A DNA stretch of 64,000 nt from Brachionus manjavacas. Its lineage: Eukaryota; Rotifera; Eurotatoria; Ploima; Brachionidae. Location of the stretch: the NCBI GenBank assembly GCA_019054805.1, contig JAHQIY010000020.1, positions 1 through 64,000 on the forward strand, given 5' to 3'. The notes under the pieces are model-generated. The model did not search any database. It was not told where the DNA came from and was given only the letters and a program-made list of their open reading frames with translations. Position 1 is the stretch's first letter, and every line of letters starts with the position of its first letter. The position numbers and the translations under genes are program-made. Of the stretch, positions 1-64,000 are shown in pieces.

Positions 1-917
1 ATGCAATGTTATCCCAATTCATGGATAATTTCAGAAAAATGGGAATTTCTTCAATGCTTTTTTTGATTTATCACAATTAAGCGTAATAGAGAGCTTGAAT
101 TTAAGAATGTTGGCTTAGAATACACTAAAATTTGACCGAATGGAAATCTTTAATCAACTTATAAATATATGTTTTGAATGAGAATTGAAAATAGCTATGT
201 GACAGAATTTGGTGATTTAAAAAATAATAATCGTTAAGATCGATTTTTAAATTAAGAGTAAATTTGTAAGCTAATTTTTTAAGTTTATTTTAAATTCCAT
301 AATTGCAAAAAAATACAAATTAAAAATGAATTGGAAAAATCGAATTTTTTTTATAAATAAAATAATAAGTTTTCTATCAAAATTTTCAGAAACCGAAGCG
401 AGCGGTCATTTGTCATGTCAGCTAGGTAGTCTATTTTTGGACTGCCAGAAAAAAACGGGCTGCCACATAAATTGCAAGATGATTGTCTTGTTGACCGCAC
501 TAATTACCGCCAAATAACGTCCGGTTTGTCTTGATTGATCCAATACTAATTTAAACCATTTTTGAATTAGACTTTAGAAGCTGGAAAAATAGCAATTGTA
601 GTTTTTGTTTTTTTTTGCTTGTATTTAAAATATAAAATTATTAATTTACAATGATAACAGTAATTTAACTGACTTAAAAAATGCCTCTATTTTGCTTTAA
701 ATGATACACAAATAAATGTTGATTTAATTCAATCGTAAGGATAAAAGTCTAATAATTTTATTTAATAAAAAAGTTGCATTTTATATTTTTTATCATTGGC
801 TTTGGCTTTGTGCTATAAAAAGCCAATAATTTAAATTATAGTGAGCTTAATTTTTTTATTACAAATTTTATGGGAAGAAAAAATAATTTATAAAAAGTCA
901 AGTTTCAAATGTCAAAA
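1..917. other. Intergenic sequence, no gene seen
   Basis: AT-rich sequence downstream of the RING-finger gene. A 63-codon open frame at 326-517 (+) has no recognisable domain and looks like chance. No RNA gene or repeat structure was recognised. Confidence 0.5.
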
Positions 918-2224
918 TTATGATTTAAATACACGAACGACCCGAACAACGTTTTGCCTACAAATTGGACATTCGGCGAGCTGTTTGCCACACTTGATGC
1001 ACGAACACATGTGACCACAATCGAGTAGAACACAATCCATTATTGACTCCATGCATATTTTGCACACATCCGTCTCTTCGGAATTGAGTCTAGAGTCATT
1101 TTTTGTGCTTGAATTGTTCAATTGCTGTTCTCGTTGCTTATTTTCTAGATCCGAAACAAAAAGACGCTTTAATTTATCAACTAATTCACTACGTTCACAA
1201 CATCCCTTATACTCAACAAAATTACTAGCTAGAATTTCTTTTATTTGCTTTATTGATAAATTATCGATGTCTTCGGGGCACTTTAGATCTGCCAAAGAAG
1301 CACGTCGTTTTATTCTAGTCTGGGATTGCGATGGTTGGTTTTGCGATGGTTGGCTTTGCGATGGTTGGCTTTGTGATTGAGGCTGGCTTCTTGTCTCAGT
1401 TGACCTTGGTTGAGATTGTGTCGGAGGTGACTGGGTGTTTGTTTCTGGATTGACATTGAAATGAGAAAAAACATTTGGCATTTGCTCGCCGAAAATATTG
1501 AACATAGTGTTAAAATTTTGCGAAGAAGCAGATGAGGCAGAAGACGAAGAGGTGTTGTGGTTTGAGCGGTTCTGTTCTGTTCGGTTAGGCGGAGGTGGAC
1601 AAGGCACCGGACCAGGATTAAGAACTGATCCAAGATTAGAGCTCACAAAGCCCTGAACATTATTTATAAATGAATTAAAAGTTTCGTTAAATGGAGAGCT
1701 TTGCTGTTGGCTGCCATTTGATGAATACATGTTATTGCTATTGTTAATATTATTATTATTGTTAATATTATTATAATTATTATTGTTATTATTATTGGGC
1801 AAAGGTCTACTAGAAAAATGATCAAATTTATCCCTATTGCGTAAAAATAAATCGACCAAGTCTCGTTTTTCTTTGCAAGTATTTGTCTGAATGTTAGATG
1901 TGCTGAGGACAGAGCGTAAATGTTTAACTTTTATGTTAAGCAAATCGTCAATGGTTGATTGTGGTGCGCAAATAGTTTTGCATGTATTGCATATGCGACT
2001 GGAGGATCTTGCCAACTGTGGTAATCGTGAAACACAATATTGACAAAATGCTTGATTACACACAGTGCATATTTTCTAATTAAAAAAAAAGACAACATTT
2101 AGGCGACATTTTAGTGTCAAATAAAAAGAAAGTTAATGTTTACTTTTCGCTTAAATAAATTAAAAGATGTTGAACAATTTTCACAAGTATCTGCTGTGTT
2201 TGCTTCATTATTTTTGGTGCTCAT
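918..2224 (-). CDS. RNF34/RFFL-like E3 ubiquitin ligase with FYVE-like finger, SAP motifs and RING
   Basis: Two exons, 2144-2224 and 918-2075, separated by a 68-nt GT..AG intron, give a 412-residue protein. The ATG at 2224 begins an exon whose CxxC (C14, C17) continues across the intron into CTVC and CQYC, forming a FYVE-like zinc finger at about 14-60. A SAP-like segment follows (IKVKHLRSVL), then an Asn-rich tract, a PSQSQ-type repeat region, a second SAP-like segment (LSIKQIKEIL) and a C-terminal RING at about 365-401 (CKIC, CGH, CPIC). This order matches the RNF34/RFFL family (caspase regulator ring finger proteins), which ubiquitinate targets in apoptosis and endosomal pathways; that role is family knowledge. 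The frame is open throughout. It is transcribed away from the small gene at 2904. RNF34 and RFFL cannot be separated here. Confidence 0.9.
1321..1398 (-). repeat. Short tandem repeat coding QPSQSQ-type repeats
   Basis: Three near-identical 18-nt units (core gcgatggttggctt) lie inside the RNF34-like exon and encode Gln/Ser/Pro hexapeptides in the linker before the second SAP-like motif. It is in frame, so copy-number change would not break the protein. Confidence 0.7.
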
Positions 2225-2903
2225 TTCAGCTAAAAAATTGCCACAGTGACAACTAAAGAACTAGTTTTATGCTTTAATATTTCGAAATTTTATCATAATA
2301 ATTATTAATATTATAATAAAGAGTATGGATAGGGATATGAATGCAAATGTTTTTAATCAAAGAGTCTAGAAAAAAAATTATAATTTGAAAAAAATAAAAA
2401 ATTTAATTTTTCTGATTTTTTTTTCTTTCTATTTAAATGATAATAAAATACTCGTTGATCAAGCAGATATTTTAATTTTTATGATTAAATTTAGATTAAC
2501 TTAGGAAAAATAAGGGAAAATACTGTCCAATATTTGGCTTATAACAAAATTTGATTTTTAACATTTTTATTTTTTTCAATTTTTAAAAATAATTGCATTA
2601 GCTTTGAAGACGACGCGTTCCAAATTGAAATGCATGCAAAATTTGAAATTTTCTTATGGCTTTGAAATTTTGAACATTTTTAGAAAAAAATTCTTTACTT
2701 GTCAAACAAAACAAACAGCAAAGAGAAAACAACAACGATTTGAAACAAGTGTTGAATATGGACGCGTTCATTAGAAGATATCATACAAAGTGCTAGATAA
2801 TTCATTGACTATAAAAACAATCGTCTATATCTAAATTCAAGCTTTAAAAGAAGCAACAACACATTAAGCAATTAGTATTCAACTTTAAAAGCTTACAATT
2901 CAA
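2225..2903. promoter_or_regulatory. Divergent intergenic region with TATA-like box for the + gene
   Basis: This is the 5' region shared by the RING gene (-) and the small gene (+). A TATAAAA lies at about 2810-2816, some 90 bp upstream of the + strand ATG at 2904, a plausible distance for a core promoter plus short leader. No other motif was supported. Confidence 0.4.
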
Positions 2904-3413
2904 ATGGTAAAATAAATATTTAAATTTTAGTAATTTAATTTTTTTCAATTTCATTTTATCAAAAAAAAAACAAAAAAAAAACAGGCGCTCTACTTGAAAA
3001 ACTTGCCCTCATTTAACAAAGAAAACTTCAGTAATTTTCAGCACGAATGTTCTCAAATATGTGCCGTAAGACAAAATATTAATCAGTTGTAACTTTTTTG
3101 ATTTAATAATTGTGCTTTTTTTTTTAAATCTAAAAAGTCCAAAAAGAGTTTCCTATCTAGTTCTAGTAGCTATGACTATTCGACCGAGCAAATAATTGTC
3201 AACTCATCGTGTAATATTATAATTCAATATTTGGAAAAACAAGTGTATGAAAAAACGAGTCCCGAACGGGGTCGGAAGCGAGAAATAGCTGGCGTTATGA
3301 AAACAGGCACAGACGAGTTGACCAAAGTGCAAAAGAGGCGTAAACTAATACAAAATAGTGTAGATAATTTTGATGATTCATACTCGTCTGTTTTGGACGA
3401 CTCGACTGACTAA
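2904..3413 (+). CDS. Small three-exon gene, unknown function
   Basis: Inferred exons are 2904-2906 (only the ATG), 2985-3065 and 3138-3413, all with GT..AG introns and consistent phase, giving 119 residues. The N-terminal part is MALYLKNLPSFNKENF, followed by a Ser-rich stretch (SFLSSSSSYDYSTEQ), a short hydrophobic stretch (IIVNSSCNIIIQYLE) and a basic region with KTSPERGRKRE and VQKRRKL that could be a nuclear localisation signal. The tail is acidic and Ser-rich. I do not recognise the family. A TATA-like box upstream, an intron directly after the ATG, and AATAAA at 3655-3660 make it look like a real expressed gene. The last exon is the firmest part. Confidence 0.6.
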
Positions 3414-4264
3414 CTGACGGACAAGTGTTGATTTTAAATCAATCGAATCCCGATAATTCCCCAAAAGGGGAACCAACATAATAAAAAAGCGATTTTTTTC
3501 TTGTTTTATACACAATTTTTACAAAAATTTTTTTGGTCTCGACTCTCGAGTTTTTCTTGTTCAAAATATTGCTTAAAATTGGATGCATTATGCAGTTATG
3601 AAAGTTGTTCATATGGACATTCCATTTTCTTTTTTTTTTCGTTTGAGTTTTTTGAATAAAAGTGTGTATTATTTAGTTATTTCGTTTATTATGTCATTTT
3701 ATTCGCGTTTATTTTAGTTTTAAATTATATTTTATTTTTAAAAAGTTGAATTTTATCTTACTCGTTAAACTATTTATCAAATAAATGTCTTTAAAAGTAT
3801 TTTTTTATTTTTAGCAGTCTTTTAGGATTTGAAAATTTTGGAAAAACAAGTTAAAATTATCAAATATTATTTCATAACCGATTGAATATTTAATTTAAAT
3901 CAAAACTTATTGCAAATAATTAACAGTTAGACTTTAATTCTTTAATTCATAAGCTTATTTTAGGTTATGTTTAAAAAAAATTTTGAAAATGTAAAAATAA
4001 AAAAATTTCCTAAGTACTTAATTAAAATCAAATTTTGAATCAAAAATTAATTTTTTACTAAACGAAAAAAGACGAAAAAAGACACTCACTTCTTTGTTTA
4101 ATTAATTTTTTGTATTCTTTCATAGTTTTAAATATAAAAAGTTTTATGAACTGAGAGATTTTTATTTAATTTATTTTTTATAAATTCCGTTAAAACGGAC
4201 TTTGTTTAATATCTCCATCTAAAAAAAAAAATATTAATCAACTACTTTAATTCTATTTTAATGA
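3414..4264. other. 3' UTR and intergenic sequence
   Basis: Between two convergent genes: a likely polyadenylation signal AATAAA at 3655-3660 for the + gene, then AT-rich sequence up to the NLE1 stop codon. No gene was seen. Confidence 0.5.
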
Positions 4265-6451
4265 TTACATTTTTAATACGCGGTCTTTGCCACCACTAGC
4301 CACCATTTGACCATCAGGACTCCAATCTACGGCATAAACCTCGTCAGTGTGTCCTGGTAAATCCATGTGTAACTTTTTATTCTTTAAATCCCAAACTTTT
4401 AAAGTTGAATCAGCACTTCCACTAACTAATAAACGACTATCAGATGAAAAACTAATTTGATAAACAGATTGAACATGACCGCGTAATGTTGTAATAAATC
4501 TACAAATTATTAGAATATTTTAATTAATTAACTAAAAATAAATTGTCCCGCTAACTTTCCAGTCTTTCCATCCCATAATTTTATCGACTTATCAAATGAA
4601 GCACTGGCAATAAGTCTGGTATCTGGTGAAAATCTTACATCATTTATCAACTGTTGATGACCAGTCATTCGGCATATATTTTTCTTATCCACTTCTGGAT
4701 TCCACAAAATCATTGTAAAATCATCAGAACCAGAGACCAGTTTTTCAGTCTCAGCATCCTTAAAAATATGAATAGTTTTAAAATAGTTAAATTATTTTGA
4801 AAATTTAAAATTTAATTACAAAATATTTTTTATATCGTTTTAAAGCTTTCTCTTTCAATTCTGCTCCTAGACATTTTTATTAAATTTTAGAATAGAAAAC
4901 CTTTTTTTTTTAATTCTTTTTAAGTTACTTGACATGTTGTTATTAGAACGGATAAGAGTGGCATCTTTTGGGTCAAACGAACCGGTTCTTAGTATATAAT
5001 CACTGTTTAACGCCAGAGTATTAACCCAATGACCATGACCATCTAAATTTCGACACATTACTCCCTTGAAACATCATGCAAAATTAAAAGCAAAAAGTAT
5101 CAAAAAAACTCAAAATCAATACATCATCAGCTCTCCAGACTTTAATAGTTCTATCTTGAGATGAACTGTACAGAAGGCCTTTACCACCCCATTTAACACA
5201 TGTGACTGATTGAGTGTGGCTGGATAAACTTCTAATGCATGTTGACATTATAGTATCCCATATTTTAATAGTTGAATCTTTCGAAGAACTTGCTAAATAT
5301 CGACACTCTTCATCCCTTAACAAAAAAATTCAAACCAGTTTTTTTGTTAAAAGCTAAAAGTCAAAATTACAAGTGAAGTGGTTTCCAACATAAATAAGTA
5401 ATCCATTGTCTATGCTGACAAAGAGTCTTACCAAATTGTTTGCCTGTCTCAGGATCCCATATCATAATCTATTAAAATTAAAAAAATATTTTTTTTTATT
5501 TGATTGGAAAATGAAGTTAATGATCAGTATATAGCAATTGAAATCATTATTTAAAAAGGTTTTAAATTTATATTTATAACATTGTGTGCTACATTATTAT
5601 GCATTAAACTAAGTTTTAGTTATAAAACATGGATTGCTTAATAAGAAAATGTGTCTGTCCATCAAATTTCTAGTAAAAAATTAATTAAAAACTTTTTTTG
5701 CTAAAATAATCAGCTTTGAATACTAATTTTTGATTAAAAACTTTAATTAGGGTAACAAAAAACTTAAATAGTCTAAAATACATTGCTATTTTTATCAGCC
5801 GAGGCTAGTTTTTGTCCATCAGGTGACCATGCCACACATAATACCCAATTTTTGTGTCCAGAACACTGGTAAAGAGGAGTCTCAGTTGTTAAATCCCAAA
5901 ATCTAACTGTAGTATCACCCGAACCACTAGCTAATTGTCTTAAAACAAAATTAAAATCAAATTTGACTCTTGAATAATTTTAAAAATTACTTCCCATCTG
6001 GACTAAAGGCCACTGAAATAACTGCCTCTGTGTGTCCTTCAATGGTACTCGAACATCGAGTTACAGATCGAACTCTTTTTTATATTTTATACTATTTTTG
6101 ACGAAATTATTTTCACAAAAAATTTACTTGAATATAGCTTGTGGTTGATATATTATTTCGGTAACTTTTTCAAAATTATTTTCATTTTTCAACGATTCTT
6201 CCAGATTGGTAGAAACTTCATTTTCATTTACAAAAAATAAATATGGCACATCATCTTCAATTTCTTCTTGTTTTTCCTTTCATAAACAAATTGAATATTT
6301 TTTTAATTCTTCTAATAATACAAACCGATGATATCAAAGCTTGACAAAGTTTTTCCAAAGCTGGTTTATCTATATCGATTGGTAAATCTATTGGAGCTCC
6401 AAGTAATTGGCCACTATCATCTTTGAACTGGCATAGAATTTGTCTACTCAT
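4265..6451 (-). CDS. NLE1: Notchless homologue (NLE1), WD40 ribosome-biogenesis factor
   Basis: Ten exons (6326-6451, 6128-6276, 5991-6074, 5782-5938, 5371-5468, 5123-5315, 4929-5064, 4820-4866, 4556-4758, 4265-4499) join in phase to a 475-residue protein, close to the length of animal Notchless. The N-terminus carries the NLE domain (MSRQILCQFKDDSGQLLG). It is followed by EIIYQPQAIFK and a run of WD40 repeats, with motifs such as EGHTEAVISVAFSPDG, RTIKVW, GHGHWVNTLALNSDY, SASFDKSIKLWDG and LPGHTDEVYAVDWSPDGQ. In other eukaryotes this protein binds the Rea1/Midasin AAA+ protein for pre-60S ribosome maturation and also modulates Notch signalling. Introns are mostly 60-90 nt; the one before exon 4-5 is longer. 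The usual C-terminal residues after KDR are replaced by a short VLKM end. Confidence 0.95.
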
Positions 6452-8799
6452 TTTTTTGTAAAATAACTTTTAAAAAATCTCAATATCTAATATTAGGGTC
6501 TAATATTTAGAATTTGAAAAATGTGATATTTTTAAAATTTAATTTTTTTCTTTGGGTAAAACTATTTTAACTTTAGTTCAAATTAATTTTCAGAATTAAT
6601 TGTAAAAAACAACTAAATATTTTTTAAATTTGAATTAAAATTACTATTATCTATATGTTTATCAATAATAGAAAATTATCAAACTCTTGGGCTGATTGGA
6701 TTAATAAGGATTTTTTTTCAAAACAAAAAGCAATTTATTCACATCTGTCTATTTTTGATTATTTCTATTTTTCGAAATAATTCACCTTTTTTGTGAATGG
6801 GATTAAACTTATGTTTCTGTGAGTAAATTCAATTTTTGGTTAGCTGGCAAAGTAAATGAATGGGACTCAGATGAATAAACTTTATCTAGTTTTTATGATA
6901 AATTACGACAAAATTCAGTGGATTTATTTTTTTTTTCGTTTCTCTATTGAGAATATTTTAATACTTCAGAAGTGCTGGATAGAAGAAATTTTAAAATTTT
7001 AATCAATATGATGCAATTTTCGAAATTAAGATTATTTTGATTCATTCTGGTCTTTTTTAAAATAATAACCTTTGAAAAAAATTCAAAAACTTAATTTATC
7101 TTGAAAATTTAATCAGCTCGTTTCAGCATACAATACAGTACGGAAACGCTTTAAAAAGCAGCCTAATTTATTGTTTATTAACTGGAATATTTGCTCATTT
7201 AATTTACTTTGATAAAAATATATATAATATATTAATTTTTTGTGTTTGAATTTCAAAATGTATCTGTGATATAGCGACATCTTTGTCGATATCACTGGAA
7301 AGTTGATTAACTTAACCATGAGCGTTTAAGTTAACAAGGAGCATAAATAGCTGCTCCAATACGTCTTACGAGAAGATCGGATAGACGGGCCCAAGGGTAC
7401 TAAAAAGTGCGATGTTTTAAATATTTTTTTCTGTTTCAATAAAAAAAAAAATTTTAAGTTAATATTGCTAGCATTTTCATATTTGAAATTAAACTCTTTA
7501 GTGAAATAGAATGAGTTTAATATTTGTTTGGAAATTTGAAAAAAATATTGAAAAAGCTTTTATAACTTTTAAAAAATCCAGTTATTTATTTTTTACCGAG
7601 CAAATGATTCTTCAGAATAAAAAAACATGAAAAAACTAAAATAAAGTTAAATAATATAAAATAAAAAAAGATAAATAATTCACTTATATTAAAGTCTATG
7701 TTCAATCGTTGAAAAACTGGGTCTAGTCGGTTAGGTGAACCATAGTTCACTTATTATCCGAAAAATTCTTGTTCTCAGATTTTGTGAACTAATGGTTCAC
7801 CCAATTTTTTTTGTTCAAAAAAGAATAAGGGCTAACCAAAATAGAATTAAAAGAACACTTTTTAGATTATGTGAACAAACTGAATAAAGCTATTTGATAG
7901 AATGCCTAATTCTCGAAACTGATATAAACATTTGTTAATAATTGTTTTATTTTTAATTTAAAGGAGCTTTAGAAATAGCTTAGCATTTGCTCTGATTTGG
8001 TTGAGCAGGTATTGCCCTTTCAACAATCCCAAATATCCAAATGCACTTTCTACTTTAATCTTTGGCTTTCAGCACAAAATAATAAAAATTAAAGAAAATT
8101 AAAATTATTTTTCATCCTTTGAGTGTTTTACTTTAGGGAACAAAGATTCATTCATTTGGCAAAATTTACCTTCTCCGCCCAACTTTAAATTTTCTATGTA
8201 ATTATTTTTCTATCTTATTTTTTAATATTACATTAGCTTTTTTCAAAATAGATAAAAAAATTTCAAAATAAGTGAACAATTTTATAATTAGGTGAACTAA
8301 TAGTTCATAAAATGCAAAACAGAACGTAGATAGTTTTATTACCTTTAAGAATCATCATATCACAAACCCATAGTCAAAATTAAAAAAAAAAAAAAAAGTT
8401 TTTCTTGCTTGCAATATTTGTTTAAAATTGTTTTTTTTTAAACTTAAAAATATTATTTGAAGCATCGTAGTTTATAAATTTTATTTCAACACTGAATTAA
8501 TTTTGTAATTCAATCACAAAAAATTTATGAAAATTTACACTTATTTACACTTTAAATATCTACAAGGACAAAAAATTAATTTTTTTTTCAAAATATTCTT
8601 AAAATCAAAAAGTGAAGATTATTTTAAGAATAATTAATATTTTATTTCTTGTTAAATTTATTTGCTAGTTTTTAAAAACGTTAAAAAAATTCGAAATCCG
8701 AAAAATAAAAGTTTTTAAAGTCTATTGACAATTGATTAATCAATAAATAGAAAATCAAAAAATCAAAAATAAAAGCAATTAAAATTTAGGATAAAAAAA
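6452..8799. other. 2.3-kb intergenic region, no gene; faint repeat remnants
   Basis: Very AT-rich. A slightly GC-richer patch at about 7110-7400 (gacgggcccaagggtac near 7385) interrupts it and may be an old insertion. The word gtgaac/gttcac recurs at about 7735-7800 and 8270-8310. The segment near 8320-8370 (ctttaagaatcatcatatca) has a diverged relative near 39180. None of this could be assigned to a known element. Confidence 0.4.
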
Positions 8800-8871
8800 G
8801 GGCCTGACCGGGGATCGAACCCGGAGCCTCTCGCACCCAAAGCGAGAATCATACCACTAGACCATCAGGCC
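8800..8871 (-). tRNA. tRNA-Pro (anticodon UGG)
   Basis: The minus strand folds as a 72-nt cloverleaf. The acceptor stem is GGCCTGA paired with TCAGGCC, the D arm contains GGTCTAGTGG, the anticodon stem is CTCGC/GCGAG with loop TTTGGGT (anticodon TGG), and the T arm contains GGTTCGATCC. There is no intron. A run of six T residues directly follows the 3' end on the transcribed strand and serves as an RNA polymerase III terminator. Confidence 0.95.
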
Positions 8872-9317
8872 TTGATTAATTATAAAATCATTTTTAAATT
8901 TGTTTACAAACATTCAAATAGGGCTTTTTGAATGTAATTGTTTTTGAATTTTTTATGACTCTTCGAGCAAAAAGAAAAAATGTTGATTTAATTTAAAATT
9001 TAAAATAAAAAATGTATAATAGAAAAAAAAATGTATGTGAGTGACCAAACATTAACCTTAAAAAGCATTGTAAAGATTGGAAATTATTTCTTAATTTTTT
9101 TTTTTACATTTAATCACGTGATCAAAAGCATAGCGAGATGATGCTTTATCGAACAACGAAAACTTTGTGTACAATAGCTCTCTCATTGAGCTAGTTTTCC
9201 TCTTTTTTTTGTTCTTTAGAAAACATGCAATTTTAAGTAAATAGATTAAGATTTTTATTTTATTAAAAAATATTAAGTGTTTTATTTTTGTTTGTTCAAA
9301 GTGAATGCAGAATAAAG
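8872..9317. other. Intergenic / 5' leader of the RBM4-like gene
   Basis: AT-rich sequence between the tRNA and the RNA-binding protein gene. No further gene or clear promoter motif was seen. Confidence 0.4.
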
Positions 9318-10847
9318 ATGAATTTGAGCACTAACTCGGGCACTAATGAACTAAAAGAAAACTTGAAACCGGTGCGAACAAAGCTTTATGTGAGCAATTT
9401 TCCGGCCAATTCAACTCGGCGTAGTTTGACCGAGTTTTTTTCCAAGTTTGGTCAAGTTTTAGAATGTGCCATAATGTGGGACAAATATGCATTCATTCAT
9501 TACGGAACGATGGAAGAGGCACAAAATGCTGTTCGTCGCGCAAGCTCAATGTATTTTATGGGTCAAAGACTTTTCATTCAATTGAGCACAAGCAAAAATC
9601 GTCAATCAAACAACTGGTACCAGCAAGAAGCAGAAAAGTTGCTCACCAAAGCCAACGAGCTCAATTTGTCACAAAACGGCAATTTAATAGAAACAAAACT
9701 GTACGTGACCAATCTGCCTGAGAACTGCGATCAACAAGAACTTAAAACACTATTCGAGCAGTATGGTGAAGTACTCGAGTGTGTTATCATGTGGAATCAC
9801 TACGCTTTTGTTCACTTTTCGGACTTTAACGAAGCCAAAATTGCCCTAGAACATCTGCATGGATCTGTGTTCAACGGAAAGCGCCTACTAGTTCAATTGT
9901 CCACTAGTTCAAATAGGCCATTGCCAAAGTGTCTTGCTTTTAGCAAAAGCAAAAAAAGCAAAAACGACTCGAGTTTTTTGTGCTACAGCACTGACGAGGA
10001 CCGCCGAAACGATTCACTGCTAAATGAGACAACAACAAACAGCAGCAATGACTGGATTCAGAAGCTCAAAAATGGAAATGTACCAATAGTGTCCAGATCG
10101 CCAAGTCAAAGCGAAAAAAAATTCGATGTGAGCAAATTTTTTAGTACAATTAAAAACGAATGCGTTAATTTGTCCAATCTGACCACTTTGAGCAATTTTA
10201 CCAATCTGGCCGTAACACATGAAGCAACTGAGGCTGATCAAACTTTTGCCATCAAACCAAACAAGCAAAATGCTCTTAATTACTTTGACTTGATTCCAAC
10301 CCCACCAATGCCGATTGTCAATGAGGCCAAACAAGAAAACAATGACTGCATTAAAAAGCTCATCGATGACATAAACTCTTCGCTTTATTGCACTCATGAT
10401 ATGAACTATGTGGACGAGAATAGAAATGAAAAAATTTTGATAGATCGCCTAAATTTGCTCAAATTTGACTTGGATCAAGACTCGAAATTGCGCAATCTGT
10501 GGAACAATGCAACTGAAACAGATTCGGCAACTAGTTTGGTTTCATGTTCGTCATCATCAGGAGTGTCCAGTTCGTCATCGGTGCGTTCACTTTCGCCTCC
10601 CTATTCTACACTCTCAATCAATTACCTGAATAAAAATTGTATTTTCCAAGAGAACATAGACAATAGTCACGAGACGTTCAATGCCAAAAACGATCGTCAA
10701 AATTTGATCAAGCAAGCAAAAAAGTCGCGCTGTCGCTTGGTCAATTATCTTCTGTTTCCGGAGGTTAAAGAGGAAAATTTTCCCACCATTACCGACTATA
10801 ACAATGTGCTTATTGAATTGATTAAAAAAAATTGTATCATTGACTGA
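9318..10847 (+). CDS. Two-RRM RNA-binding protein, Lark/RBM4-like
   Basis: Single exon, 509 residues from ATG 9318. RRM1 spans about 22-93 (TKLYVSNFP, then FGQVLECAIMWDKYAFIHY) and RRM2 about 127-198 (TKLYVTNLP, YGEVLECVIMWNHYAFVHF). Both RRMs end in the phrase QLSTS typical of Lark/RBM4 and related proteins. Those family members bind mRNA and regulate splicing and translation (Lark acts in the fly clock). The CCHC zinc knuckle that normally follows RRM2 is absent; instead there is a basic KSKKSKN segment and a long Ser/Asn-rich low-complexity tail. In-frame codons upstream of 9318 contain no ATG, so this start is preferred. The lack of introns among intron-rich neighbours could mean an old retrocopy. 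Confidence 0.85.
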   Translation: MNLSTNSGTNELKENLKPVRTKLYVSNFPANSTRRSLTEFFSKFGQVLECAIMWDKYAFIHYGTMEEAQNAVRRASSMYFMGQRLFIQLSTSKNRQSNNWYQQEAEKLLTKANELNLSQNGNLIETKLYVTNLPENCDQQELKTLFEQYGEVLECVIMWNHYAFVHFSDFNEAKIALEHLHGSVFNGKRLLVQLSTSSNRPLPKCLAFSKSKKSKNDSSFLCYSTDEDRRNDSLLNETTTNSSNDWIQKLKNGNVPIVSRSPSQSEKKFDVSKFFSTIKNECVNLSNLTTLSNFTNLAVTHEATEADQTFAIKPNKQNALNYFDLIPTPPMPIVNEAKQENNDCIKKLIDDINSSLYCTHDMNYVDENRNEKILIDRLNLLKFDLDQDSKLRNLWNNATETDSATSLVSCSSSSGVSSSSSVRSLSPPYSTLSINYLNKNCIFQENIDNSHETFNAKNDRQNLIKQAKKSRCRLVNYLLFPEVKEENFPTITDYNNVLIELIKKNCIID

Positions 10848-12277
10848 TACTCTGTTTTAAAAATTAAGTTGTTTTTTTTCTGTTTTTTCTTTTCTTTTAA
10901 ATATGGTGTTTTGTGCATTGATTTATATGCTTTTTTTTACGTAGTTTAGACTCAAAAATTGGTGTCAACAAAAATATTTTTATTAAAATTTTGAATTTTT
11001 TATTATTAATTTCCTGTAAAATTAAGACTCAGTTTTGTAATTTTGTGTTGGATATAAAGTCTTTTTTTAAGTATGATACAATTGTTAAATAAAAAATTTT
11101 TTATCTAATTTAATTCATTTTTTTTTAGACAAAAAATCATCTAAAATTATCAAATTAATTGAGGCAAAAAAACTTGTCTTTTGATCTTTTGAATTTATTT
11201 GAGTGTTTGACTCTTTGCATAAAAATCAAGTTTACCTCAATTAATCATTTGTTCTAGTCTGACAAAAAATATCTGATTTCTTTATTATAACGTAAGAATG
11301 ATTTATTAGTTGATAATCTAAATTTAATTTCAAATTTCTTTTGGCTTATATATCAACTATCAAAAAGCATTAGCTTAAAAAAAAATAGATCGGTTTCAAA
11401 ACACGATAAATAATCATAGTGAAAAAAAAAATTATTACCAAGATTTTGAAATTTGGTGAATAACAAAGATTAATTGGATTCTAGGAGCTAAATAACAAAA
11501 TTTTTAGAACACTTAAAATCTAAAATTTTTGACTTTAATTTAAAATTTACAGTTCTTTCTAGATATGTTTAAAAAATTACTGAACTTAAAAGCTTTACTT
11601 TCAAAACTAAGCTCAGTTTTTTTTTTTTATTAAACACGATTTGATTAAAAAAACAAAATAAATTAAAGCACTCTGTAATCTTGGTCACCAAATTTGGCTA
11701 AATTTACAGCAAAAACATTAAAAACATAAAATTTTATACACGAAAAAAATTAGACGGCTTAATTTTTAATTTGCTCTAAGTTTTTTTGGATTTCTTCATA
11801 ATTAAAACGATATTAAATATATAAAAATAAGTCTATTCTTGATTTTTTTCTTTATAAAATATACTTTTATTAATATATGTTTAAATAACTCTGAATATAT
11901 TTACGTCTTTAATTTTATTTTTTTAGAAATCATTAAGCAAGCATTCAACAATGTTTAACATTTCCCAATTTCCTCTAAAATCATTTATTTTCCATCTATT
12001 TGATAATTGAGTCATAATTTCTTCTTGAATTAAGTGAACCGTACACTCTTGATTGTATATAAACCCAAGTCTAAAATATGAATATTTCAATTGAATTCCA
12101 ATTAAGACTCTACTTGAGCCAAAGACAAAAAAAAGGTAAATCAACTCTAATAAACAAATATTCGTTCAATCGTAAAGTTTTTTTTCGTCAATAAAGAAAA
12201 AAATTTAATGCATTTTTTAAGTAAGCAAATAAAAATTTTAACAATAAAAACAATTTAAAAAAATTGAAAATAAAGAT
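10848..12277. other. 1.4-kb intergenic region
   Basis: AT-rich. A small imperfect inverted repeat of about 25 bp lies at about 11150-11258 (arms containing aattgagg and cctcaatt). A 73-codon open frame at 11923-12144 (-) shows no domain. No gene was supported. Confidence 0.4.
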
Positions 12278-12904
12278 ATGGGCAATAATAATAGTCGTAA
12301 TAGCTATTTTAAAGGTCAATATGAGGATCCTTCTCTTGTAATTGAGCCATATATGTACCTAGGTGGTGCCTCAATTAATCTCAATCCCAAATTGGCCAAC
12401 TATTATGGAATAACGCACATTTTAAATATGGCTTCCGATCAAGCACCAAATATGCATTTATTTGCCAATCCGAACATTAAATATAAACACATACCAGCCG
12501 ATGATGTACTAAATTATAACATACGATACCACTTCGAAGAAGCATTTGAGATTATCGACGATGCCAGAAGAACTAATGGAAAAATATTGGTGCATTGTAC
12601 CATGGGTATCTCAAGATCGGCCACTATTGTTATTGCCTATTTAATGAGCAGGTATAATATGAGTTTGAGGTCCGCCTATGACTATGTGAGAAGCAAACGT
12701 TCAATTGTTGCACCAAATTCTTTGTTTCTAAAGCTGCTTCAAGATTATGAAAACGAATTGACTTCAGTTCAGAGAGATTCAATAGAACGTAAAAGACAAA
12801 TCCAAGCTAAAAGACAAAATTTTCAAAACGGATTCATGAACAATATTTCAATTAATTCGTCCGGTAACTTTAGAAGACCTGTTAAATCCTATGCATTCAT
12901 TTAA
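12278..12904 (+). CDS. Atypical dual-specificity phosphatase (DUSP), probably N-myristoylated
   Basis: Single exon, 208 residues. The active-site loop is HCTMGISRSATIV with catalytic Cys107 and Arg113; the general acid is probably in IPADD (Asp75 or Asp76). The YLGG and LNPKLANYYGITHILN segments match small atypical DUSPs (about 190-210 residues, no CH2 domain). The N-terminus MGNNNSRN fits an N-myristoylation signal (Gly2, Ser6), suggesting membrane attachment; this is inference. The catalytic domain ends at about residue 165, followed by a basic Gln-rich helix and a low-complexity tail. A paralogue lies 2.6 kb downstream in opposite orientation. The substrate cannot be told from sequence. 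Confidence 0.9.
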   Translation: MGNNNSRNSYFKGQYEDPSLVIEPYMYLGGASINLNPKLANYYGITHILNMASDQAPNMHLFANPNIKYKHIPADDVLNYNIRYHFEEAFEIIDDARRTNGKILVHCTMGISRSATIVIAYLMSRYNMSLRSAYDYVRSKRSIVAPNSLFLKLLQDYENELTSVQRDSIERKRQIQAKRQNFQNGFMNNISINSSGNFRRPVKSYAFI

Positions 12905-13411
12905 AATAAATATAATCTATTTTTTATTTATTTTTTAGGCTATGCTTCGATGATTTAGAAAAATCTTAATTTTTTTTAAATCAAATAATAAGATTTTTCG
13001 TTTTTTTTTTATAAATGATCAAAGATTATTTATTTAGTACTTATTTTACTCAGTCTTAAATAAATACATTTTTTTAAATAACAGAAATAAAGCATTTTGA
13101 ATTACGGAAATATTTATCTATTCCAATATGTTCCATCTATCACATTAAAAATTTTTTATTAAGAAAAAAAAGTTTTCCAATAAATTTTGAAATAAACTTC
13201 CATTTATTTCAATTTATTTAAATGAAATTAATAAAGTATAAAATGTATGATTTTAGTAAATTAAACAATTAATGATTTTTAAATAAAAAAAAGAAAATGC
13301 AAACAAAATAAAATCAGTTCATTTAGTTAATAAGCTTAAAAAGTTCATTTTAACTTTAGTTTTTTGCATGAAAATTTAGGATTTAAAAAATGGCATGCAT
13401 TTAAATGTTTA
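12905..13411. other. 3' flank of DUSP 1, no gene
   Basis: AT-rich sequence between the phosphatase stop codon and the MITE at 13412. Nothing further was recognised. Confidence 0.4.
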
Positions 13412-14151
13412 CAGTACCGATTTGACAAGTGGATTTACGTAAATTTACATTTTGTTACAAAGTAATTTTACGTATTTTTACGCATATTTACGTAAATTTA
13501 CGTAAAAATTGGTAAAAATGAAAATGCCAAAAAAAAACCCGATTTTTTGAGTTTTTTATTATTTTCTAATTTATATAATCTTTTAAAATTTTAAGAATTA
13601 TTTACTTTTTTTAATTGACTTATGTAATTATTACATTTAGTATTGTAAAATTTCTTTGAAATTAAAAGTATGTAAAACAATATTATGCTATTTTTTTAAA
13701 CTTGGATTTAAGGAAAATTAAAGTAACATGTGCCAGAAAATTCAGCGTTTGATCTGGCCTGGGATAGAGCGAGAGATAACCTAAAAAACGCAAGGTCAAA
13801 GTCAATCAAGCCAAATAAATCAAATGATTAAAATATGCTATTTATTTATAATATTCTTTTTGTTTCGATATTTTTTTTCAAAAGTTACTTTTTTTACCAT
13901 ATTTTACCTATTTTTACAAAAATTTACGTAAAAATTAGAAAAAAAAAGTAACTTTTGGTAAAATTTGATTTAATAAATAGAAACTAATTTTTTCAAAATT
14001 TATTAGAAAATAATAAAAAATTCAAAAAATTGGGCTTTTTTTTGGCATTTTCATTTTTACCAATTTTTAAGTAAATTTACATTTTGTTACAAAGTAATTT
14101 TACGTAAATTTACGTAAAATTACCAGAAATCCACTTGTCAAATCGGTACTG
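13412..14151. mobile_element. 740-bp palindromic MITE with TA target duplication (Tc1/mariner-like ends)
   Basis: The element begins CAGTACCGATTTGACAAG and ends with the exact inverse, CTTGTCAAATCGGTACTG, and is flanked by TA on both sides (13410-13411 and 14152-14153). The inverted arms run well over 120 bp, including repeated tttacgtaaatttacgt words. A unique centre of about 300 bp has no long open frame. CAGT ends plus a TA duplication are typical of Tc1/mariner-type insertion. It is non-autonomous. Confidence 0.85.
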
Positions 14152-14374
14152 TATCTTGCTACAAGCAACAATAGAGGAACAAAATAAAAACATTATATAT
14201 TTCGGAATGTATGGACAAATAAACAAATTAGATACTTATGAAACAATTAAATGCTTAAAATTTCGAGCAATTTGAAACTTACTCTTCAGCGTTTTCTTTA
14301 TATTCTTCTAAAGACGAACTTTTGATGAATCAGTCAAAAAATATCGCATAGAATTTTCAAAATAGGCATTAGAA

Positions 14375-14903
14375 CGTTTCATTGCAAGACTAATCATAGC
14401 AACATGTTTCATCGCAAGAAAAATCATAGCAAGGTCAATTTTTTCATAGCAAGATAAATTTCATAGCAAAGTTAAAATTAAAAATAAATAAATAAACAAA
14501 ATTTACCTGGATTAATTGATTGCAAATAAAGTTAATTTAAAGAAAGTAAATGTTTTATTGTTAATTGAATAAAAAATAAAATAATTAAATTAAATTTAAT
14601 GTCTAATCTTCAAAATTCAAAATTAAATCTTCAATATATTGACACAATTCTTCTTTATTATACAATTTACACGAACTTCGCAAACGTGAATCTTTTTTTA
14701 CTTGTTCAGCCGGTCTATTAAACATTTCTCCAGCTCTTACTTTGATTAATTTGTAAATGAAATTTTGATTCAATCAAAAAATAATCCACCATAAAAAATT
14801 ATTTGCAATGAAAAAACTATCTGCTATGAATAAATTAAATGCAATGAAAAAATTAGAGATGCAATGAATTTTGTCTTGCAATGAAAAATAGCTTGCTATG
14901 AAA
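14375..14903. mobile_element. Non-autonomous element with reiterated subterminal TTTCATWGCAAG motifs
   Basis: The ends are inverted copies of AACGTTTCATWGCAAG. Inside each end the word tttcat(t/a)gcaa recurs about five times, all pointing inwards: direct within an arm and inverted between arms. This subterminal repetition is typical of transposase binding sites in hAT-like and related DNA transposons. The target duplication is not clear. The interior includes a minus-strand coding-like stretch at about 14590-14770. Confidence 0.65.
14594..14767 (-). pseudogene. Coding-like fragment inside the 14.4-14.9 kb element
   Basis: An open minus-strand reading ends at a TAG near 14596 and contains KVRAGEMFNRPAEQVKKDSR and ELCQYIEDLILNFED. 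Composition and codon pattern look protein-coding, unlike the surrounding AT-rich noise, but there is no start codon and a TGA lies just upstream. It could be the last exon of the parent transposase or a captured host exon. The family is not recognised. Confidence 0.4.
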
Positions 14904-15122
14904 CGTTACATAGCCTCAAAATACAAAAGCCATATTTCACAATATTTAAAAAGATAATTAAAGTCACAAACAGATACTAAATTAAATTAAACCAAACTAA
15001 ATTATAATTATAAAATAGATTATATAATCAATTTGATAGATCGTGGTACCCGACACAATTATCGCAACTATTAACAAAGACAAAGGAAAAAACCCACATT
15101 TTAGAACAATATTAAAAAAGGA

Positions 15123-15153
15123 ATAAGGACAAAACATTTCATTTTGTCCTTAT
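15123..15153. repeat. Perfect 12-bp hairpin
   Basis: ATAAGGACAAAA and its exact inverse complement are separated by 7 nt, just outside a 101-bp direct repeat. It could be a terminator-like or element-end structure; function unknown. Confidence 0.6.
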
Positions 15154-15155
15154 GA

Positions 15156-15256
15156 ATTCACTAATTACATTTTTGTTGAATTTATTTCACATTTCACATA
15201 TTTTATAAAATTATTTCATAGAAATTCGCAAATTTTGCCATTTTATTTTTGTAATG
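15156..15256 (+). repeat. 101-bp direct repeat, left copy
   Basis: Matches 16705-16805 with a single substitution (ataaaattatt versus ataaacttatt). The two copies flank the second DUSP gene in the same orientation. Confidence 0.9.
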
Positions 15257-15521
15257 TAAAAATGTATTAATTATTGTGTATACTAATATTAATTATAAAA
15301 TATTTTTAATTATGCAATCAACTTTTCTAAATGCACTTTTAAAAATTAATCTAAAAATATGTCAATTTAATCTTTTTTTTATTTTTAATAAATAAAATAT
15401 TTCAATAAAAGAAATTCAAAATATTCCGATCTAATTAAACATAACAATTCAAAAATTGTGACAATTTTCTAAATCTTAATAATAACCATAAATTCTTTCA
15501 TTCTCTGTTAAATATTGATTT

Positions 15522-16103
15522 CTATATTTGAATCATTCTTTGAAAATTTGGAAACAAAAAATTAAATAGACTTAAATGTAATTCTGGCCTAAAAACAAAT
15601 GTATAGCTTGGCCGTTGATTGTCAGGATTTATAAGCTGGGCCCGGATGTAATCGCCACTGAGTTCTTTTTCGTACATTTCTAAAGTTTTTATGAAATGTT
15701 TGTTCGGATTTATTTGAGGCCTTTTGCTTTTCACATAGTTATAGGCCGAAATCAGCGACATTTTATATCGACTCATCAAGTACCCAATAACGATTGTTGC
15801 TGAACGCGAAATTCCCATTGCACAGTGGACCAATATCTTGCCATTTGTTTGACGAGCCTCGTCTATCATTTGGAAAGCCTCTTCGAAGTTTAATCTAATA
15901 TTGTAATAATAATTGTCATCTGCTGGAATTTGCTTGTATTTTTTAAGCATTAGTAAAAGAAGCCAATTAGGTGATATTTCGCTGGTAATATTTAGGACAT
16001 GTGTGTATCCAAAGACTGGAGCCAAGTGTGAATTCGAATTTAAATAAGAATCTCCCAAGTGCAGGTAAGGCTCAATTATTGAAGAAGAATTCAGTAATAG
16101 CAT
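15522..16103 (-). CDS. Atypical dual-specificity phosphatase, paralogue of the 12.3-kb gene
   Basis: Single exon, 193 residues. The active site HCAMGISRSATIV has Cys94 and Arg100, and the acid loop is IPADD at about 60-64. It shares the order EPYLHLGDSYLN, FEEAFQMIDEARQTNGKILV and LMSRYKMSL with the paralogue, so the pair arose by local duplication. It lacks the MGNNNS myristoylation signal and starts MLLLNSS, so its location may differ. The C-terminal tail is short and hydrophobic. It is flanked by 101-bp direct repeats. A start further upstream is not supported. Confidence 0.9.
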   Translation of the reverse strand: MLLLNSSSIIEPYLHLGDSYLNSNSHLAPVFGYTHVLNITSEISPNWLLLLMLKKYKQIPADDNYYYNIRLNFEEAFQMIDEARQTNGKILVHCAMGISRSATIVIGYLMSRYKMSLISAYNYVKSKRPQINPNKHFIKTLEMYEKELSGDYIRAQLINPDNQRPSYTFVFRPELHLSLFNFLFPNFQRMIQI

Positions 16104-17480
16104 TTTTATTTTAAAAATATCTGAGACAATTATCTGAGATACAATAATTTATACTCATCAGTTAATTGCAAATATTTTTAAGGAATTTTTCGGTTTGAAC
16201 TAAAAACCAAGCTACGGTTGGCATTTTTCAAAAGAGTTATATTCAAGAGGCTTCGAACATCATCTAGAATTTTTTTTTTTTCACAAAGTTAATTAAATAT
16301 GTTTTTAATTAATTTTGACTGATTTTGGTAGAAAATATTTTATAATTGTTTTTTTTTGTTAACTATTTGCATTATTTTATGATTAATTTCCTTGCAATGT
16401 TGGTTAAGTATGGCCAAAGTTTCCAAGTTATGTGTTTGGAAACGAACTAGACTCAATGACTAAAAATAAAAAGTACTAATCAAAACAACAAAATTTTAAA
16501 TCATCCAAAAACAGAATTAAAAAGACCCAAATTAGAAAATTTAAGAATTTTTTCCTTAAAAATAAGAAAAATAAAAAAGTTAATTAAAAATATTTGTTTT
16601 AATTTTTTTTTTAATTCTATTAATTTATCTATTGGTACTTCTTTGTTTTTGATTTGAATATTTCTAATGTTCTTATTTGAAATTATTTGAATTCAGTTTA
16701 ATTGATTCACTAATTACATTTTTGTTGAATTTATTTCACATTTCACATATTTTATAAACTTATTTCATAGAAATTCGCAAATTTTGCCATTTTATTTTTG
16801 TAATGATTTTTCAGAAATTCAATCAGAAATTGTAATGCTATAAAAATGAAAAAAAAATTGAACAAAATTTAAGTATGATATTAAAATATGATTTTAAAAT
16901 TGATTAAAAATAAAATACTTTGATTTTAGTTTTGCTCTAATTTAGAATTATTTGAATTATGTTTGAATGTCAAATGTTTGATCCTTTTTGAAAAACAAAA
17001 TCAATTTTGTTCTTCGTTTATCTTCAATTTTTTCAAGTTAAAAAAAAAAAAAAACTAATAAAATACTTTTTTTTTAGAAAAAATATCAGTTTTAATTGTG
17101 ACTTATTTTTGGGTATAAAAATTAAATCGAATAATTAAATGGACATAATATTAGAATTAAATTTAAGTTTTTTTTTTTATTTTAATAAAAGTTAAATTCA
17201 AATGGTTAAGCATGGTTTATGAGTAAAAATTATTTCATTACCAATTGTATTAAAATAATTAATTTTAAAATCTATTAATATTGGTTTATGGAGACATTTT
17301 GTCAAGTTAATTGTGCTGTTTTCACTAAAAATCAAGGAAAGATGCAAATAATTTTCTCGAAAAAAAAAAGTTGAATTTTTAATTAATATCTTATAAGGAC
17401 CAAAAAGAATAGAAATTTTCGTAATCACTTTAACAAATTATTTTTTTAACAAATATTCCAGATGAATTTTTTGCATTAAA
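16104..17480. other. Intergenic region with one repeat copy
   Basis: AT-rich and without a gene apart from the direct repeat at 16705-16805. A 76-codon open frame at 17198-17428 (-) has no domain. Confidence 0.4.
16705..16805 (+). repeat. 101-bp direct repeat, right copy
   Basis: Second copy of the repeat at 15156-15256; 100 of 101 positions agree by eye. It begins attcactaattacattttt. Confidence 0.9.
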
Positions 17481-18254
17481 ATGAGTATGCTAAATGGCAT
17501 TTTTCTTATTTAAATTGTTTATTCAATTTTTGAATTATAAAGATCCAAGCTTGTCATTTTTGGATGGTGTCCCGTTCGCCATAAACCCAATATTCACTCA
17601 ATCCAAGCCAAAAACAAGAGACTTAAATGCGAACTATAATCTAGACAGAGCAAAATCAATTTTAATGGCAGAAGTAATTTTGCTTTTTTAAATTTTGTGC
17701 CTGTTCTCTGATCGTTTTCTTAGCCCGATTTTAGTGTGGAGGCAAAGGTGGTTACTTCTCAATTTCGATCAAAATTCACATCGAGTCAACGTAAAAAATC
17801 ATTTTCGTTCTATAAACCAAACCTTGCACAAAATTTACAAGACACAAATTCCAATTTGTCCACATCACTTCCGAACACGACTCTTCAATACTCCAACGTT
17901 CCACTGGAGCCTGTCAGACATTCTGATACTTTGAAATCATCGTCCACTTTAAATAATAATGATAATAACTTCAACGATTTATTCGACAATTCAAATGCAC
18001 TCGATCCATTCGACGACTTAGAGCTCAAGACACTAAACGATTTAGAAGAATTGAAAAAAATTCTAACACAAAATGAAAATAAAAATCAAGACATGAAATC
18101 AGTAGGTTTTTACCTGAATGACAGTGATAAAAAACTCAACAAATATCTAAGTAGCATGCAGATGGCAAACACAAACAATACGCCAATATGTGCAGTAGAC
18201 AACTTTGGTCTGCCAAAATTACCATTTTATGATCTAAACGATTCTGAAAAATAA
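17481..18254 (+). CDS. UBAP1-like ESCRT-I subunit lacking the C-terminal SOUBA domain
   Basis: Inferred exons are 17481-17484, 17543-17673 and 17724-18254 (introns 58 and 50 nt), giving 221 residues. The start SFLDGVPFAINP matches the UBAP1 N-terminus (UMA region that binds ESCRT-I). The diagnostic segment PFDDLELKTLNDLEELKKIL lies at about 140-159 and is the conserved UBAP1 block. UBAP1 is the ESCRT-I subunit that sorts ubiquitinated cargo at endosomes. Vertebrate UBAP1 is about 500 residues and ends in a triple-UBA SOUBA domain; here a stop follows LPKLPFYDLNDSEK, so no ubiquitin-binding domain is encoded. An alternative ATG at 17494, reading through the first intron, would give a hydrophobic leader and is less likely. 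Confidence 0.75.
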
Positions 18255-18518
18255 TTTTTGTATATTATTATTTTATTTATTTTAATAATAAAATTATTTT
18301 ATTTTTGTTAAAGTTGTTAATCTTGGATTGGTATAACAGTAAATTAGATAGATTGCTTTTTGATTTTTTGAAGTTTTAGTTTTATTGATTGAAATATGAT
18401 ATTTTGCAAATTTATTTATTTTATCTATTTCTTTGGGCTATTTTTATTTAGTTATTTATTTAAAAAAAAATGATTAAATAAAATTAAGAATTGAAATTTT
18501 ATTAATAATTTTTAAAGG

Positions 18519-19183
18519 TCAATAAAATGGAATCCAATTGCTCTCATCATTTGGCTTAACTATTCCAAGCACTATAAGAATTATATCTACAATGTACCAA
18601 ATTCCAAAACCTCCAAGAGTAATTAGTTTTCCGATTCCAATTCCTGTTTGGCCTAGACAGCATCGATCGACGGCAAATATTCCCAGGAATAAAGAGTACA
18701 ATAAATATGTAACAAAATACTTGTCTGTATATCTTTTTAAAGTTTTATCATCCAATTGGTAATCAAACTGAAAATTGCTATTTACTTAATACAAGGAGTC
18801 TCTTTAAGGAATGTTCTGTTTCCTCTGCACTCAATAAAGTTGAAAATTCTGCATGTCACAAATATAGTTTCCATTTCAGTAGATTTAGTGATACCAAATT
18901 TACAATTTTGCGAAACATTGTAAGAAAGCAGACTTTCACATTCATAAAATTGCTCTGGTCTAATTTTATATTTTTTTATAAGTTTTAAAAGAAAAGTTAA
19001 TTTTCGAAATTAAGTTTACAGATAACTGCATTCAACGAGGGGTGAATTTTGCACATCAGTCAAATTTGAGAAGCATTTTTCGTCATAGCAGTCCGAATTT
19101 TGCACAAGAATGGGTGTCATTTTTTTAAATGTAGCTAATATTTGGACAATTAGTAAGAAAAACAAACATAGTTTGCAAATCAT
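18519..19183 (-). CDS. TM2D2: TM2 domain-containing protein 2 (TM2D2)
   Basis: Three exons, 19020-19183, 18786-18959 and 18519-18732, join in phase to 183 residues. A signal peptide ([17 protein letters not shown]) is followed by a Cys-rich luminal region with CSYLPEQFYEC and [10 protein letters not shown], then two membrane segments of the TM2 domain ([19 protein letters not shown] with the DR pair, and [15 protein letters not shown]) and the end SNWIPFY. Order and end match TM2D2 (humans SNWCTVY). In flies the three TM2D proteins act together in Notch signalling and phagocytosis. The GT..AG intron between CIK and YTDKYF is 53 nt; a nearer AG would give an impossible 18-nt intron. Confidence 0.92.
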
Positions 19184-19386
19184 TTTTTTGAATACATTAA
19201 TAACTTAAAATTTGATTAAAATTATTATATTAAAAAATAATAATTCATTGAAGTAAAATTAAGCTTTCGTTTGAACAGCTTTTAAATAACTAAATGAACA
19301 TGTTTAATATTGCTAAAAAATTCTAAATCATTTTATTTATGTTTTTTAGAAAATAAATTATTTCTACATAAATAAATCAAAAGAAT

Positions 19387-21710
19387 TTAAATTAGAAAAA
19401 AAATACAAATTATTGAAATCATCGATATATTGGAACTGATTGAAATGCTTTTGGAGGACGCTGTTGTTGTTGTTTGAACTATAGATGTGGTCAAATCTGT
19501 ATCAACTACTACACTAAATGAATCACTTAGACTACCAATAAAAATATTAAATTTTCCATTTTCAACAACTCGTTGATTATTAATGTTTATAAATGATAAA
19601 TCATCAAAATTAATATTAAAGTTTACATCAACACTTTCACCCATTTTCAATGAAATTTTTTCAAATCCTTTCAATTGTCTTACTGGTCTAGTCACACTGG
19701 CATATTCATCATTTAAAAACAACAAAACACTCTCTTTGCCATCCATTTCACCAACATTCTTTACATTAACACTTACTGTCAACGACTCTTGAAGTCCAAT
19801 TGATTTTTTACTTAATCTCAAATTCGAATACTCAAATTTGGTATAACTTAGACCATGACCAAATGCATATAAATTTTTTGCATCATAAACTTCCAAAGGT
19901 TTGTAGTCATATGTTGAAATACCATTTACATCCAAAGGATAGGTAACCGAGAGTCTGGCATTTGGATTGTATTTGCCGAATATAATTTCGGCAATTGCTT
20001 GACTGCCTTTTACTCCTGGCAAAAATCCAATTATAACAGCACTTGATTTTTGAGCAATATTGGTGATTATTCTTGGTCTACCACCAATGTAAACCAAAAT
20101 AACTATTTTATTCAATTCTAACAAACGATCGGCCAGCACTTGTTGAGACTCGCTCAACATTATATTATCTATATTTCCGAATCCTTCACAATAACTGTCC
20201 TCTCCAATTGTCAGTATGATGATGTCAACATTTTTGGCTTTTGCCACTGTATCATCTAAATTGGTCAAATGAGTAAAATCAGCTCCTTGTGAATATTCGC
20301 TATTTGGATTTATTTTCTTAATTTCTTCAAAAATGGTTGTCTTTTTTTGTGTACCAAAATTAACAAAATTCTCTTCCACACTTCCTTGCCAAACATAAGA
20401 CCATCCACCATTCAGTACTCTTAAAACATCACCAGATGGTCCTGCAACTAATACTCTTTTATTTTCATTTGAATTTAGAGGCAATGTTCCATCATTTTGA
20501 GCTAGAACAATTGATTCACGAGCTGCTTCGACATTTACATCATGTGATTCTTTTGTTCCTATTTTATCTAAATCTTCTGCAAAAGGTTGAGAATTTTCAA
20601 AAAGTCCAAGATCATTTTTAACCTTAAGAATGCGTTTTGTTGCATCATCAACTCGTGCAGAGAATTCCACATCTTTTTTGGCCAAATTTACACAATAATC
20701 AGCAAAGCTATAGTCATATGGAACCATGCTCATGTCCAAACCTGCCATGACTGCAATGCGCACAGCTTCTTCATCACTCTCGGCCAATTTGTCTCTGTAA
20801 TGCAATCTTTTTATGTCTTCCCAATCAGATACAACAAAACCAGAGAATTTAAGCTCACCCTTGAGTATTTCTGTCAAATAGTGATAGTTAGCATGTCCAG
20901 GTATTCCATTTACTTCTCCTGAATTGACCATAACAGTTGGTGATCCAGCAAGAACACCTTTTTCAAATGGAGGCAAAAAAACATCTCTTAGCAAATTTTC
21001 CGGAATAAAAGCTGGTGTACGATCTTTTCCATTAAATGGTAGACTATAGCCAACATAATGCTTTAGACAGGTGGCAACTTTAGTTCGATTTTTTATATCC
21101 TTTCCTTGACTTCCTTGAATGAAAGCCTCGCCCATTTTTCCAACTAAATAAGGATCTTCTCCATAAGTTTCAAATAGTCTAGGCCAAACCGGCTGACGGC
21201 CCACATCCAGAACAGGATTAAAATTCCATGGAATTCCGACAGCACGAGTTTCAATTGATATTATTTCAGCAATTTTTTTGTCATTTCCAAATTAAAACTA
21301 CCAGCCAAAGAAATAGCATGAGGGAAAAGAACTGATTCTTGGATATAATGAGCTCCGTGTATTGAGTCAATTCCGTAAATTATTGGAATTTTGTTTTTTG
21401 TTTCTTGGGCCACATTTTGAATTGTTTTTATTACTTCTTGCCAATTTGAGCTTTTTTGAGCTAAATTATAAGGCGCATTTAAAATAGAGCCCACATGTTT
21501 CTGTTTAATTGCATACTCCAATTTGGTTATATTTATAGGATTTTCATCATAGTTTGTTTGATCACCACTTTTTTGAGTCACATCAAAATTGATTTGAGTC
21601 ATTTGGCCACATTTTTCTTCGATGGTCAATGATTCCAATAGTTTGTTGAGGTCTACAGCTCCATTGACTGAACAACATGACAGAATTAATCCTACAAGAA
21701 TAAAATACAT
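19387..21710 (-). CDS. GH3 family beta-glucosidase, copy 1 (one frame break)
   Basis: Intronless; about 774 codons if the single frame break is ignored. A signal peptide (MYFILVGLILSCCSVNG) precedes a GH3 N-terminal barrel with NFNPVLDVGRQPVW, KHYVGY and the nucleophile Asp in FSGFVVSDWEDI (about Asp296). The C-terminal domain carries the likely acid/base Glu in IGEDSYCEG (about Glu509). A fibronectin-III-like domain follows (FGHGLSYTKFEYS, LKGFEK), then a Ser/Thr-rich stretch and a hydrophobic end resembling a GPI-anchor signal. It would hydrolyse terminal beta-glucosides outside the cell. The frame breaks in a T7 run at 21273-21279; copy 2 has T8 there and stays in frame. Intronless structure and a microbe/amoeba-like family suggest horizontal acquisition (inference). 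Confidence 0.88.
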
Positions 21711-22302
21711 TTTTAAATTTTTAAATTAAATTGTTAAATAGCTCTTCTATTAATAGTCAATTTATATCATAGTTTATTTTATCTCTATTAATTAAAATTC
21801 GTTTTAATAAACCTTTTAAAAAAGGTAATCAAAAAACTAATGATTAAAGCTATTCTGATATAATTTATCTTTTAATTTTCAATATAAAAGTTGCTTAAAC
21901 AAATATTATTTAACTTTTATGAAATTAATCAAGGTATTTTTTGATCTTGAAGGCTTGTTACAAAAGTCTAAAAAAAATAAAGTCAAAAAGTATTTTTTAT
22001 CTTAATTATTTAAAATTAGATTTTTTATCTTTATTAATATATCGTTTAATTTTCAAAATAAAAGTTGCTTAAACAAAAAAATTATTATTTAACTTTTTCT
22101 GAGATTTAATCATGATATTTTTTGATCTTGAAGGCTTGTAACAAAAGTCTAAAGAAATTAAATTTTAAAAAGTTTAAAAAATACACAACAATTTAAAAAT
22201 CGATTTTTCATATCAAAAAAAAATCATAATATATTAATACTAATGACCAGTCACTATCTCTTTGAATTACTATCTCAATCATCCTATTGTTTTTAATTGA
22301 TT
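21711..22302. other. 5' flank of GH3 copy 1
   Basis: The first 100 bp upstream of the ATG are nearly identical to the flank of copy 2, then diverge. Beyond that a local duplication is visible: ctttaattttcaatataaaagttgcttaaac near 21870 recurs near 22045. No gene was seen. Confidence 0.5.
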
Positions 22303-23077
22303 TTTTTAAATAACAAACAGTCACAGATTAAAAATACTTTTTTTAAAGTTCGAGTATAATCTACATCATACCAAGTCAATTGTTCACATGGATAGTATCC
22401 CCCTAGTTTTAATCTTAAACTAAGGCAACTCATCAACAACATTTAAAAATAACAAATTCATTGTTATAATTAATTAAATGTATTTTTTTTTGAGTAATAA
22501 TTGAAAAATTTTAAAGAATTTTTTTTTTCGAAAATGGACTCTTTTTGAGCGTTTATAAAAATTTTTGAACTAAATAAATAAAAAAAGTAAAATCATCATT
22601 TTGTTCAGAATTTAGTCTAGTTTCAGAATTTGTATAAAAATATATAGGTTAAGGGGTTTGCAAAAAAGTAGATCCCGAAAAGGTTAAAAATGTCAAAATT
22701 TTTGCTGTTAAAGTGGGGCGTCTACGTGCGCCACTACTTGGAGACTCAAGTCTCCCACAGCATTATATACTACTACTACTAGAATATAGAGCATTTAATT
22801 CTCTATCAGAAAATGTGTCGATCGAGTAGATTCGATTGATTAAATTCTGAGATAAAAAAGCTTAAATAAGATATACTTTATATAAGGCTGTAAAGATTCA
22901 GACCTCCCTAGACAAAAAAAATTTTTTTTGACCCCCCCTAAAATTTTGGCTAGGTTTTCATATACGTAGAATCCAAAAATGAGGTCGAAATCCATATCTG
23001 GAGATAGTGTGGAAGTTTTGCATCGCGCGAACTTTAAAAAAAGTATTTTTAATCTGTGACTATTTGTTATTTAAAAA
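22303..23077. mobile_element. Inverted-repeat element, about 775 bp, with LINE/SINE-like tail inside
   Basis: Arms of about 50 bp (22303-22352 and 23028-23077) are inverse complements around the core AGTCACAGATTAAAAATAC. The centre contains a GC-richer patch, tggggcgtctacgtgcg at about 22715, leading to a (TAC)n tail at about 22770-22785 that resembles the tail of the LINE ending near 47400. No transposase is encoded; the target duplication is not resolved. Confidence 0.6.
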
Positions 23078-23699
23078 TCTCTGGTTGAACATTTTTTTGA
23101 AAATCATAGATACCTTCTTTCATATCTGATTTTTTTATAATTACCCTTTGAAGCACATAAACCTTTAGCTCGTTCGAGAGAACTTAATTCGATTTAGGTC
23201 GAGAGATTTAGGTTGTGATTTATCTGTAATTTTCAAGAACTAGACAAATAATTTAAATAGGACTTTAAGACGAATTGGTGAAATTTGTTCCTAAAGTTTG
23301 TGTTTTGTGTAAATAAAATTAAGTTTTTTTTAATTTTACTTTTTTTTTACCTATTTTTACGAGAAATAACCAAAATTAATCTTATTGTTACTAATAAATA
23401 GTTTTATTAAAATCGTTTAAAAGTTTTTTTTTTAAATTTTCGATTTTCAAAAATTTTTAGGTGTTTTTAATTTTTCCAAATTTTACCAAAAAATCTTTTT
23501 AATTTAAGGTTAGGGGTTTTTAAAGGCGTTTTATTATTTTTTAGCTAAAATTACTGAAATTTAAACTAAAATTACTTAAAAAAAAAGTATTGCTAATTTT
23601 GCATAACTTAAATTATTTATCATAATTTTCCTTATTTGTATTAAAGTTATTAATTAAACATTATTTCACTTAAAAAAAAACTAAAATATATTTTATTAA
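23078..23699. other. Intergenic, no gene
   Basis: AT-rich sequence with loose tttacc/tttacg words similar to the arms of the MITEs; no boundaries or coding signal could be fixed. Confidence 0.35.
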
Positions 23700-24347
23700 A
23701 TGATTGATGTTGAAATTGATTTTCAGCAATTTTTGAAGCCATTTAAGGCTATTCCGGTGTTACAACCAGAGGAAAAGGAGGGATCTCAGGATGAAGATGA
23801 GTACAATAATCCATAACCGGCAGATAATAACAAGCGTAAACGCTGGCATTGTGAATTTTGAAGCAAAAAACTAAAACAATAATCTTAAAATGAAATAACT
23901 TTTTTACTAAAAGTCTAAAAATAGTTCTGCAAAATGTATCAGCTGGTACAAACTTTGTACCACCCAAATTTAGTCTCTGCAATAACTCTGCAATTTAATT
24001 TTAATGATTTTCTAATACTTTTAGTGCTTTGCAAACTTGCAGAGTTTTTGCAGAGACTAAATTTGGGTGGTACAAAGTTTGTACCAGCTGATACATTTTG
24101 CAGAACTATTTTTAGACTTTTAGTAAAAAAGTTATTTCATTTTAAGATTATTGTTTTTGTTTTTTGCTTCAAAATTCACAATGCCTAAACGCTAATGAGT
24201 CATTTGGACCTTTAAAAACAATAAGAAAATGAAGAATCAGTCGACTCAGATATCAAAGAAAAATGGTCTAAATACAAAACGCATGAAATCCAATATGGTA
24301 AGAAAGTGCAAAACAAGTGTGTTTTTTCAGATTGTTCAGCTTAGATT
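23700..24347 (+). pseudogene. Degraded acidic-protein ORF split by a MITE
   Basis: An ATG at 23700 opens a short frame containing FLKPFKAIPVLQPEEKEG and ending at a TAA near 23815. After removing the 341-bp MITE, coding-like sequence resumes with SVDSDIKEKWSKYKTHEIQ and KCVFSDCSA up to a TAG near 24345. The acidic, Lys-rich composition looks protein-like, but the frame is interrupted and no family is recognised. It may be part of an older transposon. Confidence 0.35.
23845..24185. mobile_element. 341-bp MITE with perfect 8-bp target-site duplication
   Basis: The element begins GGCATTGTGAATTTTGAAGC and ends with the inverse complement. Arms of about 130 bp are almost perfectly palindromic around a centre of about 60 bp. 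It is flanked by TAAACGCT at 23837-23844 and 24186-24193. An 8-bp duplication points to hAT-, P- or Merlin-type transposition; the end GGCATT does not settle which. Open frames on both strands here are mirror images of the palindrome, not genes. Confidence 0.92.
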
Positions 24348-24499
24348 TATTTGTTTTAAATAATGAGCTAAGATTATTTAAGCAGTAAAAAAAAATTTAA
24401 AAAGCAGTAAAATTAATTAATGTGCAGGAATAAAAAATAAAAGTGATAATAACCTTAAGTTATCGGCTAAAAGAATGAAATGAACAGAAACTATACTTA

Positions 24500-24590
24500 A
24501 TTGAACCCAATAAAATGTATTTTGATCAGTTAATTGAATTATTAAACCCAATAAAATAAATCTTGATCAGTAAATTGAATTATTTATTTT
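24500..24590 (+). repeat. Imperfect tandem duplication, about 40 bp x 2
   Basis: Two adjacent copies of cccaataaaat..ttgatcagt(t/a)aattgaatta upstream of the AT-hook ORF. No function inferred. Confidence 0.6.
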
Positions 24591-24785
24591 CGGCCCTATC
24601 TATATAAATGTCTTTCTTTTTCTGTTGTAAATAAATTCAAATAATAAATTTTACAAAAATATATTTCATTAAATAAAATGAGTGATGACGAGTACGCCCC
24701 ACTTGAAATATATGAATCGCAAGAGTCTGATTCTGTGGAAAATGTGGAAAATGAGATTAAACTCTGATAATTGTAAGAAAAGTCA

Positions 24786-25157
24786 ATGCAATTGTCCAGC
24801 ATTTTTAAAAAGAAACATGAGCAAATAATAAATGCAATTGCAGCAATGAAACACTTATTTACAATACCAATTGCAGCCAAACAAGTGTTGATTGATGGTA
24901 AAAAACCAAAAAGGCTTTCGCCGTTAGCAAAAAAGGCATTGGTTTATCAGCCTAAAGATATTATAATGTCACAAGCAACAACAAGTTCTCCAGCAACGAG
25001 TAAACCAACCGCTAAGCCTGCTCGCAAACGAAAACAGACTGAAGTTACTGAAAATACTGATGAAACCAGTAATAAAAAGCCTAAAATAGGTGAAAATCAT
25101 GTAAGTGATTTAATTCTTAAAGCTAAAAGAGGACGTGGTAGACCTCGCCAAAATTAA
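24786..25157 (+). CDS. Small basic protein with C-terminal AT-hook
   Basis: 123 residues from ATG 24786. A helical Ala-rich start is followed by a Thr/Ser/Pro stretch, a basic KPARKRKQ segment and a terminal AT-hook, KRGRGRPRQN, which would bind AT-rich minor groove. Poly(A) signals AATAAA follow at about 25225 and 25247. Just upstream, a 29-codon ORF (24678-24767, MSDDEYAPLEIYESQESDS) ends in TGA; the two may once have been one gene, since the sequence between them also reads as Cys-rich protein in another frame (DNCKKSQCNCPAF). Whether it is a host gene or part of a transposon is open. Confidence 0.45.
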   Translation: MQLSSIFKKKHEQIINAIAAMKHLFTIPIAAKQVLIDGKKPKRLSPLAKKALVYQPKDIIMSQATTSSPATSKPTAKPARKRKQTEVTENTDETSNKKPKIGENHVSDLILKAKRGRGRPRQN

Positions 25158-25463
25158 TACTACTACTACATCTTACACTTCTTTTTTTTTTAAATGTAAC
25201 TTGATTTAAAAACTTTTTCTTTGAATAAAAATACTTTTTCTGTTCAATAAAATTTATTTTTACTACCGCTTTTATATTTTATTCTCACCGTTTTAACTAT
25301 TTTTTGGGTCTTATTAATTATTTATTTTCTGCTCATATAATTTAATATCCGTTTAATATTATTTACTGTTCAATTAATACCCGTCCTTAAATTATCTCAA
25401 AATATATATATTTGAAAATAATAGTAAATAAATTAAAAAAATTCAGAAAATAATAAACAAACA

Positions 25464-25867
25464 AAGAACAATACACTGTTTCCATTGAAATTTTGCCCTT
25501 TTATATTTTATTTAAAAAAAGAGGGTTCAACTTAATTTTTATATCAAAATAAAGGTTTTTTACTCATCTTTCGGCAAAATTATCTAATTTTTTAGATTTC
25601 AAAAAAAATGTCAATTTTGGCAAGATGAAAATCTACATTTTTTCATAATAAACTTTACAATTTTACTTGCAAGCAGTCGTTGTTTCTTTTTTTCTTGGTG
25701 AAAAAGAATAATTCTCTATTAAGGATTTATTTTGCTTAGAATTGAATTAAATAACAATTTAAAAATAATAAAAAATATCTTTTGATAAAAGTTATGTAAT
25801 TTTTAAATAAAAATTCAGATTAAAGATGCAGAAAACTTAATGAACCTTATTAAATACTTAAAATCTT
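25464..25867 (+). repeat. Left terminal inverted repeat of the 11.2-kb element
   Basis: About 404 bp; its inverse complement is at 36260-36664 with only scattered differences (for example in A/T runs). The near identity of the arms implies recent insertion or homogenisation. Confidence 0.92.
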
Positions 25868-26568
25868 ATTTTATATTTATTTAATTTATTTTTAAAAAAC
25901 AATGATTTATTTTATTTGGGATGATATTCATGATTTGAAAAATTTTTTTATCTAAATGATTATTTCCCTTTAAAGGCTTTACCAAAATAAAAAGGTAAAT
26001 AATTTAAAGTATTTTGGATTATCAATAATTTACTTATTTTTGATCATAAATTTTTTCATCAATTATCGACTACTTTTTAAAAAGAAATAAAAATGAAAAA
26101 AAATGAATTTAAACCAGTAACGCAGAGGAAAGCAAAAGCAATTAAAAATTTAATATAATCTAAAATATTTAAACTTTTTGTTAAGTTTTATTTTGTTTCA
26201 TTTGTCAATATTCATTTTGAAATATTATTTTCAATTTATTTTTTCCATATTAATGATTTAAAATTAATAAAAAATTATAGCATACATCTCAAGAAAAATT
26301 TTTTTAATTGTTTATTGAAACAAAATTTTCAAAAAATGATTAGTCATTTTAAAAAATGAATTTTTGATTTTGAAATTTCAGTCAGTCTCTTTTTAACCTA
26401 GCTCAAAATTTTAATGGCCTTATGAAATCTGTTTTAAAAGAAGTTTGAACCGATTTCTTTGTATTTTGATCTTCTTTTCTAATCTATTTTTTACTCAAAA
26501 AGTTTCTTTAAGCTTTTCTTTACCATCCGGTTTCAACTTGTTTTTTTCATTAATATTTCTTTTATAAA

Positions 26569-27368
26569 GTGAGTTCGTTCAATGCGTTTTTGGAGAAATT
26601 TTGGTCAAGTACAAAAATTGCAGCTAAAAAGTCTTCGATTTCAACGAATTTGACAGTTTCAAACTTTTTGAACAATTCTAAAAATTCAATAGATATCAGA
26701 ATTGATATAAATATGATATCAATGACCAGATTTTTTATAGTTCTTTTGACTGTATTTTTAATTTGCTTATCTGTATCATTACTGAAAAAAAATTATTTTT
26801 CAAAAAAAAATGTAATTTCTTTTTCTAAAAGCTGAGCAATTTTTTTATTTTTAAATTAAGAACCCAAATTCAGATTTGAACTTAAGTATTGGTCAAAATG
26901 GTGTCTCACGTTTTTCAGCTGATAATCGGAATCAGATTTTGGTAATAAATTGTCTTGCATTTTCCTTTTAAATATTTTTAAAGGGCCAGGACCAAAATGT
27001 TCCTATAATTGATCGACAGCCTTGTCTGTGCGCACAACCAAAATTTGCCAAAGCATTTTTGAGAGATCTTAACGAGGTTTTTTCAAAAATATCTTATAAA
27101 AGAATAAGCAAAATTTTTTTTAAGCTTCAATCTGCAATCGTTTCTGAAGAAGTGTATAATCAGACAAATGACGATAGCTTCGAAGTAATTTACAAAGATA
27201 AAAAAATGGCATTTTTTTACACAATTTCATTAAAAGGATGTTTGTATTTATGAAAACCAATATGAAAATTCTCAATTTTTAAGGGAACATTTTAAATTAG
27301 AAAAACTAAATGATACTGATTCAACCAGAACAAGAGAATTAGTTTCTCATCCTGTTTCATGTTTCTGA
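26569..27368 (+). pseudogene. Single-pass membrane protein gene of the 11.2-kb element
   Basis: Coding-like exons are about 26569-26811, 26861-26941 and 26984-27253, with good GT..AG introns in phase. A polar N-terminal part is followed by a membrane segment (MTRFFIVLLTVFLICLSVSL), then a region with the Cys pair PCLCAQPKFAKAFLRDLN and a mixed helical part. The frame hits a stop at 27251, but a single-base change in an AAAA run restores coding-like sequence to a TGA at 27366. The true start is not visible; it may lie in an upstream exon, since 26569 is GTG and follows an acceptor-like tataaag. Family not recognised. Confidence 0.45.
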
Positions 27369-27636
27369 TCCATTGTTTTTGTATTAATATTTCCTTCTAA
27401 CTTGTTCTGGTTAATTGTCTTTGTTGCTTTTTGTATAATTTAATTGTAAAAAATTTGCTGCGATCCATTAAAATTTTGTAAATATATTAGTTGTAATTAA
27501 TATTTAATTTTTTTACTTATCAACATATATTTAAAAAATCAACATACGTCTAAATTTTTTTTTTGTTATAACGTTTAAATGTTAGTAAATAGAAAATGAA
27601 TTAATAATTTGTTTATTCAAAAAAATTTTAAAAAAA

Positions 27637-30600
27637 TTAAAAACTATTGATTAAATAATAAAATGAATAACTGATGGTTGCTTTTTGAAAATAAAAATGA
27701 TCTCTCTTCTTTTTCAGATTTTTTCCATATTTAGATAATTTTTTGACAGTTTTATATATGTCATCAACCACATAAAAATCATTTTTTAGCTTAAAAATTG
27801 AAACAGTATGGCCTGGTTTGTTTAAAGTTGCACAAAGAAAATTATAGTTTCTATTATCACATGTTATAACATCTGGTAATTCATGGATAAAAATGTTCTT
27901 CTCTGCTGATTTTATAAACAAAAATGTAGGCTGATTAAAAAATTTAACGTTGAATTCAAAAGTCAACTTGCATGACTTGCATCTTTCTTCATTTTCAGCT
28001 GATAACTTAATTTTTGAATTAGATTTTTTAAAAAGTATGACATCAGATTCTTTGGGAATATTTCTCTCATTTTTTCACATCTTGAACAACTTTGTTGAAT
28101 AAATACATACTTTTGAAATTCTTTTAAATTCTTTGAAAAATTATCTTCTTCATTATTATCAAGTGATATTTCAATAAAATTTTCAGAAAAATTTAATTTT
28201 GTATCATAGCTCATTATTTGTTTAATCCATAATTCTTTAGCTTTATCGAAATTCTTTTATCCACTTCATCTATAATGTCTTTTATAACTATAGTCAACTT
28301 GTTACTTATTATATTTTGAAAATAAGAAGAATTTTTTATAAAGATACCAGAATGCTAAAAGAATATAATCAATTGAGCAAGTTTTTGAAACAAAAACGTT
28401 TTTTTCCCCTTTGTATTCAATGAAAGCTCCCCACTTTGGTATGTGATTTTTGAATGATTCAATACTTGTTAAATCGTTTGATGATATTTCATGAGTTTGA
28501 TTCAATTCCTTTTGAAGGATTTCAATTTCAATATCACTTGAATCTGAACAACTAGTAGTATATTCCGAATCACTTGAACTTTCTTTTCTACTTCTCTTTC
28601 CTTTAATATTTTTCGGTTTGTTAGGCAACTGTTGATTCTGTATATCGATAGGAATTTCGTTTAAATGTCTTCCTTTTGATATGATACCAGGTGTTCTATA
28701 TTTTAAATAGCTTAAATAATAAATCACAGTTGCGACATGGCTACAGCATCCGACTATTCGACGACCTGACAAACATGTGCATATATGAGCTTAAATAAAA
28801 ATTAAAATCAAAAGATTACCTAGTAAATAGTGTAAAATTTTGAATTTACCTTGAATTGACTTCGAATGATTTAATCCAGGTATATATTTGATAAAAACTT
28901 TGTATGTATTTTTAAACTGTTTAACATAGCTGGTTTGCCCAATATCTTTTAGATTTTTTAGATCTTCTATGACGTGAAATTATTTCAAATGCAAGGATTT
29001 TTGAATTTTCATATTCATCAGTTAAAACCCTATTTGACATATTCTTCATCAATCTTGAGCTAACAATGTAAGCTGTTTTATTAAATAAAAGGTCATCAGC
29101 GTAGGCTCTAGCTTGCTTTAACTGATATGATCCAAGAAATAACTTTCTCATCATTTGTTTTGGTCTTAGAATTGGAAAATCAACAATACTTGAAATCGAA
29201 ATAGATGCTATCAATTTTGTTTCCAAATGTTTTCCTATTAAAAACTCTAATTCATTCTTGGTTATTTTTGATTTTCTAATCATTCTTCGCGCAATTTTTT
29301 TCCATGATTTCCATCAGGGGAACAACTAATATGGCTGAAATTAATCATTGCTGATGCTATTCGATAGTCAATTTGAATATGACCAATAGCTGTATTTCGA
29401 ACATTTTCTAAAGCCCTAAATTTTTTAATTTCGCCGATTTTTTACAACTATGAATCGACACTTAATTAATCAAATAAAATTTTAATAAAAAAAACATAAT
29501 TTAATTTACCTTTGTTACCATTCGTGTTTCATTAGCCTGTTTGGTAGAAAGCTGTTTAGATTTTAAATTAGACTCATCCAAATCATTATTTAAAAACTGC
29601 TGACAAGTTGGAATTTTTACATCAAAATCGTATTTTTCTCTAAGTTGTAATACGACATCTCTAAATCCTTTTAAATAAATCTTTTATTTTTAACAATTCA
29701 CATAATAAAATTCTTTAGTGCAAATTATAAATTTTTACAAACCTCTATCGAGAAAGATAATTGTTTTTCCAGGAAGAAGAATCTTTTCTTTTAGAGCTAA
29801 GTCTGTCTTCAATATATATTCAAATATACAAGCATCGTTCATATTTGCAGAAAATGATCCATAACAGTCAATAATATATCCATCACTACAGCATATAATA
29901 AAAGGCTTAAGTAATGATGTTGATTTTTGAACACTCCAACTTTTATACTGGAAGTTATTATTCTGACTTTTTTCAATGCGAGTATAGGTACCATCACAAA
30001 CAATAACAAGTTCTTCATTCTTAATTGATAGAAGTTCTGTTACCATTTCATTGTTGTGTTTCAAAAAAAATTCTCTTTTTCTATCAGCTCCAAGAAAAAA
30101 TGGAACAAAATCATCGTTTATTGCCTTTCGTATTTGAGACAAGTATTTACTAATGGCTTGTTGAGAACATCCCTTTTAAAAATTTTAGCAAGTACTGATT
30201 GGTTTGTTCCTGTTCTTAACCAGTATCGATAAAGAGCAATCAGCTGTTCTTTCGAACGATTTTTACTATTTTTTATGCTAGTGATGAATTTAGAAAAGTC
30301 TAAAAATTGTTTTTTTGTCCAACCTGTAATTTCAATACAATGTGAGTCTTGAACAGAAGAAATATCTTTAAATTTTTCAAACACACTTTTTTCACCGACT
30401 TCAAACATATCAAACATTTTTATTAATTGATTCTTATAATTTTTTTTTTTTGTACGAATTTGACCATAAAGTTCCTCTTTAATACAACCATTATTATCAA
30501 GATGGTTTCTGCAGCATCTTGCATTTTCATCAATAATTATTCTTTTCATTTTGAATGCATGAATAATTGAATTTTTATTAATTGTTCGCAGTTTAATCCT

Positions 30601-30675
30601 ATCAGAACGCTTCCGTCTACAAATAAAACAGCAATTATGCGAATTTATAGCTGTTTCTATCTTTTTCGTGGACAT
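27637..30675 (-). pseudogene. DDE transposase with SWIM finger and USP-like cysteine peptidase domain, frame-broken
   Basis: Starts at ATG 30675 with a Cys/His-rich N-terminus (CCFICRRKRS, ARCCRNHLD). A helix-turn-helix lies near 30140-30230. The DDE catalytic core has the first Asp in VCDGTYTRIEKSQ (29993-29995) and the second in IIFLDRG (29747-29749, completed across an intron to 29667). A C-terminal block FLGSYQLKQARAYADDLL and a SWIM zinc finger (CTC..CSH, about 28732-28790) follow. Downstream are a Cys box (SKTCSIDYILLAFW, Cys codon 28377-28379), two CxxC pairs (28077-28088 and 27970-27981) and a His box (KPGHTVSIFKLKNDFYVVDD, His codon 27808-27810): the order found in ubiquitin-specific proteases. 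At least four one-base homopolymer frame breaks interrupt it. The third catalytic Glu could not be placed. Confidence 0.75.
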
Positions 30676-30995
30676 TTTAATTTATTTTTTATCTAAAAAA
30701 TGAAGATTGAGTTCTTAAAAATTTCATAAAAATAATATTTTGTGTTATTATCGATTAGAGTGATATAATAAATATAGTTTAAACTTTTATTTGAAAAAAA
30801 TACAAAAAAAAAATTGAAAAATCTACTTTGATTTTTTGGTTTCATTAACTTTTTTATCTGACATTTTACTCTTGATTCTTCTGTTAAAACTTTAATACAA
30901 ATGTAAATTATGCACAGTTTTGTATAAATAGATTTCACTGTAAGAAGACAAGCTCCGATAAACACTAGATCCTAAATAGATAACAAATTTTAAAT

Positions 30996-31580
30996 TCAAA
31001 TCTTCAAATAAAAAAATACTTTTAATCCAACAAAATAAAAAATTCTGTTTTTTTCTTCATCGTATAATCCAAATGAGAACATAAGCCAACAAGCGAACTC
31101 ATTATTTTTAAATAAGAGCCATTCAATTGTCTCTTCTACATTTTTTATGTCGCTAATTGCTATTGTTTCCCTAATTATAATTAGAACTTGTTCTTCATTT
31201 ATTTTAAACCTAACAAAAGAAATTAGAGTAAGAAAATTAAAATTTACTGCAATCAAAAATTACCTTTTAATTTTTTGACATGTTTCTGAATTTTTTTGAT
31301 GGTAAAATAAAATGCCTCCATCCCGTGGATAAAAACCAATCTGAGAATCGCCAAAAATAATTGGTAGATATTTGTCGAAACAATTCAATGAATGATTTGG
31401 AGATATTGAAAATTCAATAATTTTTAGGCAACGAAGTTTATCATCACATGCCACAGCGTTGCTTACACCATGAAAAGTGTTTGGAGGAAAATGACTAGAA
31501 AATGTTTCAGTGTTTACATTTTTTTTATTAGAAATTATATGGGCAGATGATAAAGTTTTACTTTTTTGAAATTTAAACAA
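30996..31580 (-). CDS. Unknown two-exon gene upstream of the transposase
   Basis: Coding-like exons 31263-31580 and about 30996-31210 join in phase across a GT..AG intron of about 50 nt (QKIKR to FKINEEQ). The first exon contains FHGVSNAVACDDKLRCLKII and SQIGFYPRDGGILFYHQKN; the second is rich in Ile, Glu and Trp. No ATG is obvious, so an upstream exon may be missing. It lies inside the 11.2-kb element on the transposase strand and could be an accessory protein. A further open stretch at 30693-30965 may belong to it. Function unknown. Confidence 0.45.
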
Positions 31581-31727
31581 AATAAAAAAAGAAAAAAATA
31601 TATAATTGCATCTCCTTTTAGATTTTGTTTGAAAAAAAATTATTTTACTACAACTTTTTTATCGAAATAAAAAATATTATATTTTTAAGAATATCTTTTT
31701 GAATCAAGTTTCAGCGAAAATTCTTAC

Positions 31728-32589
31728 TTTTTAACATAAAAAATCGATATTGACCTCAATAAAGATTTTTATACTAAAAAACTTATTTTAAGGCAGAAAA
31801 CATATCTTTAAAAAAGATAAAAATTATAGTTTTTTCTTCCAAATTCTATTTTTTTAACATAAAAAATCGATATTGACCTCAATAAAGATTTTTATACTAA
31901 AAAAACTTATTTTAAGGCAGAAAACATATCTTTAAAAAAGATAAAAATTATAGTTTTTTCTTCCAAATTCTATTTTTTTAACATAAAAAATCGATATTGA
32001 CCTCAATAAAGATTTTTATACTGAAAAAACTTATTTTAAGGCAGAAAACATATCTTTAAAAAAGATAAAAATTATAGTTTTTTCTTCCAAATTCTATTTT
32101 TTTAACATAAAAAATCGATATTGACCTCAATAAAGATTTTTATACTAAAAAAACTTATTTTAAGGCAGAAAACATATCTTTAATAAAGATAAAAATTATA
32201 GTTTTTCTTCCAAATTCTATTTTTTAACATAAAAAATCGATATTGACCTCAATAAAGATTTTTATACTAAAAAAAACTTATTTTAAGGCAGAAAACATAT
32301 CTTTAAAAAAGATAAAAATTATAGTTTTTTCTTCCAAATTCTATTTTTTTAACATAAAAAATCGATATTGACCTCAATAAAGATTTTTATACTAAAAAAC
32401 TTATTTTAAGGCAGAAAACATATCTTTAATAAAGATAAAAATTATAGTTTTTTCTTCCAAATTCTATTTTTTAACATAAAAAATCGATATTGACCTCAAT
32501 AAAGATTTTTATACTAAAAAACTTATTTTAAGGCAGAAAACATATCTTTAGAAAAGATAAAAATTATGGTTTTTTCTTCCAAATTCTAT
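31728..32589. repeat. Minisatellite: seven copies of a 121-125 bp unit
   Basis: The word tcgatattgacctcaataaag recurs at about 31744, 31867, 31991, 32115, 32237, 32362 and 32483, a period of 121-125 bp. Units differ mainly in A/T run length. Each unit contains a small palindrome, atctttaaaaaagat. It separates the leftward gene block from the rightward homeodomain gene, so it sits where a shared promoter or transposase-binding array would be expected. It is not a CRISPR array: there are no unique spacers. Confidence 0.95.
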
Positions 32590-32689
32590 ATCTTTTACCT
32601 TAAAAATTTTTCTTGTCGTTAGTATTTTAATTTTAGATTTTTTTGATATAATTATTATTCCAATATTTTATTTTAATCTTTTTATCTTG

Positions 32690-33261
32690 ATGTTTAAGAT
32701 TATTTTTAAAATGGCATTAATTCGTTATTCAAACATTTTACTCACTTCACTTAGAGCTTCAGCTAACTTAAGCTGGAGATTTTCTACCAATGCTTTTAAA
32801 ATGTTTTTTAATTCTTCGAAAGTCTCTTTTCGAAGTTTATCGAAAGTTTTCAATACATTTATCAATAAAAAACAGTCCAAGAAAAATGATAATCAGCCTA
32901 TTAAGAAAAATTCAAAAAAACGAATAAATTTTAAAAATCGCAGGATTCTTTACGATGCACTCATATACCAAAAAGATTTTCTCGAAATGAAAAGATTCAA
33001 TTAGCTAAAAAAACAAATTTGTCGGTCCGTCAAATATCAAGATGGATTTCAAATTCAAGAAATAAAAAATTTAATTCGTCTAAACGCATATCATTAAACG
33101 AAGAAATAAAACTGAATGAATTTTTTGAAAATGTGTGTGCATATCCACAAAAAGAACAAATATCTGAATTGGCAGAGAATCTCGAGATCACAAGAAGACA
33201 AATCAGTCAATGGTTTTACAGAAAAAGAAGAAAAGAATTAAAAAAAAATAAATCAATTTAA
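32690..33261 (+). pseudogene. Protein with two tandem homeodomains, encoded in the transposon (one frame break)
   Basis: ATG at 32690 (or 32711). A Ser/Phe-rich N-terminus and a basic linker (KKQSKKNDNQPIKKNSKKR) lead to homeodomain 1, whose recognition helix reads LSVRQISRWISNSRNKK, keeping Trp48, Asn51 and Arg53. Homeodomain 2 spans about 33090-33250 with AYPQKEQISELAENLEITRR and QISQWFYRKRRKELKK; it keeps Trp48-Phe49 but has Arg at position 51 instead of the near-invariant Asn. The two halves are in different frames, joined by a missing base in a T4 run near 32970. It is about 190 residues if joined and presumably binds DNA. The domain assignment is strong; the role in transposition is unknown. 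Confidence 0.75.
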
Positions 33262-34269
33262 TTTTATGTAAATTTTTTTTTTAAATAAATTTTTACTTGC
33301 TAAATACAATAATTAACTTTTTAAACATAGTGTATATTTTATTAGTTTATTAATAGCGATAAAAAATTTAGAGAAAAGGAAAAATATCATTTTTTAGAAT
33401 ATCACTTTTATTTCAAAAAACAATGTTTAATTTTAAATTTCACTTGAATGATAAAATCTTAATTTTTGCATCTGAACTTGGTTTTTGATTCAGGAAAATA
33501 GATGGATAAATTCGAACGAATCATCATTTTATTGGAATTTTTTATAAGATATTTAATATTCACATTTATTTAACAAAAATATAAAATTACAAATAAACAA
33601 ATAAATTATTTACCATTAATGGTATTGTGAATTTAAAAAACAGAAAATAGAATAAAAAATTTTATTTAAGGCGATAAAGTGTAACATACTTTGTTGCAGT
33701 TTGTGGCCTTATTTTTTCTAATATTTTTTATTAACTCTAATTTTGATTTATCAAAACATGATGAATTTTTTTCTATTTGTTTTTGAAATTCACAACACCC
33801 CAAAAAATCAAATCAAATGTCAAAAAGAGCCCAAATCTGAGCTGAAGAATAAATAGGTTTTTTTAATGTTATATTTTTGTGACATGATTTGGATTCGAAT
33901 TCTTAATAAAAAATATTATCTCTTTTTACTCATTTACATATGCAATGAATTATCAATAATCATTTGAATTTAATAACTTTAAAAAACTTAAAAACTTTCA
34001 TAATTTTATTTAACCTGCAAATCTAAGACTTATTCATTTTTATGCTGACTGTTTTAAGTCCTAATGCTCCTGCAAATTAATCACAATTTTACTTGTGGTA
34101 CTCTACAAATAGCACCAATTGTCATTAAAAAAGCTGACCTCGTATCCTTGAGCCACTTATTGATTAGAAAAATTTAATAATTAATATTTAATTTTTTAAT
34201 CGTTTTTTATAATTGTGGTTAAAAACTATTATAAACTTTAAAAGACTTTATTCTAATACAATTGAAGTT
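33262..34269. other. Interior of the 11.2-kb element without recognised gene
   Basis: AT-rich, with no coding frame or repeat structure that I can support. Confidence 0.35.
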
Positions 34270-35260
34270 TTTTTGTTTTGGTAGTTAAGTAGTCTCTAAA
34301 GGAAGCTGGGATAGGACCCTAAATTTTTTGAAGATCATGATATTCTCATTAGATAAGGCAAGCTACATCCCACAGAGGGACAACGTAGTAGTGGTAGCCA
34401 CAAAGCCTGCTAGCTCCTCAGGAAGGCTTCCTAAAACAGGAGGCAACAAGACAGCTACAGCTAAGTCTCGCACTCGCTCAAAAAGCAGGATGCGGTTTTA
34501 AGGAACTAGCAAAGCTCACACCGGGGATCGATTTAGTCAACAATATCCTTTCACCCACCACTAATCACCCTAATTATTCATTAATTCATAAGTGGAAGTT
34601 CGGTCGCCCGGTAATTAGTAAATACTTCTGGGACAAAGACACGAACATTATTAATTAATTATGGAATTAATTAGTAATGTTCCATAATTCCTTATGGAAT
34701 CGTGGAGGTACATGGACAATCCAGAAAGCTCGGAAGACGAGCTTCAAGAGCAAAATGATAAGGAAAATGATCAAATAGGCGAGGGATCTCCAACAGCCTC
34801 CTCCACCTACTACCACCAGCTTCTTTGCAACCAGGTCGAAAGAATTTTCGCCCAGTTCGATGATTGTCAGATTCAGGCCAAGGGTCTCACAGCTCACAGC
34901 TCTATATCTAGGGAAAAAGTAAAGGTGGACGCCTACTTCGCTCTACCCACAGATATCTTTCCATTAGGAATTTCCAATCACTCACGCGCTCTTTGCCAAT
35001 CTACAAAACGGTCTCATGATTCGGTCGGCAGCTGGTTGCGCTCGTATTAAGAGCTATTAGCACAAAATTAGTCCAGCGATAAGGATAAGGACTCGTGCTG
35101 GTCTCTCTTTAAAAGGCCAGAATAGTCGAATCATCCCGATATTGCGGAACGATCAAATAGGAACGATATTGCGGAACTTTTTGCTGGTCTCGAGACCCAG
35201 GACGAAAGTAAGACCCATAGCGGACTTCTCTGCATTAACAAGGTCCATAAAATAATATTT
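34270..35260 (+). mobile_element. GC-richer nested insertion with two short ORFs
   Basis: Base composition changes abruptly from about one quarter GC to near one half over roughly 1 kb. It holds a 54-codon ORF (34337-34501) with the basic Thr/Ser/Arg-rich end KSRTRSKSRMRF, and a 118-codon ORF (34694-35050) starting MESWRYMDNPESSEDELQEQ with STYYHQLLCNQVERIF. Both look like pieces of a retroelement gag or ORF1, but I do not recognise the family. Ends and target duplication are not resolved. Confidence 0.5.
34694..35050 (+). CDS. 118-residue acidic-to-basic ORF in the GC-rich insertion
   Basis: ATG 34694 in a good context. The N-terminus is acidic (SSEDELQEQNDKENDQ). The middle has CNQVERIFAQFDDCQIQAKG and the C-terminus is Ser/Arg-rich. 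No domain was recognised. Retroelement ORF1-like by context only. Confidence 0.35.
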   Translation: MESWRYMDNPESSEDELQEQNDKENDQIGEGSPTASSTYYHQLLCNQVERIFAQFDDCQIQAKGLTAHSSISREKVKVDAYFALPTDIFPLGISNHSRALCQSTKRSHDSVGSWLRSY

Positions 35261-35312
35261 TTCTTATTTAAATTTTAAAAAAATTTTATTTTTTAAAGAA
35301 AAAACAATAATA

Positions 35313-35941
35313 TTACACTAATTTTTTTCTAGCATATAAACATATAAAAAAAATTAAAGTTAAAAAAATTATAACAAAGGTGATCACACAAATAACAATT
35401 TGAAAAAATCCAAAAATTCCAACATTTGTAAATAATCCTTTAAAAAAAAAATTTAAGTAGAGACCACCACAATGCCCTATACTAGAAGCTATATCAGAAA
35501 AAGTAACAAGGATTGCTCTTAGAAAAGAAGGACTCTTTGAACAAAAGTCTGTGAAAAAAAAAACAAAAAAACTTAAATCTTTATACGGCAAGCACTTATT
35601 ATATGCTATTTCTTGTTCAACATAGTTAACATAAACACCTTCCCCAATCAAAATTCCAAACAAACTAAAAATGACAACCATCAATGATATTAAGAATGTT
35701 TTAAGGGAAAAATATTTATTTTTAACAAGCTTGACGTCCTCAATTCGAAGATTTTTTGCAAAAGTCCTCTGATTACTATTCCATACCAGCTCTAATTTTT
35801 CTTGATTTATACTCTTAATAAATCCTATTTGAATTAATCCTTAAAAAAAAATTTTAAACAATATTTAATTATAATGCATGATATTAATTTTATACCATTT
35901 GATCTTTTAAATGAAACTTTATCATTGATTTTTAAATTCAT
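35313..35941 (-). CDS. Multi-pass membrane protein of the 11.2-kb element
   Basis: Two exons (35896-35941 and 35313-35839; intron 56 nt) give 190 residues. A short N-terminal beta-rich, tudor/SH3-like segment (INDKVSFKRSNG, QEKLELVWNSNQRTF) is followed by a membrane helix (FLISLMVVIFSLFGILIGEG), a loop with two Cys, and two or three more hydrophobic helices ending in LIFFICLYARKKLV. The segment AILVTFSDIASSIGHCGGLY is faintly reminiscent of chloride-channel CLIC-like (CLCC1) proteins; I hold this only as a weak lead. It lies just inside the right TIR. Confidence 0.5.
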
Positions 35942-36259
35942 TTTTTAGCTTCAGTTAAACTTTGTCTAAAATTTTTAAAATGAATTTATATATAAATTAA
36001 TTTATGTGCAATTTTTAAAAAATATGCTATGTCCAATTTAATATGTAATGCTCTATTTTCAATTGGAAAAAAATTTGATTATTGAAAAATACGAAGAAGA
36101 TGACTCAAAAATTATCCTCTTTTTTAAATAGATATTTATGTAATCTTATTTAAAAACTTTTTGTAACTAAAATTATTTTTTGTTAAATGAAATAAAAATT
36201 ACAACTTAAATCTTTAGAAAAATAACTCTCAAACGCTAAAATTTTCGTTGTATTCTTGA

Positions 36260-36664
36260 AGATTTTAAGTATTTAATAAGGTTCATTAAGTTTTCTGCAT
36301 CTTTAATCTGAATTTTTATTTAAAAATTATCTAACTTTTATCAAAAAGATATTTTTTATTATTTTTAAATTGTTATTTAATTCAATTCTAAGCAAAATAA
36401 ATCCTTAATAGAGAATTATTCTTTTTCACCAAGAAAAAAGAAACAACGACTGCTTGCAAGTAAAATTGTAAAGTTTATTATGAAAAAATGTAGATTTTCA
36501 TCTTGCCAAAATTGACATTTTTTTTGGAAATCTAAAAAAATTAGATAATTTTGCCGAAAGATGAGTAAAAAACCTTTATTTTGATATAAAAATTAAGTTG
36601 AACCCTCTTTTTTTAAATAAAATATAAAAGGGCAAAATTTCAATGGAAACAGTGTATTGTTCTT
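36260..36664 (-). repeat. Right terminal inverted repeat of the 11.2-kb element
   Basis: Inverse complement of 25464-25867. It ends CAGTGTATTGTTCTT. Confidence 0.92.
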
Positions 36665-38230
36665 TATAATTATTTGGGTGAGTTAAGAAGATATCTTTTT
36701 GGAAAAAGAAGCATTACTTATTCTGAGTTAAAAAATTGGTTAGACACCAATAATAGCAAGCAATTTTTAACTGAACATGATAGCTATTTTTTGATTTTGA
36801 AGTTTTAATTACAGGTACATTGGTGTTCCGGATTACGATAAATTTACGTAAAATATTGTAAATTTACAAAGTATAAAAAAAAAATTTCCAAGATTTTACA
36901 TAGAATTTGGTTAATTTCCAACAATTTTTGTAAATTTATGGATAAAAAAAAATCTGAAGCATTTTTACCATTTTTTAATATTTTTTAATATTTATTACCA
37001 TTAGATTGATTACATTTTACCAAAATTTCCGTAAATTATGGTGAATTTTTTTTATACATAGATTTCAAAAATTGAATTTTGAAATACAAAATTGAAATAA
37101 CAAATATTGAAAAATAAAAATTAATTTTTTTAAAAAAAGGAAATTAAATTAAACCTAATCCTTAACCAAGTTTTACATAAATCTGTTAAATTTAAGTTAT
37201 TTAGCTTTTGTAAATATTCGTAAAACTCTGAAAATTTACAATATTTACGCAAATTATCGTAAAATACTAAATCCGGAGCACCAATATAAATTAATTGGTA
37301 AATAAGATATAGAAATTTACTGATTCACCTTTTTAGGAAAAAATTAGTGTTGTTTTATCAACTAAAAGATTATTAGAAGAAGTTAAAAAACGAGATCTAT
37401 TGGTTGAGGATGCAACACATAAAATTATTTTTCAAGGGTTTCTCTTGATAATAGTAGGGACTACTGATTATCAAAAAATTTTCATCCGATAGCAATTTCC
37501 ATTTGTGTTATTGAAAATGAATATGAAAACGAACAGAATATATATAATTTTAAAAAAAATCCCAGATTTTTTCCAAAATAAAGTATGAACATATGTATGA
37601 ACAATGGTTTTAAAAGTGTCTTTGGAAATGATTTTAAGCGAATTATGTTCTGGGCTCAAGCTGACCGAGCTATGAAAAAAATTTGACAATTGATGATGTC
37701 AAAACTAAAAAATTCTTTATGTTGAATCTGCAAATGTTACAATTATGGTACAATCAATCAAAGTTTGAAATTGTTTAAGAAAAATAATAGTATAATTGGA
37801 TAAAAGATAAGTCAAATCAAAAATTTTGGTTGATTCGAAGTTTAGCACGCACAAATAATGGCCTAGAAGGAACAGATAAATTGATCAAATAAGTTCATGC
37901 TTTCACAAATGGAATATCATTTTTCAACTTTCTTGAAAGATTATAAATTATTCTTAAACGATGGTCAACAGATAAAGTTACAATCAAAAAGTGGAAAGAT
38001 GAACCGCTAAAAAAAAGATGAATACTGATACGATTCACTTGCATATGCAGATAAAAAACCTATTCTTACATATAATAAAACATGTGATATCTATTTGTTA
38101 AAATTAGATAAGTTGGTTTATTTGGAGCAATACTTAGATTATCTAGAATGTGACTTTATTTATGTTCATCTTGCTCATCTTTGTTCATCAGGATTACCTC
38201 AAAGATTAAATATGTAAACATATTTTTATC
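36665..38230 (+). pseudogene. MULE (Mutator-like) transposase relic, split by a MITE
   Basis: Coding fragments with many stops: SITYSELKNWLDTNNSK before the MITE, then LVEDATHKIIFQGF and FHPIAIS (the first catalytic Asp region of MULE transposases), later LARTNNGLEGTDKLIK, the typical TNN-x-LE-x-TN segment, and NGISFFNFLERL. The order matches the MULE family, but several in-frame stops and frame changes show it is dead. Its upstream part is missing; the 11.2-kb element abuts it directly. Confidence 0.65.
36818..37287. mobile_element. 470-bp MITE with TA duplication inside the MULE relic
   Basis: Ends CATTGGTGTTCCGGATT and (inverted) TATTGGTGCTCCGGATT, flanked by TA at 36816-36817 and 37288-37289. 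The arms contain tttacgtaa-like words resembling those of the 13.4-kb MITE, suggesting related Tc1/mariner-type families. Confidence 0.7.
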
Positions 38231-39650
38231 GTTTTGCTTTCATAGAAGTCAATCTTAGTTCCAAAGAAATTATTGGATTTGGTAATTGGTTGCGAACCGA
38301 GTCAGTGAAAAAGAAGAATGCAATAACTTGGAATGTTAGGAAATGAATTAATTTTTATATTTAGTTAAAATTTAGAAAAATATTTTGTTTTGTAAACATG
38401 ATTTTTATAATAAATCTAATTTTTAAATCAATTAAATATTTTTTTGAAAAATAGTAATTTTATTTTAATTAAGTTTAATTTGTGACAAATTAGTAATTTT
38501 AGTTAATGAATTAGCACACGCGAAAATTGGATCGTTGTTTAATATTTTTTTTTCATTTCAATCAATAAAAATGCAGCGATTATTTAAAATAATTCGCCTT
38601 AATTAACATTTAAGAAACTCAGCATTAAAAGTTAAATAATAGAATAGAAAAATTAATGAACAATATAAAATAATTAAATACAGATAGCATATTATTTAAC
38701 TTGAATACTTAAAAACATTATAGAAAGTTCAATGAGAACATGTTTAAATAATCAGAATATTTTTGAATTTTATATGACTGCGTGCCATAACACAAAAACA
38801 AAAAAATTCAATATTTCGAATAAAAAACCGAAATTTTGATTGTCATTTATCTTCTGAGTCTAATTTTTATTTTCTAGACACTTGGATATTTAAGCTAAAT
38901 GTATATGAATACATGAGTTTGGAATACAAATTCAATAGAAGTATTCAATAGATAGGTTGTCATTTAAACTTTCTTTACATTTTTTTTAGCTTATTTATTA
39001 TTTATTAGTTTTATTTTTTTTTTATAATTTTGAAGGAGCTCTCGACCCGAAAAACTTTGTTTTCTTCTTATAAAATTTTGATTTTCGTGATCATTATCGT
39101 TTGGTGCATTTAAACAAATACTTAATTTATGAAAAATGGACAACATAGCGTAGATAATTTATTTAAACTACAAATTTTATCTTTAAGGATGATCATATCA
39201 TAACCCAAATTCAGCATTTATAAAATACAAAAAAAAACTAAGCTTTTCATGTTTGTAATATTAAATAAAAATTATTCTGAAACATTTATCATCATCGCAC
39301 TTTTTCAATGCAATTCAACATTGGATACATTTTATAATTAAAACACAAAAAATTAAACCAAATGTTACATTATATATTTTGTTCTATTAATTTTAAACTT
39401 GAAATTCTTCTGCCATTTAATTGCTCATTTAAAATATTCTAATCTAAAATAAAAATAAGATTTTTATCAAAATTTTAACTTTAGAATTTAAAACATTTTA
39501 CATTAAAATTATTTTAAATAATTCAAAGGTCAATTCTAATATCTAAATTATAAATAAATGTTTAAGAAAATAAATTTAAAAATTCATAATTCTCGGATTT
39601 AAACAATTCAATTCATCGGATTCTTAATTCTCGGATTAAATTGAGCTTAG
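38231..39650. other. 1.4-kb AT-rich region, no gene
   Basis: No coding frame. The segment at about 39150-39240 (gcgtagataattt, ctttaaggatgatcatatca) resembles the segment near 8320-8400, so a diverged dispersed repeat is present in both places. Confidence 0.4.
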
Positions 39651-41830
39651 CAAATACGTTCGAGAACATTCAAGGATTCGAAAGTTCGGTTCAATATGAA
39701 CATGCTCACGGACCCGACGGCGGCATCGTCGTTTCTTTACACGCAAGACCGATCCGAATGACTCAATAAACCAAAATCCAGTGATGGTAGAACTTGTTTT
39801 GGCAAGAGGATAGTTTGGATTCTAAAGCAAGAAATAAATCAGACTAATCACTGAATTCGATGAGCTTTTTATCAATGATATTTCAGAATACGCGCAGCAC
39901 CTATGAAACAAACAGAATCAGAAGTAAGGAAATTTTGCCATCCAGCATGATTCGATGTCGGACGAAGGACCACGTGTGATGAAAGAAATGAACCAGATGA
40001 GGATTTCCTGATCTACACAGGCGGGGCAATCAACGTGATTTAGGAACCAACATCCCATTGTATCCGCAAGATGTCACAAGGGGTCTTGAACTTTCTTTTA
40101 TTTATCAAATTCTCAAAACTCGACTTACTCACTGTAGACTCTACAAATACTAGCGACCGCATAAAGGCAATCAAATGAATCTGAAGAATTCATGACAGGG
40201 ATTCGTTATATGCTTTTTGACATGGTAACACGAAAAGAATTGGTTAAGGTTTTCGAGCGACTCGAATTCCGTGAAGAAACGCTGTATGTCGACAAATGGG
40301 CATTCAACACGCGAGAGCTTACAATCTTTGAAACAAATTTCAGTTGGTAGTAAAGAAGCAACAGACGACAATTGACAAGCCCTTAGAGAGGCCTTCCCAC
40401 GGTCAAACGAAAAGGAATTGAGATCACTTCTCAGTGTTATACAGTCAGACATTCGGTTTATTCGGGACTCATGTGAAGATAAGAACATCTGTGGCGTCTC
40501 ACGAAGAAAACGAAAAATGGGAATAGCCTGATGGGAGCTCTATTGGTTAAAACTAATCATTTCAAGTATATGGCCTTTTTCAATAAAAGAAGGCAAATTG
40601 AAGTGAATGTTTTGGCAAATTGGACCTAGACCAACTGGAGCGGCGTACAGGTGCAGAGTGGCAGAAAAGAAAACCAAAGAACAAAAACAAAGTAAAAATT
40701 GTCTGCTTCGCATCAAGTCTGCTTAGCGGAAGCGAACGAAAACAAAGTCAATGTGAAAAAGAAGAACTAGCAGCCGTTTGAGCTAGTGACAAATTCTGGC
40801 TTTACCTTATCGGCCTCCATTTCGAGCTCGTCACATCGACAGACGCGTTCAACTCTTACTCAACAACAGTGCCAACCAGCGCCAGCATAAATAGAAAGTT
40901 GGCAACTATATAAATAGTCCACAAACCGGGCAGCACGAACGTAACCGACTATTTTTCGCGCCATCGAACGCAAAAATACAGTTCGCGCTTAAAGGAATTG
41001 TCAAAACAAAAGTCCTTCTACGCTCCAGGGTATGTTTCTCAAAGATAGATCAAATTTTCGAGGAAAAAATCAAGTTTTGCATCATATGTCATGCAAGAAC
41101 AAAACCGAATTTGCTACTTTTGTATTATCTTAAATACCTAATGGACCATGGCAGGAAATCGATGCAAACTTCTACTGACCGACTTTATTTTCTCGTTTGA
41201 GTAAATTTTCGGATGAAAAATGAACCGATTTAAATCTGGTCATCTGTTGATTAATAATTTTATCGCCACGCAATGGATGAACGAGTCTGGGAAATAAAAT
41301 CTTTGATGGACAAATCTTATTCAGAAGCTTTTCGTCAAATCGAAAAAGGCAAGAATAAACAAAGTAAAGCACAAAACCAAAAAAAACGATTACTGAAAAG
41401 AAAATTCAAATAAAAACTGATTAATGTACCAGGCAAAAAAAGCTTCACCCAAAATACCGTGGTCCGTTAACTGTAATAGGTCTCACGAAAACTGACAATT
41501 TTATCGTTGAGGATGCATTAAAGAATTAAGTAACAGATAACTTCCCACGGCAGCTGTGGGAAGTACATTTCTTTCATCTCATTAAAGGAAGTTAGCTATG
41601 ATCCGCGTGCACAGGAGACGCGAAACATGCGATTCGCACACGCATCTAATCAAGCAAGTCTGATTGACAATCTGTTAACTTTCAGGCAGCGATTAAAAAT
41701 AGACAATAACAAAAACAACGGGGAAACCAAAAATATTGTATTTGAATTCGAAAAGATTTTAGACCATAGAACGATATAAATAAAAAGTTCCTTTTAAAAT
41801 GTAGCAATTGTTTGTCATGGATATGAGTTC
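39651..41830 (+). mobile_element. Degenerate Ty3/gypsy retrotransposon relic (+ strand)
   Basis: A GC-richer block with pol-like fragments in shifting frames. The RNase H part contains LLSGSERKQSQCEKEELAAV, SDKFWLYLIGLHFELVTS and HKPGSTNVTDYFSRH, typical of Ty3/gypsy. A later part, about 41430-41590, resembles the post-integrase segment (KYRGPLTVIG, VTDNFPRQLWEVHFFH). Numerous stops; no LTRs recognised. Different orientation from the gypsy element at 43.5 kb. Confidence 0.6.
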
Positions 41831-41879
41831 AGTAAAAAAGTAAGCACAAATACTTACTTTTTCGTAGCTAGAAGCAGAA

Positions 41880-43517
41880 AAATGGAATGCAACTTTGGAG
41901 ATTCAATACATGTATGAAAAAAAAAAAATAGTTAACTCTTTTCTAAATTGATTATTCTAATCGTTAAAAAATTAATATTCCGTAGGATAATATATTAAGC
42001 AACCCAAATGGAAATCAAATGTTGAAGGTAACTAAAAAATTATTTGAATGCAATTTAAAAATGTATGAAACAAGCGAAGGACTATTCCTAACATTTAATA
42101 AGAGAAATCTAACACTGCTAAAAGAAAGTGAAAATGCAGTCGACGATTTGATTTTAATCGTTTTAGGAAAAAAATGACAGTTCCAGTCCAATGGCTGTTC
42201 TAGTGACTCTAACGAAATGAAGGAAATGGCGTGCTGGCTCCCAGCCACTTTATCATGGCGTATTTAGGGAAATTCCGAAACATCACGCGACAGTGGGTAC
42301 TCGGGGTCCTAATTTTTCAATCAATAAGTAAGAAATTTTGTTCAACCAAAATTTTTAAAAGTTCTAAAGGACTCTTTTCTTGTACGAAACGTGTTTTTCT
42401 CAACGTTTGTCAAATCTGATGGAACCATTGATAAAACGCTGGCCATATATATTATTACTGAACACAAATAGAGTGCAAAGCGCCTTTAGGTAATGTTAAA
42501 CAAGGTCACAATTTACCAGTGCGAACAGTTAAAAACTTTTACAGAAATTCTCTTTTGACTTTTAGTCCTAATAACATTAAGAAATGCCTTAATAGTTTGG
42601 ACTCATCTAAATCCTCGGACCAATAAGCGTAAATGTTTTAGTTTTGAAGGAAAGTTCAAAGGAATTTTCGATTCCATTATCAGTAATTTTCATTTAGTCA
42701 TTTTCAGAAGGACTTTTACCTGAAATATGTAAAATTTCTAATGTTATCCCCTTACACGAAGGAGGATCTAAAGTTGAACCAAAAAATTACCGGCCAATCT
42801 CGCTTACTCTTATTGTGGGCAAGTTGATGGAAAAAATTATTAGAAACTAGATGATGACCTTTCTGTTTGAAAACAAGTTAGTAAGTAGTAAGCAACATAG
42901 TTATATGCTTTAGAGATCTTGCACTACAAAACTGTTAGAGTTTTTATACAGGATTACTTTTTAATTTATTAGTGATAATTTGGTAGACGTTATCTAAACT
43001 GATTTTTCCAAAGCCTTTGACAAAGTGTCTCATCAGAAATTACTAATCAAATTGAGCTCATATGGTTTTGTTGGTAATACTTAAGAGCTGATAAAAAGCT
43101 TTTAAATTGGAAGAAAACAGTGGGTTGTACTTGGTGATGTCATCATATTCATAAATGACCTTCTTGAAAGATTTTTAAATCCCTGCCTTTCATATGCTGA
43201 CGACTTGAAAATGATGGGAATTTTTGATCGTAACTAAGATAGCTCGGCTGAGCTACAGGAAGATTTGGAGAAGTTAAATTAATGGAGTAGAACATGGTCT
43301 ACAGAGTTAAATGTCTCGAAATGTAAAGCAATGTACCTTTGCGGAAGAAGGAAGAAGAATGTTTACCAAATGTCAAACTCAAATTGAATATATTCACTGG
43401 AGGAGACGAATCAAGAGATAGATCTTGGCGTGTTTATTAAAAATGATCTAAAATGGAACAAGTAATGTTACGCAGCAGCTGCTAAGGCAAATAGCCTTTT
43501 GGGTCAAATCAAGAGTT
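41880..43517 (+). mobile_element. Dead LINE (reverse transcriptase), 5' part
   Basis: Fragments of a CR1/jockey-like RT: EPKNYRPISLTLIVGKLMEK, TDFSKAFDKVSHQKLLIKLS, LSYADDLKMMG (the (F/Y)xDD box in ADD form) and STELNVSKCKAMYLCGRR. The piece between RKQWVVLGDV and IIFINDLL lacks the usual GVPQGS motif, so it carries an internal deletion plus stops. It continues after the LTR insertion at 46824. Confidence 0.75.
42970..43332 (+). repeat. 363-bp LINE segment duplicated at 47765-48127
   Basis: Same length and apparently identical, including the same stop codons and the same internal deletion. It is therefore a copy of dead DNA, not an independent insertion. Confidence 0.9.
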
Positions 43518-43599
43518 TGTTACTGGAAGAATAACAAGGATAATTGTTTAATAGTTTATTGCAATAATATAAATATAAAGATAATATATATATTTCTTT

Positions 43600-46418
43600 T
43601 AATTTATCAATGAGATTATACGTTTTTAGTTCTATGTTATCTGTATCAGCTAGTAGTAATTCGTGGATTGTCCCAATTTCATTTTTATTTTTGGCTAAAT
43701 TCGTTTTATTCTTCGTAAAAAATAAGCCTTCTGATGTTTCAAACATTTCAAATTTTCAAATTTAAATTTTTAGGTGGTGCTCGTTTTTTTATCGCTTCAA
43801 CTTTAGTAGGGTCCATTTCAACAGTTTTACCAGTGATAACATACCCTAAGACTTTGATTCTCTTGGCAAACCACCTACATTTGGAAGGCTTTATTTTTAA
43901 AACGGCCTTTTTAAGAGCTTCAGCTACTAGCTTTATGTGTTCCAAATGTTCCTTTGCTGTTTTTGAATGAACAATTATATCATCGAGATAAATTTCGCAG
44001 TATGATCTTCCTCCTAACACACGATGCATAATTTTGCAAAACTGAGCTGGTCCGTTTCTTAGTCCGAAAGGTAATCTCTTGAATTGGTAGTGTCCGTCTG
44101 GTGTCGAGAAACCAGTCTTGCACTTAGATTCTAAGTGCACTGCTATTTGCCAGTCTCCACTGGTCAGATCAAACATGGTAAAGTAAGTTGAACCACCTAG
44201 TCTGTCCAATATGTCCTCAATCCTTGGTAATGGCCAGTTTTCGGTTTTAGTCTTTTATTCAGTTCTCTGTAATCTATACAGAATCTTTTCGTGCCATCCT
44301 TCTTTGGCATCAGCACCACTGGTGCGCTCCAAGGCGATGTTGATTGTTCGATGATACCGGCTTCGAGCATTTTAGTTACTTCATTTTTTATGTGTTCGCG
44401 TTCTGCAAGTGACTTTCTATACGGTCTGATGAATATTGGTTCTTCATCCGTAGTGATTATCTTAATAGTATCAACATTGCATATCCCCAGTTCTTTGGCA
44501 TCCATTGCAAAGGTTTTTTTCATCGAGTATACTGCCATCTTGAAATATTCGAATTCCTCTACGTCGAGCTTTTGCTCTGGCTTACATTCAAACTTATCGC
44601 TTGCCTTATCTAAGGACCATTCTTCTTCGAATATTTTTTCGTCATGTATTCCTTCTGTTGTAAGAATACCTTCTGAACTCTCGTCATCATTCATAACGGA
44701 ATCTAAGATTATCGTTTCGCTTGGGAATGTAATTGTATTTTGATTTGGAAAGACTCCAGCACCGGTTAAGTTAAACCAATCCAAACCAAGTAGTGCATCA
44801 TTTTCTTGATTATCTATCACCCAGAATTCTAGAAAACATATGTGTCCGCTTATGTTTACCTCTATTTTCTTGGTCATTTTATCAATCTTTAGAACAGAGT
44901 TGTCTGCTATTTTTACTTTCTTGTTCGTCGGAATGGTCTCTATTACATGTTTGTCAATCATTTTGTTTGAAATTATGGAGACGGTTGCGCCGCAATCAAA
45001 CGCAATTTTCATGGTTTTCACGTCAATAAACCCACGACTGGTTAGTAATTTCCCTTCAGCTGCCATATTACACTGATCTTCATCGGCTGATGATTCACTT
45101 TCTGATATAGCGTTTGCCACATTGATTTTCTTGTAATTTCCTTTGTGACCTTTGTCTTTATACTTAGACTTGCAGTCTTTTTTAACATGGCCGCGTTTAT
45201 TGCACTTATAGCATACTATGTCATCCCTCTTACCGTAAGTCTTTTTGAGTCCAGTGTCCTTTTTTTGATAATACTGAGGTCTATTACCATTGTTCTTCGC
45301 GTGATGATAAAATTTATTGCTACTAGCCTTCGATTTATTACTGCCAACATATCGAGCCATATTGACTTTATCTGTGTTGTAAGATGTACTCCCCATGCAG
45401 CTATGCATTACCTTAACAACATTAAAAGCTTCGTCTAGACGCTCTATTTGCCTGAGCATTAATTCTTCACCAATTCTCTTTGGGACTGCTCTAATTAGTA
45501 AATGAACTTTATCAGATTCGTGTGTACGTGATAGCTTATCACAAAGATTCTGAAATCTGATTAAGAATTCGTCGCAACCTGAACCATCCAATTTGAGGTT
45601 AATCAGTTCGGTAAGTGTCGTCGATTCTACCTGAATCAATTTATTTGAACTCTTGAAATGCCCCTTTATGTCATCCCATTTCAAGTTCTTGTTTTTCATG
45701 ATCATGTTTTTAATTGTGCTTAGAGCACTCCCTCTTAGGAATGGTATAACAGCCATAGGTAGGTCCGCCTCATTAATGCCTAAATTTGCCGCTTGGCTCT
45801 CTATTACAAATATCCAAGCATCGACATCATCATTAATATTTCCATAGAATTTAGGGACATTTTTCAACTCTATTTCTCTCTTTTTTACACTTGGGTACCT
45901 AAGATCGCCCAAGAAAGCGGGTGTATAATTATTTTGTGTCTCAGTGCAGCTTTCAGTACTGTTCTTGGAGCTACTTCCACCTGATGGTGGTGAAAGCTTA
46001 CTCTCATGATTCCCTGTTTGGCTATTATTGTTTATACCATCTGTTTGACTGACGCTAAGTTTAAGCTTCTTCAGTTCATTTAGTTCCTCAGCCATGGTTC
46101 TGAGTTCTTCTTCTCTTTCTTTGAACTCTTTTGCTTCGTTCTGAGTTCGGTTTCTATGTTAATTACTCTGTTAACATTACTAGCCGTCAAAGTACCTAAT
46201 CTGATGATTAAGTCTATTAGGTGCACTTTTTTAGCACCCTGTGAGCTGGTCACTTCTTCAATCCCACCATTGAAAGCTTCTTCGGATACTTCTTCAAGTT
46301 CATCGTTATTTGAGACCAAGTATCTCGCACTCAAGCATCGAGCCTGAGCCAAGAGAAGTCCTTTCAGTTCCTCTACTTTCCATGAATCAAACGGCTTTTT
46401 GTCTTCAATTGGTACCAA
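43600..46418 (-). pseudogene. Gag-pol remnant of the gypsy element
   Basis: Reading leftwards: a gag N-terminus (46080-46418), then in another frame a coiled-coil start (MAEELNELKKLKL), the retrotransposon gag core, a CCHC zinc knuckle (CYKCNKRGHVKKDC), an aspartic protease with the active-site variant DCGATVSIIS, and RT motifs (KKDGTKRFCIDYRELN, YLDDIIVHSK, the YxDD box) to 43748. The end of pol (LLLADTDNIELKTYNLIDKL) is joined on at about 43600-43740, so RNase H and integrase were deleted. Frame breaks lie near 46150 and 44200. Confidence 0.85.
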
Positions 46419-46490
46419 AATGGACTTTCTAAAATTTATCTTATTTTACTAGTTTCGTATACTTCTCAATTGATCAATTGTTGTTTCTAT

Positions 46491-46501
46491 CGCTGCTACC
46501 A
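46491..46501 (-). other. Primer binding site of the gypsy element
   Basis: On the element strand TGGTAGCAGCG begins three bases after the 5' LTR end. TGG complements the universal tRNA CCA end; the primer tRNA was not identified. Confidence 0.6.
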
Positions 46502-46504
46502 AGT

Positions 46505-46823
46505 TGTTACTGGAAGAATAACAAGGATAGTTGTTTAAAAGTTTATTGCAATAATATAAATATAAAGTAATATAATAATATAATATAATATAATGTCTTC
46601 TTACAAGGATTGTGTTCGTTTCTTAAATATAGCGTTGACATCTGTATCTCGTTAGGAATAATGAATCTTCTAGAATAGGATTCCATTCTGATTCTAGAAG
46701 TATTGCGAGGCGTGTTAATTAATAACATATTAATAACATTAATAATATAGTCACGTATTCTCTTTATATGATTTAAACACGAGTTGATCATCAAGTGAGT
46801 GAGTGCTTAAAGTGTGGGTAACA
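46505..46823 (-). repeat. 5' LTR (319 bp)
   Basis: Ends TGTTAC and GTAACA are perfect inverted hexamers with TG..CA termini. Only the outer ~75 bp are matched by the other LTR. Confidence 0.8.
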
Positions 46824-47410
46824 AGTTCCTTTTCATATTTGGACAATGAGACGATTGTGCCAGTTTTTGGAAGGGGCTAGTTCGCCCTCATCTTGAATAA
46901 GCAGTCAGTGTTTGGTCGCCTTCGTTTAAAACGCACATAAATATTCTTGAAAAGTTTCAGAGGAGAGCAACCAAATTGGTTAAATCGATTAAAGAAAAAC
47001 CTTCGATTCTAATTAGTTTAGAGGAACGCCGATTAAGAGGTGACTTGATCCAAATGTATAAGATTGTGCACAAGGTCGAAAATATAGAATTGGTAAATGA
47101 TGTAAATTATGCCAAAAGTTTATCTCTAAACTTAAGAAGATCAAATGATAAAAAGTTTTTAAGGGAAATAAACAAAAGAGGTAGGTATCGCTATAATTTC
47201 TTAACGAACTTGTCGAGGCATGGAGCATGTTGTCATCAAATGCGGTAAATACGATGTCAGTCGATAGTTTCAAAGCATTTAAAGACAGGAAAGTTTTTGG
47301 AATGGCTCAAGGCAATGCCTGCAATGGCCCTTATAGGGCTAGGTGCAATTACGCGCTAGTATAGGCAAATGTTTATACTGCAGTTTAAACTACTGCTACT
47401 ACTACTAAAA
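46824..47410 (+). mobile_element. Dead LINE, 3' part with (CTA)n tail
   Basis: Continuation of the LINE at 41880-43517. The C-terminal RT-associated region contains ISLEERRLRGDLIQMYKIVH, LREINKRGRYRYNFLTN and a final KVFGMAQGNACNGPYRA, then a short 3' UTR ending in (ctactact)n at about 47388-47405, a microsatellite tail used by some CR1-like LINEs. Confidence 0.75.
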
Positions 47411-47764
47411 CTTCTTACTCGACAATGAAAAGAATTTTAATTTTTCTAAAAATAAAAGTAACAAAGTAAAGTTTTAGCTTGTTTTAGCAGTCGCCTAAAA
47501 TTAAAAAAAAATTTTGCACCGTTTATTTATTATTTAATTGTTTGCATTGTTTTCCTTTTTATTTTTTTAAAAGTTTTTTGTTTCTTTTATTGAAAATAAT
47601 AGGAATTTTGATGTATATAATAAAAAAAATACTGCTTTTTTTAAATAACGTCCTTTTTTTGCAAAAACAAAAGTATTTTTCTCTATAATAGAATATTTCA
47701 AAACTTTTCCAACATACTGTATATTAAAGAGAATCTAATAATATATAAAAACTTTTTAGATTAA
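47411..47764. other. AT-rich spacer
   Basis: Between the LINE tail and the duplicated LINE segment; no gene. Confidence 0.4.
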
Positions 47765-48127
47765 TAGTGATAATTTGGTAGACGTTATCTAAACTGATTT
47801 TTCCAAAGCCTTTGACAAAGTGTCTCATCAGAAATTACTAATCAAATTGAGCTCATATGGTTTTGTTGGTAATACTTAAGAGCTGATAAAAAGCTTTTAA
47901 ATTGGAAGAAAACAGTGGGTTGTACTTGGTGATGTCATCATATTCATAAATGACCTTCTTGAAAGATTTTTAAATCCCTGCCTTTCATATGCTGACGACT
48001 TGAAAATGATGGGAATTTTTGATCGTAACTAAGATAGCTCGGCTGAGCTACAGGAAGATTTGGAGAAGTTAAATTAATGGAGTAGAACATGGTCTACAGA
48101 GTTAAATGTCTCGAAATGTAAAGCAAT
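47765..48127 (+). repeat. 363-bp copy of a dead LINE segment next to GH3 copy 2
   Basis: Copy of 42970-43332 with the same length, stops and deletion. Its junctions carry no LINE end or tail, so it came by segmental duplication or template switching. Confidence 0.9.
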
Positions 48128-48270
48128 AAGGGTAAAAATATTTTTAAAAGCTTTAAATAAATAAAAAAAAGGGTAAAAAAAGCAATTTTAAAAGAGTTTT
48201 TCAAATTATTTTATTTATGCTGTTAAGAAAATAAAAATATTTCAGAATAAATCTAACATTTCCTAAAGAT

Positions 48271-50604
48271 TCAAATTATAAACAAAAATAAATTAATTAA
48301 TAAAATCATAAATAAATTGAAACTGATTGAATTGCTTTTAGAGGAAGTTGTTGTTGTCGGTACTTGATATGTAGTCACATCTGTTCCTTTAGAAACACTA
48401 AAAGTGTCGTTTAAATTACTAACAAAGACATTAAATTTTCCCTTTTCAACTACTCTTTGATTATTGATGTTTATAAATGACAAATCATCAAAATTAATAT
48501 TAAAGTTAACAACAACACTTTCACCCATTTTCAATGAAATTTTTTCAAATCCTTTCAATTGTCTTACTGGTCTAGTCAAACTACCATATTCATCATTTAA
48601 AAACAACAAAACACTCTCTTTGCCATCCATTTGACCAACATTCTTTACATTAACACTTACTGTCAACGACTCTTGAAGTCCAATTGATTTTTTACTTAAT
48701 CTCAAATTCGAATACTCAAATTTGGTATAACTTAGACCATGACCAAATGCATATAAATTTTCCACTTTATTTGCATCATGAACTTCCAAAGGTTTGTAGT
48801 CATATGTTGAAATACCATTTACATCCAAAGGATAGGTAACCGAGAGTCTGGCATTTGGATTGTATTTGCCGAATATAATTTCGGCTATTGCTTGACTTCC
48901 TTTTTCACCTGGCAAAAATCCAATTAGAACAGCACTTGATTTTTTGAGCAATATTGGTGATTATTCTTGGTCTACCACCAATGTAAACCAAAATAACTGT
49001 TTTATTCAATTCTAACAAACGATCGGCCAGCACTTGTTGAGACTCGCTCAACATTAGATTATTTATGTTTCCGGGAGTTTCACAGTAACTCTCTTCTCCA
49101 ATTGTCAGTATGATGATGTCAACATTTTTGGCTTTTGCCACTGTATCATCTAAATTGGTCAAATGAGTAAAATTAGCTCCTTGTGAATATTCGCTATTTG
49201 GATTTATTTTCTTAATTTCTTCAAAAATGGTTGTCTTTTTTTGTGTACCAAATTTAACAAAATGCTCTTCGACATTTCCTTGCCAAACATAAGACCATCC
49301 ACCATTCAGTACTCTTAAAACATTACCAGATGGTCCTGCAACTAATACTTTTTTATTTTCATTTGAATTTAGAGGCAATGTTCCATCATTTTGAGCTAGA
49401 ACAATTGATTCACGAGCTGCTTCGACATTTACATCATGTGATTCTTTTGTTCCTATTTTATCTAAATCTTCTGCAAAAGGTTGAGAATTTTCAAAAAGTC
49501 CAAGATCATTTTTAACCTTAAGAATGCGTTTTGTTGCATCATCAACTCGTGCAGAGAATTCCACATCTTTTTTGGCCAAATTTACACAATAATCAGCAAA
49601 GCTATAGTCATATGGAACCATGCTCATGTCCAAACCTGCCATGACTGCAATGCGCACAGCTTCTTCATCACTCTCGGCCAATTTGTCTCTGTAATGCAAT
49701 CTTTTTATGTCTTCCCAATCAGATACAACAAAACCAGAGAATTTAAGCTCACCCTTGAGTATTTCTGTCAAATAGTGATAGTTAGCATGTCCAGGTATTC
49801 CATTTACTTCTCCTGAATTGACCATAACAGTTGGTGATCCAGCAAGAACACCTTTTTCAAATGGAGGCAAAAAAACATCTCTTAGCAAATTTTCCGGAAT
49901 AAAAGCTGGTGTACGATCTTTTCCATTAAATGGTAGACTATAGCCAACATAATGCTTTAGACAGGTGGCAACTTTAGTTCGATTTTTATATCCTTTCCTT
50001 GACTTCCTTGAATGAAAGCCTCGCCCATTTTTCCAACTAAATAAGGATCTTCTCCATAAGTTTCAAATAGTCTAGGCCAAACCGGCTGACGGCCCACATC
50101 CAGAACAGGATTAAAATTCCATGGAATTCCGACAGCACGAGTTTCAATTGATATTATTTCAGCAATTTTTTTTGTCATTTCCAAATTAAAACTACCAGCC
50201 AAAGAAATAGCATGAGGGAAAAGAACTGATTCTTGGATATAATGAGCTCCGTGTATTGAGTCAATTCCGTAAATTATTGGAATTTTGTTTTTTGTTTCTT
50301 GGGCCACATTTTGAATTGTTTTTATTACTTCTTGCCAATTTGAGCTTTTTTGAGCTAAATTATAAGGCGCATTTAAAATAGAGCCCACATGTTTCTGTTT
50401 AATTGCATACTCCAATTTGGTTATATTTATAGGATTTTCATCATAGTTTGTTTGATCACCACTTTTTTGAGTCACATCAAAATTGATTTGAGTCATTTGG
50501 CCACATTTTTCTTCGATGGTCAATGATTCCAATAGTTTGTTGAGGTCAACAGCTCCATTGACTGAACAACATGACAGAATTAATCCTACAAGAATAAAAT
50601 ACAT
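48271..50604 (-). CDS. GH3 family beta-glucosidase, copy 2 (two frame breaks)
   Basis: Near-identical to copy 1 over its 5' two thirds, intronless, about 777 codons if the breaks are ignored. It has the same signal peptide, nucleophile motif FSGFVVSDWEDI and KHYVGY. The acid/base region reads IGEESYCETPGN instead of IGEDSYCEGFGN. The 3' end, including the Ser/Thr stretch and the GPI-like tail (ISFNLFMILLINLFLFII), is clearly diverged. Breaks: a T5 run at 49983-49987 (copy 1 has T6) and a T6 run at 48940-48945 (copy 1 has T5). Each copy is intact exactly where the other is broken, so both could be functional genes with consensus errors, or both may be decaying. Confidence 0.87.
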
Positions 50605-51535
50605 TTTTAAATTTTTAAATTAAATTGTTAAATAGCTCTTCTATTAATAGTCAATTTATATCATAGTTTATTTTATCTCTATTAATTAAAATATCTCGTT
50701 TTAATAAATTTTTGATAATTGTTTATCAAAATACTAAATGATAATTTTTTTTCTAAAATTAATCAAGTTATTGTCTCTGTCTTGGAAATTGATAAAATTG
50801 TCTAAAGTACATAAAATTAAATACAAAAAAATTATCTAAATAAATTAGGTTATAAAAAATAAAATTAATCTTATTCATTATAAATTTATTATTAATAAAT
50901 TAAGTCCAATATCTTAAAATAATACTTATTTAGTTTATTTATTACTGAATTTTTTTTGTAATGATATTTGTTCGTATATTTTTTTTAAGTTTTTAAACAG
51001 AAAAGAATCACTAAATTTATCATGGTTTTTAAATTTTCTACTTATGAATTTTCGTTCACTTTTTTTATTACCTAGACAAAAAAAATACTTTAATCTTTGA
51101 TTGCAAAAAAGAATTTCTTAAATACCACATGTTTCTTTTTAATTTTCTAAAAAATTAAAAAATTTGACTTTCAAATGAGAAAATTTACATTTTTTGAATC
51201 TATTTATTTCAGTTTTTAGTTAGATTTTTTTTCAACATTTTAATTATTAAATAAAGAATATCAGGAAAATTAATAAAATAAATAATTTAAAATTTAGTGT
51301 TTCAAAATTATTACTTCATTAATTTAGAACAAATATTTGTTTTTAAGCTTTAACATTTGTAAACGTGACTGGTGTATTTCTAAAGCACGCGCATCTCCAA
51401 ACAAAAAAAAAAACGGTCACCCAAATCATGTCTTTTATGATTTCGCTTTCAAAGACTTTGTCTATTTTTAGTACAGTCACAAAAATTTTTGAAATAATCC
51501 TGGCTAATTTAAATTAGCTTTTTTAAAGAATCTAA
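50605..51535. other. 5' flank of GH3 copy 2
   Basis: The first ~100 bp match the flank of copy 1, then unrelated AT-rich sequence. No gene. Confidence 0.45.
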
Positions 51536-51975
51536 GTGAGTATGAATGTAACACTAGTGGTAATTAACTGTGAAAGAGATCTAGATTTGCTATGGTATCA
51601 TCTGATCTGTAAGTGGACTGCTCAAGTAAAAAGTGAATGTGTAAAAGCAAACACGATTAGATTAGATTGGATCAGATTGATGAAATTGGGACTAACAAAA
51701 CTGAGTGAAAGGAGTGTGAGAGGAGATATGATTGAAATGTTTAGAAAAAAAAAATGGACTAGAAAAGGTTAAATTAAAAAGAGACCCATTATCTTAATCA
51801 GTAGATAAAGGTCCTGCTGCGAAATTAAATTCTCAAAAAATAGAATCTGAAACTATGTTTTCTTTAATTTACTTGTAATAATTATCTTATTTTTTTTTTA
51901 ATTTTTAATTTTATTTCTTTTATTTTAATAAACATAACCCTGAAGGGGCGAAAGCCCAAAGGTTTTAACAAAAAA
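51536..51975 (+). mobile_element. LINE 3'-end fragment
   Basis: A short frame with RLMKLGLTKLSERSVRGDMI, the segment before the end of CR1-like RT proteins, is followed by a 3' UTR ending in a small hairpin (ggggcgaaagccc) and an A-rich tail near 51970. Truncated at the 5' side. Confidence 0.55.
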
Positions 51976-52471
51976 AAAATATATTAATAGAGAATAGCAT
52001 GAGAGTTTAAAGGGAAAGCTTTCTTGGCAAGTCAAGAAATGATTTTGCGGCTGCCGTGACTGCCAGGCAAGTCTTTTTTTTCAATTGAATGGTTTCACAC
52101 TGGACTACATTACCGCTAAGCAGTGATGGACTCAGACACTCTAGTTGTTAGAATGTTGCAGCAAGAACTACTAACTAGCTAACATATAAACTCAAAATGA
52201 ACATTAGAATGTAAAAAAAATTTTTCAAGTACATTCAAATATTTTTTTTTAATTTATCAATTTAAAATCCATAATAGTTTTGATAGTTGAATTTGATTTA
52301 AAAAAAAAAAGGTCAAGCCAGAAAGAAACATTTGATTTGGCTGAAATTAGCTGTGTTTTATTTTTGATGAAAAATGTTCTATCATTTAAATTTTAAATTT
52401 GAAAAAAGAGAAAGAATTGTTTCAAAGTTAACTTTATTCAAAAATATGCAATGAAAATTTTTTTATAAGAC
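51976..52471. other. 3' flank of unc-80
   Basis: AT-rich, with a slightly GC-richer patch at about 52010-52160 that I cannot assign. No gene. Confidence 0.4.
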
Positions 52472-55400
52472 TTAGACAAAAAATATTTTTTTTGATTTGG
52501 GCTTTTTATTTTCTTTGAAGCTTTGCTCGTTGGATTTTGAATCACTTGTTTCCGTTTGACTCGGTTCACTATTTTCATTTGTTTTGTCTAAAAGACCTGC
52601 ACTACTCACCTCAGTTGATTGCCTGCTCATACTTGGCCTTGACTTAAATGGCTGATCAGTTCTAGGCGCCGACTGTCTTTCAATTAGTGAAAAGTTTTGC
52701 TCACTTGACTCGTTCGCAATTAGATTTATGCTGGTCAAATTTTCCATTTCTTTCTCGCTCTCTTTGGCCATTTGTTTAGCTTTTAGCTTGGCTTTGTAAA
52801 TCTCCAATATGTCAGCGCCACTTTTGTAATTTAACTTTTCGAATTTTTTTCTTGGTGTACTATTCATGGAGCTAGATGGCGAAGTCACATTCGAATCCTT
52901 TTTTGCTTTGTTGAATTTGAATGCCAAATTTCGACTAGGACTTGACATGTTAGGAGACTTGTCCTCAACTAACTTGGTCACATTTAACATCCTGTCTTCA
53001 TCGGCATCTAGCTTCGAGTCCTTGTCTGGCTTAAGGTCACCATTAGATTCCAATTTAATTGTGTTTAGTTCTTCGATCAATTCGTCTAGAACCGAATTGG
53101 TACATTTTACATCTAATGGATTTAGATAGTTGAGCTTGTTTTGAATTGTGTGTCTAAGCTGGCTCTCCAGCTCTGATTCGCATGTTTGTGTGGCCACAAA
53201 GTTCTCAATGAACGGCTTTAGCAGCAAAAAAAGGGGAGTTCGATTTGTGGATACAAAATCCAAAAATTTCCACAAATAAATGTTTTTTGACTTGAAGCAA
53301 ATTTGTCGTATAGTTGTGGCTATTTTGATCAAGTCAATGAACTTTGTAAAGCTAAAAGTCAACAGCTTCAAAGCTTAAAAGAAAAAGCAAAAATTAAATT
53401 TTTTAAATTAAATTTTTTAGATTAATTTTTTTAGATTAATTTTTTTTTTAATTTATTTTATTTACTTAAAAAAGTGCTCTGTGTTATTAAGTCCTTCATT
53501 TGTTTGGTCGATTTAGCTGCCGTTTGTGGATTCGTGTCAAATGCAGTTAGAAGATGTTGCTTTGGTGCTTGTAGAAGCAAAGTTGCTGCCAGCTTTGACG
53601 GCGGCTTGAGGGCGTTCAGTATCATGTTGACGACAAACGAAAGATCGTTTGAATTAAGTCTAGGTGAATCCTTGCGATCGCTTGCGCTCCAAAAAAGCAA
53701 CGGAAGCAGAAAGTTAAGCAAATAGGCCAAACTAGTGGGAATAGCTGGATTAATTGGACTAAGGTTGGTACTGCCGAACAACTGCTCCAAATTGGATTGA
53801 TCTTTAAGCAATGTGATGTATTTGCCCACAATTCGAATAACAGATTTGGAGAAAATAATGGGCAATTGAAATTCAAGTCGAACAGAGCCGCCACTATTGC
53901 TAAATATGCTGCCTGTTGTATAAGTGTCTATGGATGTGCTGTCATTGAGGACCAAAGAAATAGTGCTGTTTATTAGCATTTTAAAATAGGGCAGATTTGC
54001 AATGCTTTCTTGTCGATCCAGCGTCAAATAGAGACCATTAAGCAGGCCGGCCACAGCGGTCCAATCTACTTGTCTCTAAATTGAAATCAAAAATCCAATT
54101 TATTACCACACAAAATTAAAATTAATAAAAAAAAATCGAATTTAGAATATTTAGAATATTTTTTTCAAATATGTTTTTTAAATGTCTAAGTTTTTGGACC
54201 CATAAACACAGATAAATAGGAGAAAAAAATTGCTCAAAGTTCAAAATCCGAAAATAAATCAATTAAACCAATTTAAACGGGTTTGGCTCCTTTTTTTGTT
54301 GGCAAAAGTAAATTTTCTTCTGGTAAATAAACCGGTCTCGACTGGGTAATAATGGTGGTGCATAAGATTAAGTGAATGCAGTAATTTTTGTGTATGATTT
54401 GGGCCGTCGCTCAAAAAATCTTTGTTTACCTGATGTCTTAGCATAGCTTAGCATATCTTAGCATGCGGATAGTATAATTCTTATGAGCACTTCAAAGCCA
54501 GACCTTCAGAGACAAATAGATGTGGTTGAACGTTTTGGGACACGGAACGAAATAACTTTTAACCCCTATTTAGAAGACTTGTTAGAAGACTTGTTAGATG
54601 TCAAATGCCTTAGGTCAAATGAGAGAAGGCGTGATCTTTGGCCAGAAAATATCCATTTATACCAAACCTCAATTAAACAGATGAAATCTATGAAATACGT
54701 AGGAGTCACATTCACACATGATTTTAAAAACTGTGAACATATTAACAAGAGAAAAAAGAGCGTGTTTGATCGCTTGGCCAAATTGAAAGTCCGTGGAATC
54801 GTTTATACACCCAAATGTGAAAGGACATCTGCATCTGTAAGACTCACCTAATATCGATTCTTTTTTCTGGACCAGAGAATTTTAACTTGGGCTCGATTGA
54901 GAAACTTAAGTTAAAACGAATAGAAGACAATGTCATTTAGAACATGATTGAAATGCCAAAAAAATGTAAAGTCACTGAGTTACTTGTTGCATCAATATTT
55001 TAAAATGTGACTTCTATGAGAGACTCAAACAATAGAAATTGCTCAACATTTTGTGTCTAGAGTAGACGAGCTTGACAACGAATGCAAATAAATGGTCAAG
55101 ACTGATTTGAGAGCATCAAAAGAAGACCATCTCATATTGCAAATACAAGAAATATTTAGTCATAGCCATAGATATATTCTTTGAATTTACAGGATTAGAT
55201 AAATTGTTTTTTTTTGTTTTTTTTTGTTTTTTAATGCAGTTTCTAGATAGAACTCTTCTTTTTTTATGATCCTTTTTTAGAATATCTTATCTTTTTTAAT
55301 GTGTACAAACTCTTTTGCTTTTATTATGCAAAGTGGCCGAGATGGTGGCCGAGGTGGTGGCCTCAGCCTCAGCCTTATTAGAAATAAATATGCATATGAA

Positions 55401-58400
55401 ATCTAGTTAATTAAAAAATATGTGGTAATTATTTAATAAAATATGTGGTAGCAAATTTGTCCGTACAAATGTATATTATAATTAAATGATAAAGTAGTTT
55501 TGGTGAAAATATAATGGACACACAAAAAGGAGAAAAAGAAAAGAGAAAGATGGATTTGTGAATCATTTCTTTTGGTTACCTTGGCAAATGGACGCTTGAG
55601 AATTTTGGTAAAAAGTCTATCGATGCGTCTGAGTAGGTTGTTGAAGGCTGGCTTGAGTTCCTCTTGGCTCCAATTGGTAACTGGCAGTAATTTTTGAAAA
55701 TAATTCTGCAATCCATGTCCGGCCATGGTGATCGAGTCGTCCCATAACTTGAGCAAAGTGTGCGCAATCTCGACCAATTTGCAATGGGCTTTGGTGTCCA
55801 ACAATTCGGTTACTTTAAGACTTGAATCGTTGATCAACTTGTACAATTCCTTGATGCGTTTGGACGCAAAAAATACAAACTCACTGATCACATTGAGCAA
55901 AGAATCTCTTGGTATGCGAAACTCTTGTTTTACTTGTTTGTCGTCTGTGTGCTCTTTTCGCTTGTCGTCGCCAAAACGCATCGAGTCCTCATCGGGTATG
56001 ATGCTGGGCGACCTGTTGTGCGAATTTGGCTGATTTTGAGTCTGAGGTGTCTTTGTGGCATTGACTGCTTCGTTCCGAGGTCCGCTGTACACTCTGGTCA
56101 AATAGTCGGACAAGTGAACCAATGTTTTGAGTGAGACAGAAATTTTTTGCAATTGCACAAATTCGTTGCGAGCTCTTTGGGCCAGTTCACTGTTCGATTG
56201 TTTGTCATACGGATTCAAGTGGGTCACATGGATCGATTTGGCAAGCTTTTCGGTCTCTTCTTTGAGATAAGTGACGTATCTTGGCACGATCACGTTCAAA
56301 ATGTTGAGCATTTGAGTAGCTCGCGTGGTATATGTGGCATAGGCTATTACAGTAACACACAAATTAATCGAATCGATCATGTTGAATTTAATATTTTGAT
56401 CATCTTGATAGCAAAAGTCCAACGTTTTCATGGCCTGAATGCTTTTTAAAGTGTCGGCGGCATTTTTCATAGCATGCTCATTTTGTTCGCCCACTCCTCC
56501 TGTTTGCTGAACGAGCACGTCTTTGTTGGTCAAGTTGGCCAGCTGGCCGATGCCGAGAGCGCCCGAGCTTGTTATCAGCAGATTAGTGGCCGATATGCCC
56601 GATACGGCTAGCACTGCTGCAGACGAGCCAGCGTTTGTGAGCAAGCTTGCCGGAGATGAAAATTGATTTTGAGCGTTAAATGGTGTCTGCGCTGCTACTA
56701 CTTTGTCCATGTTTTCGTATGACTTGGGCGCTTCAACATTGTGCAACAGGTTTAAATTGGAACTTTGGGTTGGATTGATCACCGACGACACACTTGTTTG
56801 ATTCGATGAACAATCGCTGTTGTTCAACGATTTTACTAGTTCTAGAATTCGCGAATTGTCTGCAACATTTGACTCGAGAGCCAACAGCAAGTTGAACAAT
56901 GCGCACGCGTGCACTTTGGTTGTGTCGATTGTTTCGCTTTTGTCGCCTTCCAAGTCCAATATTTGTGCTACACTGCCCAACATCTACACAAACACAAACA
57001 AATGAGAATAAAAAAAGAGACAACAAAATTTTGTTTCTATTTTTTCTTATTGAGTAAAAATATTGGTGTCTAGTTGGCCCATGGGACCAGAAAAGTTAAC
57101 ATTATAACACCCGTCACTTAAATATTTAGATTTAGATTTATTTTTATATCTTTAAGAAGACAATAAAAAAAAAAAAAAGAAAAAAAAGAAGAATTTAAAT
57201 AATTTTTGCTCACTGAAATTGTTTAAAATTTTTTTAAGTTTTATTAAAAAAAAAATTTTTTTTTGCTCAAGTAATACATGATCCAAACTTAATCATTTTT
57301 TGAGGAAATCCTCAGGTCACTCAGAATGGATCGAAGTCCTTCTTTTTAGCCTAGCGTTTGAATGCAGAGCTAAAAATTAAAAAGGAAAAACTTTATGAGT
57401 ATATCAGAGCACAAAAATGATAATAAAAAGGTAATACAATGTAAATTTAATGAGTTGAGAGTAAGAAGTAAAAAGTTTTGATTTACTAAAAAATAGCTTT
57501 TCTAAAATTTTCATATAAGCTGTTGAACTTTTTGTTTGGAACAGGAGTGTTTGTCAGGTGGCGTGAAAAAAAGAAAAAAAAATTCTAAATCCATTACCTG
57601 CAGAATAAACGGAATACGATGCATGGTGTAGAATTGGAGAGAGCAAAATTCGATGGCATTTTTGAGTACCGGATTTGCCTGCATGTTCGAATAGACTTTG
57701 AGTAGAGTAGGCATGATCAAAAGGAAACCATTTGTGGCAAATATATGCTGAAAATGCTGGGCTGAATTGATGTAAATGGCAAGACAAGTGCGTATCATGA
57801 TCATGTCTTCGGAATGCAAAACAAACGACCCATTGACCACACTAATGAACAATGTAATGTCCCAAGTGGACGCCGTTTTGTTATCAATGGCTGAGAAAAG
57901 CGACCATATAAGCTGACACCACGAGTATTTGTGAAGCATGTCTGTTGTCAATAGTTCCCTATCGGACAACTTTGAATACAAGTTAAAGTCGGCTTCGAGA
58001 GCTTTGCGCGGAAACATCGGAAGCTTGAGAAGTTCGTCGTGCAAAAATGCCGCTGTTGCATTCACTTGATTGAATGGTGTATTTTCCAAAAGTTTTCGAA
58101 AGAACAAAACTTTGCTTTGCTCCAACACTTTTAAATTAAAAGCCTTTTGGGTGGAAGAAAAAAAAAAAAGATGAGAAAACAAGACTATTTTTTTGATCTT
58201 ACTGCTTTTTCTAAAAGTTTAATTGCTTCTTTGGCATCCATTTCGACCAGACTTAGTTGGGGGTAAAAATTGCGCCGGAAAAAATAAAAATTTCTCACAT
58301 ATGTGTCCGGCAAATGTATTTGATCTAATTTAACAAAAATAATAAAATTAGAAAAATTGATTTTTTAGTTGTTTTTTTTTTTTTTTTTTTTTATTTTAAT

Positions 58401-61400
58401 TCAATGATCACTTGTTTTTATGTCAAATAAATAATATCTGTCTCGTTTGGACTCGGGTATTTTGAAGAAACCAAAACTCTCCTGAATTATGAACGAAAAT
58501 TGAGTGTTGTCATAAATGGGAAATTGATTTGGTATTTGACTGAGATCTGGACCGTGTACAATGAGCTTTTTGGCGCTGGGAACATTTGCTGTAACTAGCA
58601 AGGAGGGCTTGATTTAAAAAAAAATAAATAAAAAAACAAAAATTAAGTAAAAAATTTTTTTTTAGATTTACATCACATTGTTCTTTTCTCAAAGTTTGCT
58701 TCAAATCTTTGAAAACAATTCCGTTTACATAAGCAGCTATGCGCCAAATAATTGTTTGAATTGAGGCTATAGCTTCTTGGCTAGTGTCCGACGAAGTTCT
58801 CACAAAAAACATTATCACTCCGAGCAGGTAATTGAATAGAACATAGGCTGTTTGAGGCGGAAGTTCTATATACACACTTAGTAATCGTTTAAGATACTGA
58901 ATCAGCAGATTTTTTTTGTCTTTTTGAGTTATTTTTTCAAAGAAATATCTCAAGAACAGAGCGGCATCTTCGGTAAGACAGGTCCATACAATTCTGTGAG
59001 TGAGTGAAGCAACTTGTAAGAAAAAAAAATTAAAATTGTTTTTCACAACAACAACAACAACAACAGCAGCAAAAATAGAAAATGTTTTTAATAAATATTT
59101 ACTTGATTGATTGTTAGTGCTTAGCTCATGGTCAAACAATAGATCAACGAGACACAAAACAGCTGAGCCGATTGCAGTCGGAAAAACTGCTTGGCTTTGT
59201 TGAACGTCACATGTTGCCGAAACATTTGCACCACTTTCTGCATTTTCTTCCATTCCTTTAGGAGAAACAAAACAAATACAAATAGTGAGTGCTTTTAAAG
59301 TTAAAACGTTGAGCAAAAGCATTCCACTTTCCAAGCCCGCGTGCCAAACGCATGCAATAACTAAATACAGCGTTCAATCAAAGCAAATCTACTCTATAGG
59401 CCACATTATCTAACATTAATTTATAGTTACGGCTAACGATTACAGTCCAACAGCTACTCAAGCATCATTGCCAAAGCATATTTAATTATCAACTTTTATA
59501 AAATTTATCTTTGCTTAATTTTAGAGCGTATAAGAATATTTGATAAGCAAGCAAATTTTTAATTAATTTTTGACACTAACATTCGCGCTCTAATACTATA
59601 ACCCAAAAAACGAGCTAAATGTTTTTCATTTTTTTCTAAAATCTATTTCTATCCTAGTTAGTTAGTTTTGAATTTAATAAATAATTTCAAACAAATTCTA
59701 TTTAATTTAGCATTAGCATTAGAAAAAAATAAAATAAAATAACATTTAACTTGGTCCTAAAATAAGCTAGATCGTTTTTAAACAAACGAACCTTCATTAA
59801 GCAAAGACTTTCTATTCCAAATGACCGAATTACGCTGTTGAAGTCGCTTAAATACCATTACAGACTGTTTTCTCATATTTAAATTAGCTGGAATAAATTG
59901 TGCCGGAATATCATGCTCTTCATTATGCATATCTATGCATAACATTTTTGACAAACCAAATGTCAAAAATTAGTTTTTAATTTTTTTTTTTCAAAAAAAC
60001 AATAAAAACCCCAAAAAATTGGGATAAAAAAGCAAACAAACAAACAAACAATCAACTTACCTTCTTCGTTTTCTTCTTTAGATTGATGCATAAATGGTTC
60101 AAAAGAAGCATGCTGCAAGTAATTTAGATCAGTAAAGTTGAACATTTCGCGAGCCATTCGCTTGTTCATTTTGTCCGCCTCTAAGGCTTTGTGCAGAATT
60201 TCTTGTTGATGTTTTTTTCTGGACTTGCTAGCAGTGACCACGGCCTTTACTTCGCCTTGGTTAATTGTTACCTCTTCGACTTTGGTTTTGGCTTTGGGCA
60301 TCCATGGCGGATCGACTGGCTGATTAGATGAAATGCCAATGGGAGGCGATGGCAGAACAAACTCAATACATGGTGGTGATATCTTAAGCCAGGTGTTTGC
60401 ATTTGCTTCCAATCGAGGCCACACATGATACCGAAACTTCCACAAAACTTCAAATCTAAAAATTTAAGTTGCTTTTTAAACAAAAAAAAATAGAGTGAAT
60501 GGTAATGGCCGAGTGTTTACTTTAGAATAGCTCGAAATCGAGTTTCGACATGTTTTGAGCGCAAGTTAGTGCGCATCAATTCCTCAACATAATTTGGTTG
60601 CTTTATCGAGCCTATTAGAAATAGGACTGCAGCAGAGCTAGAAATTTCTTGGTCCGAATTAAGCAACAAATTCCAGGAAAAACAAATCACGTCCACAAAC
60701 AAGTCATCGGACATGACTAGTAGTGATTTGCACAAGAGTTGAAGAGGTATGTGATTCAGATAGTGAACTTGATTGTAAATGTAGTCACAAGTTGGTATTT
60801 TGTCTTTGTTGCGTTCCAATTTGGTTCTCAAAGTTTCATAAAATGGCATGCTGCTTTGATTTGTTTGTGCCGCATTACCACCATGATTGTTGATAATCGA
60901 TTGATTCAGTATTTGGCTATTTATGCTTGTTTTGTTAATGTGATTTTTTTTCAATATGTTATTGATGAAAAACATTTTTTGTGAATTGAACGAACTCTGA
61001 GAATTCTTTGATGAAAAAATAATAAATTCCAGGTATATTGCTACGAAATTTTGATTTTATAGATTTTGTAAGTATGTTTTGTTAAATATTAATTTTTATT
61101 AGAAAATCATTGTGTAATAACAAAAGTTTAATGAATTAGAGGTGAATTTTTTCTGCCGTTTAAATACGATTTCCTTAAGTGCAATAAAAATATTTGCAAT
61201 TTAAAACAATTATTTTAAAATCATTTAAATTTGAGCTAAGTAAAATCAAAGCATTGTTTAAAATATAGATAGAGAATTTAATTATTTGATTGATGCGAGA
61301 TATTAAGCGAATTTTACAATATTTTCTAAATTCTCATAAACCGAAAGGGTCCAAAAAGGCCAAATTTTTTAATTTTTGGACTTTATTTCAAAAATTAAAA

Positions 61401-63649
61401 ATTAAAAAAAATATTTAAATAAAGAGAATTTAATTAATCAATTGATCATTAAATGCCAGAATTTTTTTTCAAAAAAATTAACAATTTCAACGAAAAATAG
61501 CAAAATTTAATTCAATAGATTCGAATTAATTGTGATAATTTTTAATTTTTCAATAAAATGCCATTTACAAAGTATCAGTTGAAGATGGCTAAATGTTGTG
61601 ATTGTTATTGAATATTTTTTTATGAAAATATTTTTCTTCTCAAAAATTATTTTTTAAAACGCCATTTTATTTCTTTTTTATTAGAAATGCTACAATTAGT
61701 AAAACCTAAAATATCAAAGCATTTTTGAAATCATTTTATTGTTATCCTTAAAGAGCTAGATAGATTTCATTACAAATCGGGTCAATATTTTACTGATCCG
61801 GTAAATATATTAGTCATCTGAAAAAGGTCGAAATTCAATTAAAGTTTTTGCCTCTTAATTAGAATTCTCAACTTTGATATATTAGGTAGTTGAAATTTTA
61901 ATTGAGAAAGCTGGTTAAATCCCTAAAATTTATGAATTTCGATTTTAAAAAAGCTTAATTTTAAAAAGAATTTTATTTTTTCACTTATTTTTTAAATATT
62001 TTTAGTTTATATTTAAAATTTGGAAAAAATTTAAACTTTCAATTTTTTGAAAAAAATCAAAAACTGGAATTTCAAAAATTGAAAAAAAATTGGATTCTTT
62101 TAGTCATTTTCGGTTTTACGTGAATTTACGCGAATTTACCAAAATTTTGCCAAATTCGCATAAATTCTTTTTTTTTTGCTGATCAAAGCTGATTTTTTTT
62201 CTAACTATCAAATTCATCAGAAAAAAAAATAGATGAATAAGTGTTTATGGTTAATGATTTGGGTTTCTTTAATATTGGTCTTTCTGAAATATTTATCTGA
62301 TATGTGTATCATTAAAAAATAGAGTGCACAAATGTGTGGAAAAAATCCTTATTTAGTTGCATTATTTTGGGAGAGATAATGTTAGATCTCTAGAATATCT
62401 AGATAAAATACTTTTCTAGTTCTGGCAGCCGAGTTGAAATTGTCTTTTTGCTTGCTGTTTGATTTATTGATTGTGTGCATATTCTTGGCTTTGGCATCGA
62501 TTTGTTTCTTGTACTTTTCGAACATGTTCAAATTGGTCGATGTTTCATACAGCCTGAGAACAGCTTCGATTAATGAGTGACCATTTTTGAACAATCTCAA
62601 ATAGCAGTCTTTGGTGCACGACTCGGTCAAATTTCGGCGCGTCTTTATTTGAATTTGACTATTGACCGATTGATGCACCGACTGATTCGACTGAAAGTGA
62701 GTGCAATTGAAATTGATCAAGTTGAACAGTTTGACCACTATCTTGATCCATGGAAAACATCGGTTGAAGTCGGCCTCGTCCACTTCACACTCCAAATTGG
62801 GCTCAGTATTGTGTTGACCTTGAACTCCACTAAAATGAACTGCACCCGAATGACTAGGCAAACTATTTTCCTCAGCTATAATCAGCACACTCTCCTCGAT
62901 GGCCATGTTCGAGTTTGGATTCAGGTGAAACGAATGTTCCAAGTCTTGTTTATCATCCGATTGACTGTTGCAATGACTCAACTTGCGGCTTACAAAACTG
63001 CTCGAATTGTTCATTCGATGAGACCGGTCTCGGTACTTAAGACTGGGCCGTCGCTTCACACTGTTACGCTTCTGACTAATGTGCGTCACACTAGAACTTT
63101 TGATGTTCTCTTGACTAGTGGCTGTGCCCGTTTTGCTGATCACTCCACCGCCTGACAAACGATTGGCGTCGTTCTCGCCTTGCTCGTTCATCAAAGTGCC
63201 TGAGCCGATACGATTTACGCTGCTGCTAAGCGATTTGTTCTCATTATTGTCTTTGGCCAAATTGAAGCTTATATGTTTGGATCCTTCGGAGAACAAATCG
63301 TTTTCATTGCAAACAGTGCCACTGATGTTGTCATTTGACGCAACCTTGGTACTCAGGTCTGCTTTTTGCTCTTTGGCTACTGAAAATTGACTCGATTCGT
63401 TCGAGAACACAGAGCCAAGATTGACTCGTTGTTCTCTTGTGTTACGGTTGTCCTTTGAACTAAAGCGCATCGAGCTATTGGTAAAATTTGTACCAGACAA
63501 AACGTCGTGTCTCAACGAGTAAATGTTGTTTATTTTCTTGGGCATGTGTTGATAGGTCTCGCGCAGAAATTTAGTTATTTCAAGCAATAAAAGACAAACA
63601 ATGTTGATAAGACCGAATGGACAATTGTTACCATTTGGGTTTACCAGAC
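52472..63649 (-). CDS. UNC80: unc-80 homologue, NALCN channel complex scaffold (5' end outside the window)
   Basis: Twelve exons join in phase: 62412-63649, 60521-60996, 60061-60455, 59792-59932, 59103-59255, 58672-59012, 58412-58607, 58203-58324, 57598-58143, 55580-56983, 53466-54075, 52472-53373. They give 2173 residues to the natural stop. UNC80-specific phrases occur in order: LLLLEITKFLRETY, LWKFRYHVWPRLE, QSQAVFPTAIGSAV, FVRTSSD, FKDLKQTLRKEQCD, LLVTANVPSAKKLIVHG, RNFYFFRRNFYPQLSLVEM, MHRIPFILQ, LDFCYQDDQNI, RQVDWTAVAGLLNGLYLTL and LWKFLDFVSTNRTPLF. UNC80 is a large helical-repeat protein that binds UNC79 and NALCN, the neuronal sodium leak channel. The first visible exon starts mid-codon, so more exons lie beyond 64000. 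The 55580-56983 exon carries a Ser/Asn-rich insertion before LDFCYQ. No frame breaks. Confidence 0.93.
54480..55180 (+). mobile_element. LINE fragment in a unc-80 intron, antisense to the gene
   Basis: Lies in the 1.5-kb intron 54076-55579. The frame contains QRQIDVVERFGTRNEITFNP and KYVGVTFTHDFKNCEHINKR, typical of the segment after the RT active site, then degraded sequence. A different family from the LINE at 42-47 kb. Confidence 0.6.
57000..57597 (-). other. unc-80 intron with homopolymer tracts
   Basis: Non-coding intron between exons 9 and 10 of the visible part. Long A/T runs; nothing else seen. Confidence 0.5.
60997..62411 (-). other. 1.4-kb unc-80 intron
   Basis: The longest intron beside the one at 54-55.5 kb. 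AT-rich; at about 62110-62170 it has tttacgtgaatttacgcgaa words akin to those in the MITE arms, but no element ends were found. Confidence 0.5.
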
Positions 63650-64000
63650 CTGGTTTAAATTTAACAAAAATATTTTTTCATTCATTCATTAGATAAAAAT
63701 AAAATAAATAAAAAAATCAATTATAAAAAAGAACAATTGTTTTTATTTCTCGTAGATGTTTAATTAACAAAAAATTTTATAAGTGATATACTTGATATAT
63801 AAAGTTTATATTCCTTATCAATTTGAGTTTAAGTTTTAAATTTAATTTTTGAAAAAAATCACAAATTTTGTTAAATAGAAAATAATTTAATTTAAGAAGA
63901 AATTAAGGGATTTTCAAAATTTAAATTTTTTTAACTTTTAAAAGTTAGAAAGTCAGGGTTCAGTGCAGTGAAAAATGGACCTGTTTACCACTATTTTTTT
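63650..64000 (-). other. Upstream unc-80 intron, to the window edge
   Basis: Begins at the acceptor aaaccag next to 63649. No exon recognised before the window ends. Confidence 0.5.

Follow-up and report, generated by a model that had tools for sequence, protein, structure and literature searches.

In a 64,000-bp stretch of Brachionus manjavacas DNA (the window) we found a copy of an 11.2-kb transposon which, judging by sequence comparisons, very probably belongs to a recently active, multi-gene cut-and-paste family of the PHIS superfamily with a Spy-type target site and an old cargo; this judgement includes the mechanism proposed below. The transposase gene (T), a double homeodomain gene (H), two genes for predicted membrane proteins (C and E) and, in the window family, gene A move between the same inverted ends in 15 copies. 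What we rate as new is the joining of a Spy-like target and superfamily to an un-Spy-like coding capacity.

Inverted ends, copies and target site

A sequence-only reading of the window had described near-perfect inverted ends 11.2 kb apart as those of a multi-gene DNA transposon, and had proposed a search of the same genome with them as a check. The ends flagged at 25464 and 36664 were confirmed as terminal inverted repeats (TIRs; Table 1), and the left and right TIRs of the window copy differ by two substitutions and six gap columns over about 402 bp. The 114-Mb genome contains the TIR at 40 sites or more, a lower bound since 40 of 87 candidates were scored. Pairing of TIRs revealed 15 full-length units, window copy included, on contigs C1, C2 (two), C4, C7, C8, C11, C16, C17, C20 (window), C23 (two), C24 and C26 (two). 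All gene blocks lie inside the TIRs in all 15, as expected of a multi-gene transposon, and the number of TIR places and full-length pairs argues for mobility rather than inverted duplication.

Table 1. Features of the window transposon (window positions) and divergent loci in the same genome (contig and position).
Feature	Position	Strand	Remarks
Host AAA, left half of AAATTT target	25463..25465	.	AAA in 15/15 copies, positions -3 to -1
Transposon proper	25466-36662		between host AAA and TTT
Left TIR	25466..25867	+	about 402 bp, begins GAACAATACACTG
Gene A	26554..27340	+	one predicted TM stretch, at least 2-3 exons; open frames in other copies
Gene A exons (limits approximate)	26554-26832, about 26865-26929, 26972-27250	+	
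Gene T, transposase	27637..30675	-	about 4 exons, window copy frame-shifted
Gene T exons (limits approximate)	30675-29740, 29680-29512, about 29465-28862, 28790-27637	-	
Gene C	30696..31604	-	about 3 exons; Cys-containing ectodomain, C-terminal TM stretch
124-bp minisatellite	31718..32606	.	about 7 units in window copy; between divergent C and H
Gene H	32711..33261	+	two homeodomains, 183 aa in intact copies; frame-shifted in window copy
GC-richer fossil of another repeat	34290..35250	.	carried by whole family
Gene E	35313..35941	-	2 exons (35941-35864, 35840-35313)
Right TIR	36259..36662	-	
Host TTT, right half of AAATTT target	36663..36665	.	TTT in 15/15 copies
Divergent locus	C4:1049.6-1059.7 kb		E, H, C, T in order
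Divergent locus	C4:34.7-38.1 kb		E, H, C
Divergent locus	C50:35.0-38.8 kb		H and E, open frames, 42% and 48% identical
Divergent locus	C10:2286-2290.6 kb		H (33%), C, T
Divergent locus	C13:3163-3167 kb		T (66%), C (51%); TIR end at 3160934

The copies of this 11.2-kb family are very young. Substitutions average 0.064% (maximum 0.17%) left of the minisatellite, over 5,881 alignment columns of 15 copies, and 0.11% right of it, over 3,671 columns of 14 copies (the fifteenth, C8a, is without the anchor). All 15 align end to end at 10.7-11.2 kb, save for a deletion in the C7 copy (window positions 33920-34087), and their length varies chiefly with the number of minisatellite units. Truncated copies occur in addition on C7 and C16, with the left flank in common with a full copy. 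Most between-copy indel columns in the left part (78/87) adjoin homopolymers of five or more, as do 91 of the 231 in the right part, where the C7 deletion is included in the total. Many broken frames, such as those of genes T and H in the window copy, may therefore be due to sequencing or assembly error or to slippage. No Rfam match was obtained within 25000-37000 at E up to 0.5.

The positions neighbouring the AAA and TTT flanks are of mixed bases across the 15 copies, and no direct target duplication was seen at the TIR ends in the 15 flank pairs. Since the two C26 copies (C26a and C26b) have common flanks, the 15 copies represent 14 independent insertions. The joined flanks of these insertions (90+90 bp) were compared with the genome, and the resulting number of empty sites is a lower bound, 26 of 1432 candidates being scored. 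Four of the 14 insertions have an uninterrupted relative that agrees in length to within 1-2 bp, namely C26b (100% identity over 181 bp), C24a (99% over 180 bp), C16a (97%) and C2a (97%); in the empty loci of C16a the AAATTT is intact base by base. Together with C23b, which has a similar empty unit inside its own tandem-repeat flank, empty sites are available for at least five of the 14 independent insertions, and no bases gained or lost at the junctions were seen across them. The transposon thus inserts precisely between AAA and TTT without duplication. The same signature, together with blunt excision and insertion, is given for Spy in the relevant passages of the literature (signature: PMC11304231, PMC4482050; blunt cutting: PMC11304231), and by analogy the window transposon would also cut bluntly, without stagger.

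These data also bear on the view that the structure is an inverted duplication or an assembly artefact, to which we give practically no weight. Some copies do lie in duplicated regions (the flanks of C26a and C26b, the truncated copies on C7 and C16), but the flanks of 14 insertions are independent, and the empty sites agree with the joined flanks across the AAA|TTT junction; on these grounds it was rejected.

Genes of the transposon

The gene order is A(+) T(-) C(-) minisatellite H(+) fossil repeat E(-). Five coding blocks are backed by relatives and by open frames in other copies, pooled gene by gene over several copies, in agreement with the at least five coding regions of the sequence-only reading. 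That reading had also placed them in two divergent blocks around a minisatellite; the minisatellite was found, whereas the strands do not follow a simple two-block scheme. The minisatellite has 3-7 units across copies (counted by one motif) and may hold a common control region of C and H. The segment between H and E was considered as a cargo gene and rejected as a repeat fossil: 17 family copies of it are listed, and relatives at 67-78% occur elsewhere in the genome. The Pfam scan covered six proteins at E up to 1, and its sub-cut-off matches to HEPN_AbiU2 (T), DUF3671 (E) and DUF7297 (a 120-aa ORF) were set aside.

The transposase, read earlier as a DDE/SWIM/peptidase protein, retained this description. 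It is composed of an N-terminus that is zinc-finger-like by eye, an HTH, a DDE_Tnp_4 domain, a SWIM motif and a USP-fold cysteine protease domain. DDE_Tnp_4 (PF13359), which we take to be the catalytic domain of the PHIS superfamily, matches T of the window family with E 3.8e-11 and the relatives P0006 and P0002 with 4.7e-11 and 1.9e-11; for P0012, whose DDE region is incomplete, E is only 0.036. The DDE triad is conserved. The tail is a USP-fold cysteine protease domain by fold comparison alone; no peptidase match for it was found in Pfam, and neither the T profile nor the tail found a credible sequence match in the PDB. Its predicted catalytic Cys-His-Asp (C27, H214, D229/D230) is invariant in 5/5 sequences and, combined with the USP fold, corresponds to the USP/USPL1/CYLD type. 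It should be mentioned that B. plicatilis P0001 has Ser at the place of the catalytic Cys. The protease motif is absent from the named insect and bdelloid homologues of T.

The homeodomain protein H, also recognized earlier, matches Homeobox_KN in Pfam (E 3.2e-12), its best families being homeobox, and PDB entries such as CDX-1 and Extradenticle at E 7e-4 to 8e-4. Its frame is uninterrupted in at least seven copies.

The membrane proteins of the sequence-only reading are borne out by the predicted TM stretches of C, E and A, which come from a plain hydropathy scan. C has one such stretch and three cysteines invariant over five aligned rows; its start is hydrophobic and signal-peptide-like by eye and did not pass the scan. 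A structural model of C was set aside as unusable (pLDDT 44.7). E has a KIF2A-like N-terminal domain (PF22923), followed by two predicted TM stretches and a conserved Cys-containing loop (GEGVYVNY...KCLPYKD...DFCSKSPS). Against a cut-off of 27 bits, PF22923 scored 32.7 bits (5.8e-8) with the E piece of B. calyciflorus, 25.7 bits with the whole fused protein of that species and 22.2 bits (1.1e-4) with the E piece of the window. When the B. manjavacas genome was searched with PF22923, the single match was a host exon at C18:233938 and the E genes were not picked up; the case for a kinesin-13 relationship of E thus depends mainly on the B. calyciflorus sequence. Gene A had no Pfam match, and beyond the window family only the C24 cluster matched it.

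Three proteins with predicted membrane stretches, one of them having an ectodomain and a start that resembles a signal peptide by eye, might suggest a virus-like element, akin to Maverick/Polinton or an endogenous virus and integrated by a transposase, with C and E as envelope-like proteins. Maverick/Polinton elements carry Polymerase B, a retrovirus-type integrase and capsid genes and make a 6-bp duplication. Here, however, there is a DDE_Tnp_4 transposase and no target duplication, and neither these genes nor any polymerase, capsid or packaging gene was recognized by Pfam in the six proteins scanned. We consider a viral nature very improbable.

Divergent families and other rotifers

Searches of the own genome with E, H, C and T revealed divergent loci at 33-66% protein identity (Table 1). 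The piece fetched at C4:34614 contains AAA followed by GAACAATACGCTATTTGCATTGAA, and E begins about 115 bp further in; the C50 locus has the same TIR end. A TIR-end pattern search returned 89 ends, versus one for the reversed control. The pattern itself contains AAA, so that the 86 of 89 ends having it are a biased count, and the flanks of the 15 copies serve as the independent test. Five ends match the ACGCTATTTGC type exactly, and E lies within about 0.1-0.9 kb of four of them. Inside the fifth, on C13, the first gene found is T, some 2.3 kb away, an arrangement as at the left end of the window transposon. No match of C was found at C50, none of T at C50 (48 of 243 candidates scored in the T search) or at C4:34614, and none of E or H near C13. 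The order E-H-C-T, as read from these sequences, therefore recurs, whole or in part, in divergent families, with related TIR ends adjoining E.

Comparison of the window family with the C50 locus gave pS/pN of 0.75/0.35 for H (180 codons) and 0.57/0.35 for E (175 codons), third positions holding the largest share of the differences (105/235 in H, 89/209 in E). As far as a single pairwise comparison of each can tell, these values suggest that H and E are under purifying selection.

Homologues of T in other species were sought among the 7,992 candidates sharing most words, and 52 proteins were obtained. Automated annotation has fused E, C and T in B. calyciflorus P0006, and C and T in P0010 (B. 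calyciflorus) and P0012 (B. plicatilis). In addition, B. plicatilis P0055 is 97% identical to gene C over 80% of the query, and P0054 is 86% identical to gene E over only 35% of E. Homologues of E alone were two of 106 candidates, one being the window's own protein, and of C alone one of 99; H was compared within the B. manjavacas genome. The gene set that the sequence-only reading had suggested looking for in other rotifers was thus found in part, as C with T and E with C and T.

In a tree of 53 proteins, made up of T and its homologues alone, the 11 rows from Brachionus, that of the window among them, fall into a single group with support of 87/97, not starred; enlarged by three more proteins to 14 rows, the group has 100/100. 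The four cargo-bearing models are scattered through the Brachionus group, and the cargo label is not clustered (four changes versus a shuffled mean of 3.9). We read this as an accident of annotation because fusion depends on the gene predictor. It should be mentioned that this reading leaves the cargo in unfused relatives unproven.

On the simplest reading of these sequences, T had acquired C, and probably E, before these Brachionus lineages diverged. The presence of E-H-C-T in divergent families, and of C together with T in two other Brachionus species (in one protein joined by E), points to an old association. Together with the selection suggested for H and E, the recurring order argues for an old cargo that belongs to the mobile unit, rather than for a chance capture. 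Alternatively, host or other sequences might have been carried along by accident, as functionless passengers of a simple single-gene Spy, in a single recent burst. Given how similar the 15 copies are, they hardly test selection within the family, segment 34290-35250 is indeed a passenger, and gene A is confined in our searches to the window family and the C24 cluster. Yet E, H and C keep their order beside T or related TIR ends in families as divergent as 33-66% identity, C accompanies T in B. calyciflorus and B. plicatilis, and pS exceeds pN for H and E. We regard chance capture as improbable; the divergent families already strain it.

Proposed mechanism and comparison with known systems

The roles proposed here for H, C, E and A follow from domain content and from analogy. 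T would excise and insert the transposon. H most likely aids the transposase, as the Myb-like protein of Harbinger does: it would bind the transposon ends or internal regulatory DNA and help to recruit, import or express T. More speculatively, the protease domain of T could strip ubiquitin or SUMO from T itself or from host factors, which might stabilise the complex or blunt silencing. E and C might work at a membrane, probably that of the ER or the nuclear envelope, and there anchor the complex, set its position or act against the host; this too is speculative.

A bolder and rather unlikely proposal is that the ectodomain protein C and the kinesin-13-like membrane protein E form a conserved membrane module that biases segregation or spreads the transposon. 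The site would be the nuclear envelope or spindle in the case of segregation bias, and the cell surface in the case of cell-to-cell spread. If this were true, a plain DNA transposon would be a multi-function selfish element without viral ancestry.

On the preferred reading of an old multi-gene cargo, the window transposon suggests that a stable programme of several genes can be built up within PHIS transposons: it is about twice the largest published Spy in size, and its predicted functions in DNA binding, proteolysis and at membranes recur. The family was active recently in an animal genus that can be cultured, where one could test whether each accessory protein is needed. The transposon likewise accounts for some misleading gene names in public rotifer annotations.

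Among large transposons with accessory genes, Teratorn and Maverick differ from the window transposon in their accessory genes and target duplications. The same is true of KDZ elements and TET+ fungal transposons: the passages on these systems in PMC12730594 give an 8-bp duplication for Zisupton (KDZ), and a TET/JBP gene with a third protein for fungal PHISTA elements, which belong to the same superfamily. Membership of KDZ was rejected, as the window transposon makes no duplication and its catalytic domain matches DDE_Tnp_4.

PIF/Harbinger and Nuwa likewise have a second DNA-binding protein beside the transposase (here H, by prediction), and the Myb-like protein of Harbinger is described as binding TIRs and allowing nuclear import (PMC9179366). 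Unlike their Myb/SANT proteins, however, H has two homeodomains, and no TWA, CWG or TNA duplication occurs here; PIF/Harbinger was therefore rejected. ISL2EU has a related target, A|AT|T in the passage of PMC4482050, and is placed in one lineage with Spy in that of PMC12730594. It was rejected because the window transposon shows no AT duplication and no THAP or YqaJ match at E up to 1.

The sequence-only reading had put forward a distinct, perhaps undescribed, transposon group. The multi-gene set stands, whereas a wholly separate group does not: T has a DDE of the PIF/Harbinger-ISL2EU-Spy (PHIS) type, matching PF13359, and insertion into AAA|TTT occurs without duplication (15/15 flanks, equal-length empty sites for 5/14 insertions). 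By target and by DDE_Tnp_4 similarity, the window transposon appears to stand beside Spy in the PHIS superfamily, a relationship that the earlier reading had not named. In the literature covered, which is partial, no title describes such a multi-gene Spy-like transposon; an earlier description elsewhere is possible.

The likeness to Spy extends to TIR length, for which the Spy passages of the two main sources give 5-691 bp (PMC11304231; PMC4482050). The same passages report elements that measure 1,165-5,910 bp, contain one (or two) ORFs, encode a transposase of about 700 aa and occur in arthropods, cnidarians and molluscs (PMC11304231; PMC4482050), and Spy is called single-ORF, or mostly so, where its coding capacity is mentioned (PMC4482050; PMC9179366; PMC11304231, once "one or two"). 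Thus, the window family combines (i) the AAA|TTT target without duplication, (ii) a PHIS-type DDE transposase and (iii) TIRs within the Spy range, whereas it differs from a Spy carrying the transposase alone, of at most about 5.9 kb, in its length of 10.7-11.2 kb (11.2 kb in the window), its five gene blocks, the USP-fold tail of its transposase and its rotifer host.

Decayed relatives, a candidate short derivative and a third TIR type in the genome

Rearranged and decayed relatives of the element, with pieces 85-95% identical, are clustered at 687-776 kb of contig C24 of the B. manjavacas genome (loci L040-L044). Two of these loci, L040 and L041, have in common a stretch of about 4.2 kb bordered by two element ends, and the two edges of this stretch repeat one flank in inverted orientation. 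The cluster looks like an old amplified array.

On contig C1 (11859288-11860007) a pair of TIR ends, one of them with a single mismatch, face each other across a distance of only about 720 bp; the pair may represent a MITE-like derivative of the non-autonomous kind. Many ends of a third TIR type, ACTCTATTTGC, were also revealed, on C29, C31 and C2 (9682302-9696216); some of those on C29 are regularly spaced.

Distant relatives of the transposase

Distant transposase relatives are located at C1:123941-126622 (32%, within an unbroken frame of 1073 aa) and C9:579436-581193 (37%). No TIR ends of the element-related types are listed near either, and both are possibly simpler, cargo-free relatives.

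Other features inside and outside the element

The fossil repeat (see table) has relatives of 67-78% on C11, C19, C9, C17 and elsewhere in the genome. AT-hook-like stretches, GRGRPRQN or RKRGRPTK, end short frames in two unrelated places, both outside the element (window 24777-25157 and approximately 724-945 of genomic locus L049).

Repeats within and beside the element
Feature	Window position	Location
Fossil of another repeat family, GC-richer	34290-35250	Inside element
Inverted repeat, 152-bp, 98%, spacer 37-nt	23845-24185	Left of element, not belonging to it

Database names of the transposon proteins

The public transposon proteins P0001 (B. plicatilis transposase relative), P0012 (B. plicatilis, cargo gene C fused to transposase), P0006 (B. 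calyciflorus, E, C and transposase fused) and P0052 are gene-prediction fusions or misleadingly named, the misleading names being vacuolar sorting-associated 13c, Zinc finger 62 like and Kinesin-like protein.
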